From: Sipunculus nudus
Taxonomy: Eukaryota; Annelida; Sipuncula; Golfingiida; Sipunculidae
DNA length: 64,000 nucleotides
Reading direction: 5' to 3'
Assembly (NCBI GenBank): GCA_026874595.1
Contig: CM049317.1
Coordinates: forward strand, 48,198,401-48,262,400
Shown: positions 1 to 64,000 of the stretch, piece after piece
Layout of the letters: each line of letters begins with the position of its first letter
Numbering within the stretch: the stretch's first letter is position 1
The notes under the pieces: model-generated
The model's input: the letters and a program-made list of their open reading frames with translations, nothing else
What the model was told of the DNA's origin: nothing
Databases searched by the model: none
Position numbers and translations under genes: made by a program

Positions 1-358
1 CGACTTTAATACCGATCGGCCGATAGGCTTCATGAACGTAACGCCACAGCAGATCCAACGTAGCGCCTTCCCGATCTGCAGTCGTGGCAACGTCATCATT
101 TTGAAGGAATACATACAAAAACGTATTGCTATGCCTGTGTATTCTGTATACCTTAATGTTATGTTATGCGAAGGATATTCTGGCGTTATCAGGAGATCCC
201 CGGACATCGTCAGGGCAGAGGCTGACTTGGACCGGGATCATATGATTTTTTGTTCCGTCATTCCAAGAGGTGTTAACCTAAGTGGAGAACGGTGGGCTCA
301 TGATTACATATTATATACTTCAGTGGATCCATTATCTTTGGACCATTGTAACGCAGAG
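1..358 (+). CDS. GNAT-family protein copy A, exon 1 (5' end outside window)
   Basis: Open in one frame from the window edge (frame of position 32) to position 358, where GAG is followed by a donor GTAAAC. It encodes the end of an N-terminal domain: RPIGFM, then SRGNVIILKEY, SPDIVRAEADL, FCSVIPRG and RWAHDYI. All of these motifs recur in the second copy at 7.0-7.6 kb, which shows that the real start lies upstream and that the missing part is about 85 residues (inference from copy B). The N-terminal domain looks like a degenerate acetyltransferase fold (VRVELLTD...GVHKMICDI in copy B), but I cannot see a CoA-binding loop in it. Splicing to 1926 is phase 0 and keeps the frame. Function unknown; the substrate cannot be inferred. 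Confidence 0.72.
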
Positions 359-1925
359 GTAAACACATTCAGATAAATAACCGCTATGATTTTACCCCTT
401 TCATTCCTTAACTGTATCCAAACTGTTTCAGAATCCGGTTTGTTGCTTTCGCACGGCAGATAAACCAAAGTAAAGCTACGAGGCCTAAGCCCGTGTGTCA
501 GGTCATGCTTCCAAATCAAAAACGTTATGTCAAAAACAGACCACGTGATTGACGTCACTTAAGTGTATTTGACGTTTTAAAAGGGGTTACATAAAACGTC
601 AAAGGGGTTACTTTCGATTTGGCCAAAAGGGGTTCAATTTGCGTTTTATTATCTTGTGAAAGCCAAATGCGGACAAAAAAACGTGTCGAAACCTTTATGC
701 ATTTGCCGTGTGAAAGGGGTGTTAGTCTAATCATGTAAAGTTTATTGTATACATAAAACCAACAATACCCGTTGATGATAGCAGCTAAGCTGTTGACCCT
801 CAGATTGGAGTGAATGCCTCATATCGGTCATGATGTTTGAGAAAAATCCCAAGGTTCCACTGTGTGATGCTTTTTAACCTCAAGTTATTTTTTACTTATC
901 ATAAAACCGGTCACTTATGTTATTAACACTGTAATAAAAATACGATCCTGTTGTAATCTTTTTGCTCGCAAGATTTTTAACTTCGAGATATTCGGGAAAG
1001 GGAACTTATCTTTAAATTAAAACCGTCAATGAGAGACCCAGTCGTCTACAATTCGAAAGGTAAACTAGTGATGTTATAAATAATTTTAAATTTTTTAAGT
1101 ATAATAAAATCAAAGATTAATTCTTTGTACAATGGACCCCCGTTCTAGTTGATACGTTTTTGCGAAATTATCACTTTATATGATTCATTTGTATGAAAAC
1201 AGATATACTCCGTGAGGGTTATTTTAGGCTATGGTAAAGAAAGAACCCTCGCGAAACAAAGAAAAAGAGCAAAACGCGAATATACTAATACCACCGGTTA
1301 TTGGTGCGTAATGTTGTTTTACGACCATGTGTTCATTTGTTTTACGGTTCCTATGTGACTAGTGAAACTGACAAGGGGTTTGATACACGTTCTCATTCTT
1401 GTATTAATATAATTTATATGAGAATTATATAAAACTACAAGAAATAAAAAGCATGGTATAGATATTTCGTTAAATGATACCCCCATCTACCTCAGTTAAA
1501 TGGAAACTGACATAGTTGAGTGACAGAACACTGGAATTTACTGATATCAATTATTTTATTTTTCAAAATTGAGCAAATCAGGGTTCTACAAGGAGAGTGT
1601 GTGTATGTGTGTGTGTTGGGGGGGGGGGGGTGGTAGGGATTAGAAATGCCAAATACTCAGAATGTAAAATGTCTGGGACGGTCATTAGTTCAACAATGGT
1701 ATTATTTATTTTGCCAACACAGTGTGCAATATGCTGTCTTAATTCATAACTGTTCAGTTCTACTTTGAAAATTCCTAACATATATTCATTTAGCATATAT
1801 AGTCTACAACTTTGCATAATATGTATCTAATTAAACAGTCTTAAGTAAGGGAGCTTTAAGAATAAGTTCTTTTTTACTGAAAGAAGACATGCTCCTCAAT
1901 TCAGTTTATCTTTCTGTACCTCCAG
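359..1925 (+). other. intron of GNAT copy A
   Basis: The intron starts GTAAACAC after GAG and ends TTTCTGTACCTCCAG before GTGACGGAAG. Both sites match those in copy B (GAG|GTAGGC and CCGAG|ATGAACGAA). It contains a GT-rich/poly-G stretch near 1599-1631 and AT-rich sequence. I see no gene in it. Confidence 0.72.
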
Positions 1926-2564
1926 GTGACGGAAGCGGAAGTTATATCCAGAGCAAAAACTGCAGTTATCCCCCCGCCATATTTTCGAAAAGATGTTGAT
2001 ATCCGAATTGAATCCACGATAGTTGAAGAAGGAGAAAGAACCATGATCATACGTCCTTCAAGAGAAAACGAAATTCGTTCATTGTTCAACATGCTAACAA
2101 CAGCAGCTATGAAAGGAGATGGGTTTGGTGTAGATGAATTCCCAACTTATGAACTTTTCTGCAAGAAATTCCTTCTTGGGAGAAAACTCCATGTTATTGA
2201 GATACCGCACAGCTCTGAAGTCCTCGGTGTCGCCGTCGTGGGACCTTCTCATTTTATCCGAGGGGAACCGGATGTTGCTATGATGTATATTTACATACTT
2301 CCTGGATACCGTTGTCAAGGTCACGGATCAAAAGTAGAGGACGTTATCTCTGATCATCTATGGGAGCTCGGCTATACTGGCGTGGTGACGGACATGCTTT
2401 GGACCAGAAGGAACGCGTATCACGTGGCCAGGAAAAAGGGATATTCAAGCTTAGGTCATATACCGTTCAGTGCATATGTGACGGGAGATGGATGGACAGA
2501 TGCAGTAGTTCTACGGAAAATATTTCTCTCGATACCTCAAGAAAATGTGAAAGCAAAGCTCTAA
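1926..2564 (+). CDS. GNAT-family N-acetyltransferase copy A, exon 2 (catalytic domain)
   Basis: This exon encodes 212 residues ending in TAA at 2562-2564. The first codon GTG is internal, not a start: an acceptor AG precedes it and the frame joins exon 1. The acetyl-CoA loop is visible as GYRCQGHGS (the Q/R-x-x-G-x-G/A motif A of GNAT enzymes), preceded by the beta strand VAMMYIYILP and followed by helix SKVEDVISDHL. Downstream WTRRNAYHVARKKGYSSLG fits motif B (N-A-x-x-x-x-x-K-G-Y), the usual acceptor/CoA-side helix. The expected reaction is acetyl transfer from acetyl-CoA to an amine; the substrate is unknown. No signal peptide or membrane segment is seen in the part available. The duplicate at 10.1-10.55 kb is about 80 percent identical by eye, so the family is locally amplified. 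Confidence 0.85.
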   Translation: MTEAEVISRAKTAVIPPPYFRKDVDIRIESTIVEEGERTMIIRPSRENEIRSLFNMLTTAAMKGDGFGVDEFPTYELFCKKFLLGRKLHVIEIPHSSEVLGVAVVGPSHFIRGEPDVAMMYIYILPGYRCQGHGSKVEDVISDHLWELGYTGVVTDMLWTRRNAYHVARKKGYSSLGHIPFSAYVTGDGWTDAVVLRKIFLSIPQENVKAKL

Positions 2565-2613
2565 ATTTTCCTCAGTTTGGAACAGATTACATTGTATACA
2601 CTATTAAAATAAG

Positions 2614-2619
2614 AATAAA
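2614..2619 (+). terminator. poly(A) signal of GNAT copy A
   Basis: AATAAA lies 50 bases after the stop codon of exon 2, in AT-rich sequence. The distance suits a short 3' UTR. Confidence 0.5.
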
Positions 2620-2749
2620 TTAAAATCTAACATTAGAATTATTTGATACAACAAAATATATGACTGTTATAGCACAATTAAAACCTATGCTTTGTATAAA
2701 GTCCAGGCAGTGTTGGCATATCTGCTGAATTTAATAGGAAGTTTTAGTC

Positions 2750-2998
2750 ACAATTTGGTTTTAATTGTAGCTTTTGTTTCGCAACCTAATATAAACAGAT
2801 CACGTATGCGTGATGAACACAAGTTTTGTAATGGAGATAAAAAAATCAGATTCTGTGACACTAGATAGCGTGAAATGTCTAGGGGAATGAATAAAGAAGT
2901 CAGTGCTTTTTTGTTAATAAATAACTATAATTTATTCCTAAAACAACCCTAACATTACAATTCACTAAATCAATACAATTATACAGTTAAACAGCGGT
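2750..2998. repeat. dispersed repeat, copy 1
   Basis: This stretch is clearly homologous and co-linear with 61655-61915. Shared blocks include ACAGATCACGTA, GGAGATAAAAAAATCAGATT, GTCTAGGGGAATGAAT and ACATTACAAT. In both places a LINE fragment follows directly. The nature of the repeat is unknown; it could be a SINE or MITE, or the edge of a larger element. I see no protein in it. Confidence 0.6.
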
Positions 2999-5365
2999 AT
3001 AAGAACAATACATGGTGGTAAAGCGGTCATTTTCCATCTAGTAAACTTATATAATATGTGTATTACAACAGGATTTGTCCCTCACTCCATGAAGGTAGGG
3101 TTGGTTGAACCCATCTTAAAAATCATTTAAAGAGTCATTCTTTACCTGGTAATTATAGAGGTATAACGCTCCTACCCTGTGTGTATAAATTGCTGGAAAA
3201 GTTACTTCTTAGACGTATCTCAATTTTTACTGTGTTTAAGGGAATTCGGTTCCCAGACCCAATGCAGTTTGCTTACTCGAAAGGGACCGGTGCACTAAAT
3301 GCTTCTTTCGGCTTAAAGGAGACTATATCCTTTAACACTGAACGACAGTCCAAGGTTTATGTGTGTATGCTGGACAGTTCCAAAGCATTTGATGTTGTGT
3401 GGCACACAGGCCTTTTTGTTAAACTGTACCATTTTGGTATATGTGGGTTAATATGGCGCCTTTTACTTAATGCGTACACAGAAATGAAAAGTGCTGTTAT
3501 GTTTTTGAACAGAACAAGTCCTCTTTTTAATGTTAGACAGTCCGTACGTCAAGGGGGTGTTCTCTCGCCTTGGCACTATTTGTTATTTATAAATAACCTT
3601 CTAATTGAACTTCGTCAGTCCCAACAAGGAGCACTTGTAGATGGCATTTACGTGGGTTCACCCACTCAAGCGGATGACATATGTCTTGTGTCCTTGCCAG
3701 GAGGTTTGCAAACTATGATTAACTTTTGCTCTAATTATTCCTGTAGGTGGAGATTTAATTTTAACTCTGATAAATCTGCTGTCATCGTATTTCAATCATA
3801 CGCGACGCGTTTGGCCCCTTGGGCTAATGTTATAAAACAGGTACGTTCTCATAAACACTTGGGTATTACATTAGAAGCTAAACTTTCTTCGAAAGAATGT
3901 GTTATGGATGCCTGTAGGAAAGGTAAAGGTTCTCTGATCTCACTGATTGGGACTGGGGTACGGCCATCTGGCCTCAATCCTCTTACTAGTTTAAAGTTAT
4001 ATAAAACGGTAGTGCTTCCGAGAGCCCCGTACGGATGTGAACTTTGGTGTTAACTTACTGTTGCCCAAGCGAATTCACTTGAGCGGATGCATCGCTTTTG
4101 CCTTTAAGTAATGCAGGATCTTCATAAGAGAACCCCTACTAACATAGCTCTAAGCTTGTTAGGTGCACCATGCTTATCTGCGTTTTTGGAAAGATTGAAG
4201 TTTCTTTATTTCGGACGGTTGTGTAGAACTCGACAAGCAATGGTTCCTGTTCGTATTCTTAAATATAGAATATTTTATGCGCTATCACGCAAGTAGTGTG
4301 GCAGAGTTTGTTTCGCTAGTTTTTAAATATGGGCTTGATTCTACATTAATACAATTTCTTTGTAAAGGCGTTTTTCCGTCAAAAGGGCAATGGGACGAAC
4401 TTGTTACAAGTAAAATAGTAATAAACGAAGAAAACTTGTTCTTTAACAGTTTAATGGATTCTCCAGTATGTAAGCGCTTTAGTATTGTAAAAGAGGACTA
4501 TTTCACACCATCACTGTTATGGCAATATGCAGGACAGATTCCAGGAACTCTTGGCGTGTTCTCTTTCTTGATCAAATTACTTGCCCACTGTGGTATGTTT
4601 GATGATAATGACTCATCTTATCTGTGTCACTATTGTGGTAATTTGTATACCAATCCAATTTTTCATGCCACATTACTGTGTTGTGTTACAAAGTCAGAGA
4701 GAGATAACTTGTTGGATTATCTTACTGATATGTTCCCTGTACAGAATAGTGTTTTTCTGTTTAGTTTAGAAGAAGAACAGTTGTTTAATATATTGTTAGG
4801 CCTACCACCTGGTCTGTTAGATTTCAAAGATCATAAAAACCTGATTCACAGATCGGCAGTATTTTTTAAGAACATTAAGCGTATTATTTTTGATCTGTGG
4901 CCTAAGGATTTCCTTTGGGCTTCCGGCCACCTAAAGTAAAAAAAAATGTTGTCTGTGGTTTTTTGTATTGTTTAATTGGTTATTAACGATCTGGATTTGT
5001 TTCTTTTTTGATTCTGTACTATAATCATAAATATATCTTGTATGTCAAAACCCATTTAGTACGGAACATTGTTATAAAAAAATAGTCTCTGCTTATCATA
5101 TATATCCTACGGTGTTCTCTGTCCCATTTAATTCAATAATTATTTAATATTCAGACCCATAGATCTGTATTGTATCTTAACCTATCACTTCTAACTGTAT
5201 ACTGTACAAATTTTGATTGTTCATGTATACCCTGTTTATATTTTTACAGGATATATATCCCATATTTCTGTTTACATGTATTTTGTTTATTCATATATTA
5301 CTTTTTTACAAATACTGATTGTAATCTTCAGCTTCTGGAGGAAATAAAGAATATCGATTTTAAGT
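2996..5365 (+). mobile_element. 5'-truncated non-LTR retrotransposon (LINE)
   Basis: Starts within a reverse transcriptase domain and runs through a C-terminal tail to a 3' UTR ending near an AATAAA at about 5343. There is no endonuclease or ORF1 upstream, so it is a typical dead-on-arrival 5' truncation. It separates the two GNAT copies. The exact ends are uncertain; I saw no target duplication. Confidence 0.75.
3009..4939 (+). pseudogene. reverse transcriptase and C-terminal region of a LINE, broken
   Basis: The conserved RT order is visible: GNYRGITLL (about 3150), MLDSSKAFDVVW (about 3370), SVRQGGVLSPWHY (about 3540), then ADDICL in place of the usual YADD catalytic box (QADD here, about 3670), and HKHLGITLE (about 3850). 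The C-terminal part (4277-4939) has a CxxC-type finger, CHYCGNLYTNPIFH. Breaks seen: a one-base loss near 3122 (ILKN/HLKSH), in-frame stops at about 4051 (after ELWC) and about 4106 (after RFCL), and a frameshift near 4285. It cannot make a working enzyme. The clade is not assigned; I1/jockey/CR1-like is possible. Confidence 0.8.
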
Positions 5366-7027
5366 TCATGCCGCTTTAATGTTTTGACAACAGATGTGCA
5401 CGGTCCAACAACCATACCTACGGCTGCGATGACCAATTACATCATTAATACCGACAAGGATCTTACGCAACAAGCTAAATTATATCGTTTCAACAAAATA
5501 AAAAAGATGAAAAGAAATAATAAGAATAAATCTTAAGGATTCACGCAAACATTTGTGAGAATTATATTATATAGGCCCTATACATGTGCAGTATTTATCG
5601 ATAATAATCACGGCTGAAGAAGGTTGAATATAATAAACACCGGATGTCTTGAACTTCGGTTTTGTCGAAGTAAATTCACCAGTCCCTTTGACTTCGATAC
5701 AATGAGGTTTCACTGTATATATTTATATATACAGAACCACTGCCTGTCATATCTGGCATGCCGGCATAGTTTCAGTTTCCAAGAAAGATTTTAAAGCCGA
5801 AAGATCTTGTTACAATTGTTGAGATATCCTGCAATAGTGTACGCGATCAAACTGAATTTATTCAAACATCAAACACACGGCTATTCCATGACAGGGAATT
5901 GCCTCAAGGAAACCATGTAGGGGGTCTTGTGATGCGCCGGACGTATGCCGCATAACGCACTCCGTTGTAGAAAATAGTTCTTAGGTATGCTACTGCTCAG
6001 TTAGAGATTCGTACATACAGTTGCTTATATTTACTTGTTTATTACACATAAGCATACACAATAAAGGTTACTGAATAATTAACTCAGTTGTTGAAACGTC
6101 TTGATGAAAGAAAATATAAACATAAACACGTGTGGCAGTTAAGCGATATTGGTTGATAAATTATACTTCTATTGTATTATATTCTATTCATTGACATTCA
6201 TTGACATTCCGAAAATAACAGTCCGAGGGCCGGCTCTGCATACCAAGAAAGGAAATATTGGCTGATAACTACACAAAGTATAACCTCTCAAAACAAAACG
6301 TGATAAGCACGGATGTCGACATCAAGCTCACGCGGGAGCACCCATGTTGTTTACTCTGGTTACGATAGGCGACACTCGTTGTCGGTCAACAGAGACCGAT
6401 AAACAATCCGAGGACAACCTACAGGTCAAGCAAACCTATTTCAAATCTCATTAATATGTTAAAATTATTAATTTTTTTATTATTATTATTAATTATTAAT
6501 GTTTATTAATATATTAAAATATTAATAAATATTAACATAAAATGAGGCAAGTTCCTGGAGGAAAAACATTTTTTCTATCTGTTTTCCACCAAAAAAACAT
6601 GAGGTTGTGTGATATGTTCAAAACTATTGGCACATCTATGAGCTCAGTCAACTCGGCAGTGACGTACGTCACACACTGGGATATCCTCTGTGACTAAAAT
6701 TTCTAGATCTCAGTAAAAGCACAGTATTTTCTACCACTGTCAGTCCTAAATTTTCAGGAGGGAATAAAAACAACATGCTTTACTAGATCTGATTTGTTGA
6801 TAAAATTCAGTCCAAGATGTTACATGTGTAAGAGCCAGTGAAACAGGGCAAAGTCTGGGATCCTGATGAAATCCTCAACAAACATACGTGGAATATGTTC
6901 ACTTAACCTACATGGTGGGAGAGAGGTTTTATTTACCGTAAGGACAAAGGTAGCGTAGCGTTAATATTTTAGTGGACTTTCTCCTGATCAGGCTTTTTAC
7001 TAGCTCTCCTGGTGCGTGGAAACATTT
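5366..7027. other. intergenic, AT-rich; possible MITE end
   Basis: No gene seen. About 5640-5725 ends TACAATGAGGTTTCACTGTA, the look of a Tigger/pogo-type terminus. 6440-6545 is a TTAATA-rich quasi-palindromic stretch. The part just before 7028 should hold the promoter or an upstream intron of GNAT copy B; TTTTTACTAG at about 6994-7003 could be an acceptor site. Confidence 0.4.
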
Positions 7028-7613
7028 ATGACAAACATGAAACTCTCAACAAGAAAACTATTTCCTCTCACCATTGAAGGCACTCAAGGGCGCGAGGTCA
7101 GAGTCGAGTTACTCACCGACAAAACTATCCCAGGCGTACATAAAATGATATGTGACATTATAGCTTGGGTTAAGTCCTTTATCTGTCCGATAGAGTTTAT
7201 GGACCATGATGCATTCTGTCAGAATGTTGCAGCATCTATAGCAGCCGCAGGTGTGTTCGACTGTGAAACCGATCGCCCGATTGGATTCATGATCATTATA
7301 CCCCAACATATAAACCGAAGTGCCTCCCTGTGTGTAGCCGTGGTTACGTCATCATCCGAGATGAGCATATTGAAGACCGCATCGGTTTCTATCTGTTTGG
7401 TGTGCATTATGACGTTGCGTTATCTGAAGGATTATATGGCGTCCCTTCAGATCTCCAGACATCGTCCGGGCCGAGGCCGATTTTGGCCGGGATAATATGA
7501 CATTTTGTTGTGTTATTCCAAGAGGAGTTAAAATGTACGGAGGTCGGTGGGCTCACGATTACATCTTCCATATTAGGCTTAGTCCAAATTCACCGTACCG
7601 TCCACACACTGAG
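7028..7613 (+). pseudogene. GNAT copy B, exon 1 (two frameshifts)
   Basis: ATG at 7028 begins MTNMKLSTRKLFPL, followed by GREVRVELLTD, GVHKMICDI, CPIEFMDHDAF and FDCETDRPIGFM. The last motif matches the first residues of copy A, so this copy supplies the missing N-terminus. The frame shifts by one base near 7330 (continuing as SRGYVIIRDEHIEDRIGFYL in another frame) and again near 7450 (continuing as SPDIVRAEADF, FCCVIPRG, RWAHDYIF). Each shift matches a one-base loss against copy A. The exon ends GAG|GTAGGC as in copy A. I call it a pseudogene; if these were assembly errors it could be functional. Confidence 0.75.
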
Positions 7614-8117
7614 GTAGGCTCTGTCAAATTTTCTTATAACCCGTTAGAAGCTAGATAACTCTCACATTAATAGTATTGTATACTCTCCTCACGCAACGGT
7701 TATAGACCTAAACTGCAGTCGTTCCAGATCTTCTCTCGTGTAATGGCTGCTTTGTATATCAAAACTTTCTTGGTTTTAACACCGGGGAGAACACAGTGCA
7801 ATGATTTGTAATCAGCCAAATGACAGCGTGGTTTCGCATTGTACATCCAGCTCAAAATTTTAAATATATGAAACCCACTCAACGAGAGCGTACAAATTGG
7901 GAAGTTAGTTTATGTTCCGAATATAAAGGGTAAATAGATGTTTACTCAGATTTCCATTGTAAATAGATAAATAGATGTTCTCGATTTCAAAACTGGTGAA
8001 GTTGTACGATGTACAATTAAAAAATCTAGAATCGACCTTTCATACTACCGTCAATACATCGTTAAATTTATGGTGAACAAAGTTATATTAAAATATATCT
8101 TAGAAATGTTGACATTG

Positions 8118-8167
<50 letters not shown>

Positions 8168-8332
8168 GATATTTTAATATATTAAACCTGAATTTTATTC
8201 TTGATGTTTATATGCTGTCTGTTTGTGTAGAAAGACATCAGAACAGAGTATGCATGGACTGTGGTTTATTAAATATAAATTTACAAAAACATATGTTCTT
8301 GAATAACGATAGCTCTCTTTTTGTGTACCGAG
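7614..8332 (+). other. intron of GNAT copy B
   Basis: Bounded by GTAGGC and TTTGTGTACCGAG before ATGAACGAATC, at the same codon position as the copy A intron but about half its length. Contains a (TA)n microsatellite at about 8117-8164. Confidence 0.6.
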
Positions 8333-8464
8333 ATGAACGAATCGGAAGTCATTTCAAGAGGTAGTTCAGGATGGAGAAAAAACAATTATAATACGACCGT
8401 CCAGAGATGGCGAGATTCATTCGGTGTTCAGCATGCTTACGACAACAGCCATGAACGGAGATGG
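8333..8464 (+). pseudogene. GNAT copy B, exon 2, part 1
   Basis: Begins ATG AAC GAA TCG GAA GTC, aligned with VTEAEVISR of copy A. About 65 bases (the segment with PPPYFRKD in copy A) are missing after ESEVISR, which shifts the frame. It then resumes as DGEKTIIIRPSRDGEIHS and MLTTTAMNGD. It is cut at the codon pair GAT GG by the foldback element that starts at 8465. Confidence 0.75.
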
Positions 8465-8466
8465 TG

Positions 8467-8675
8467 TTACGACCCATAATGTAATAACTGGCCCATAATG
8501 TAATAACGGCCCATATTGTAATAAAAACGACCCATAATGTAATAATAGCCCATAATGTAATAAAAAACGGCCCATATTGTAATAACTATATACCCTGCCC
8601 ATATTGTAATAAAATCGCAAGTGGTTAAAACGGCCCATATTGTAATAAAATCGAAGGTGGGTAAAACGGCCAATA
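8467..8675 (-). repeat. left subterminal array, CCCATAATGTAATAA units
   Basis: Eight units of CCCATAATGTAATAA / CCCATATTGTAATAA joined by variable linkers of about 3-20 bases. The array is the inverse of the right-hand one. Confidence 0.85.
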
Positions 8676-8883
8676 ATTTTATAAATCAAAGTTCATGCAA
8701 ATTAACTTAGACAATTCAAACGAATGTGTAAGTGAACATACAAGTATGAAAAACCATTGAATTACATAATGACTTTTTGTTTAAAACGGTGACCAAGCTA
8801 ATATGAGCGAAATATGGCCATGATTCATGATTATTCTTTTGTTGAATCAGTGTTTAAATAGGGTGATAAAGTATTTAAACAAG

Positions 8884-8885
<2 letters not shown>

Positions 8886-8930
<45 letters not shown>
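8886..8930. repeat. (TA)n microsatellite
   Basis: Uninterrupted TA run inside the foldback element. Confidence 0.95.
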
Positions 8931-9547
8931 CGCCAAAATGTAAATATTTTTGTCATTTTTAACAGATAAAATATACAAAACTCATTATCGATACATTTTA
9001 ATGTATTTTAATTCTTTTTAAAATATAAATGAAAGTTTAAATTTCAGAGCGTTTTGCTCAATGTATCATAGAGAATATTTTATATGATCTCTCGAAACCT
9101 CCCGAGATTCGGAAATTATAAATGGAGGTACTGCTGCAATTTTTTGGTGCCTATATATGTATTGGTTAAGATGTCTAAGGTTAACATGTATAACACGTCG
9201 CATAGATTAAGAGCTTTCAACGCACGTATTTGAATTTAAAACCTGGATGCGTCATTCGTGCGATTCAAGAGTTTACAATTTAATTTTTAAAAATAATTAG
9301 CCCAAACAACAAAACAACAATTTGAAAATGCCGGTTTCTGTGTTCTAGAGGTAGAGCATAGGGCGCAGAGCGGAGAGATTCAGGGGCGTAACCAGGTTTG
9401 AGGGAGGGCAGGGGGCCACGATTAGTGGCGGATCTAGAAATTCGAAAGTTGTAAGGGGGGGGGGGGGCGCTAATATGCATACATGGGTACTATAAAAACT
9501 GTTATATATATGTGTATATATATAGATATATATATATGTATATATAT

Positions 9548-9602
9548 ATTATTATTATTATTATTATTATTAAAATAATAATAATAATTATTATTATTAT
9601 TA

Positions 9603-9672
<70 letters not shown>
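9548..9672. repeat. (TTA)n microsatellite
   Basis: TTA/ATA run inside the foldback element, preceded by TATATATGTG-type sequence from about 9500 and a poly-G run at 9455-9467. Confidence 0.95.
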
Positions 9673-9833
9673 CGTTATATTTTAGTGTATGAAAATATGA
9701 TTTTTTTATTCAATTGTGAACCATGGTTTCATTTCGGTTAGTAACAGGTTCATGGAGAGGGTATGGGAGGGGGCAGGATATTATGTAAATGACACTAAGC
9801 GTGTGCCCTGTCATTCTTGAGCTTATAAACATA

Positions 9834-10111
9834 TGTTATTACAATTTAAATATGTTATTACAATATGGGTCGTTTTTCCCACTTCCCGTTTTATTACAAT
9901 ATGGGTAGGGTATGATTATTACAATATGGGTCGTTTTTATTACAATATGGGCCGTTATAACAATATGGGCCGTTTTTTATTACATTATGGGCCGTTATTA
10001 CAGTATGGGCAAGTTTTATTACAATATGGGCAGGGTATGATTATTACATTATGGGTCGTTTTTATTACAATATGGGCCGTTATTACATTATGGGCCGGTT
10101 ATTACATGGGT
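9834..10111 (+). repeat. right subterminal array, TTATTACAATATGGG units
   Basis: About twelve units of ATTACAATATGGG or ATTACATTATGGG with linkers TCG, CCG or AGGGTATG. The linker AGGGTATG (CATACCCT reversed) also occurs in the left array as TATACCCTG, so the arms share more than the core unit. Confidence 0.85.
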
Positions 10112-10118
10112 TGTAACA

Positions 10119-10553
10119 GATGGTTTCGGAGTAGATAAATTCCCGACTTATGAACTTTTCTGCACGAAATTCCTTCTAGGCAGAAAACTCCATATTATGG
10201 AGAGACCGCACAGCTCAGAAATTGTCGGTGTCGCCGTCGCGGGACCTTCCCATTTTATCCGAGGGGAACCGGATGTTGCTATGATGTATATTTACATACT
10301 TCCTGGATACCGTTGTCAAGGTGACGGATCAAAAGTAGAGGACGTTACCTCTGAGCATCTGTGGGACCTCGGCTATACCGGCATGAAAACCGACATACTT
10401 TGGACCAGGAGGAACGCCTATAACGCAGTAAGGAGGAGGGGATATTCAGTTCTTGGTCACATACCGTTCAGCGCATATGTGACTGGAGTGGAATGGGCGG
10501 ACGCTGTAGTTCTTCGGAAAACGTTTCACGCGAATCCTGTAGAAAAAAATTAA
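10119..10553 (+). pseudogene. GNAT copy B, exon 2, part 2 (catalytic core)
   Basis: Open from GATGGTTTCGG to the TAA at 10551-10553. It encodes DGFGVDKFPTYELFCTKF, GRKLHIMERPH, the CoA loop GYRCQGDGS, and WTRRNAYNAVRRRGYS. About 80 percent identical to copy A by eye; one change falls in the CoA loop (QGHGS to QGDGS). ATG at 10197 could in principle start a 118-residue peptide holding the whole CoA-binding core, but the upstream exons are broken and separated from it, so expression is unlikely. The good conservation of this half suggests that the insertion and frameshifts are recent, or that there was gene conversion with copy A. Confidence 0.75.
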
Positions 10554-11340
10554 ACAAAACTGTGTTTTTTTTCTTTAAAAAATAGCTTCACATTCAGGGT
10601 AATTGTCAGACACTTTATTATAAACATTTGAAATGAACATATTTACTCCCTGTTGTCTTCTAGCTTCATGTTATGTTATCACTTTCCTAGCTGCACAAAA
10701 CTGCACGATTTATTTCGTGTGCGGACTGCTACGACAGTCATTATATATAGGGTATCTGTTATGGGCACATAAAGCTTCCCCTGATGTATATATTTACAAC
10801 CATACTGTGTATGTATGATTATTTTGCATATAGTCAATATATGATCGAATTAAACAACTCAGTCTGGACTGAACCTAACCGGAATCTCAAGTCTCAAAAT
10901 AAAAAGACGTCAATGGTAAAATTGGCTCTGCTTCGTTCAAGTGAGAGAAAAAAATGGCACACAATTCAATCACGTTTGTGTAGGCTCACTGATGATGTTT
11001 TGTCTAATAACGAATTAATAAAAACCATATTGTGTGGTCATTTTTCTTCTGTATTATGTGCTCTGCTGAAGGACTTAGATATTAATATACTGCTGTGCTA
11101 AAGAGGTAGCTCTATCAGGTCTCAACTCATAATAAAGTAAAATTAAACTTCAGGTGCACGGGCCCATAACACCTTGAATAATGGAGTACCGCTCCCAAGG
11201 TTAGTGGCCCCGGCCGTCAAAGGTCATGTTAATAATGTCTTCATTACCGTGTGCAACAGCGTACAAAAGGTTTAACCCCTTCGTTAAGCCAGCAGTTAAA
11301 TTTTACAGGGGTTCCCACCTGGCGTAAGGAGTGAGGTTAT
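10554..11340. other. 3' flank of GNAT copy B, no clear gene
   Basis: An open stretch at 10784-11101 (105 residues, Leu/Lys/Ser-rich) has no recognisable motif and may be chance. The rest is plain intergenic sequence. Confidence 0.3.
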
Positions 11341-11359
11341 AGCTTCACCACCTGATATA

Positions 11360-12770
11360 CTCATTAAGTCACCTGACGTACAGAGTTTATATAACAACTT
11401 GTCATCTGACGTACAGATTATACAGCAGCTTGACGTACAGATTATACAACAGCTTTATCACCTGACATACAGATTATACAACAGCTGAATCATCCGACGT
11501 AAAGATTATATAACAGCGTGTCCATCTGACGTAAAGATTATAAAATAGCTTTTCATCTGACGTCCAGATTATACAAAAGCTTGATCACCCGACGTACAGA
11601 TTATGTAGCAGCTTGTCCATCTAACATACAGAATATGTAACAGCTTGAACAGCCGACGTGCAGGTTATATAACAGCTTGTCCATATAACGTACAGAATAT
11701 ATAACAACTTTTCACCTCATGTACAGCTTTTATAACAGCTTTTCATGTGACGTACAGATTATGTAAAAGCTTTTCATCGACGTACAGATTATACAAGAGC
11801 TTGAACACCCTACGTGGAGATTATACAACAACTGGTCATCTGACGTACATAATATGTAACAGCTTGCCATCTGACGTACAGATTATATAACAACTTGTCA
11901 TCTGACCTACGGATTATACAAGAGTTGAACACCCTACGTGGGGATTATACAACAACTGGTCATCTGACGTACATAATATATAACAGCTTGCCATCTGACG
12001 TACAGATTATATAACAACTAGTCATCTGACGTACAGATTATGTAACAGCTTGTCATCTGACGTACAGATTATACAAGAGCTTGAACACCCGACGTACAGA
12101 TTATACAACAACTGGTCATCTGACGTACATAATATGTAACAGCTTGCCATCTGACGCACAGATTATACAACAGCTCGTCCTCTGACGTACTGCTTATACC
12201 ACAAATTCATCACCTAACGTACAGATTATATAACAGCGTGTCGAACTAACGTACAGAAAATGTAACAGCCTGTCATCAGACGTACAGATTATATAACAGC
12301 TTGAACACCTGAAGAAACAGATTATATAACAGCTTGCCCATGTAATGTACAGATTATATAACAACTTGTCATCTTATGTACATATTATATAACAGCTTGT
12401 TCATCTTACGCACAGAATATATAACAACTTGTCAACTGACGTACGGATTATATAACGCCTTGATCATCTGAGGAAGAGATTATACAACAGCTTGTCCATC
12501 TGACGTTCAGATTAAATAAAAGCTTGTCCGTCTGACGTTCAGATTATATAAATAGCCTGTCTACCTCACGTTCCGTTTAATGTTACAGCTTGTCATCTGA
12601 CGTTCGGTTTAATGTAACAGATTCTCATCTGGAGTACGGTTTAATGTGACAGCTTGCCATCTGAAGTACGGTTTAATGTAACAGCGTGTCCAGCATGCAT
12701 AAAATTAATGTTACAGCTTATCATCTGATGTATAGACTGATGTTACTGGCGAAATGATTTATGTCTCAAA
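11360..12770. repeat. minisatellite A, about 31-bp unit, roughly 45 copies
   Basis: Tandem units built from TCATCTGACGTACAG + ATTATATAACAGCTTG, with point changes and occasional length changes; the 3' third shifts to a variant (ACGGTTTAATGTAACAGC). Most units carry TGACGTAC, a CRE/ATF-like half site. No spacers are interposed and the units are not conserved enough for CRISPR; this is a tandem minisatellite. Confidence 0.9.
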
Positions 12771-15700
12771 CGTGTTCAACCGGCGTATATAAGATTAAGA
12801 ACCCAATCATGTCCACCTGAAGTACAGGGCGGAGTAATATAATCTTGACATACAATTTACAGAGTGAATTTCACACTTGTCAGCTGCAGAACGGATAGAA
12901 TAAAGTGACATAGGATAAAGTAAAAGCAAGCTTATCAAACTTGAAATTAAGGAAAGAGTAACATTACATGTTAGGAAATGAAAGCATATATATCCAAGTT
13001 GTAAATATAACTTGCTTTAAAGGGCATACCTTTTATCCGTATCCGCACTAAAATTTTAATGCGCCCTTCCCTGGCCCATGTCCACTTCCTCCAAAAAGGG
13101 TAGTGAAAATGGGACCACTTTAGCCTTTAGATAATAATTTAACAAACAAGCCGATAATCTAATAAAAGAACAAGTGGTAACAAAAAAGGCAAGGTTTTAA
13201 AACATGACCTCACTGTAGAGACAATATGCTTGCATATTGTGACATAAGCACATGTTAATTAGTGAATAAATGATAAATCAAGTAAAATCATTGAATAATT
13301 TTCATTTATAACGCGGAATTTCTATATGCTGCTTCGTTAAAATGATAATACGACAGGTATATTTAATAAGGTAATAAGGTACGTATGACAGGATCTATGT
13401 TACCTTTATGTTGTTTCCTGACAAAGTTTACATAGGGTCTGAAATTGTTTGAATTTTACAACAACAAAAAAGTGTGGAAAAAAAAGAATCCAAGAATCAA
13501 ACCAAACGCCATAGAAACAGGCAACAAATATTCCCGTCGGTAACCCCATGTATGGATATCCTATATATAATCAATTCTTTATTGCCTCGAGCCCCCCGAC
13601 CGCCCTTCACAATTTTAATTAAATTCGTGCATATCTGTTTTAGGTATATTATAAGACAAACAAACAAAAAAAGCAGGCAGTCAGGTCTGTAGTTATGGCT
13701 TTCCGGTCATTGTATATATCTAATGCTAATAGATTCAAGGTAAAGCGAGAGTTACAGATACAGAGACCGACATATTCCTATAATTATAAGACCAGTCTTT
13801 ACTGAGAACCGCCCAGACGACTAACAGATGTCTGCTGTATGAATGCACATTTTGATAGCCTCGTGATAATTATTATTCTCCAGCCAAAAGTCTGATCAGT
13901 GAGATTCTGTCTGTGAGCAGAGCCCCAAGCGAACTTTAGGTGGACCAGTTTTCAGCTGTCTAGACACCAGTAGCTGATTTAGCTGATTTGGCATATCTCG
14001 GACAGGCGCCCTGATTTGAATGAGCAACAAACTTGGATAGCGCGGACAAAAAGTAAGAAGTTTTTTTACAGTGGAATAATTTAATCATGCATTCGGTAAA
14101 ACTTATTTTTACATGTTGATGTTTCATACATCATATATCATTTTCTGAATGTTTAAAATCATAATATTATGTTACGCGTCCAAACTGTATGCTTTAATGC
14201 TTTAATTCTATACCCGTTAATGTTGGAAAATGCATCATTTGATGTCCGAACCCGTCTGCATTATTTTTTTTTTTTGTCATTTATTTTATTAAGGATGATG
14301 CTAGAGAATGTCTTAAAATTGATTCAGACTTTTATTCAGGCACTTGTGTGTGCAAGTTTATGCGGGTGTGTATTTTTGTGTGTGTATATGTATTTTCTCT
14401 GTACGCGTTTGCGGTTGAGGTAGTGCAGATAGTCGCTTATAGATTTGTTTTAGTGCTGTGTGGAGGTAGCCACTTTGTGTGTGTGTGTATGTGTGTTTGA
14501 ACGTTAATTTGTACGCCTGGTGGTGTGTTAGTGTACAAACTGTGGACGCCTGTAGACGCACTTGTGTACCAGGATATTCGAGTGCGTGTGTGTGCGTGCA
14601 TGTGCCTAACCTCCGGGTTTCTATTTCTTCATAATAATCCAGAGCCTGTGGGACGGTAACCACAGACAGCCCTCGATCAATACAGACGCTATATAATTCT
14701 CCATGAACTGCTTTTCCTTGACAAGATGTAAGCTATGATTAAGTTTCCTTGATCTAGTGGCCAACACATACCTGATTAGCAAGTCTGAGTGAAAAATGGC
14801 ATATTGCCCAAGTATCATGGTCTGGGTATCCGCAGCCAAATTGTGTAAGTTAAACAGTTGCATTTCTAATTAAGTCATTCTTTTAAAAGAAATCAAATTA
14901 AGATAAAAATTAGTATTTTTTGTGCTACCACTTTTGATTTGTTTGATTTTGTGACAATTGGTTAGGATTTCATCGGGAATGTAGATGATATTCCTCGTAA
15001 TTTATGAACATATTTGTCTTTTGAAGTATTGGTGTTATCTTTACGTTTATCTCACGCTGATATCATATATGAAAAAAGCAGGACAAATAGTATTCCTTCA
15101 ATTCTAAACCCATGAAAGTAACGCAATTGAAAGAGAGTTGAAATAAGGTGTTTTTTTTTCTTAGTTTCTACCAGATAATAATTATTTTCGTTTATGTGTT
15201 AATGTCTAGTATTTATTAATCCGATCGCTGCCTTGTATCAGCTTATTTTCAAGTCAGCCTCAGATAGTCACTTTGACGCCACCTTACATTTTATAATTAG
15301 ATGTATCTGCAACATATTATGCTTGCCCTTATCTTAGGGATCAGTTGCCACTTAGTGGGATTTCTGATTTTTACCAAGTTTTTTTAAGTCCTTAAACAGA
15401 GTTTAATGTAACAGAACATTTTAAGATTTATACATATACTTACCTTATGTTTGCCATTTCTATGAAACGCTCCAGAATGTGTAAGAAATTATTAAACTTA
15501 TATTGTGATATGTGAGCTTAAATCACACTTATTTAAAATAGGCCCGATCATGGTTATTTTAGCATTTCTGTATTCCAGTTGTTTCATGATTCAACTTTGT
15601 ATTCAAATTGTATTACAAATATAAATACAGGAGAATAATTATCTTATATATGTTCTGTATGAAAGATATGCTGTGGTCGGATTTATATTCGCAAGGGTTT

Positions 15701-16070
15701 CAAATTCACCATGTTCGCGAAGGGGAAATTATCTTGAAAATAAAGCGACATCTGCACATTTGGACAATAATTCATTCTATAGGCTCATTGACATCCCACA
15801 TATATTTGACAGGTAGCGTCGATATTAGCGTAATTGTAAGGTTATGCGTAATTCATAGATTGTTTTTGATTTAATTAATATCAATTATATATGCCGAGGT
15901 TGCATGAAGAATTTCCACCTGTTAGATGTTCCCTTACCTCCTCGTGCGATTGTTCAGATTTTGCGCGAATATTAGGTCCTTGATATAAAAATGGTTATGT
16001 ACATTGTATGGAAAATAAAAAATAAAATAAACCCTTGCGAAATACTGAACATTTGAAAATCGTGGAAAAT
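12771..16070. other. long noncoding stretch
   Basis: No supported gene. It includes a GT/TG-rich low-complexity stretch at about 14340-14610. Open frames here lack family motifs and are AT- or GT-biased. Confidence 0.4.
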
Positions 16071-16076
16071 AATTTA

Positions 16077-16217
16077 CCTCGCCAATGTGAAGCCAACCAC
16101 CAAAAGGTTCGTAGTCTCTTTCACTTCCACCAGGTGACGCCTCAAAGCGGATATGGTAACCAACGTTCCACGGGCAGGTTGTCAATAGAACCCTCACGTC
16201 TGCTTGGGAAATCCTAG
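16077..16217 (-). CDS. candidate internal exon, unknown protein
   Basis: On the minus strand an acceptor (GAACATAACTAG) at about 16218 is followed by about 140 bases encoding SQADVRVLLTTCPW, GYHIRFEASPGGSE and EPFGGWLHIGE, and then a donor GTAAATT at 16076. The composition (Trp, Cys, Gly, few repeats) is unlike the surrounding AT-rich junk and looks protein-like. I do not recognise the domain. No neighbouring exon was identified, so it may be a real exon of a gene with large introns or an old fragment. Confidence 0.35.
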
Positions 16218-16639
16218 TTATGTTCACATATATGCGTGCTCGTGACGTTTCTATTGCGTCATCTACATGTAGTCAATAAGATATTTTACAAACAGTAGCC
16301 ACACAGATACCGTACTACAGTGAGAATGTTGGCGTCAGAAGTTCTTAAGAGAATGACAGGGGGCGCGGTATCCACAGTATCCTATATTCAATCGTTTATA
16401 ATAGTTACGTATATTAAGAATAACTTTATACCAATATAGACTTTCTTCTGTGGGAGCTGGTTGTCTTGTCTAAAAGACAGACTTGCTTATTGCAGATCGT
16501 GTATGTGTGTTTCTTTAACTGATTTGCATGGCATTTTAACATGGATTAGGTGGGCAAGAGATGAATTGCTACAAATGGGGTGGGGGGGGGGGGGGGAATA
16601 ATTTGGGGGAAATCAGGTACTGAACAATCCATTTTCTTT

Positions 16640-16960
16640 TTGCATTTGCTTGTATGTTTATGTATTTTTGTTCACAGCACAAACCACGCACTCCGTAACG
16701 GAATCTCATGAAATATTCAGAGCATTGCGGGAATGGGCCAGTTTAGAAACGCTTCGATTTTGCTGTGGATCCTGCGCTTGATCCGGATCCAGGAATGTTA
16801 TAAAGGATAATCCACAAATGTACACTCACTGTTGCACATATGGACCTCTGAATATAGGCCGGTTGGGTAAAAACACGGCTTTTTGGAGCATTCTACAATA
16901 AGGGACTATTCTCAAGGCGGAGGTTTGCAGTCTTTTGAATGCAGATTGCTAGTTTCCAAA
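16640..16960 (+). repeat. MITE family M1, copy 1
   Basis: Shares GGAATCTCATGAAAT, GGGAATGGGCCAGT, a GATCCGGATCCAGGA block and the GCGGAGGTTTGCAGTC...GAATGCAG end with five other copies in this window. A poly-G run (16577-16596) lies just upstream. Confidence 0.75.
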
Positions 16961-18465
16961 CTGATTTCAATGGATAAAACTGTGAACAGTAAACCACGCA
17001 TCGTTGGATATTGAAGTGCCATATCAATACGAGATGATAATGGCTTTCTTAAACTGTTTACATTATTTTCCTGTCAGAATCGATCGAGATTTCTTTGAAA
17101 TATATCGATAAGTCTCTGCAGACGAGAGAGTTTGCGTTACATCGCGGTTGTATAAGAAGATTTTAAACTTGACTTATAAATTGAAAGTCCAAACGAATTT
17201 ATTTTCATTGAAAAGATTGCATTTACTTCCGATTCAGATTCCGTATTTTTATAATTTCTGAACTAATGGTTTCGCAATTTCAGCAATGACAGAATCACAC
17301 GAACAATAATTTATATCAATTTAAATATATGGATTCCAATTTTTCTAATTCTGCATCAGTCATCGTAAAATCAAATCAAAATGACGCGCAATAATGTTAA
17401 ATAATTTTAATTAAATCTTAATTTTAAGTTTAATTTTACATTCTGCATTCTTTTTATCTTTAAACTAAACGTTTGAAATTCAAGAGTATAATGAGAAACC
17501 GAAACGTACTTCAATATATGGTTTCGCATGTACTTTGATCACATCAGAGTCATCCTCCTATATTAAAAAGCAATTTCACGTAGAATCATCATATTTTATA
17601 AAATAAGCCATGTATTCCTTAAAACCATTTTGTAAACATTTAAAAAATAAAGTAAATAAGAGGTTACGCGACTAGCGTTACGTGACAGGGATTTATCTTT
17701 TAAAATTTTATAGTAAATTTACAAAGTTTATAGAGCCTTAATCAATATCATTATTTGTTTATCACATCTATATTAGAACTGACGATGTTGCACTTGACTT
17801 TTTGTTACGGAACTATTCTGTGACCATTTCATGGATGTACACCATTTTGGTCTTGAACTATCAGGTATGATGCAAAGTGTGTCCCAAGGGGATTCTTTTC
17901 TAATTTCTCCATAAATTCAGAGATCGCTCAAATTATTGTGCGTAGAGGCTATCGCAGCTCCACCTGTCGGCAAATTTGATCGTGTAACAATACAACAAAT
18001 AAGTTGTTACCCTGGATCAGGGCCTGAGGCCCTCCGCCCAAACGTTGCGACCTGTATATATGATGCGGTTCTTTTGTTCCACTTTAAGTATTGTAAGAAG
18101 AGGACAAATAGTTCAAGATGAGATTTCATAATGCGTCGAACGTTAAATAACGAAATTTCATTTATAAACATATACACAGTGTTTGATGTGTAAGGGCGAA
18201 TAACCTTTCCTAGATGTACTTTTGGACTTGAAATGAATGTAACGGGTCCTGATATCGCCTGATAAAACAATGTACCTTTTCGGGGGGGGGGGGGATGTGG
18301 TGATGTGTTATATTTTAATATTTAAAGAGGTGGGTCAGTCTTCGTTTTATGAGAGCGCCACCTGTCGTATTTGGGATAAAACTAAACTGGGCTTAATATG
18401 CAGAAAAATGAAGGGGTGAGTTAAGCTAATTACCCAAATAAAAACAAGAACAGAGGGTTGAAAAA
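16961..18465. other. intergenic, downstream of the Glu-rich gene
   Basis: AT-rich; a poly-G run at about 18280-18293. No gene seen. Confidence 0.4.
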
Positions 18466-18471
18466 TTTATT
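18466..18471 (-). terminator. likely poly(A) signal of the Glu-rich gene
   Basis: AATAAA on the minus strand, about 365 bases after the stop codon at 18835-18837. The implied 3' UTR covers about 18450-18834. Confidence 0.45.
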
Positions 18472-18834
18472 GTCCTGTGACCGAGATCCATTGAGACAGA
18501 GTATGACAGGATAACATATATGACTATAAAAATCAGCAAGCGGGATTTTGCTATACGAGATGCTGTAATCGGATACAAATGTTTATATTATATAAACTTA
18601 AAGTCCAACGTCAACAGGAACATTATCAGTTCATAAAAGAACAAAAAATATTCTTTAAGTCAATATTAAAAAAGTCGTCATACTCTCCACATTAGTTGAC
18701 ACGATATTATATCACATAATTTATACACAGGTTTTCGGAGGCTTAGGGCATCAACGTAATATGGTTGGCAAGCAGTCATTCAAAATCTCAGGCAAACTTA
18801 TGAAATATATACATCTGATTGTTAATGATTAATG

Positions 18835-21667
18835 TCACAGATCGGTGTGAGCTACTTCAGACCCTTGCGTGTAAGTATGGGTCGTGACTGTAGATTGCTT
18901 ATGAAATGTTTGCCCACCGAAAACTGGTTGACTATAAAACTGTTTTTGCGTTGTTTGAGTTTGTTGTCTGAACCCAGTGGGTGGCGATGACACCTTGTCG
19001 TCTGCCTTTGTGTAAACCCCGATGGCTTCCAAAGCGCGTGCGCGTGACTGTTGCCATGGTTTCGGTTTAACAAGAGCCCGCACACCTTCATCATCATCAT
19101 ACTCCATATCCTCGTGTTTGCTCGAAACGGTGATCTCACCAACTATGTTGCGAGGCCGAGGCACCGTGCCGAAATTTGCTGGCCGGGAAGCCGCGGGTTT
19201 TGTGGGGTCGAAAACTCCAATTTCCGCGCGATCTCGAGCCTTCGTCGGGTCAAATATTCCAGCACGAGCGCTGGTGGGAACGGTGTAGGATTGCTCAAAA
19301 ACACGTGTCTGAGGAGGACCCCCGCCTCCCTGCGTTGTCTCTAGGCGTCTTTGTCTAATTAACAATAAGCCTTCATTACCACCAGGTTGGCCGTACGTTG
19401 TATGAGTGGTGTATTGACCCGTTTGCATTCCGTAGGGCCCTCCGATTGGCGGGCCAGAGTGGACCGGGTAGTTGCCCGTTTGGGATTCATAACTTTGTCC
19501 AAACGAAGGCATACCTCCAAGTAACCTCTGGAGAGCTCTGAAATCTTCTGTCAGCTCCTTCGCTTGGATCCTAGCCGAGTAAACTAGTGCCTCGCCCCCA
19601 GGGGCGATCTTGCGTTCACCTGCCATTTCGTCCACTATCTGCGTGACTTCTGCAGGCTTGGCCTCGGCCTTCGCTTCTTGCTCAGCCTGTGCTACTTCCT
19701 GAGCGGTCGACAGCGCGCCCATTCCAGAATAGTGAAAGAGATTATCGTAAAAGGTTTCTGGAACTGGCTTGTACTCATACACGGGCAGCGAACTCTCGGT
19801 GTAGGTTTTACACATTATAACCTCAGCTTGTTGTTTCGCCAGTTTGTCATTGTCCGCTGCCACTTTTTCCTCAAGCTCGCGCATGCTTTTGAATATGGTG
19901 CTGACTTCCTGGTCAGCTTGTTTCTCTGACTGATCAACATCCACCGTGGCAGTGATGGTTAAACCTGCCGCTGTTTGCTCTCCTTCCATCACCTCCACTT
20001 TCGTCTTTTCCTCAGTAGTAATCTCAGATTTTTCCTCAGCAGGACTGATTTCCATGGTAACTTCAGCTTCTTCTGTTTTGGCTTCATCCGTCGACACCTC
20101 TACCTCCATCTTCGTCTCTGCTTCTTCCTCAGTGACTGCCACATCAGCAGATATCTCCTCAGACGTTGCGACGGTTACCTCGGCGACTGCTTCCTCCTCT
20201 TTAGCCTCCTCTTTAGCCTCCTCTTGGGTATCCATGCTTACCTCGGCTGATATTTCTTCCTGCTTTTCGACTTCCGTTTCGACAACTGCTTCCTCTTTCT
20301 GTGTGACCTCCTCAGACATTGAAACCTCAAAACTAGCTTCCCCTGTCTCCTCTTTCTGATCTTCTTTTGCCTCCTCTGATGTGCTTATATCTACAGAGAA
20401 AGCTATCTGACCTTCAGTCTCTTGAACATCTGCCGACACCTCAGCACTTTCTTCTGTGACCTCAGTGACCTCTGCCTCAGCCTTTTGTTCCGTAACCTCA
20501 CTGACCTCTGACGTGACCTGCTGAGAGTCCGTTTCATCCACCGTACCAGCCATGGTGACCTCACTTTCTGCTTCAACGGTCACTTCCTCGGCTGGTTTAG
20601 CTTCTTCGGACACTTCTGTGTCTACCGTCATCTGGATTTCCGGTGCAGGCTCCTCCTTTGCTTCAGCACTCTCTTCTGTTGAAACATCGGCGGTAAACGT
20701 AAATCCAGAGGACGTCTCTCCCTCCGTTGTTTCGGTAGTTGTTTCTACAACAGTCTCCTGCTCGGACTTGACTTCACCACTCTCAGCAGCTGATGTTTCT
20801 GTTACATCAGTGTCAACGGCCACAGTCATTGCTGTTTCACCGGCTGTTTCTTCTTGCTTCTCTTCAGCTTGTTCCTCTGTTGAGATGTCGGCCGAAAACG
20901 TGAAACCACCCGAAGTTTCTCCTTCGATTGATTCTGTGGTTTCCATTTTCTTTACCTCACTTTCTTCCTGGACATCCACTTTTACAGAAATTTCTGATTC
21001 CTCCTCTATTTTAGCCTTCTTTGCTTCTTCTTCGTCCTCTTCGGTACCTTCCGCCTTTTCTGCCTCTTCTGATGCTTTCTTGCGGAGCTTTCTTGCTTCC
21101 CGTCTCTTCACCAACATTTCTTTCTCTAAATGCTGAGCTGCGGCCACATTAGCCTCTAGCTCAGCATCAAGGTCGAGCTCCTCCTCCCCGTGTACTTCCT
21201 TTTCCACCACCACTTCTTCTGACTTGGCTTCGACACTTTCTGCCGCTGCCGCTTCTTCTGCTGCAGCACTTTCGACCTGCGTCTCGGTGACAGTCTCCTG
21301 AGATGTGATGCTGACAGCCGCCTCTTTGTCTGCTTCTGGTTCTTCGCTTGTCGTTTTAACTGTTGTTTCTTCTACGACAGTCACAGATGATGCACCCTCG
21401 CCGGTTGTTTTCTTGGTTTTTTTAGTAGTTTTAGTTTTCTTGGTCTTCACAGTCTTGCCTGATTTCGTTGATGACTCCGTTACTGTTTCTGTAACCTCCT
21501 CTTTCCCCTCGGATTTCTTAGATGTCTCTTCTTTGGCCCCCTCTTCATCTTTTTTACCAAACTTGGACTCGACCTTTCCAATTCGTTTACTTGAGCTGGA
21601 ACTGGTAGTTTTAGAGGATTTGGAAGATTTTCCCCCTTCAAACATAGCCATGCGGTCCTTAGCGGAC
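18835..21667 (-). CDS. Glu/Val/Thr-rich repeat protein, 3'-terminal exon
   Basis: One uninterrupted minus-strand exon of about 943 codons. It starts right after TTTTCTTTTTTTTTACAG (acceptor at 21668-21669), so reading further upstream is intron; the exon enters at the third base of a codon (…SAKDRMAMFEGG). ATG at 21651 is in a good context (ACCGCATGG) and could be a start if upstream exons are noncoding. Layout, numbered from SAKDRM: a Ser/Lys/Thr-rich basic segment (about 10-90); a very acidic region (about 90-600) with repeats GGFTFSADISTEE, SGFTFTADVSTEE and QIAFSVDISTSEE; a possible short helix (MRELEEKVAADNDKL); then a Pro/Gly/Gln/Tyr-rich tail with GIFDPTKARDRAEIGVFDPT and a last block EGVRALVKPKPWQQ…EAIGVYTKADD, ending SEVAHTDL. 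No signal peptide in the exon. I do not recognise the family; a cytoskeletal or sarcomeric role is a guess from composition only. Homology to neurofilament-like proteins would be compositional. Confidence 0.85.
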
Positions 21668-21744
21668 CTGTAAAAAAAAAGAAAATAAAAAATATGTAAT
21701 ACAACATTGCCCATTATACAGACAGTGGTAAGAATGATGGATTC

Positions 21745-21850
21745 CACAATAATGATAATAATAAGAAAAAAAAATAATAATTGTATTATTATTATTATTG
21801 TTATTATTATAATATTATTAAAATTTTATTAATTTATTATTAAAATATTA

Positions 21851-21905
<55 letters not shown>

Positions 21906-21935
21906 TTCATTATTATTATTTTATTATTATTTTTT
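21745..21935. repeat. (ATT)n-rich microsatellite
   Basis: Imperfect ATT/TTA tract in the intron just upstream of the large exon. Confidence 0.9.
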
Positions 21936-22001
21936 CTTTTAAATTATTACAGTTATTTTATTGCATTTAAGGTGTTGGTGCGTTTCTGAGAGCTGCTTTT
22001 G

Positions 22002-22002
<1 letters not shown>

Positions 22003-22082
<80 letters not shown>

Positions 22083-22108
22083 CGAGAGCGAGAGCGAGAG
22101 AGAGAGAG
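22003..22108. repeat. compound microsatellite (TTA)n(TA)n(GA)n
   Basis: Three adjoining simple repeats: TTA to about 22044, TA to about 22062, then GA/GCGA to about 22108. Confidence 0.95.
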
Positions 22109-22110
22109 AC

Positions 22111-23750
22111 GTGTTATGAAATTTCACGTTTACACTTTACGAACATTACTTTGAGGTCAGATACAGATTATATAATCATGGATTTCATAATAGAAAGCAT
22201 TTTTAATAGATAATAAACATTCTTAAATGCGTCTGGTAAGTAATTCACAGATGAAATATCGGAAATCTTTGAACTCACATTCCATATAACGCCATGGTGC
22301 TTATGGATCGGGTACTTCCAAATAGAAAACAAATACCAAGTCGGTGGCAGCCCCGTGGAAGATAATTTCACCTAGATCCCGATGGTAAGACGACTTGTGC
22401 GAACGGCCGCCCTGTGCCACTGAAAGAAAAGGGAAAAGCTACCTGTTAGTAATTTGTACGCCAAACCTGACACCCAGAACGGGCTTAGATATGTGTCAAA
22501 GTTGGTTTTTGTGTCTGTGTTTGCAGTATGAATACTCAATTTGTTTCTAATTATACTGAACCCCGCTAACTATTCTACTTGCAAACTTAGCTCCTGAAAA
22601 CCATGGCAAGATATTATATCGTTACATTTTTGTGTCTTGACAATATGTGGCTATTATGAGATTACCATACCCTTAGACGTTCTATTTATCATGGGAAATA
22701 GGATGTGACGGCTACCTGCCGCCTAGTTAAAATACCCGCCCACTATGTTGGCCTTTTTCCTCATTTACATGTGGATATAAAGTATACCCTGGAAACTGCA
22801 GCGGGAGGAAACGCTGTACCACATGCTGCCATCTGGCGGGAGACGTCGGAACAAATGAACAACAGTGCATATCCAGGAAAAACAAGGGTTTAATTTAACT
22901 GGCTAAAGATATAAACTTTTATTATTACACTAATTGATAGCTGAGAAGTTCGGAGATAGCAAGCCTCACAAATTAGCCGTTGTTGTATATCTTATAGATA
23001 TATTTTTCGGCGTCAACAGAAAAATGTAACATCAAGCTGTATAATGACCCCCCCAATACCCTAAGCCTTGCAATAAACAGCAAGCCACGTGCACTTACTT
23101 GTGAATGTTAATATAATATGACAGGGATATATACCTGTATCAAAGGGTTCAACCTCTGATACGTAACGCTGTTGTGAACAAAGCTTTGATTATAGGTCAA
23201 GTGTTTTCTTTCTGGTAAACGTTTAGCGGTTTATCAGTTCATGCCGCAGATATAAAAGATACAACATATAAACATGTCAGAATTGGTTTCAAGGACGGGT
23301 CTGAATTTGAAACCTTTCCCTTTTTTTTAGAATTTACATTCTAGGTAGTTATATTATTTATACACCTTTCCTTAATAAGAAAATTGGAGGGCAGGAAGTA
23401 AAACGAATCATTCTTCTGGTCTGGACACTTGAGGTTGCCCTGACTAATACATTGTTACATACCTTTCATCAAACGGGCACCTGCCCCTGTTCTCGGCTTC
23501 AGTGCATCCGACGAAAACTATTCTGAAAAACACGAGACAGTGTTATATTTAATGTTGATAGAAAACATCCGTTATTAAGAGAACCCAACCGGGCAAGCCT
23601 GTTTATGGCGGTGTAAAGCTATCACAAAGGTACTGAGTTATTTAACTGGTATGAAGGACTGATGCATATATTTTTAATAACATGATTATGCACTTGAGGA
23701 ATGCCGTGGTTTACTGTTACATACATGAATATATAGTAGAAAAAATTATA
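22111..23750. other. upstream intronic/intergenic sequence of the Glu-rich gene
   Basis: Should contain upstream exons or intron of the minus-strand gene, but none is clear. Minus-strand donor-like sites occur near 22290 (GGAAT|GTGAGT) and 22443 (ACAG|GTAGCT) without convincing coding sequence next to them. 23134-23159 is a short near-perfect hairpin (GTATCA…TGATAC). Confidence 0.3.
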
Positions 23751-23754
23751 CTGA

Positions 23755-24110
23755 AATTGCCTCAGCCAAGAGGGTTTGCATTCATTCTCTTTCGTGTGTA
23801 TGTGTTTGGGTGTTTTTTTCTGTGCTTGTTCACAACATAACTCATGCTATCGTGGAATCTCATGAAATTTTCAAGGCATTTCGGGAAAGGGCCAATGAAG
23901 AATCGATTAGAATTTAATCTGGTCCTGGTACATGATACGGATGTAAAACCGTTATCAAAGACTATTTCACAAATGTACTGTCACTTTTGCATGAATGAAC
24001 TTGGGATCATGGGCCGAATAATTGAATGCATACACATTTTTGGGAGCAACCTACAGAATGCAGGTTCCTTAGATGCTTTCCTTAGAATGCAGGTTTCTGG
24101 TTATGATTAA
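23755..24110 (+). repeat. MITE family M1, copy 2
   Basis: The fullest copy: GCCTCAGCCAAGAGGGTTTG, TTCACAACATAACTCA, GGAATCTCATGAAATTTTC, GAAGAATCGATTAGA, TTCACAAATGTACTGTCAC, ATGGGCCGAATAATTGAATG, then CAGGTTTCTGGTT. It is noncoding despite an open frame across it. Confidence 0.8.
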
Positions 24111-24404
24111 GGTTAAAACTCTGTTTGCTTCGCTCGCTATTGGTTGTATTAATTTTATTCGAACAGTATTAGATAACATTGGTGTTAAAGTACTATTAAT
24201 AGTGATACCTTCAAATGCATCTAGAAAAAAAAAAGAAATTAAATTATTTGAACCGCATATTGATCCTTTAGCGCGGACTTTACGGATGGAATTAAATAAC
24301 GTTTTAGTCCTTCACTGTTGTGAGTGAGTATAAGTTTTTATTCCATTCACCCTACAAATAAAAAACTAGATTTTGCATGGACTTTTCATCTTGTTCCGAA
24401 CATA

Positions 24405-25045
24405 TTTAACGGCTGCGTTGACCGGGCGCGGTATGCGGAATGTGGAATGCGATATAAAATTGTGTGGGGCATTTACTTGGCGGTATGGGCCGTAGTAAAA
24501 CTGCGATATGGCCCGATGATGTAGCGCTGCATCGGTAGGTCAAACATTATGATAACCAGAGCCCATTGGGGCTACTCCGCGCACCGTATGCGGATCCAAT
24601 TTTCCACTGAGAATTCCATTTTACGGCGTGTCTCATACCGCATACCGCATACCGCGGGCCTGGGTAAACGGTTCCTAATAAAATAACCAGAGCTTATCCA
24701 TTTCGCAGAGTGCATATACCGGGCGTCCAGTAAACGCAGCTGCATTGACTTGGCCCGCGGTATACGGCATATGCGGTTTTCTTCATTTATTTTATCCTAA
24801 ATCATTTATTGGAATGCGGATTAAGAAGACACGTGGTAAAATGAAATTCTCAATGAAGAAGTGGACCCGCATACCACGCGCGGTAGAGCGGCTTCTGAGC
24901 CAGGTTGTTTACCAAGGGATGCAACGTGATTTAGCAGGTTTTGACATCACCGTCGCACACCGCATGATTATGCCCGTCCGGAATTAATACGGCACTGCAT
25001 ACCGCGTTCGGTCGCATACCGCGCGATAACTAAACGGCGGTTCAC
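24405..25045. mobile_element. foldback element with GCATACCGC motifs
   Basis: Starts around TTAACGGCTGCGTTGACCGG and ends around CGATAACTAAACGGCGG, a diverged inverted pair. Inside, CATACCGCATACCGCGGGCC (24639-24658) faces GGCCCGCGGTATACGGCATA (24751-24770). Many GCGGTATGCGG or inverse CCGCATACCGC units occur. The block is clearly more GC-rich than its surroundings. No transposase is seen, so it is probably non-autonomous. Confidence 0.6.
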
Positions 25046-25227
25046 CTCGAAAGAATGTGAACTACTGTGAACGTATTACCACCTGTATACCATATCAACC
25101 CCAGTCCTATACTACAAGAAAATTTTGGTTCCCATTTTAACGTTATAAGCAGCATGCAACTCCTGTCATAATTATTTTACACCATAATCATCTTAATGTT
25201 GTGTAGCAATCGGATCATGTTACAAAT

Positions 25228-25430
25228 ACAGTGAAGCCCGCTTATTGTCATGCCGCCCGCACATGTTTATATTATGATAATAAAAGGGATATGATATTAT
25301 GCGGGCTTCAACAAGGATGTCCTTTTCAGTCACAGAAGAAGCGTTATGTCTCACATGGTATAAAATAAATCGTCCATAAAAAAGTTTATAAATCTTTTAT
25401 TATCGGACAGCATATCGAATTACGTTTATG
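25228..25430 (+). mobile_element. truncated pogo-like MITE
   Basis: Begins ACAGTGAAGCCCGCTTATTG and shares ATTATGCGGGCTTCAACA and GAAGAAGCGTTATGTCTCA with the larger element at 34195-35284, so it is the left part of the same family. The right terminus is missing. Confidence 0.7.
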
Positions 25431-26230
25431 CCCATATATGTAAAAGGTAAATCAAGTATGTGATAGAAAATGAGGTATGTAACAAATTAAAAATGTTATG
25501 AGAACCGTATCATCAATATCTATATGTAATAAATTTAACTAAACAATAATATTACCTGTGATTCAATGATATACGTAAGGAGAATAAACATTACTAATTC
25601 TCATAGAGTGACTGATTTAAATTTCTTTTCAATGTGTATATAAATGTGAAAAGAAGAAACCAGGATTTTACTCTACTAGAAAGATTCCAAACTGGCTCAT
25701 AAAGTTTTGTTAACACCTGGGTTATGAGAAAGGCTGGTTCTTTCAAGTTTGATTAGGTAATTCGCCGTTCAGATCAGTAAATTGACTAAAGAGGACTGTG
25801 CAGATTGCCGCTAAACTGCTATTTTCATTTTTCATTTTTAAGAATATACAAAGGCACAGAAAATTTAGATAAAAAACACATACAGAAACTGTTCCCTGAT
25901 TACTGACCCCTATAATGAGAGCAGGGCTGAGCATAGACCTTGCAGCAGAGAACTTGCTCCAGAGAGACTCCGAGCATGCTATTTCAAGAATTGTTGACAA
26001 GACAACTGACCAATCAGGCGGCTCGTGTACAGCCCGTCTACGAAGCAGGTAAAACAAACCTGTTGCTATTCTGACCAACCATCTGCCGATGGGAGACTTT
26101 ATCTATAGTCTGACTAATCATATAAACGCTTGTATAACAAATAATATTTACACTCCTTCTTTACTACAGTCGTGCCCTATCTCCGTCGTTTTAACCGCTG
26201 CTTATTTAGCAAGTTTTTAGGGTGTCTCAA
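25431..26230. other. noncoding stretch
   Basis: No supported gene; open frames present are short and without motifs. Confidence 0.35.
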
Positions 26231-26362
26231 CACCAGGGCTGGCCTTGGGCAAAGAAAAATAAAAGAAGGAGAGCGGGATGTCTCGGATTTAAAACTTGGA
26301 GTTTTATCCCACGCTCTCATTGGTCTGATTACAATTCTTTGCCCTTGCCAGCCCCAGTGGTG
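26231..26362. repeat. long imperfect hairpin
   Basis: CACCAGGGCTGGCCTTGGGC…AAAGAA at the left pairs with TTCTTTGCCCTTGCCAGCCC…GTGGTG at the right. The inner arms GAGAGCGGGAT and TCCCACGCTCTC and a loop stem AAAACTTGGAGTTTT continue the fold. The whole 132 bases could form one hairpin, and it lies 20 bases before a TATA-like box. Confidence 0.75.
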
Positions 26363-26380
26363 AAACCCGGAGAATAATGA

Positions 26381-26448
26381 TATAAAAGCAGCTGTTAAAA
26401 CGAAGGAGATGTGGATCGACTGCAGAGCATTACCGCTTCCTGAAGAGT
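26381..26448 (+). promoter_or_regulatory. candidate TATA box and short first exon
   Basis: TATAAAAGCAGC at 26381 is a textbook TATA box. ATG at 26409 opens MWIDCRALPLPEE and meets a donor-like GTGAGT at 26449. The spacing from TATA to a start site near 26405-26411 is right. No downstream exon was found, so this could be chance. Confidence 0.3.
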
Positions 26449-26635
26449 GTGAGTGATATTCCGGTGCATGTGTTCTTGGTATAAAGCGTTACTTTTTATA
26501 ACGATTGATTTGATTGGCCCTTATGATTTCGGCCCTGATTGTTTAAATTTATGATATCGTAGGCCAGTAGGTCTGACAAAGCAATTTGTCTGCAAAACCA
26601 ATCAAATCCAGTTATAAAGGGAAATAAGAGCGAAA

Positions 26636-26848
26636 CAGGGGCGGAGACAGGAGACCGAAGAGATCAACACCCTGACACAAGACAAGAGTGCCGGTGGTGC
26701 AAACAGACTTCAAACATTCTGCATGGAAAATGTAAAGGGAAGAAAACGGACGCAAATATGGAGCTAAAATATATTTTGGTATTTTTCTGTATTTTTTGGT
26801 CGAAAAAGACAGGGCGCCCCCTCCCCTTTAAATCCGCCCCTATTGAAA
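26636..26848. repeat. possible hAT-like MITE
   Basis: CAGGGGCGGAGACAGG at the left faces AAATCCGCCCCTATTG at the right; the CAGGGGCGGA terminus resembles hAT ends. The target duplication is not clear. Confidence 0.4.
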
Positions 26849-26850
26849 CC

Positions 26851-28027
26851 TCGTGCTGTTATCATAATAATCCTACCGCATTTATAACAGGTTCAGCATG
26901 TTAAAACCAGATTCATCATAGACCTTTTTTCCATCATCAGTTTTTACCAATATTCTCTGGTTATTTCTCGTCAGGTGAGGCGTTATGGGTTCATATTACA
27001 CAGTGTTTATCCAGTGAGTTCTGGGGGATACACATTTCTTGCCGGTGTCGATATTACAGGCCAAGCAGTAGTTGCAGGCCGTGCTGTCTGACAGCCTAGA
27101 AGCAGCCACTGTGAAGGGCTGCATCCCGTTTTTACAGACCGCCTGCCTTGCAGGTTATATATCTTGGTTACATGTCAGCGCCAGTTTTGTAACATAACTA
27201 CCTGCCCCAACGGCCACCATACATCATTAGTCATGACACGTAAATAACGCCACCTCAACTCATTCACCCCCTTTGTCTGTCTGTCTGACCGTCTGTATGT
27301 CTTAAGAGAATATTAGTTTTCATCATGATTAAATTGATAATAAGGGTTCGGATCCTTTATCCCTACTAAAAATATATTCCATGTGTCCTTCTTTCTGTTT
27401 GTCTCTCTTTCTTACCATATTATTTGCACCATTAATATGTTGTCTGTCTGTCTTTCTGTTTGTCTCTCTCTCATACCATATATTTTTAATAAGTTGAAAT
27501 GAAGAATTGGCTCCTATCTCACCTATCCTGTCTCAAATAATACTCAGTTCTACTTGTTTTTGCACTGAAAGTATCCTTAATGTGTATCCACCCACCCGTC
27601 ATCGTATGCTCTAAGTCCAACCCCCGGGGAGCTGGGGACTGGGTCCGTGTACACCCCCGCGCCTGTATATAATTACACGCCTGAGATAGCCGTGTGGTGT
27701 ACCTTTAATCCCTGCAGGCGTCGTCACTTCTTCTGACTGATTTGTTAGCGTGCTGAGGCTTCACAGACACAATATCTATATCCCATAGCAAGCCCGCCTG
27801 CCGAAACAGCAACAGGGCACGTGCCAAGATACACAGATCCAGTTACCTTGGAAACGTGTACCCGCTCAAACTTCAAGCACCAGGACTATGACGTAGCACT
27901 CTCCTTAAGCAAACATCAAACGATGATACAGCTAACATATAAAAATGAAATGTTCAGCACACCTGTAAATATATGTGGATATACCTTGGCGAGTTCATCT
28001 TCGTCTGTATAGAGAAGACACACATAC
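26851..28027. other. noncoding stretch
   Basis: Contains repeated CTGTCTGTCT tracts (27270-27480) and a GC-richer patch at about 27590-27730. No supported gene. Confidence 0.35.

Positions 28028-28078
<51 letters not shown>
28028..28078. repeat. (TA)n microsatellite
   Basis: First of three TA runs in 420 bases; they alternate with two small palindromic elements. Confidence 0.95.
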
Positions 28079-28083
<5 letters not shown>

Positions 28084-28145
28084 ACACCTGATTAAGAAGC
28101 TATAAGCTTCGAAAGCTCGTGGTTGAATTAAACAGTTAGTCAACA
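28079..28145 (+). ncRNA. hammerhead-like hairpin remnant
   Basis: TGTTGAC at the left pairs with GTCAACA at the right. Inside is CTGATTAA, a perfect stem GAAGC-TATAA-GCTTC, then GAAA. This order (CUGANGA, stem II, GAAA) is that of hammerhead ribozymes, which occur in Penelope-like elements and other repeats. The conserved G of CUGANGA is U here, and I cannot pair a stem III, so it is at most a dead relic. Confidence 0.25.
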
Positions 28146-28164
28146 TTAAGGCGTCTTCATCCTG

Positions 28165-28165
<1 letters not shown>

Positions 28166-28224
<59 letters not shown>
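28166..28224. repeat. (TA)n microsatellite
   Basis: TA run between the hairpin and the MITE. Confidence 0.95.
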
Positions 28225-28228
<4 letters not shown>

Positions 28229-28398
28229 GAACCTCAAGAATACGACCCATAACGGGAACTTTATAAAGTGGTCGCAATTTATAGGTTGTCGTCTGAGCGA
28301 GGTCTGATATAAAGAGCAAAAACTAATTGGGACCTTAATAAAATGGTCGTTATTTTGAGGTGGTCGCTAAAATAAGGTAGTCGCTAGATGAGGTTTTA

Positions 28399-28401
<3 letters not shown>
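28225..28401. mobile_element. Tigger/pogo-like MITE
   Basis: 177 bases with termini AGTGGAACCTC and GAGGTTTTACTG, inverted repeats, set in TA on both sides as expected for a TA-target element. Internal ATAACGGGAACTTTATAAAG and AAATGGTCGTTATTTTGAGG blocks fit a short non-autonomous copy. Confidence 0.75.

Positions 28402-28444
<43 letters not shown>
28402..28444. repeat. (TA)n microsatellite
   Basis: TA run directly after the MITE. The MITE probably landed inside one long TA tract. Confidence 0.95.
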
Positions 28445-28446
<2 letters not shown>

Positions 28447-30527
28447 TACAGAAGGGTTGTACGTTTTTATTCGGAAGAAAATTGACATTGAGTTCGAGTC
28501 CTATTATTACATACTTCACTGCCTCGATATCACCTTGTTCAACCGTAGATTATCAGGTCTTTAATAAATAAGCTTGATTTAGTGTCAAATTGAAATTTAA
28601 AGATAAAACATACCGAACAGCGCACACGAAAACAGACGGTTCTATAACAGAGTTGTTAGATTCAGTCGTTCATATATACAACAAAATAATTTTGAAACGA
28701 GGATTCCAGTTAAACTGGTCGGTCAGTAAGTTGTATAATTATTTCTCCAGAGAGGAAATCCCCGCATTGATGTTTGCCCCAGCAGACTTAGTGTCTCTAT
28801 TTACTGAAAAGAAAACCACCCTCTGCCCCTTCGTCCGAGGAGGTCAGGACCTGGACGGAATGGAAATATCCGGCAGTTAGTTTGCAAGGTGTCGTATATC
28901 AAAATAAACGATGTTTCCCTGCGGGTCCCGGGCAACAGGATCTCCTCACTCGCATATTCACACACACACACTTTTAGATGCCAATACACGCAAAACAAAG
29001 GTCACAAAACATTTTAAAGGGCAGTCATAAAGAGAATGTTTTGTGTGATGGCTTGGGAATTTTGATAGAACCGTTTAAACTTATGATAAAATTGAATACG
29101 ATTTCATTAATATGACTGTAACCCATCCAAGGATATAAAATCATTAAAAAAATAATATTAGAATTTTAGTCCCTACATTGTACATATTAATAAGAGGAGT
29201 ACTCGTTACATGATTATGTTCTCTGTGATCAGTGCAGTAACCTTAATTGCACTACTGGATAAACCACACTAATCCTATACATCTAGTTGATTAAACTGAA
29301 GCCAGAAGTGACCAACAAGGATTCCAATGGACTGTTTGAATCCTGCATATACACTTAATAGACTACCTCAGCTTGACTAACTTTTTCACAAATCAAGTTA
29401 ATAAAATTTGCACTTTTACGATGGGATACATGTACAACAGTGACTGATAGCTTATTTCGTCAACTACAGTGACAATGTGATCACCGCTTTCGCTGAACTA
29501 ACGTTAAATCTAGTTAGTAGGGTGAATTCTATAATAATAAAATAGGCATTCTATTTACCATCTAGAACCTGCATGACACGCGGGTTAACCGGAATACAAT
29601 CTAGCAGATCTAGCTGAGCTACTAAACTGAACAGCCCGGTGACTGAACGGGATCTCTTGATTTTCCCTTACCAAGGACGAGTATCAAATATTAATGTCTT
29701 CTTCAGCTGAACTAAACATACCAACCTGATTCTGTATACTAGCCACAAGAGAGATCTGCAACTAGGGCATAGAGTGTGGCTTTGTAACATAAACATGTTT
29801 TTTACGATATTCCTTTGGAAAAGCTCCCACCGACCTCGTGAAGTGCATTGATAAACGATGTTCATTGAAAAATAACATCCTTCAATTCAAAATACAAAGA
29901 AATTTAAACTAAATGGAACTGTCTATTTCCATACCATGTATCTCTGAATATCCAATATTCCATCCGCATCCTGGCCAAAGCATGAGTAAAAATACATGAA
30001 GATAAACAGTCTCTTTCATCGACAAGAAACGATTTTTTGTTATATTCCTGAAGAGTGATGTTCTCCCTCTACTGGTTCGGCGGATATAAACCTAATGTTC
30101 CTGACATAATAGCTGCCGTCGGCCAAAGTGGAACGCCATCATTTGTAGCCGCCAAATGAACATGTGGATCACGTGTTAACCAGGAAACCAGAACACACAT
30201 CCGCGCACCAGCTGAATAAAGAACTGGGTACCAGCCTTGGGGTCATGGCCACCACCTCCGAGGAAAGTCATTGACAAAAAAAGGGCGGGTTAGCTTTATA
30301 GGCTGGAACCAGAGTTTAAAAACCCTGCAAGACCAAATGATCCCAAAACTTGAGAGATCGTTAGTACACTATCAAACGGAATCTGAATAATATTTGTCGT
30401 TCTTAGTAGATGTAATTACGTTTATCATTAGACCGACAGTGCCACAGGTACCTGAAATGTAAATCCAGAGATCCAAAATAAATCTAAACAATATTCACAT
30501 TCTCTGAGTCAGCAATATAAAAACTTT

Positions 30528-30530
<3 letters not shown>
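28445..30530. other. noncoding stretch
   Basis: An open frame at 28590-28880 (96 residues) has mixed composition but no motif I recognise, so I do not call it. On the minus strand CCTATAAAGC at about 30290 with CAGCTG and CACATG E-boxes below it could be a promoter for the minus-strand gene; this is weak. Confidence 0.3.

Positions 30531-30571
<41 letters not shown>
30531..30571. repeat. (TA)n microsatellite
   Basis: Pure TA run. Confidence 0.95.
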
Positions 30572-30575
<4 letters not shown>

Positions 30576-30907
30576 GGTTACCTTAGATGTGTGTATTGTG
30601 TATTGTTTATATTTTTAAAGACTACTGAATCTGGTTTTACACGTGAGTTGCTTATTTTTAGTGCTACGTAAAGATTGAAAAATTGACAGGAATACCCTTT
30701 TTCGTGTAGGTTCGAATATCATGTGATGGATGCAATTTTGACTGACCTACATTTTAGATTGCGAATAGCATTTTTCAACGGGTAGATGACCGTTATGTCT
30801 CATTTTCAATAGTTGGTATTGCAATTTAAGAAAATAGATAATGCAAATACATTTTAAATTAAATGTTACCTGATTTTCTTGGTATATTTTAAAATCCTGA
30901 CCACGTC

Positions 30908-30909
<2 letters not shown>

Positions 30910-30950
<41 letters not shown>
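30910..30950. repeat. (CT)n microsatellite
   Basis: Pure CT run. Confidence 0.95.
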
Positions 30951-30951
<1 letters not shown>

Positions 30952-33900
30952 ACTACTTGAACGAAGCGAGGGAAAGCAGATTGCTATGTTACTATCAAAA
31001 CACTACAACTATAATGCAATACGAGAAGCGTAATGCTGTATCGTAAATTAACTGAGACGGTAACATATGTCCTGCACTAACCTGTCCCAGGCGATACCCA
31101 CGAGTATCAGAATGGACCAGCTTTAAACCCGACGTACAAGACACCTCCATGTTCACTGTCTATGGTATGTGAGACGGGGGAGGCATCCACCAACGGATTC
31201 TCAAGGTCAAATTAATACAAACATTTTCAGACATTTTTCTGTCGGGCCCGCAAGAAATGGCGAGTTTACATTCTCATAGTTTTCATGACGGGCCTCTGGC
31301 CGCACGTGCTGGCCACGTGCTCCCCACCAAGCTACTTGACATGAATGACCTGGCGGCACACCGATCTTACCTCAAACTCATTATCAGTCAATGTGTGATT
31401 TAGTTAAGGTAATATCCCTGTTAAAGTGTTAAAATTTCACCTGAAGTCAATGTGAAAATCATAAATACATATACCAATAAAACAGCTCTGTACCAGGTTT
31501 AAAATGATATATATATACTTTATGGAGTCTGACATGCATCTGAAACAGCTTTCAAATCTAGGGATTTTTGCCAGGGCTGCTACCTTCATGATGCATAAAC
31601 TGTGCCTTCACCATAAGTCCATCATTTGAGTCCATCTTGCTCAAATGATCAAATTGCATTTCAACCAGATCAGAATTTAGGCAGACATGTTCGGCAATAG
31701 TGGCTATAGCAACAGACAACAGCATAAACATTAATGATTCTAATTTTGTTATATTCTGTAATGAAAATATGTTCCGCAACCTAAAAAGTGTGACTTGTTT
31801 CTTACCATCAGTTTTGTTCTGCTTCTATCAGTGTTTACAAGACAAATTTTTCTCTTGCTGGAACGGATCCTTAAGTATTATCGATAGGAAATTTTCATAC
31901 GGTGCCCAGTATTAAACCGTCTGGAAGCCCTTGTTCAAAGATTCACGAATCTGAATAAAAAAGTCTTTTCTGTATCGGATTGCCCGAAAAAGGATGCGAC
32001 TAATCAATACAGCATTCACCTATGGAAACAGCTAAGCTTTGCCTTCCTCCCTCGCAACTGATGGGTCTAGCCAGGTAAGTAACCTATTTCCTGCTGTTCA
32101 AGTACCAACTTACCTGTAAGTACCTGACAGTAAGTGGCTTTACCTGCCTATAGCCTCATTCCGATACATACAGACCTTCACTAGACATCAGGTGTTTTGC
32201 TTCTTGAAGGAATGTAACATTTCAGTTTACACAGGTAAACCGTCCAACTCGTGCAGACAATAATATTTATAACAGAGAAAAGATTAAAAAATATACAGCA
32301 AGTAAACGTATAAATGGATAAATGTGTTTCAGTTCCTCAGCCGCGCTGCAGCTGAACAGCTAGAATAAGATCCGTCCGTTATTTTGTTTTTAAATCCCTG
32401 CTGAGGCTGTCTCCACGGCTGCAGATGCGTTGGAAGCTATTCTCTCAGTTGGAGAAATAAAATGATTTAATTCCCTCTTATTAAAGAGGGCTTTATGAGA
32501 AAGGCCTCGTATCAAAATTTAAAATGCCTGAAATAACCATTTCTGATGACCTAAGGAAATAAAATATTAGGACAATATAAAAATATAAAATCTTGCCCCC
32601 TTATTGTCTGCTTAAACCGATAAGTAATGTACGGGTATTAAAAATGTAAAAACTAAAAGTAAAAATAATATCCCCTACATTTTCTCGAAGGGAAGCTGGC
32701 CATGCAAACTCCTTACCTTATTTCCTGGACTACTCACCGTTTAAAAGGAAATATTTGGAAAATTAAAAGCTATATCATTTACATTTAATAATATTTTGGT
32801 ACAAAAAATAGTTGCCTGCCAGACAAACAAGTAGACACATAAACGCAACATCAGGTAGAGGCAGCGACCATGTTCTTTTGTCCTTCATTTATTGGGAATG
32901 TTTTTACCTTAATCCTATATAAACTTTTACCAGAAAATGTTCAAAATATTACCATAACTTAATTAACTGACGACAATTACCTTACTTCTTATTCTGTAAC
33001 TTACTGTTTATTGTTATTTTAAAGCCAGCCATTCATCTGTTAAGGAGTATCATAATCAAGACATGCTCCTTGAAACAGATCCTGAATATCCAGTCCTACT
33101 GGAGGTAAATCCACTGATAGTACAATACAAAAATAAAACTTCTTCCGTGCCTCTGGTGAGAACAAAAATCTGAAGGTAGGCACAGCTTGAGATCATTACA
33201 GTAACCAGATCACCAGTTCAACGTTGCTGAGCAGAGTACTCCGGATCCTATAATAGACGTGAGTACACGACACAGTAGGCACTTATATTTGGCTGGTAAG
33301 CCAAATTTGAGTCGTGATACACGCCATACGGAAGAATGCATTGCAGTGGTCTTCCATCATATTGCCTTGGTATGCACACCATAATCCTAACATTAGGCTA
33401 CGAATGATGAATTAACACAAAATAATACATGTGAACTCACAACCCTAACTGAAACTCAGTCTCTATGGTATCGAGTCATTTCTTGTAACGTGTACAAGTT
33501 GGCTCTCGTCCAGTAATCCGTGTGAGCTGTGCTTGCATTCATGCGGTCAGAATCTAGCAATCCTGCAGACGGATTTAACAATATGCTGAGTTTAAATGGA
33601 ATTTTTTTTTGCTCTTGGTAAGTGTTGTTAGAAAGTATACTAAACAGCTAACGATCGGTCCAGTGAATTTTCAAGTGACAGCGTACTTGTAGGCCATGAG
33701 GCGTTGTCAAATATGACAAAAGTATTTGCATCCTCATAGGACCTTAAATGCGTTCCACGCTTTATGATGAAAAGGCACTCTGACAGCCAGTACGATGGTC
33801 GTAGACTCTCTAATGAAATGCCACTATCCGGATCCTAGAGTAGCCGGATCTCAAACTACCGGTGCAAAGGAGATGCCAGAGACCACTAGGTCAGGATACA

Positions 33901-34126
33901 CATGGTTGCTGTAGCGTCAAGAGACTGTAACGTGCCATATGACTGAGCTGATGTTACGCGACTCACAGGTGGGGAAGCGGAGGGATGAAGTCGTGTTGTA
34001 TGATACCTTCGGAAGTCTTAGTGGGTAAGTCTATAACAAACAGTGGCGCGTCGATTTATTTTTAAGGGTGGGGTACTTACTCGCAGGCGTGGGAGGGTAA
34101 TCAGAGTTGGGACACCTTTTATTCTT

Positions 34127-34130
<4 letters not shown>
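30951..34130. other. noncoding stretch
   Basis: Nothing supported. The longest open frames, at 31558-31915 on both strands, show no motif. Confidence 0.35.

Positions 34131-34198
<68 letters not shown>
34131..34198. repeat. (TA)n microsatellite
   Basis: TA run that abuts the left end of the pogo-like element. Confidence 0.95.
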
Positions 34199-34199
<1 letters not shown>

Positions 34200-35284
34200 C
34201 CCGCTTATTGTCATATCGATGGTGCATGCATAAATTATGATAATAACCGGGATGTGACATTATGCGGGCTTCAACATCGATTTCCTTTTGAGTCATAGAA
34301 GAAGCGTTATGTCTCAAATGATATTAAAAAAAGTCAACAAAAAGGAAACAGAAACGTTTATGATATTTTTATTGCACATCGGCATATCAAATAACTTTTA
34401 TACGCACCTGACAATTTGTTTCCTGTAAGGTTTGTGCCGCATGCCGCAATAACTGACAAAAATCCGACTTGCCAACAGAAAGAGACGTATCGTCTGGGTC
34501 ACGAGGTCAAATGTTTGGAAATATGCGGCACGGTGACAACATTATGCGTAGGCAAACTATTTTACTAAATAATTATTTTCCCGATCATTGCGCCTTATTT
34601 TCCGGATATCTTATTAATGACTCAAAGTTCCATGAGCGTCTTTCTGATAGGACTGTTGGGGGAGCGGCCATCGTCATGACATTGTCAACTTTTTTAAGTT
34701 TCACCGCGATTGAGGTTTTGGACCGAGTATCACCTCCAGTGCTCAAAAAACCTCCAGCTTTTCGTGGCCCCTTTAAGGGGATTTACAGTCGTAAGCAACG
34801 TTAAGAGCTCGGCGAAACATCACCGAGGTGTAAACCACGACCTTGCAAAGGCCACGAGTTCATTATGTATGACATGTGATCGTAAACATCGCCCTTGTTA
34901 ATGTACGAAGAAACGCAATGATCTGGATTACCGTGGTATCTAAAGACGTTAATTAGCAAAGGGACGGTGAGTGACCTGTATGCATCACTGCACTTGCCTG
35001 CCGCACACAGGAGGGAGATGAGATCGTTTGATACGCCTGACTGATTGCAGGCTCTTGGCCTCGTTGATCGCCGTGTCGGCATCTGATGTGATATTAACTG
35101 CGATCTGGTATCACTGCCTAGGGTTCCAAGCATGACAATAAACGGGATTATGACAATATTCCATGATATTAAACGGTCAGATTTACAATTGATTATATAG
35201 GAAATGGTTTGGGATTTCAGATTTATGTGACAATAAACGGGATTTCTATTAACCGATATGACACAAAGTGGGCTCGACTGTATA
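34195..35284. mobile_element. pogo-like non-autonomous element, about 1.09 kb
   Basis: Left end TAGCCCGCTTATTGTCATAT; right end ATATGACACAAAGTGGGCTC then GACTGTA, its inverse. Both sides are TA-rich. Repeated internal GTGACAATAAACGGGAT motifs near the right end mimic the terminus. An open minus-strand frame (34801-35301) covers the right part, but I see no DDE motif. Same family as 25228-25430. Confidence 0.7.
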
Positions 35285-36890
35285 TATATACAGAGTGACA
35301 TGGAGATGTAAATGCTTCATATAAGTAGACAAACACTTGTTCATTAATGAGGCTGTAAACCTTTCAGCAAATCTCAAGCGGGAAAACCACTTGTTAAGCC
35401 GGGCTTGAAACATGCGACATACCTATTGCATGAATGCCGCCCCTGTGAGCTACACAGGGTATATACTCTCTTGGCCCTATACTAGACTTATGAACTCGGT
35501 CCCAGTTTATTTTTATCCAGCACTTCTGACTTGACATATGTCCAAGGGAAAGAAGATTAGACCAACAGGTTAGAGACGTGTGTATGTGTTGTGTAAGGAA
35601 AGGAGCGAGATACAACCCCATACGGATCAAAATTGTAAGTAGGAAAATCCATGGAGTTATAATTCTGGGAAACGAGGGGGATAAATTCCACAGTAAATAA
35701 CAGAAACCAGATCAGACAGCAAATCTTCGGAAATATTTTCGAATATTGTCCCCAAGCATATCAATAATTAAAGTATATTCTAATATTTATAAAAGTAATT
35801 CGCTCCACCTTTGTCCTCAATGTTCTCTGAAACCGCATTGCGTTTGACGCTGTGCCATACTACACTTTAAAGGTTATTGTCCCCGCAGTGAAATCAGCGA
35901 AATGAGAATAAATAAATTTAATGTACAGATAATTTTGAGTGATTTTCAGTTTATACTGAATTCAACTGCCTTCGGCAATGACCGAAATGCGTGCATCGTG
36001 GTCACTTAACCTCAAACACACGATTAAGGACTATTGTTCATATGAATAACGCTTGTTTTTAGTGAGGGATTTGAGCATGTATGGCCTCACATTTGACCCA
36101 GGCTCTCACCCACGTGCGTTTTCAGTAAAAGTAAAAAACAAATATTTCTCGCTCAATGAAATTGAGTGTTCAACCCGGAAGGATTAATGACAAAACCTAA
36201 TTCAAGGTCCCAATTTCAGGATTAGGGGTTGGGTGAGGTGGGGTTGGGTGTTGTTGGGGGTTTCAGGCCTAAAAATTTGTCTGATATGATGAAAAAAAAG
36301 TTGCGGCGACTGAAAATGGAATACGGACCCTCTGCATGGAATCCCGTTGGGTCCGCTTCTGCTACTTAAAAGGTTTGCATATTTTTAGGTCTTTCTTCAG
36401 GAACAGTTTCCTTGCAACGTACATTTAACTAATATTTCACGTGTTCCTCACATCAACCTATCCTTTATACGTCACTCGATAGAAACCAGTAAATTATCAT
36501 CGAAAACCTGAATGCCCCTGCGTCTTGTTCCGGTTCCCAATGTAAACATCATCACTGACCAGGTCTTCAAGGTAAACATACCGGTATATGAATTTCTTGC
36601 AACGAGCACAGCGCCACCAAATAAATGAAAAATATATTTGTACATATCTTATTGTGACAGTGTCCCACTGAAACCTATATTTTTTCTTTTAACTGTTTGA
36701 ATAAAAAATGAGCCAACATTTCATTTCTCAGTTAATATATCTCCCCAACCCCGATAAAAGGCCCAGTATACCGGATTTATCAGCTGGTAATAATAATTTG
36801 TAGAAGTAGTAATAGAAGCAGTAGTACTAGTAGTGCTAAATATTTTCAACCTCACTATGTATGTTTCAATATCATTTTCGTTTTCGTTCT
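35285..36890. other. noncoding stretch
   Basis: No supported gene; a GGGTTGGGTG-rich patch at about 36220-36265. Confidence 0.35.
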
Positions 36891-36896
36891 GACCAT

Positions 36897-37112
36897 TTAT
36901 GATCTATGTTCTTTAACCTGCAAACATGCTGCGCACCCTAAGTTTCTGTTGTATTTGTAAGATGCCAAACCAAGCAAAGCGCAAAGGAATACAAGATTCC
37001 TTCCTAGGTTAGCTCCAGAGCACCCCCGGTCAAGACGAGCACCGAGATCAAGAAGAGAAGTCAAAAGAGGCAGTAGAGCAACCACAACCACGCCCACTCC
37101 GCGCCAAGCCAT
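36897..37112 (-). CDS. candidate small secreted protein, first exon
   Basis: On the minus strand ATG at 37112 opens MAWRGVGVVVVALLPLLTSL, which has the charged start and hydrophobic core of a signal peptide, then DRGCSGANLGRN, a second hydrophobic patch, and GCAACLQ. A donor-like GCAG|GTTAAAG follows CLQ near 36914. TATAAAG (37143-37149) lies 31 bases upstream, a proper TATA spacing but leaving a very short 5' UTR. Local GC is higher than around it. Could be chance. Confidence 0.25.
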   Translation of the reverse strand: MAWRGVGVVVVALLPLLTSLLDLGARLDRGCSGANLGRNLVFLCALLGLASYKYNRNLGCAACLQVKEHRS

Positions 37113-37579
37113 CCGTATTTCAGTTTGGCGCTAGTCTAGAACCTTTATATTGAATGAAAACAGATTTTTTTTCATTAGCAGTAGATCCATATCGTATATC
37201 AAGAGGTCGATCCTACTCTAAAAGTCAAATAATGCTCTCTTTCTAGATAAGGGAAAGTAACTATAAAAGCGTGATTGGGCAATTAGGATCTTACGCGAAA
37301 CAACTGCAGGAAGAGGCTTTAGTTAGAGGCTTCATAGCAAGGGGTTCTATTGGACTGGTGATCTTTAGAGACACACGCACAAACGATACTCACACAAACC
37401 AAGTATTAAATCCTTGCTACCTTGGCACCATTTGGTGAAGAAATGCTTATAAAAAAACAGGCAAAAACCCGTGCACCTTAGATCACTAAGACTCTAGCTT
37501 AGCTGCATTAACGTTGTGTTACTATATATGGACGACGGGTTCAGAACAGAACAGAGAGTTCCTGGTTACTTTTACAATC

Positions 37580-37985
37580 ATATTGCCTCCACAAGGAGGG
37601 TGCACGTTCATTCCCGATCGTGTGTGTGTTTTTGTCTTTTTGTGCGTTTGTTCACAACATAACTCATATACAGGAAACCCATGGAATTTTTAGGACACAT
37701 CAGAAAGAGATCAGTAAGAATCGATTAGATTTTTGTGCACACGGGTCCGGTTCATGATCCGTATCCAGGAAGGACTTTCAAGAAGATTCACAAATGTTCT
37801 GTCACATATGCACGATTGAACATAGGAATATAGGCCAAATAAATGAATGCAGAATATTGCAGACAGTTGTTGGGGGAACACTAATGAACCTGGGAATATG
37901 GGCCAATACGTGAATGAAAAAAAAAACGGATTGCGGAGTACCCCACATTAAGGACCGCCGTCATAACGGAGTTTTTTTATTTCTA
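37580..37985 (+). repeat. MITE family M1, copy 3
   Basis: GCCTCCACAAGGAGGGTGCA, TTCACAACATAACTCA, AGAATCGATTAGATTTT, CCGGTTCATGATCCGTATCC, GATTCACAAATGTTCTGTCA. The tail has an internal duplication around TATAGGCCAAATA / TATGGGCCAATAC. Confidence 0.75.
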
Positions 37986-38789
37986 GTTTATAAAAGGTAC
38001 GCATAATGTTAGCATTTTTTACTATGAGAACAAGACTCTGTTTCCATCTGGTTAAAGATGTTTTAAAATTTTCTGCCACACCGTATATGTTCAAATATGT
38101 TTGTTTTCCTTCTGAATAGTTATGCTCTGTGTTAAGCTGCGGTGTAGTTTTATTTTATAACAAACGCGCTGCGCACCCTATGTTTAGAGGTTATGACTCA
38201 GTCTTACTTAGCTTGAGAATAAACAGCGCCCATCGTGGGCTGGGGATATTTCATGTTTTGAGCATCTGGTCTGTACTTTTTCAGATAACAATTCTGTAAT
38301 ACAAGAACAGGAAGCACAGTGGTTTATACACCTATCTCTATTCTCTTTCTCAGGTATATGGATCAAGGAAGAGTGAATGTAAAACCTCGCCATATACTTT
38401 TCTTATGACTAGATGTCCAAAACTGGAAACTATTGATGTATATGAGCTGATTCAATCATGTATACAAGGGTACATTGCTAAGATGAGCAAATGAGCTGCA
38501 GAACTTATTGACTGATATGTCAGATGTTCCAGCTTAACATACAGAAAAATTAAGTGGAATGTTTTGTATTTGCTCTCAGCTTTAGTTGTTCATTTAGTAG
38601 TGCTCTTAGATTTTCAAATCTGATAATCGATCGTTACTGCTGATTATGATGATGATGATAAAAATTAAATTGTAATCATTAATTGATTTATACAGTATAA
38701 TGTTTAAAGTCTTCCAACTAGATTATAACGCAAGTCTCTGATATGTTTATAACTTTAAAAAATTACAAAATTAAACCTTAATTAGATAA
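37986..38789. other. noncoding stretch
   Basis: No supported gene. Confidence 0.35.
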
Positions 38790-39245
38790 AGATATCACTG
38801 AAAAAAAAATGTCTCCATATTCAACAATTATAATGTGAAGTGAGTTAATATCTTTCCTGATTTTTACAAAGTGCATTATGTTTGGGCCCATAACTTTTAC
38901 AAATAACATAATACTGACCTTATTTATGGCATGTACTTAGGAACTTTATAGTGAAAAATTTATGGTAAATGAAGTAAAACAGATAAATATTTTGATAAAG
39001 GCAGTCTTGAAATGTGATAATAGGTTTTTAATTGAAAATTGAGGTTTTAAGTTAATTATTTTGAAGGACAAAGTCGCACTGACCCATTTTCGGTTGATAG
39101 GAGATCTTGGGGACATCTAACAGTATGCCGAATTTTAGATTCGTAGGTCTAACGGTTTCAAAATGTGCAAGTCTAACGGACGGACGGACGACGGACAATG
39201 GACCATAACTATTGCTCAGATGGCTTATAGTCAGCTGAGCTAAAA
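38790..39245 (-). mobile_element. repeat family M2, copy 1 (minus orientation)
   Basis: Reads as the inverse of 49250-49735: GTTATGGGCCCAAACATAAT, ATTTTAGATTCGTAGGTCTA versus CCTACGAATCTGAAATTAGG, GGACGGACGGACGACGG, and the palindromic end CAGATGGCTTATAGTCAGCT. A non-autonomous transposon-like repeat. Confidence 0.75.
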
Positions 39246-39991
39246 TTTGTTACGAACACATGTGAAACTTAACCATTTATAGATACAAATGTGAGAAATT
39301 TTCAAATGACAGGCTGCTAGGTAACACTTTCTTAATAATTGACAAGTATAAATATAGAGGTGGTGCCGGGATTTTTATATACTTAATGACCGAGTGATGG
39401 ACCTGCATTATCTATACATATTATCTACCGGAAGCTGCTCTACATACTTCCGGCACGTGATCTGCGGTGTAACTGGCTATTTTATGCTAGCCGCTAGAGT
39501 AGACCCTAGTGACATTAAGTTTACTGTGCACTTAAACATTTACAGTATTTCCATGGGAAGGCTGACCTTTCCCTGGCCGTTTGGATACCTGAGCACATCG
39601 TCCGTTATACATAGCTCAGAATTCTGTTTGATAGAACAGGTGTGGGCTTTTTATAAGAAGGTCTCTCTAGCTCTGGGTTTTCTGCTTGATGGCTTCACCT
39701 GTAGCAGTATAACTCACCAAAACTCGTGTTCAGATTGAGGTTCGCCGTCACATTCCAAGATATATTATTGGCCCGTTCTACTCTTAACGAAAAATATTCT
39801 TCCCTCAGTGTCAGAAACCTCAATAACAGCGACAGCGATATATGTAACCGTGTAATCTCAGGCGGATCGATGGACTCTTATGTTCCTTATATGAAATGTA
39901 TACTGTATTTTGAAGTAGTCAGTTCTCCGTCCTGATGATAGTGGTAATTTCGGTTTCTTGAGAAAAACATTGGTTTGGGGTATATCAATGG

Positions 39992-39993
<2 letters not shown>

Positions 39994-40023
<30 letters not shown>
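39994..40023. repeat. (TA)n microsatellite
   Basis: Pure TA run. Confidence 0.95.
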
Positions 40024-40028
<5 letters not shown>

Positions 40029-40029
40029 C

Positions 40030-40317
40030 CGTTATATATAGTTCAGGGAGTCTGCCTTCACAGCAGTGCTGCCACCTGAAGCTAATTTATTTTCTTAATT
40101 ATAGGCAATCAGTGCCACCTACCAGTTATTTAATCATTTAGTTTAACCCTTTAAAAGCCTGTGTCAGTTATCCATTGGTCAAACTTGGTCATGTGACATG
40201 GCAACTGTGTTGACCAGGTTACTTGGTAACTCTGTGTATTTTTCATTCTGTCTGTGATTCTCTGATAGAGAAGGCTATGATATCAGCTCGTTGCAGTTTT
40301 AAGACACCTGGCACAAG
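40030..40317 (+). promoter_or_regulatory. candidate 5' exon with strong donor
   Basis: CACCTGGCACAAG|GTAAGT at 40318 is a near-consensus donor. ATG at 40277 would give MISARCSFKTPGT before it. Upstream are GGTCATGTGACATGG and CCATTGG (CCAAT-like). No downstream exon was found, so the status as promoter plus exon is tentative. Confidence 0.25.
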
Positions 40318-40319
40318 GT

Positions 40320-41714
40320 AAGTTATTTCATTTAATATATTTTACTTCATTTATCTCTCAAATATTCATTAGTTTACTCTTTAAGTGTGTCTCTTTCCAT
40401 TATTGATATTGTAACAATTGTCTGTGTAATAATTACTATAGCCTAAAAGGTTTATTGTTGTAATGGGTCAAGACCATGTGCCTTAAAGACTTGAAGGAAT
40501 GTTTCTGTTATATTTAGTTTGAAGAGAACAGAATGCAAACCTTTACATGTTATGCGAAATGAATTAATGTACGCGCACCGTTATACACATTTATTTATTA
40601 ATTTCATAATTTTGCATAATTGAATTGTAACCTTGCAAGTACTCCAGAATAAAAAGCTATTCCCTACAAAACCGAATTCTTGACTGTATCAAGCCAACCC
40701 ATCTACTGGACCGGCAACATATATATTTAAATATATATATATTCTTGACTAAGTTGAGATATTGATAATAATAAAAAACTTTAGTTGAGAAGATATTAAA
40801 AATGTGTCCTTGTATATCGAAGCAATGCAACAGTTGTACGTCATTAAAAAACACTAATTTAATCCAAAGTAATATTAAATTATAAACCAAGCTTTCATGT
40901 TTTATTTTTCTATAGAAGACCATGCAATCAGGATTTCCGTGTCTATTTCCCTAGACGAATCCAGCCATCCAATACTGAATGGTCAGCCACGCAGAAGTTA
41001 CCGCTTACTGAGAATGAAGTACCCTACTTTCACTATTTATGTTTCACAAGAACGGTCCTGTAGCTAAGAACCCCCATTCTATTATGATTGTAGTTGCTTG
41101 TCTGTCAGGAAATACAAAACAGCTGAGTCATGCATTGGCAAAAATAAACACATCAAAGATGGCTTATAAATAAAGTCCTAATCCTCGGCCGGCATACCGG
41201 CATGGGGGAAATTCTCTGTACAAACCGTCAGTAATTATGTTGGCCCACAAGTCAGAAGTAATGGTCGGCTGTTAGCTCACCGTGAGAGAGATTTGCAGGT
41301 CAGCAGTCTACCTCCATTGCTGATAGTGTTGTCAATGTCTAACCTATTATAGCTAACCCGGAACTCCGGCTGATAACAGGACCGACCGGGGTAGCCTGTT
41401 ACCTTGTTAATGCTCTAACCTATTGAGATGATAATGTGATGAAGAGGGGGCAGCTCATGTGGTTTTATTCACAGCCCCCGCGGTGCGCCCGCAGCCACCG
41501 TGCGGTTAAAGACTACACACCTGTAACAGGTGCGAGGAATGCAGCTTCATCAACGCACCGCGAGACAGATCACTGCCACAAGCAGCATTCAGTCGATTTC
41601 AAGTAACTTGTTCATGCGTGCCGCAGGTTTCACAGTATTTAACTTTGGGATATATGGTCTCAATAAATGAATTTGAACAATCCCCAGTAACTTTTCTTTA
41701 TATAGTGCAATAGA
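40320..41714. other. noncoding stretch
   Basis: No supported gene; a GC-richer part at 41340-41590. Confidence 0.35.
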
Positions 41715-41719
41715 ATATA

Positions 41720-42065
41720 TTTGTTGCCTCTGCCATTAGGGTATGCGTTCATCCCTTCTTGTGTGTGTTTGTATGTTTGTTCACAGTGTAACTCACGAAA
41801 TCATGAATGGAATCTGGTGAAATTTTCAGGGCGTTTCGGGAATGGGCTAGTGAAGAATCGAAAAGATTTCAATCTGGATATGGCACATGATTCCGATTCA
41901 GGAACGTAATCAAAGAATATTCATAAATGTAGAGTCACTTATACACGAATATACATGGAAATATGGGCCGAATAAGTGAATGCAAACATGGTAACTCAAT
42001 AGGACACCCCCCCCCCACAACCATGGCGGAGGTTCGCCTCTCTTAGAATGGAGATTTCTTGTTCC
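41720..42065 (+). repeat. MITE family M1, copy 4
   Basis: GCCTCTGCCATTAGGGTATG, TTCACAGTGTAACTCACG, GGAATCTGGTGAAATTTTC, GATTCCGATTCAGGAACG, ATGGGCCGAATAAGTGAATG, GGCGGAGGTTCGCCTCTCTT. It carries a poly-C run at 42007-42016. Confidence 0.8.
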
Positions 42066-43860
42066 TTTTTTTGCCCACTTTGTCAATACATCTTTGTCAT
42101 GCGCAAATCTGCACACACGTACACACGTAGGTTACGCATTTATTAACAGATACATTCATATATGTATTTTAAACTTTAGATATCCCATTTTTTTTTTAAA
42201 GTTATTGCAATAATGTTTCAATCAAATTGAGGACCTGCCCTGTTCATATAGGAATAATAAAAAGCAGGTACGGTAATGCTATTTTTAGACATCAAGGAAA
42301 TAATTCATGTTACGTCATGCATAAAACCCAAATTCATTATGACTTATAATCGCATATGGCACAACGGTATAAGTTTTATACTGACAGGATGTTATATGTG
42401 TGTCACTTTTATAACCTCTATGAATAGAAAGAAAATCTGATGTGCGTCTGGACGTCTAGACTAAATGTGTGTAAAGAGAAAATATATGCAGACCTATCCT
42501 CACTAATACATGCTTTCATGCTAGTTTAGGCACACACAGGCACACACAGACAATAAAATATAACTGTCTGTCATTGCCCTGCATAACGTTAAGGTGAGCG
42601 TTGTTGATATCTACGGAATGCGTGTTGGGGTTATGGCGCCAGGTATTACGCAGCGAGAAACCCGGTAATTGGTTTCATCAGTACCCTGAATGTGTGCCAA
42701 GTGTACACATACGTGCAGTGTATTCTATTGTACATGCTGTGTTACAAGGACATCAGTACATATATGCTCTTCTATACCTAGGCCAATACCGTGATTAATA
42801 ATAATGATTGATAATAATGATTATGATAATAATAATACAAATATAAGCTTGGCTGAAGCTTGCATTCCTTGGAATGCAAATTACTATTTTTTTCTTCAGT
42901 GATCGCTATTATAAATATCAGTACTGGTAATAACTACAATAAACATGGATACTACGATTGTTATAAAATCCTTAATTGCCATTACTTATCCGAACGTTCC
43001 ATCTCGATATGTCTTTACAAGTCAACCAGCATAGCGATCTCGGGTGCACAGGTTGAAAAGGGTATTCCGCTGACTATCCGAAAGAAACTGCTAGCCTTGT
43101 AATGAGTGCGCAATAGAAACTCAAAGCAAAATATAGCAGTCTATATTCTAACAACTTATTTCGTTGAACAAAAATGGAACATGTTGATGACGAAGTATTC
43201 TATTATATCGCATTATCTAATCTTATATTTATGACACTTTCAATCCAGCGGAATCAATTAATATAGACATACAGAATGTTATTTTTTTAAAAAAACAACT
43301 GCTTCATACGCCAGCCTTTTTACTCTAACTGAATAAAACTAGCATAAACTGTGACAGACACTTTCATTGACCTAATACATAGTGGCTAAATTACACGTCA
43401 CAAAACTAACGACGTCGCAATTTCTTCTTAGCCACAATTTTGACACTCGATTCACGATCCTTGGTCATATATCCACTCAATCTGGGAAATACCTTTATAT
43501 CATATTCTCTTGCTTAATGGTTGCCCTATAAAAAATTACCGAGCATTTCCGAATACATCCGGGCCCTTATGTTTTGTGAGCAATAATGCATAACATTTTG
43601 TTTCGTACAATATAAGGCCTACTTGTGCCCAAGCTTATATGAAAAGTTGGCTTGTTCCTGGTAAATCAACACCCATGCGTGTCCGTTTGTTTAGGCATTC
43701 CGAAAATAATTTCCGTCTAACTCACCATTAACAAAATTTTCGTGATCGAGATAATTACAGAATAGATTGATGATAGCATTTTTGCCTTCGACTGCCCGCT
43801 GTGAAGTGAATGGCAAGCAGCCCTGTCGTATGTAACAGTGGCATATGCCTGGCGATAGGA
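42066..43860. other. noncoding stretch
   Basis: No supported gene. Short open frames lack motifs. Confidence 0.35.
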
Positions 43861-43868
43861 CAAGCGGA

Positions 43869-43933
43869 TTACGTCATTGGGACGTCACGATTCGGTCCAC
43901 TGGAGACAGGCGTTGATACTCCGGTCACGTGAC
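43869..43933 (+). promoter_or_regulatory. cluster of CRE-like and E-box motifs
   Basis: TTACGTCA (43869), GACGTCA (43881) and the 10-bp palindrome GTCACGTGAC (43924) fall within 65 bases, about 600 bases before the exon candidate at 44547. The motifs are visible; function is inferred. Confidence 0.35.
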
Positions 43934-44546
43934 TTCTGGTAGTATATCATGAAGGTGACACGTGTGTTTTGCAAACAACATTTGTTTATGTTTATAACCG
44001 CATTACATTGAAATACAGATCCACAGCCGTTTTACACTGCATCTAATTAACTAATTGTGGCATGACGACATATTTTTTTTTACCAGCCTTACAGATACGG
44101 GGGGTGGGCTATTTTCAAGCACAGCCTGACTTCATACATCGTATTTTATGACTCCGGGAGTAACCAGTTATTTAAGTAAGCTTAATAAGGGATTCGTTTT
44201 GCTTACTTACCGGCCGAACAGCAACCTTGAGAGATCTACACCAGTTTCCTCATAAACAGCCAAAAGCAGAAATAGGGTTACGTTACACCGCTGGTAGGTT
44301 AGACAGTTATAGAACGACTGCTACAGCGCACCTACAGAGTGAGAGAGGGGGCACTGGGCGGAAATGGGTGAAGGATGAAGAAGAGACGGACAGTAACAGT
44401 GCTAGGATTCCATTAAGATGACAGTGCGCCGAATGGGTCGGTGTCTATTGTGTTCTGTATGTTATGAGTTAGCATCCTGTGTTGTGGCCACGGCAGACTA
44501 TCACTGACCCGGTGATAAGTGGAATGTGTGCTTACCTTTGTTTCAG

Positions 44547-44708
44547 CGGGCACAGGGAGTTGGCAGGATCAGGCGGCGAGCGGAGGACAGGAGCCGTGCA
44601 GCAACGGAGAGGCTGTTTTCGCAGCAGCGCAGCCCCCTATTTCGGGGAGGCTATATTTAATCCGGAGCAGTAACGGTGAGCAGCACTATGAGCGAAGCTC
44701 CAGCCCAG
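44547..44708 (+). CDS. candidate first coding exon in a GC-rich patch
   Basis: TACCTTTGTTTCAG precedes 44547 as an acceptor. In-frame TAA at about 44658 is followed by ATG at 44688 (MSEAPAQ) and a donor-like CAG|GTGAAG at 44709. The region 44190-44900 is markedly GC-richer than its surroundings. If real, only seven codons plus 5' UTR lie here and the rest of the gene would be further right. No continuation was found. Confidence 0.3.
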
Positions 44709-45084
44709 GTGAAGTGACGGGCGCAGGTACAGAGGCAGAGAGAGAGGGAGAACAGCTGCCCCCACATCTCCTCTTGCTGTTCCCTCCAGCCTCCGGATAG
44801 ATAAATATATCATCTTTACTGACTGTGAGGTCCTGGCAGATTGCACAAGCAGCGCGGATCATCATATCTCTGTGGATGTAACACACCGACATTGACTTCC
44901 CTAACACCTATCATATGCCGGAATCACTCTGAACATTAACACAAGCAGTCACATTCTACTGACCTCATGTTTACCTTTATATTGTCATAGATCTTTAGGA
45001 GAAGATACTCTGGACCGGCACCTTTAAGTTGATCCAAGACGCCAGTTTATTACCGGGAACAATTTGGTCAATTTTGCTTATTAC

Positions 45085-45335
45085 GTGGATAATTACTGCA
45101 TACGCCACAAACATGAACGGAATCTCATGAAATTTTCAGGGCATTGCGGGATCGGGCCTATGAAGAAAGGATTAGATTTTGATATGGATCCGTTGCATGA
45201 TCCGGATTCAGGAACACCGTCGAATAATATTCACAAATGTAAAGTCACTTATGCACGAATGGCCCTTGGAATATGGCCCTAATAAGTGAATGCTTACACG
45301 GTTTCATGGTCATCCAACAATATGGAATGCAGAAT
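45085..45335 (+). repeat. MITE family M1, copy 5
   Basis: Lacks the GCCTCCGCC start. Has GGAATCTCATGAAATTTTC, GGGATCGGGCCTATGAAG, CATGATCCGGATTCAGGAAC, TTCACAAATGTAAAGTCAC and AATAAGTGAATGC. Confidence 0.8.
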
Positions 45336-45756
45336 TCCAGTTAGATAAATGAGATGTCACGAAACTGAGAGGGGTGACAGGAAGGACAACAGCGTTAGGG
45401 GATATTTTATATGAAACAGGAACCGCCATTTTTCTATTGCGTTTCGCATAAACACTTTTCACGTACTATCACGTCCAGAATATTTATTTTAATAGAAAAT
45501 GCTATAATAATCCGTCCACATTCAGAACCCAAGATTCGTATCTTGTCGTGGGCTGTTTTCTTCTTTGCTTTGTTTATTGCTTGCAATAAACATTGTTTTT
45601 GTTGCCGTAGTTAAATGTTCAAGACGTTTAAAGTGCAATTTTTAAAAAAACTGGTTACCTAGATTTGCCTCATACTATAACATTTTCTGAAAAAATATAA
45701 ATATAAATATAAACACTAATAATCTTGAATCTACACTTGAATTTTTTCATATGAAA

Positions 45757-45830
45757 TTATTATTATTATTATCATTATTATTATTATTATTATTATTTTA
45801 TTTATTCATTTATTTTAATATTATTTTTTT
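45757..45830. repeat. (TTA)n-rich microsatellite
   Basis: TTA run decaying into TTTATT. Confidence 0.9.
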
Positions 45831-45849
45831 ATAACTTATCGAACCTACA

Positions 45850-46810
45850 TCTTATAACGCCTGTGTGACCAAGTTTCACATCATATAACCCTTCACGTAA
45901 TGTTATATCTCATGACGCATTATGGATCGAATAGTACCCTTTCGAACGCGTGACTTATCAAATGGTACATGTCATATCATCTGATTTAATACAGATATAA
46001 CGCCTGACTAGTCAAATGCGACATTTCATAACGGCTGATGGTTCAAATATAAATTCCATAGCGCCTGATCTATCAAATGCTATATCCCATAACGTCTGTG
46101 TTATCAAGTATTACCGTACATAATGCCCGAGTAATCATTTGCTACATGCCATAATGCCTGAGTTATCAAATGTTACCTTCAAAAACTCCTCACTGAGCAA
46201 AGTTCATACCAATGACTGATTTAAATACAAATGACTGTATTCCAAATCTTGCAACGACTGGCTGACTAAGATAGTACATTCCATAATGCCTGATTGAAAT
46301 GTGACGCGTCACACCTGACCGACCATATCTCATTAAACCTATTTCATCGAATGCTTAATCCTGTAAGGTCTAACTGACAAAAATATGACCGTCACGCCTG
46401 ACTGAAGAATGCAATATCTGAAAATTTCCCAAAATAAAAAAAAAATTACACAAGGACTGAGTGACAAAATTTTACATCCACCAGGGTCATGCGGAAAAAA
46501 TGTTCCGTCGCATGACAGACAAAATGTTACCGCTCGTTACGTCTGACTGACCACATCTTACCTCTCACAACGCCTAACTGACCACATGTTATCGCTCGTA
46601 ACGCATGAATGACCTCGTGTTATCTCTCATAACGACTGAATGACCACAGTTACCTCTCAAAAGGACACATCTTGCAGCTCATAATGTCTGATTGACCACA
46701 TGTTACCGCTCATAACATCTGACTGACCTCGTGTTACCGCTCGTAACGTCTGACTGACCTCATGTTTCTTTTCTGCTCACAACGTCTGACTGACCGCATG
46801 GTTCACGTTC
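45850..46810. repeat. minisatellite B, about 31-bp unit
   Basis: Tandem units of the type CTCATAACGTCTGACTGACC + ACATGTTACCG, strongly diverged at the left and near-regular at 46540-46800. Unit length is similar to minisatellite A, but the sequence is unrelated by eye. Confidence 0.8.
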
Positions 46811-48070
46811 CTGCGACGAAAATGTATTTCTGTCTGCTCTTTTTTTCAAACCACCTATGATAATGTTAACGACATTTGTAACGGATATCAGAGTGGCAGC
46901 TTAAGCCATATCCGAAACTGCGCTGAAAATTTCATGCGTAGAAAAACTATTTTTGCATCACCAAAACCGTAACAAAATTCTCTCGAACAACATGCAGCAT
47001 ATGTCAGTACAAAAGTTCGTCTACCCTTAGCTTTATGGCTGACAGCTAAGTCATAGGCGTATAGAAATGGTACCGGTCACTGTGGCGATGGGATTTCCAT
47101 TATGTTTTCTACGGTTTATGTTTATTTGTCCAATATTTTCTGACAAATCCTGACTTTCAGTTATCAATTTTACGTCTTCGCACAGAAATAACTTTTGCGA
47201 TAGATGAACATTGTGCACAGTGCAATCGTGTATTCATGTTTAGAGTGACAAAATACGTAACCACCAGAACCACATTTTAATGTTCTTAGTTCTACATGGC
47301 CTGTAGCTTTATTCACAGTTCAGCATGTTCTGATGACCTGACTAATGTTACCCACACATCATTTGTCTCCCCATCTTGTCGAGACCGCAAAATTCGTCCT
47401 CATCGATGGTAAACGTGCGCGCCCCCTGGCGGCTTCATAACACATAAAAAGCTTAGACCTAACTTCATGTAAACTTTATTATTTGGAAAAGTTAACAAAA
47501 GATGGGGCCCGGGGGGGGGGGGGGGGGTTGGGGGGTTATTAATACACAGCCATGTACGTCACTAATTTTGAATGACCTGTAAGTTCCTTTTAGATTCCCT
47601 TCAGTTAAAAATCATTCACTCTCAGCGTTGATACAGGATTGAAGTGCATAATAGAACAAATACAATATTGCGAGCATGGACCTTGTGAATTTAATAAAAA
47701 CTTTGACGTAAAAAATCAAGAATCTAAGCCGTGGACACTGAACATAAATTTCTGATCACCCACCTGAATGCTATTATATTTATTAAGTTTTACTCCACAT
47801 ACTTTTGTATAACGCATGGGTCATATATTGAATGTTGCAAGATATAAAAGTTTTCTCGTGCCATTTTTCAAAGCCCAAACACAAGGCATGATGACATTTT
47901 TTTCACCTATTCCTTACAGTGTCTGACATCTGGTGGTAAAAGAAAACACAATTGTTTGCTTGAACATTTTCTTTGAACTTTGTGGTGATCAAAACGCTAT
48001 GCTGACTGTCGTGTTTTACCATATGTGTTGATATTCGTGTGTCATGATATGCTGACATGACAAGTTAATG
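46811..48070. other. noncoding stretch
   Basis: No supported gene; poly-G run at about 47510-47527. Confidence 0.35.
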
Positions 48071-49000
48071 TACAGTCTAACCTCTTTCATTCGCCAACCT
48101 TTGGACCGGGGAATTTCGTGACGGTAAGCGAGGGTGGCGGTTGATCGAGGTCGGGGGGGGGGGTCCAAATGGCATGGGCAGGGTAGTTTAAATCGGGCAT
48201 TTATTAGCCTCTTCTTTAAATAGTCATATTAAAAACAACATTTTAAAACTGTGTACAAATGTTATTACTTTATTCACATAGAAAGAACAATTTACAAATA
48301 ACTACAGAAAAATACAGTGTGTACAAATTATTTACAAAGATACACATGTATAACATATACGGTAAAAATATAAAATTCTCCATGGTTCTCCTTGTGCCGT
48401 TTCTCTTTGATCCGAGTCTGCCCCTAAAAAATCCGTGATGGAGCATTGTGTACCAGATTGTTTCCACAATATCTTGATCGCTCAAAGGCTGTGCCGTTCC
48501 GATGTTCTGATCAGCATTGACGAATTCCTGAGTAGATATACGTGCACTGTGGTCAATCCCCAGGCTATCCGTAACTCTTTGTAGTAGCGGAAGGATACTG
48601 TTTGCTTCTGGACCGTCCTGCCGATCAACACTGGTCACTCGAATGATGACTGCTGTCCCCAAACAACTCAAGGGTGTTAAGTTATTTATTAATTAGTGGC
48701 ATCGGGTACTTGACCTATAAACTTGAGGCGTGAAATGTTGTAAAAAGAGACGCGACCAAGTCAGCTGAGCCCGAGCGATAACACGTCGGCTTCATGAAAT
48801 ATTCCCGACTTGTCTTAATTTGGAATCAGTAAGTTGGCGAATGATAAAGGGAATGTGGTACATTAGGGTAAAAAAACACCTGGCGGATAGCGAGGCTGGC
48901 AAATGAACGAGGTAAATAAGTAGTATGGAAACTGGGACTTTGTAGGCGGTAGGCGAGGTTGGAGGATAAAGAAGGGGCGAACGAAAGAGGTTAGAGTGTA
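48071..49000. mobile_element. Tigger/pogo-like transposon, internally deleted
   Basis: Ends TACAGTCTAACCTCTTTCAT and ATGAACGAGG…GAAAGAGGTTAGAGTGTA are inverted repeats of about 25 bases (CTCTAACCTCTTTCNTTCGCC), set in TA. 930 bases long, far below a full Tigger (over 2 kb), and it retains only the tail of the transposase. Confidence 0.8.
48270..48671 (-). pseudogene. C-terminal remnant of Tigger-type transposase
   Basis: Minus-strand reading gives LLQRVTDSLGIDHSA, TQEFVNADQNIG and LSDQDIVETI. The pattern of a D/N-x-D segment followed by L-[ST]-D-[ED]-[DE]-I-[VI] is typical of the tail after the DDE domain in Tigger/pogo transposases (family recall). The catalytic DDE domain itself is absent. 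It is an internal-deletion remnant within the element at 48071-49000. Confidence 0.5.
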
Positions 49001-49011
49001 TTTTTACTTAT

Positions 49012-49170
49012 GGCCTCCGCCAGGAGGGTATTGATCATCTCTGTTCGTGTGCGTTTGTAAACAGCACAACTCAAGCACTCATCAAAGGAATCTCATGAAA
49101 TCTTCATGGAATTTCAGTAATGGGATAATGAAGAATCGATTAGAATTTGGTGTGAATCCCACACATAGTT
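49012..49170 (+). repeat. MITE family M1, copy 6 (3' truncated)
   Basis: GCCTCCGCCAGGAGGGTATT, GGAATCTCATGAAATCTTC, GAAGAATCGATTAGAATTTG. It ends abruptly near 49170. Follows the Tigger-like element by 12 bases. Confidence 0.8.
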
Positions 49171-49249
49171 CTGTGGCAGCCATATTGGTGTTTGGATTGG
49201 TCTGTAATTCAACCAGTGATTGGACTGCAGCTCTCATGGGCACCATTCA

Positions 49250-49735
49250 TTTTTTAGCTCAGGTGACTATAAGTCATCTGAGCTACAGTCGTGGTCCATT
49301 GTCCGTCGTCCGTCCGTCCGTCCGGATGTCCGTCCGTAAGACTGGCACGTTTCGACACCATCGGACCTACGAATCTGAAATTAGGCTTACAATTAGATGT
49401 CCCCGAAATCTCCTAACATGCCGAAAATTGGGTCAATACGACTTCGTTCCTTCGAGATATTAAGACCTCAATTTTTTTATTAAAAATCTATTTTCACACG
49501 TCAGGACTGCCTAATATCAAAACCACTCATCTGGCTTTCTTCATATTTACCATAAATATTACTCTATATTGTTCTCATGTACATGCTAGAAATTGAGTCT
49601 GTATTTTATCATTTTAAAAAGTTATGGGCCCAAACATAATGGACTCTTTAAAAAATCAGAGAAGATATTTGGTCGCTTAAGACCAAAAATGTTAAACCTA
49701 GGGACTTTTTTTTCAGTAATAAAAAATAGTTAATC
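49250..49735 (+). mobile_element. repeat family M2, copy 2
   Basis: Starts TAGCTCAGGTGACTATAAGT with its palindrome CATCTGAGCTA, then GTCCGTCC tandem units, CCTACGAATCTGAAATTAGG, AAGTTATGGGCCCAAACATA and ACTTTTTTTTCAGTAAT. Inverse of 38790-39245. Confidence 0.75.
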
Positions 49736-50514
49736 AAAATTTAATTGTATACCAAAAATAAGATCAAAATCTTTAATTTTTGTTAAATTAGCAAAAATAT
49801 AAATTTGGTACCTTAAATTTTGCCCAAGTTTGACCTTGGCATGTTTTTTTTTCTTGTAAGAACATTTGATTTACTTTTCACAGTCGGTATATATATAGGT
49901 TTAATCTTTTAAGTTCTGAAATTTGAAAGTAAAAGCTTAAAATTGTTCTAGTTATTGAAGTTTTTATGAGGCTCTATTGTATTTACATTTTGAACCTCCA
50001 GACCAGCCATATCTGGTCCCTACAGCCTTGCCTGGGTAAACTTATTAATAATGCAACACTGCTGTCACAAATGTAGAATCATGTGGCATACCTGACCTCC
50101 CCCCCCCCCCACCCAACCAGATATGATGCATTTGTTACATTCTTTAATTGCATTACTGTTTCCGATCCAAAGTATACAACTTTTCCTGAATCAAGTGTTA
50201 TTTTCAGATATTTAATAATTTGCAAATTTCAAAATATATTCTTAGAAAAAAATAAATACATCTGTGTATATAATGTGATGTTGCCTGAGCAGTTTAACTA
50301 TAAATGTTGATGCAATTTAGAATTGTTAATCAACTTATATTTTCAAATATAACTGATATATACTGTAAATGTATAGTAAAATTTATAAATATTGTGCAAA
50401 ATTTCCCTTAACAAAAAATTGATGTATTAAAAAAAATGAGGATCTAATGCAAACATTCGTATAGTATTTTTCTGCCTCAGTAGAATGGGAATTGAAGTGA
50501 TTTGCTTTGTTTTT
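49736..50514. other. AT-rich stretch, no gene
   Basis: Possibly the continuation of the M2 repeat. Poly-C run at 50099-50110. Confidence 0.35.
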
Positions 50515-51066
50515 CTATCTCTCTGTCCTCATTACAAACTTATCAGAAATGATCAAATAGCTGTCAGAGGAACAACAAACGATAGACCACCTCATGGTTT
50601 AGCCATTTATATACATGAACAGCTGAGTCCCCACGTAACCCTTCACCACCACAAAACACCAGATTTTGAGTCATCTCTTCTCTTTATTCACACTCAGACT
50701 CAGTCACTTCAGATTGTTTTCCTCTATAGGTCACCCGCATGTCCCATCAGTAACTTCGTCTCTGAACTCCAAGTTTTAGTCTCTCAAGTTGACCTCAACC
50801 TGCCTATAGTGATCATTGGCGATTTCAATATTGACATTTCTAATATAATATATGACACCAAATTGACACAATTATGTCAACTCTTTAAATGTCAATAACT
50901 AGTCAGAGAACCAACCAATGACCATGGAAATACTATAGATCTTGTCCTTACTAACTGTTTAAATGCTTCAGTTTCAACAATGGAAAACACATGGTCAGAT
51001 CACAAGATATTATTAGCAACAATCCTCCATTCTTCAATTCAGATGAAACATAGCAACTTCTCATAG
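50515..51066 (+). pseudogene. AP-endonuclease domain fragment of a LINE
   Basis: The frame gives GLAIYIHEQL, LQIVFLYRSPACP, LPIVIIGDFNIDI, then after an in-frame TAA at 50896: NDHGNTIDLVLTN and TWSDHKILLATI. GDFNID and SDH are the metal- and catalysis-linked motifs of the exonuclease/endonuclease/phosphatase fold of non-LTR retrotransposons. The N-terminal strand of the domain is missing and no reverse transcriptase follows. A Helentron-type endonuclease is an alternative. Confidence 0.7.
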
Positions 51067-51404
51067 CTTAATCTACTATTTCTTCTCTATAGATACTTTT
51101 TGAGACATTCTGTTTCCTCTCCCATTCAGCAACAACTGCTTCCCAAAACATATCAGTTTTCTACGTTTCGATAATTATTTTGATTTATTAAATGTGTATT
51201 TTTATACTTGCGAATCTCTACTTCCTTCCTCTGCAATTAACAACATCTGGTCATTTCCAATGCAATATTTTAGACACATATTATTGTACATATTTGAAAT
51301 ACTGATACTTTTCCGCTCAACTACATAATTAATACAAAAAAATTACATCTGTCAAAATAAAATCTTACAGACCTACATAGAACCATTGTGATACAATTAT
51401 ATCT

Positions 51405-51665
51405 GTCACATTCAGCTGAGCGCCGTGACCCATGGGTCCCTTGTTTTATTGCGTGCTCTGTCGGCCATGTTGATATTCGGACAGGTCTTGAGCCCTCATA
51501 GACACAAATTGTCCCTATAAATTCAAAAAAAGATCAGATGTGTTCTCATTGAGATAAAGCGCGCGAAAGAAAGCGTTTCTGAGAGACGGACGCCGTGACG
51601 GATAGACGGAAGGACGGGCGGACGAACAGACGGACAAGGCGATCACTATAGGGTACACTTCCAAA
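51405..51665. repeat. MITE with CAGCTGAGCGCCGTGACCC start
   Basis: CAGCTGAGCGCCGTGACCCA and TGGGTCCCTTGTTTT at the left, then GACGGACGCCGTGACGGATA…AGACGGACAAGGCGATCACT. I recall this type as common in bivalve genomes; this is not verified. Confidence 0.55.
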
Positions 51666-52359
51666 TAGGGCCCTAAAAAGATATACAGATAACCTTATAT
51701 TTTCGTTCCCGGTTCATACCTCTTGTCAATGTGATACCGTAAGGATATGTTTGGTTGTTGATTGAGAACTTAGTCATTATGTACATGAAAGAAAAGGAAT
51801 GGAACAGTTTGGTAAATAGCTGAGTAAAATGAGTTCACACATTTGGGAGAAATGATACCAATTTACAAGGAACACTGGAAAATTCAATCAAGTTATATAT
51901 TTTATCATGCATTAAAAAGTTAACAATGGATTATCTAGATCAGGCCAGATCTAGTAATATTTGAAGAAAACACAAACAAAACTTACTTACAAAAACCTCT
52001 TATACAAGTCAGAAAATAAAGTAACTAGCAATTTACTGAAATTGATTGAGTATCGCGAATAAATACTTAGATTTCTCTCTACAATATTCTTGCTAAAATC
52101 CCTAAACCATTTCAAGCTTACTAGACAAATAATGGGCTTTAATGTCTTCATGAAAGAAATTCAAGCACATTCAACAAACGCCTATAGCGGGGGTTTGTAG
52201 GAGGGATGTAACAGCCACAACAGCCTGGTTCCGGCCACTATAATATAGGCCTAATAACGAGGTTATTGTTCAGTGTTCTCGTTTACTATCCAAGAAAAAT
52301 GAAACCATGGGCACGTCAGTAATCTTTGTGATGGATTACCTTTTTTCTATCCTTATTAA
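51666..52359. other. noncoding stretch
   Basis: No supported gene. Confidence 0.35.
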
Positions 52360-54394
52360 CGTCCTGCGTCGTTGGCTTCCTGTTCTGTTAATTTTAAACT
52401 TTTAGCAAATTTGCCTTATTATACATAATTATTATAGCATACATAATCATGCTATCTAAATTAACTGTCGTGTAGACTTTTATCAAATTAATGCATTATA
52501 ATATGTGCTGCTACACGTCCCTCATAAAAAGGTATTTTAAATTATAACGTGTATATAATCATATTTATCTGAATAGAAATGCAGTCGCAGCCTACATATT
52601 CGCCTGCCAGGATCCTAATTCGATGTTGTTGTGTGCTACACACTGTCAAGGCTCAAAACGTTACGGTATGATCACATTTAGAGATAGGTCAGAACAAAAG
52701 GAACCCTGATACAAATGTATTTGCTGAACTCAGCATGGATTAATCACTTATCCCTTCCCACAATGGCATATAATCCTTAAAAAAGATATAAAAATCCATA
52801 AGATTGTTCCTTGTGTTTTACCCTGACTTTCATCTAACTCCGTTCATAATTGTTTGAGTAAATTTGCTAACGGATAAACCAACTGAGTAACCTATCAAGG
52901 GAAAACGTGAAACATGTACCCCCCCCCCCCCCCCACCCCGTGGAGGAGGTATAATGTACCCCAAATGAAAGTAAAATATGTTGATAAAATAAAAAGATAG
53001 CATCACATACATATATGATTATTATGTACACGAAACGTCATAGGTTGTACCGCATGTTGAGGTCATGCTTCAGAAATGCAGCGGTTAATGCGGTGCAGTT
53101 TATACCTGCTTGTTATACAACATGTATAACACGTCTGTGTTGGTATGATGAAGTGACGTAGGCAGACCTGTATTATAAGAGCTGGGATCCAGTCTACTCA
53201 TACAAAGGAAATTAGACGACCCATGAGAAAGCTGTCGGATAACCATGGTTTCATTATACAGAGGTAAACAATGTTTATGATTTCATCTGACGACATTTAT
53301 TTTACAGGTACATGATCATTTCCACTAATGTGTGTACTGTGAGCTCATTTGGCTTAATACAAAAGTTTACCAGCAAAACTATCCCGACACAACGACTTTT
53401 AATTTATACTTTTAATTTCCAAATGTCTGTTTTAGTCAACACAGCGCACGTGGGTCTGTTTACTATAACGAGATCATATGAACAGAGGTCATATCGTGCG
53501 CATGCTCGACATCTCCGGAACAAGGGGAAGATATATGAAAGAGGACCAAAGAAACATCGAACATTTGAAGCTTGAAAAATTATGACAGTGAAGCTTCTCG
53601 GTACGGCCAAGGAGTGACATGCGCGTTATGTTTATGTTCAGCACCACTGATCGCGCCCGATGCAGTTTATTGCCACTGGTATATAGTAAGCGAACGGCGT
53701 TTGAACGAAATCTTGACACATACCAGGGGCGGATCCAGGATTTAAGAAAAGAATTAACAAGAAGGAGAGACCAACACTTTTCCCGCACAACTTATCTTAT
53801 TTAAGGTTACATGGACTATTCAACAACAAGCCCCAGACCTGTTATTTGATATCTGCTCTTTTGTTTGCTACAATAAAATATTATATCATAATTAACGTCT
53901 CGCGTCTTTGTAAAGGATTTAGGAGACGATGGAAACATGCCCTTATTTACGCTCCCGTTCTCTACTTCCTTGTCGATTAAAGTCACTTATTTAGTGCTAA
54001 TTTATCATTGTTAACTTTAAAAAGCTGTATTTTACATGATTATGCTACCTAAACAAGTCATCCTGTACTGTTGATTATATAAATTACACAATAGTAGGCA
54101 CTCCACTTTTAATCAGAAAACTACTGATGTCACTTTGTTTCAGGTGGCTCTCTTATTAGTCAAATGCCAAATTATCTGGATAGTTCAACAAAATAAATAA
54201 AAATAATACTATTTTAACACAACTTGTAAACAGTCCTGTCCAATACTTGTTCGATATACATTTGTAAATTTTAGTCAAAATACTGATTATTATCCATGAT
54301 ATTTACATGGCAAGACACTAGTTTATAAATGATGTTTGTCTTGGTTAGTCTTATGGACGTTATAGTCTAGTCAATAAACAATTTTTATCAATTG
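52360..54394. repeat. tandem segmental duplication, unit 1 (left part)
   Basis: Co-linear with 58310-60810: AATCATGCTATCT, TAGAAATGCAGTC, CAAAACGTTACGGT, CTTATCCCTTCCCA, GATAACCATGGTTT, CGTCTTTGT, ATGCCAAATTATCTGGA all recur in order. 52360-52400 also repeats 53890-53915, the tail of an earlier unit. Contains a poly-C run at 52920-52934 and a hAT-like CAGGGGCGGATCCAGG at about 53725. No exon is convincing in either unit. Confidence 0.8.
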
Positions 54395-57300
54395 AGGTTG
54401 GACAAAAATGTTATCAAAGGTTTCTCACCGGAAATGGATTCACCGATGTTGTCGTAGTGCACAAATAAAACCCCACCCGATTCCACCCATGGCAAAGTGT
54501 CATTTTCACCCAAAATCCAAGATGGCCGCCATTATAATGGGTGAAACATTTAAGTGGCCATAATTCCATAACTAAATGACATAGAAACACATTTAAGGTG
54601 TCATTTCCATCTAACATTAGGATGGCCGTTTATTTGGCGACACTTCTGAGGTCATAAATGGTACACTTCCGGTATTAGGTCAAGGTCAATGTCAAATGTT
54701 GCAGATAAAAAGCTAAAATCGCTATGATATGGCATTTGTTTCAACCAAATCATAAACATGTATATCTACAACCCATGAAGTTGTGAACCTATTCATTATT
54801 TATAATACCATCATTATCTTCTTCATGATCACAATCATAATCATCATTATCCGTATCTCTGCTCTTAGTTTGGGTTCATTTCATGGAAGCGATTACTGTG
54901 CATTGATAACATACTGATGAAGTATGTACAGCTTCCCCTTATTATTGGCATTTGTTTATTTTTTTTTCACATAACCCCTACAGTTGCACTTAATTATTTT
55001 GAAATATTCAGGTGCTGCTTGTTGTAACCCTGAGAGACAAAGGACAAAGTGAAGATAAAAACCATTCCCCCGAAGCTTACATGACAAGGTTAAACCCTAG
55101 CGTCTATATCAGCGGCTGTTTCTGACAGGTTGAGTGAGATCTTTTGCAGAAGAGATGGTCGAAGCAAATATCTCTGTTGAGCATGTAGAAGGAGATGTCG
55201 ACTGCTAAATCTGAAGGACGGCATATTTCTTGACTAAAGTTCCAAACAGTTCTTGCAGATTGTTCTGATGTATTTAAGTTACACACACCATGCTGACTTC
55301 ACAGGTAATAGTTTCAACCTATTCATGGTAACAGCAAAACAGTCATTTTTGTATAACTACACTTAAGAAGCCTCCACAAAATGTCTAATTTATGTGCTTG
55401 TAAGTGGATAAGATACCCGCTCAAGGACACACAGTATGCAGCACACAAAAAAGCCAGCTGCTAACTCCATGTCTCCAAATCACCTAAAATGTTAGCATGG
55501 CAAGCATGTAGATCAAGGAAGCTCTACTTATGATATATCCCAGAGTCTCAACTTCCACAGGGTGTGTTTTTCCACTACCACCAGCACAAAAACCAAAACT
55601 TCTACAGGTAAAGTTCTTCGACTTCCATCAACACAAAATGTGCATCACGATGCTTAGGCTTAATGATATATGCGATGATTTTAGAAGATTGAACTTTGTC
55701 AATGCCACATGGGCTTCAGGTGGTAAAGTATCTACCTAAAAATGCAGATGGAGAAGTCATTTCATGTGGTCAAAATCTGACTACTCTTCCATGGTGTCAC
55801 ACAAATCGTCCGTTTTGATGTTATCATAAACAGGTTTAAACTTCATCTTCTTACCTGTGGTATCAGCATAAATGTATCAGTAACCTCTGCAACAACAGAT
55901 TGGCTGTAAAGTAGCAGAAATAAAGGTTATATACGCTGTTGTGCAGATTTGGCATTCTGCATTTCCTTCTGCATGCTCATCAGAAATGTTTACTCTGACT
56001 TCTCTTCTGCAAAGCATATCACTGCTACCTATCAGAAAGGCCATTGACAATGATTTTTAACCGTGTCAAGAATGCATCCGGGGTAAGAATTCAGATGGAT
56101 TTCCAGTGTCCTTATCAGCGGCTTATCCTGATAGATGTCAAATAGACCCTTCTCCTGGATCTCCTAACAAATATCATCAGGTCCAATTACCCAAGCATTG
56201 TGTGAAAATAACATCCCCGGTGTTGGGTTTGAAAATATCTCCCATTGCCCCTTTGCCTATCAGGGTTACACAACAAGCAGCACCTGAACATATCAAAATA
56301 GGAAAGTACAACTGTAGGGGGAACCTGATCTCATAAGCGTTTACCTGATGAACTGCTGTGTAAAACTGTGTGGCTAAAGCCAAGAAATTGCTTGCATGAA
56401 TGTTACACAAATTAAGAGTAGGGATACGCTTTAAGAAGATACTGCTGAAGGTTCCCAACTTCATGGAATGTACATGAACTATGCATATATATATGGTAAG
56501 ATACATTCATATTAATCTTGTTATTCAAACGTATTATAACATGCGCATGTGAAATTTGTTTCCGTGTTCGATGATTGGGCATAATCAAAATAGTCACAGT
56601 GACAAGTTAATAGATCTACCTACATCTCATTACTGTCATATTTTTTCCAAAATGCATCATATCATAGCAAGTTTGGCTTATTTCCCTAATCTAATATGAT
56701 ATTAACCTGGAACATAATGCATGTTATGTTCGAATTATGACCTAAGCAATATCACTAAATGAGTGGGAATACTATTGTTAGCTGGAAGTTTGGAAGCTGA
56801 TGTTTTTCTGTGTTATTTTCTTGCAAAAACATGCCACATCATTGACAGTTAGCTGTTCTCCTAAGAATTTAACCTAACCCTTAATGAATGATAAACCTTT
56901 CCTGGACTCAGAACTATCACCACATTAAAGTCCATTCTAAATTTAGATGGTAACACTTTGAATGTTTCTATGTCATTACCTTGTAAAAGCATGTCATATC
57001 ATAGATAGTTTGCCTGTTATCCTAAGGGGGGAACTTGAATGCATGATAGGAACTTATAATTTTCTGGCGTCAGAACTATCATCACATGAAGGTCATTTCT
57101 GAAATTAGATAGAAATGACACTGAGAATGTTTTCTAGGTCAGTTTCCTGCAAAAACATGCCATATCATGGACAGTTTGCAGTTTTCCAGAGAACTTGACC
57201 TTGACATTAATGCATGATATTAACCTTTCCTGGCCTCAAAACTATCACCAAATGAATATGTGCGTTTAAATTTAGATGGAAATGACCCTTTGTATGGGTT

Positions 57301-58183
57301 TCTATGTCACTTTCCTGCAAAACATGCTCTATATAATGGCGATTGTTACTATTTCTCATCCGAGTTTGGCTTTGACCTTGACCTTATTGCTCGATAGGAA
57401 CCTTTTATGACCTTTTATAGTTTTAACAAATGAATGGGCATTCTCATCATCTTAAAGTCAAGTGGTAAAGACACGATAACACGTTAGAAAAAAGTACCAT
57501 ACCATTACGAGTGTTGCTTTTCTCTTCCAAATTTTACTTTGACCGTATACTTGATGGATGCTATATGTACTTTCAGACCTCAGAAGTGTCACCAATACAT
57601 GGGCATTCTTAAGTAAGTTAGAAATGACAATTTTAATACATTTCTATGCCACTTTTTGAAAAAAACATGTTATATCATGGCGATTGTTGCTTTTTCTCTT
57701 GGAAGTATATGACATTGACCTTGACCTTTATGCATTTAATGTACCTTTTATGACCTCAGAGGTAAAAAAAAATGAATGGAAAGCCTAATGTCAAATGGAA
57801 ATATTACTTGAGATAGGTTTTCATAACATTTGGTTAAAAAAAATGCCATATCATGCCGATTTTGGCTTTTTTCCTGCAAAATTTGACATTGACCTTGACC
57901 TAATACCGGAAGTGTACCATTTATGACCTCAGAAGTGTCACCAAATGAACGGGCATCCTAATGTTAAATGGAAATGACACCTTAAATGTGGTTCTGTGTC
58001 AGTTAGTTATGGAATTATGGCCACTTAAATGTTTCACCCCTTATAATGGCGGCCATCTTGGATTTGGAGTGAAAATGACACTTTGCCATGGGTGGAATCA
58101 GGTGGGGTTTTATTTGTGCACTAAGACCCCATCAGTGAATCTATTTCAGGTGAGGAACCTTTGATAACATTTTTGTCCAACCT
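54395..58183. mobile_element. 3.79-kb element with about 355-bp inverted terminal repeats
   Basis: Left 54395-54748 (AGGTTGGACAAAAATGTTAT…) and right 57829-58183 (…ATAACATTTTTGTCCAACCT) are inverted copies. Shared blocks include AATCCAAGATGGCCGCC, TTATGGAATTATGGCCACTT and GTGTACCATTTATGACCTCA. It interrupts unit 1 of the tandem duplication and is absent from unit 2, so it arrived after the duplication. No transposase is recognised in the middle (54750-56600), which has only short open frames. No clear target duplication. Confidence 0.8.
56640..57890 (+). repeat. degenerate tandem repeat of about 170-200 bp inside the element
   Basis: About seven units, each with CAAAAACATGCCATATCATG, a TTTTCTCC-type block, TGACCTTGACC, a TGCATGATA or equivalent, and ACCTCAGAACTATCACC…AATGA. 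The last unit grades into the right terminal repeat, so the terminal repeat itself is one more unit. Confidence 0.8.
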
Positions 58184-60900
58184 AAGTCATTCGTTGACGG
58201 GACTATTACCAATATACACAGTCAGGGCGAAAGAGACGGGTAAAAGCAATGTATCGCCAATGTTAGGTGCTTGAAATAGAATATGTTCATTCTTTTAAGA
58301 TATATGTTCAAATGTTTCCTAATTTATTGTGAATTTGCTTAATTATACTTAGTTATTACAGCATTATGATTAATTTATATATTATTAATAATCATGCTAT
58401 CTTAATTAACTATCTTGTAGACTTAGATCAAATAAATGCATTATAATATACGCTGCAAACCATTTACACGTCCGTTATTACATTCAGTTTCCTATTGTGA
58501 ATCCTTTATCAATACAATATTATCAGGACTGCTTATGTAAACCCTGGATCAAACTTATTTATAATATAACATGTATATTATAGTATTTCTATTAATAGAA
58601 ATGCAGTCTGGGCCTACATATATGCCCGCCAGGATCCCAATTGAACTTTGCGAGTGTTGCACAATGTTAACGTTCAAAACGTTACGGTTTGATCACATGA
58701 AGATAGATCAGAATAATAGGAACCGTAATACCGATGTATTTGCTGCACTCGGAAGGGATTGATAGCTTGTCCCTTCCCATAATGGTATATTATCCTTAAA
58801 GTAAAAAAAAAAATATATGGTGATCTAGATTACTTACAAAATTGAGTGGATCCTTCCAATCATATTTTTTTGTGACAAGCTACTAACTAACCGGGTAACC
58901 AGCAAAGCTAACATAAAACGTGTATATCGCCCCCGGCGGATTGATAATAACCCAAAATGAAAGTAACATACGTTGAAAAGATAACCAAAATAGATATGAT
59001 AGCATCATACATGTATGATTATTATGCATATGTCACAGGTGGTACCGCGTGCTGAGGCTAGGCTTCATAAATACAGCGGTTTGTGTGGCGCAGCTTATAC
59101 ATGCATGTTGTACAACATGGGGACGATAACCGCAAACATTCCAGAGAAAACATAACCCGTCCCAACTGTGTTGGCCGGATGAACTGTACAGTAAGAGAAG
59201 GATCCAGTCCACTCATACAATGGAAATTATAGGACCCATGACAAAGTTGCCTGATAACCATGGTTTAATTATCCAGAGGAAAACAATATTTCTTATCTCA
59301 TCTTATGATATTACATGAAAGGCACGTATTATTTACACTAATATGTGTGCTTTCTTATGTTATTAACTCATTTTGGTTTAATACAGAAGTGTCCCAGCAT
59401 AACCACCCTCGCCAAAAATACTTGCTATCTCCAACTAACTTGTTTTATACGTTATAATGGTTCTGTGTGTGAGTAGACACAGTGCACGTGTGTCAGTATT
59501 ATCTGACAGGAGGTCATATGCGCATGCACGACAATCTAATTGTCACTAAGATAATGTTGAGGTGTGAGAATTAATTTATAATTGATCATTTTCTTAAAAA
59601 ATGAATAAATAGATTTTTGTGGCATAGTCGATTCAAAACGATCATGCATGAACATGCAAATAATCTAATCCTGTCAGACGTATACGAACACAAAATAACA
59701 AACAGCATCAAAACAGAAACTTGTGCAGCCAACAATCATCCGATGGCAAGCGGACCTTGGATGCGGGTGGATTGATGGTTTTGTTATGAATACCGATGTA
59801 CATATCACACTTTTTACGGAGGTCAATATTTTAGGTACTAGTATACATCATCAAGGTAATATAGGAAGTACATAAAAATTATGGAATAACAATCAATCAT
59901 CGGTCGATTTTAATTTTTGATCATTGATTATAATTTTAAAACCAATTCCTTTCACTAGTATATAGTACACGTAATATTGTAATAACATAATATTTATATA
60001 TATATATATATATATATATACACCAAAATATTTTCAGGTGAAACATTATTTGATGTACATTTATATATAACATGCCTGTATGCGAATAGGCCTTTAAACT
60101 CGCATGGACTGTAGGTATTACATGTAACCAAACATAAACATTACTGCAGTATGAGGATCAGACTAGGCAAGCACAATACTGTTAAATTTTATTATTTCAA
60201 CCATTCAAATAAATTAACCGACAGGAGAGACAACCACCAAACCCGCACCGCACCTTAGGTTTACATGTATCATTCAATAACCAAATATATTTCCCAAAAT
60301 AAAATATTCATATCCTTCTTAACTTCTCGCGTCTTTGTTGATTATTTTAGAGACCGTGGGAACATCACCTTACTTACGATCTCGTTCTGATACTTCCTTG
60401 TCCATTTTACTCACTTAACTATCGCTAAGTTATCTTTGTTAACTTATAAAGCTGCATTTCACCTGAATACATAATCTACAAGAACCATGATCTGCTGTTT
60501 ATAATATTTGCACGGTATATACTCACTGCACTTTTAACCATACCACTACTGATAAAAACATGTTTCATTTTGCTCTATCATTAGTTGGATTAAATGCCAA
60601 ATTATCTGGACTATCGGACTAAATAAAATTGAAATTAATAATATTTTACTGTTCAACATAATTAAGAAAATAATGGTCCTGTTCAATACTTCATCGATAT
60701 TCATTTGCTAATTTTTTTTAGGAAACAAAGGACCCATGATGTTTGCATGACACGATACTAGTGTATTAGTGGGGTTAGTCTTACTGACGTGACCTTGTTC
60801 ATTATAAGAACATAGTCAGGGTGGAAGCGTAATTAAAACACTGTATCAATGTTATCAGGTGCTTGAAGGAGAATAGATTCATTTTTAATACAAATATTCT
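58184..60900. repeat. tandem segmental duplication: end of unit 1 and unit 2
   Basis: 58184-58310 completes unit 1 (CACAGTCAGGGCG…GGTGCTTGAAATAGAATA). 58310-60900 is unit 2 and ends with the matching ATAGTCAGGGTGG…GGTGCTTGAAGGAGAATA. A (TA)n run at 59995-60021 is inside. Units are diverged with many small indels. Confidence 0.8.
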
Positions 60901-61654
60901 AACGTCCATTATTCTTGTATATCTATAACACTACAAATTATTCACTACAATTTATTACAAATGAACATTTTTTTTCACTACTTGACTTCTTTTAACTCAA
61001 ATGTTATAGTAGAGACTAGTTACTAGCCCTGACCTAAAAATAACCAGTTGAAAAAAAAGACGCTAACAAAATGGTGCTGTAATGTGACAGCTATCATACA
61101 TCTTAACTAGGAAAAACTGCCGATAATTATATATCATATGGTTACATATATATTTAACATAACATATTGTTGTTATCTACACTAAGCTTTTTAGTTGTAT
61201 CATATGGTTTCATATTTATTTGACATAGCATGTTGTCAACTACACTAGGTTTTTAAGTTATTAACAGAACAGCAGCCCGGTTAGTTTTCTTCCCTGTTAT
61301 GTTTTTACATGTGTGTTGGCAAACATAATTTCTCCAGGAGTTTATATTAGTTGTGAATACAACAAAACTTTCATTTTTTTCTTTAATATTCCTCAAACGT
61401 ATTTTACTATACGTTAGTAAAGGCAGGGATGGCAGCCGATGTACACTTTTAAAGGGGATGATTCAGCAAGATCCTATGCGGAGGTATCCGTTTTATGTGG
61501 ATTTTTTTAGCCTTATACTGTTGAGTCAGCTACCTGCGAGGGGTATTGCAAACTGGCATATTGTTAAACCATTTTATATCCTTCAATGGACAGTGTCATA
61601 GACGCTAAATTCTATTGCTCTCTGATTGTTACCTTTAACCCTCCTTTCAAACCA
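60901..61654. other. noncoding stretch with a short duplication
   Basis: 61131-61196 and 61197-61260 are a direct duplication (TATCATATGGTTACATAT / TATCATATGGTTTCATAT). An open frame at 61353-61601 has no recognised motif. Confidence 0.5.
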
Positions 61655-61915
61655 TATACAACAGTTCAGTTTTGGTTCCAAAGGTTATAGTTTGTTACGG
61701 AACTTAATATCAACAGATCACGTAGTCGTTACGAGCATAAATTTTGTCATGGAGATAAAAAAATCAGATTCTGTAACACTAGGCAGCGTGACATGTCTAG
61801 GGGAATGAATTAAAGATGTCAATGGTATTTTGTTAACAAATAATTATAATTTATTCTCAAAACAACCCTGACATTACAATAGACTAAATCAATACAATTA
61901 CACAGTATAACAACA
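61655..61915. repeat. dispersed repeat, copy 2
   Basis: Same family and orientation as 2750-2998. Directly precedes the inverted L1-like segment. Confidence 0.6.
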
Positions 61916-61949
61916 GTACAACAGCAAATCAAAACAATTTTCTTCTGAC

Positions 61950-62228
61950 AATGTTTCAAATCATGCAAATATATCAGTTCGAAGGTTACTTCTCCGCCTT
62001 TCCAGGGTATCCTTGGAATTCCTCATTATATTTTTCATCTCTGCCATTGCATCGGGAATATTATAGCGTCCCTCTTCATCACTGCCCTCTAGACTGGCCA
62101 TTTTGCTTGGCGTATCTGGAACGTTTTCGTCCGCCTTACTATATTTTTTACGACTTTTTCATATATTTGTCAATGTCCCCGCTAGTAGTATCACTCCGTT
62201 TTGATTTTCTCGCACGGGCATGTGTCAT
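61950..62228 (-). pseudogene. L1-like ORF1, N-terminal part, inverted
   Basis: ATG at 62228 (minus) opens MTHARARKSKRSDTTSGDI and DKYMKKS, then a stop cluster and frameshift, then SKMASLEGSDEEGRYNIP, AEMKNIMRNSKDTLERRRSN and LRTDIFA. The Lys/Arg-rich head followed by a coiled-coil-like E-M-K…L-E-R segment is the usual ORF1p N-terminus. One frameshift near 62150. Confidence 0.55.
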
Positions 62229-62368
62229 AACGGTCCCAAACTTTTAACAGTGCCACGTATTGCGGAGCACCCTCACAACACGTCTTTACCGTGCAGCCAT
62301 GACACCCGAAAGACAAGATGATTCAAGAATTGAATGATCGTTTAAACAATTAACATAACAAAATAAAA

Positions 62369-62766
62369 TGGTTTCTTCGGGTACTAGGTGTCGGGCAGGA
62401 AAGCCGGACAGAAATTTGCAAAGAGACTGCTGCTAAAATTATTTCAGACCAAAAACTTTTAGGGGATTTGGGAAAAGACGAATACGAGAGAAAATAGAAA
62501 ATGCACACAGAGTAGGTCGACGGGGCGAAAGACCGAGGCATATTATTGTAAAGCTGCATGAAAGGCCGGATAGAAATGAAATTTTGCGACGGAGTAAACA
62601 ACACCAACATCTGACGGGTCGAATTCTCTTCGTCGAAGACTTGACACAGCAAGACTATAAACTAAAACAAAACCTTAAACAAAGAATGCAGGATGAAAAT
62701 AATGGTGGCAACAAAGTGAGATACAGGCGAGGCAAGCTTATAGTGAATGGTGAGGCTTTCCAGTGA
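62369..62766 (+). pseudogene. L1-like ORF1, RRM and C-terminal domain
   Basis: LRVLGVGQESRTEICKETA, LGKDEYERK, then after a one-base shift near 62490 IENAHRVGRRGERPRHIIVK, RNEILRRSK, LFVEDLTQQD and KLIVNGEAFQ with TGA/TGAAAC at the end. I-E-x-A-H-R-V/I-G followed by R-P-R-x-I-I-V-K is diagnostic of L1 ORF1p (Transposase_22 family). ORF1p is the RNA-binding chaperone of the retrotransposition particle. Not functional here. Confidence 0.8.
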
Positions 62767-63339
62767 AACCAGGTGTCGACGAAAACAGATTATGTTCATT
62801 TACACGTTTAGGTACCAGCTGCGACTGAGAGGACTGGTGTCAATCGCACTGTGACGACGAACCCATTCACTTTCTGCTCATGCGTTCATTTTTATGCAGT
62901 CACACTAACTCCACACCGAACTGTTTCGGTCAAAGGTTAAAATGGACAACGGAGCAACCAGACCAGTAGGCTGGGATACTATCACAGCAGGTTATATACG
63001 AACAGTGGAAAGATTTCCTTGTTTACATGTATGTTTTTTCTTGTTATATGTCATTCCTCACTTTGCTTTACTAATTGAACAATACTTAATGCTAGATTTT
63101 ACATATTATATACTCAAATTTGATTATGAAACATTTACCGTCATGCATTATCGCCAAAACTGGTCAGATCACTTGTTGACACGAACATCATTGCTCTTAG
63201 ATATTTTATATATATATTCAGGACTTCCGACATATAACTCAACGTTAATTTGTTAAAGGTTCAATATAAACGGATTGAAACTATACATTTGGGCTGCTCT
63301 TTCTTCCTTTTAATTAAAACTGACTATATGAAAGAGAGA
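62767..63339. other. junction between ORF1 and the remaining ORF2
   Basis: An open frame at 62942-63256 does not resemble an endonuclease. The first two thirds of the EN domain appear deleted or replaced. Confidence 0.35.
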
Positions 63340-64000
63340 GTAATCTGATTGATGTTTGGAGGGATTATAACCGCAGTGTAAGGAGATATACATGGTCTAG
63401 AATTGAACCGAATCCAATTTACTGTAGACTAGACTATTATTTATTTTCTAAATCAATAGGAAACAAAACTATTTATGCAGACATTTTGCCTAATTATAAA
63501 TCAGATCATTCAGCAATTAGTCTGGGAATAAAAATAGGTAAAGAACCGAGAGGTCCTGGTATTTGGAAATCAAACACCAGCCTTTTAAAAGAGAAAAATT
63601 ATATTGAAACTATTGAAGCAACAATAAAGAACACCGTAAAAGAAATTGTGGATGTACTTCAGCACTTATGTGGTCGACTATAAAATGTGTATAAGAAGAA
63701 ATTCAATCAGATACTCAATTCAATGGGCGCGTGATAAACAAAATTAAATAAGGAACTTGGAAGATAAATTAAAAGAGCTGTATGAGAGACATGATGTCCA
63801 CAACAACGCAGAAATAAAATTTTATGAAGAAAGACTAGAAACTATTATAAAAGAGAAACCAGAAGGAGCAATTATAAGATGCAAGGTTAGATGGTATGAG
63901 CAAGGCGAAAAATCAAGTAAATATTTTTTTAATTTAGAAAAGAAAAATTTTAATAATAAAAAGATAAACAAGAGTAGATTACTAGATGGGGCTGTTACGG
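63340..64000 (+). pseudogene. L1-like ORF2, endonuclease C-terminus and linker (continues past window)
   Basis: SNLIDVWRDYNRSVRRYTW, CRLDYYLFSKSI, NYKSDHSAISLGIKIG and PGIWKSNTSLL are the end of the AP-endonuclease (SDHS holds the catalytic Asp-His pair). Then WSTIK, RYSIQWARDKQN, NLEDKLKELYERHD, EGAIIRCKVRWYEQGEKSSK and YFFNLEKKN are the linker leading to the reverse transcriptase, which should lie beyond 64000. Frameshifts near 63655 and 63683 and an in-frame TAA near 63745 make it a pseudogene. Confidence 0.82.

Follow-up and report, generated by a model that had tools for sequence, protein, structure and literature searches.

The interrupted exon and its empty site

The window (the whole 64-kb stretch of DNA that was analysed) carries a tandem pair of acetyltransferase-like exons separated by about 6 kb (1881-2564 and 8362-10553), one intact and the other split by an inserted element. 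A reverse-transcriptase frame (3109-4053; Pfam RVT_1) lies between these exons, and about 40 copies of a unit with a 32-bp period (consensus TGACGTACAGATTATATAACAGCTTGTCATC) occupy positions 11431-12690, directly downstream of the interrupted gene. The paralogue, the two parts of the interrupted exon and the target duplication are located as follows.

1881..2564, + strand: intact tandem paralogue, an open frame with a match to Pfam Acetyltransf_1 (aligned part 2020-2545)
8362..8464, + strand: interrupted acetyltransferase-like exon, 5' part that can be aligned to the paralogue
8460..8464, + strand: target duplication GATGG (5 bp), left copy
10119..10123, + strand: target duplication GATGG (5 bp), right copy
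10124..10546, + strand: interrupted acetyltransferase-like exon, 3' part that can be aligned to the paralogue

The first-pass annotation of this DNA had proposed that a foldback element flanked by GATGG is caught inside a GNAT (acetyltransferase) exon, and that its removal rebuilds the reading frame; all three points were borne out. GATGG is present at both edges of the element. When the element and one GATGG are removed and the flanks joined, the rebuilt empty site is an open frame containing LTTTAMNGDGFGVDKFPTY, which matches the exon of the intact paralogue used for comparison (2020-2545) at 83.65% over 526 bp with zero gaps. On the 3' side the open frame runs on past 10546 to 10553. The frame bearing the paralogue (1881..2564) matches Pfam Acetyltransf_1 with 22.4 bits against a cut-off of 20.7, and the assignment to an acetyltransferase gene family is therefore supported. 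Taken alone, the 3' piece of the split exon matched no Pfam family at 0.001. Insertion of the element has split one of two neighbouring acetyltransferase-like genes. The locus offers a clean and recent case in which foldback anatomy and LTR-like ends are combined with an exact empty-site comparison within a gene.

Anatomy of the element

The boundaries of the element and its parts were defined with the help of an alignment of 40 copies.

8465..10118, + strand: foldback-like element of 1,654 bp, almost certainly non-autonomous (40-copy alignment; the window copy differs by 1.32% from the majority sequence)
8465..8684, + strand: left arm, terminal TGTTACGACC followed by 9 units of CCCATAWTGTAATAA
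8685..9854, no strand assigned: interior with no evident coding capacity, containing TA and TTA microsatellites
9855..10118, - strand: right arm, the left-arm unit inverted, with 11 units and one damaged outermost unit; terminus GTAACA

The inverted termini TGTTAC...GTAACA noted in the first-pass annotation are found at the 8465 and 10118 edges. In the left arm of the window copy the units start at +8, 27, 45, 66, 84, 106, 133, 169 and 205 from the element end, the ninth being degenerate. The motif GGCCCATATTGTAATAA, allowing up to 3 mismatches, has 19 matches in the 64-kb window, every one of which lies inside the arms: 8 on the + strand in the left arm and 11 on the - strand in the right arm. 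A hundred shuffles gave a mean of 0.40 matches and a maximum of 3, which rules out a chance origin of the arms. A looser motif scan of the window copy recovers 9 left and 11 right units plus the damaged outermost right one. The arms are complementary over stretches such as 68 nt at 99% and 78 nt at 90%.

This is foldback anatomy: long inverted arms built of tandem units with a conserved 15-bp motif. The arms had previously been described as minisatellites of oppositely oriented units (8 versus about 12), variable in number as is the hallmark of foldback elements. The inverted orientation holds, with 9 and 11 units in this copy, and so do the inverted arms of tandem units; the idea of a free minisatellite with a variable number of units does not, for both number and spacing are nearly fixed across the family. 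Nine left and 13 right units occur in 24 of the 40 copies, the range being 8-10 on the left and 11-14 on the right. Most of the 40 copies have their first units at 8, 27, 45 and 66 from either end, followed on the left by units at about 84, 106, 131, 167 and 203, and on the right by units at about 91, 112, 130, 152, 170, 191, 216, 252 and 271. Among 56 copies of several subfamilies the unit columns show 1.2% mismatch to the consensus in each arm, while the spacer columns show about three times as much (3.7% left, 3.5% right); these are raw rates, the spacers include columns diagnostic of subfamilies, and the right-arm spacer figure takes in columns where the alignment is frayed along its inner edge. 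Judged from the sequences, ordered binding sites account better for this pattern than does an unstable minisatellite. Gene conversion or homogenisation between units could be an alternative cause of the low variation in unit columns, or a contributor to it. Since the arrays are nearly fixed and vary less than their spacers, the notion that foldback arms are ordered transposase-binding arrays becomes directly testable.

The family in the genome

A search of the genome (1.43 Gb, 153 contigs) for other copies revealed a young family with many members. With the full element as query there were 1,790 candidates, and the 40 that were scored are places, the window copy included, with 88-100% identity. 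The 40 aligned copies each differ by 1.06-2.23% from the majority sequence, and their median pairwise identity is 0.967. The exact 23-bp terminus occurs 225+225 times in the genome (450 in total), and its reversed control 0+0 times. These termini comprise 126 of A-type, 182 of CCGG-type, 92 of CTGG-type and 50 others; positions were compiled for the first 100 of the 182 CCGG-type and the first 100 of the 126 A-type ends. In the region from C1 to C12:45.4 Mb, 63 of the 69 CTGG-type ends compared face a convergent A-type end 1.09-1.97 kb away (median 1.62 kb).

The flanks of the 40 copies show no mutual match at E 1e-5, and two copies (L045 and L046; 1,554 and 1,556 long) are identical at all aligned bases while their duplications differ; the copies are therefore recent independent insertions. 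In all, 62 end pairs were checked, a non-random sample made up of the 40 best matches to the window copy and 22 chosen by the presence of two exact termini and by size. End pairs of 1.09 to 7.5 kb have arms in common and different interiors. L074, one of the unpaired ends, has its other end about 0.6 kb away with a matching AAGGC duplication and so belongs to a short copy. The 7.5-kb pair, L093, is covered throughout by known family interiors and is probably a nest of family members.

Two same-strand copies 11 kb apart (L099-L102, C8:6160243-6173081) have, as read at their ends, flanks matching at 100/100 and 99/100 bases and the duplication GCTGC in common; this arrangement is a recent segmental duplication and not an LTR pair. 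Three further loci on C2 (L089, L090 and L091, at 77.15, 78.09 and 79.18 Mb), with ends about 1 Mb apart and the same five flanking bases GCATC in all, are possibly another segmental duplication.

Target duplication and target site

Among the 40 copies the 5-bp duplication is exact in 38, has one mismatch in L010 and is absent from L040. An exact 5-bp duplication was found in 57 of the 62 end pairs, across several size classes, the exceptions being L010, L040, L048, L049 and L097. In L040 the ends are intact and the flanking 5-mers unrelated (GGGGA/GCATC), as expected from recombination between copies or a later change of the flank. The left end reads TGTTA or TGTAA in all 40 copies and the right end TGTTA in 39, L017 deviating. 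The duplication length seen at the window copy thus extends to the family, as does the description of its ends as LTR-like (TGT...ACA with a 5-bp duplication).

Duplications of Mutator elements are mostly 8-11 bp, so that the 5 bp recorded here fall outside their usual range. A Mutator-type foldback (like FB4, Phantom or Tm1) would account for long inverted arms of tandem units, and most foldbacks seem to be Mutator elements according to the part of PMC4079207 compared. The same source gives duplications of 8-10 bp for Tetris, against 5 bp in 57 of 62 pairs, and in the part of PMC10045372 compared the whole IS256/MuDR group spans 4-10 bp; the TGT ends, too, speak against this assignment, which we regard as highly improbable.

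The target preference was derived from 52 sites (38 from standard copies and 14 from the 22 pairs of other sizes). With positions counted from the duplication, it reads as the weak palindrome A(-2) n R(0) [G C n G C] Y(6) n T(8), and the sites are 65% GC. The symmetry score is 0.635; when the flanks of the copies themselves were resampled 2,000 times as background, the highest score was 0.10. The preference three bases outside the cut resembles that of retroviral integrases, though it is not exclusively theirs; TG...CA ends, and likewise symmetric targets, occur beyond integrase-type enzymes.

Because TGT...ACA ends, a 5-bp stagger and a symmetric target in the retroviral style occur together, an enzyme of the integrase type is the most likely agent of movement. 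The same ends, duplication and target would suit an element that borrows its integrase from an LTR retrotransposon of the same genome, linear copies with LTR-mimicking ends being integrated by Gypsy, Copia or BEL, and Gypsy-type elements bearing an integrase do occur here. Such a mechanism leaves unexplained both the origin of linear DNA copies without LTRs and the conserved motif arrays of the two arms, and the apparent LTR start of the Gypsy element examined (TGTGGTGAAAACC) differs from the element ends after TGT. We consider it improbable.

Search for an autonomous partner

The first-pass annotation had proposed a search for an autonomous partner with a transposase or integrase. None was found in the 40-copy majority sequence, 22 further end pairs, a 21.9-kb copy and 20 unpaired ends. 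The majority sequence, which together with the window copy represents the standard 40 copies in the frame scan, contains no transposase-sized frame, its longest stop-to-stop stretch being 110 aa. The 22 further pairs, 1.1-7.5 kb long, likewise hold no transposase-sized frame, and their frames of at least 110 aa peak at 152 aa in L096; on this count the longer of these end pairs were rejected as autonomous copies. An autonomous copy may lie among the remaining termini, which include 14 or more listed pairs of 2.1-3.7 kb. The 152-aa frame is part of a 2.35-kb stretch (L096:289-2642) that interrupts the left arm of a family member; Pfam gave no hit for it at 0.001 (best E 0.044), and no solved structure matched better than E 0.9. 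Of about 28 unpaired ends on C1-C4, 20 were read (the first 1.2 kb of each) and gave a longest frame of 129 aa; 12 are fully covered by known interiors, and eight (L073, L074, L077, L081, L082, L083, L086 and L088) have uncovered stretches. A transposase with an H2C2 zinc finger and a DDE core lacking GPY/F was not found in the sequences read. L095 contains a 2.4-kb stretch (2910-5330) within a family member, to which no known interior matched and which has no frame of at least 110 aa.

The 21.9-kb copy (C4:32987143-33009091) has the family ends and an exact GGCCC duplication. Its frames specify gag, protease, reverse transcriptase, RNase H and integrase, the last adjoining the right terminus and having a GPY-like tail (read from the frame) and a match to Pfam MLVIN_C. 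With its GGCCC duplication and integrase frame it was at first a strong candidate for the autonomous partner, and was rejected on the interruption of the arm and the recurrence of the integrase elsewhere. The right arm of the member stops at position 1540 of the majority sequence on the left of the insert and restarts at 1540 on the right. At the left junction, GGGCAGG|TGTGGTGAAAACC, the insert has an LTR-like start with a TG of its own; the right junction, CGACAAC|GGTATG, shows no CA end, and GG alone is common to both sides. Three other places match the integrase segment at 97-98%, the match starting at query base 217 and thus excluding the family terminus, and a 135-bp segment is present on both sides of each place, about 10.6 to 15.6 kb apart. 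Since the insert has its own TG start, the arm breaks at 1540 and the integrase recurs without the family terminus, the 21.9-kb copy (L066-L068) is best read, from its sequence, as a rearranged Gypsy element nested in the arm of a 2.35-kb member. A simple nested insertion is counted against by the right junction without CA, the GG alone in common and the stretch L066 94-1074, which had no match among the family interiors compared. The insert also carries a 3.2-kb internal inverted duplication (99.3%) with frames in both orientations, which self-integration or recombination could explain.

These data also bear on whether the element is a solo LTR or another derivative of an LTR retrotransposon, as its TG...CA ends and 5-bp duplication, and one 21.9-kb copy with family ends and exact GGCCC enclosing gag-pol, might suggest. 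The ends are long inverted arrays; the copies own separate duplications, and the same-strand pair 11 kb apart is a segmental duplication; the Gypsy element opens at 1540 with a TG of its own, and the matches to its integrase segment elsewhere exclude the family terminus. In the copies read, gag-pol was not seen enclosed by direct terminal repeats within a single outer duplication, the ends being convergent and most checked copies having their own duplications. Nor were long direct LTRs with gag-pol encountered among the other copies read, 63 of the 69 CTGG-type ends being paired convergently. With gag-pol occurring only as a nested copy, a solo LTR was rejected on the sequences read, and we hold such an origin to be exceedingly improbable.

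Classification and comparison with known systems

The element is almost certainly a non-autonomous DNA transposon with terminal inverted repeats (TIRs). It is moderately probable that the enzyme which moves it is an integrase-type one like those of retroviruses, belonging to the Ginger2/TDD group or close to it, and we consider the chance somewhat better than even that the whole reading is correct: a copy of a young, high-copy family moved in trans by such an enzyme. The arm arrays would then provide multiple binding sites for the transposase supplied in trans, which would pair both ends and make staggered strand transfers 5 bp apart.

Several features of the Ginger group recommend this placement. 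In the part of PMC2836005 compared, TGTNR ends are given for Ginger1, Ginger2 and most Gypsy LTRs and so resemble the termini here; TDD-4 and TDD-5 have 5-bp duplications and TIRs of 260-297 bp, a combination of 5-bp duplication and long TIRs like that of our family; and short high-copy derivatives are known, such as the 252-bp family Ginger2-1N1_NV. In the compared part of PMC10045372, Ginger2 duplications measure 4 or 5 bp and those of LTR elements 3-6 bp; the compared part of PMC10294476, a mollusc survey, reports 98 Ginger elements. By contrast, the duplications of metazoan Ginger2 are 4 bp long and fall at AT-rich RTATAY sites (PMC2836005, same part), unlike the 5-bp, GC-rich symmetric sites found here, and TIRs composed of ordered motif arrays are not mentioned for Ginger2/TDD in that part of the paper. 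A further difference is that no transposase was found in the sequences of the family that were read. We do not assign the family to Ginger2, since it departs from the duplication rule of the metazoan members and no transposase was found.

The element might instead be a non-autonomous member of an undescribed group of DNA transposons, having a non-Ginger2 DDE transposase, 5-bp GC-rich symmetric sites and TGTTAC ends. The 5-bp, 65% GC symmetric target is unlike both metazoan Ginger2 (4 bp, RTATAY) and Ginger1 (4 bp, CCGG or CCGT) as described in the compared part of PMC2836005, and the unit strings were not found in the published texts searched. TDD-4 and TDD-5, as that part of the paper describes them, already join a Ginger2 transposase, 5-bp duplications and long TIRs, so that no new group is needed, and we regard this alternative as rather unlikely. 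We attach a similarly low likelihood to the suggestion that the family defines a separate cut-and-paste group, bordering DNA transposons and the integrases of LTR retrotransposons and distinguished by long, ordered, asymmetric arrays of about 9 and about 13 sites, an undescribed integrase-like transposase, strict 5-bp transfer and GC-rich symmetric targets.

Sea urchin TU elements have inverted arms with an outer domain of tandem units of about 15 bp, like the arms described here, and 8-bp duplications, unlike the 5 bp of our family. Duplications of Galileo and other Foldback-type elements are 7-8 bp, and their ends differ from those of our element. Galileo and its Foldback-type relatives (P superfamily, Drosophila) share with our element long TIRs with internal tandem repeats; according to the part of PMC3688188 compared, the repeats of Galileo contain transposase-binding (THAP) sites, whereas the binding arrays of our element are putative. 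Tetris of Drosophila virilis, in the compared part of PMC4079207, resembles the family in being non-autonomous, with arms of tandem units and an autonomous partner that was not found, and differs in its 220-bp units, 8-10 bp duplications and three structurally complete copies. Coral MITEs with a TTAA duplication (PMC2872659, part compared) are unlike the element. The anatomy is thus known in kind, and the combination of features wholly fits no single group described in the compared parts of these papers. Neither the four unit strings nor the feature combination was found in any published text searched. If the enzyme proved integrase-like, the family would bear on the relation of integrase-type DNA transposons to LTR retrotransposons.

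Other sequences in the window

No known RNA family was detected in the window at gathering scores, and viral contigs gave no exact match to GGCCCATAATGTAATAA. A plasmid search yielded a single 63-base match, inside the TA-rich interior of the element. An open frame of 996 aa on the - strand (18835-21825) is highly acidic and rich in Ser/Thr, with a weak Pfam match under its cut-off. Further tandem arrays are located at 46524-46766 (31-bp unit, 8.2 copies) and 57660-57975 (173-bp unit, 1.8 copies).
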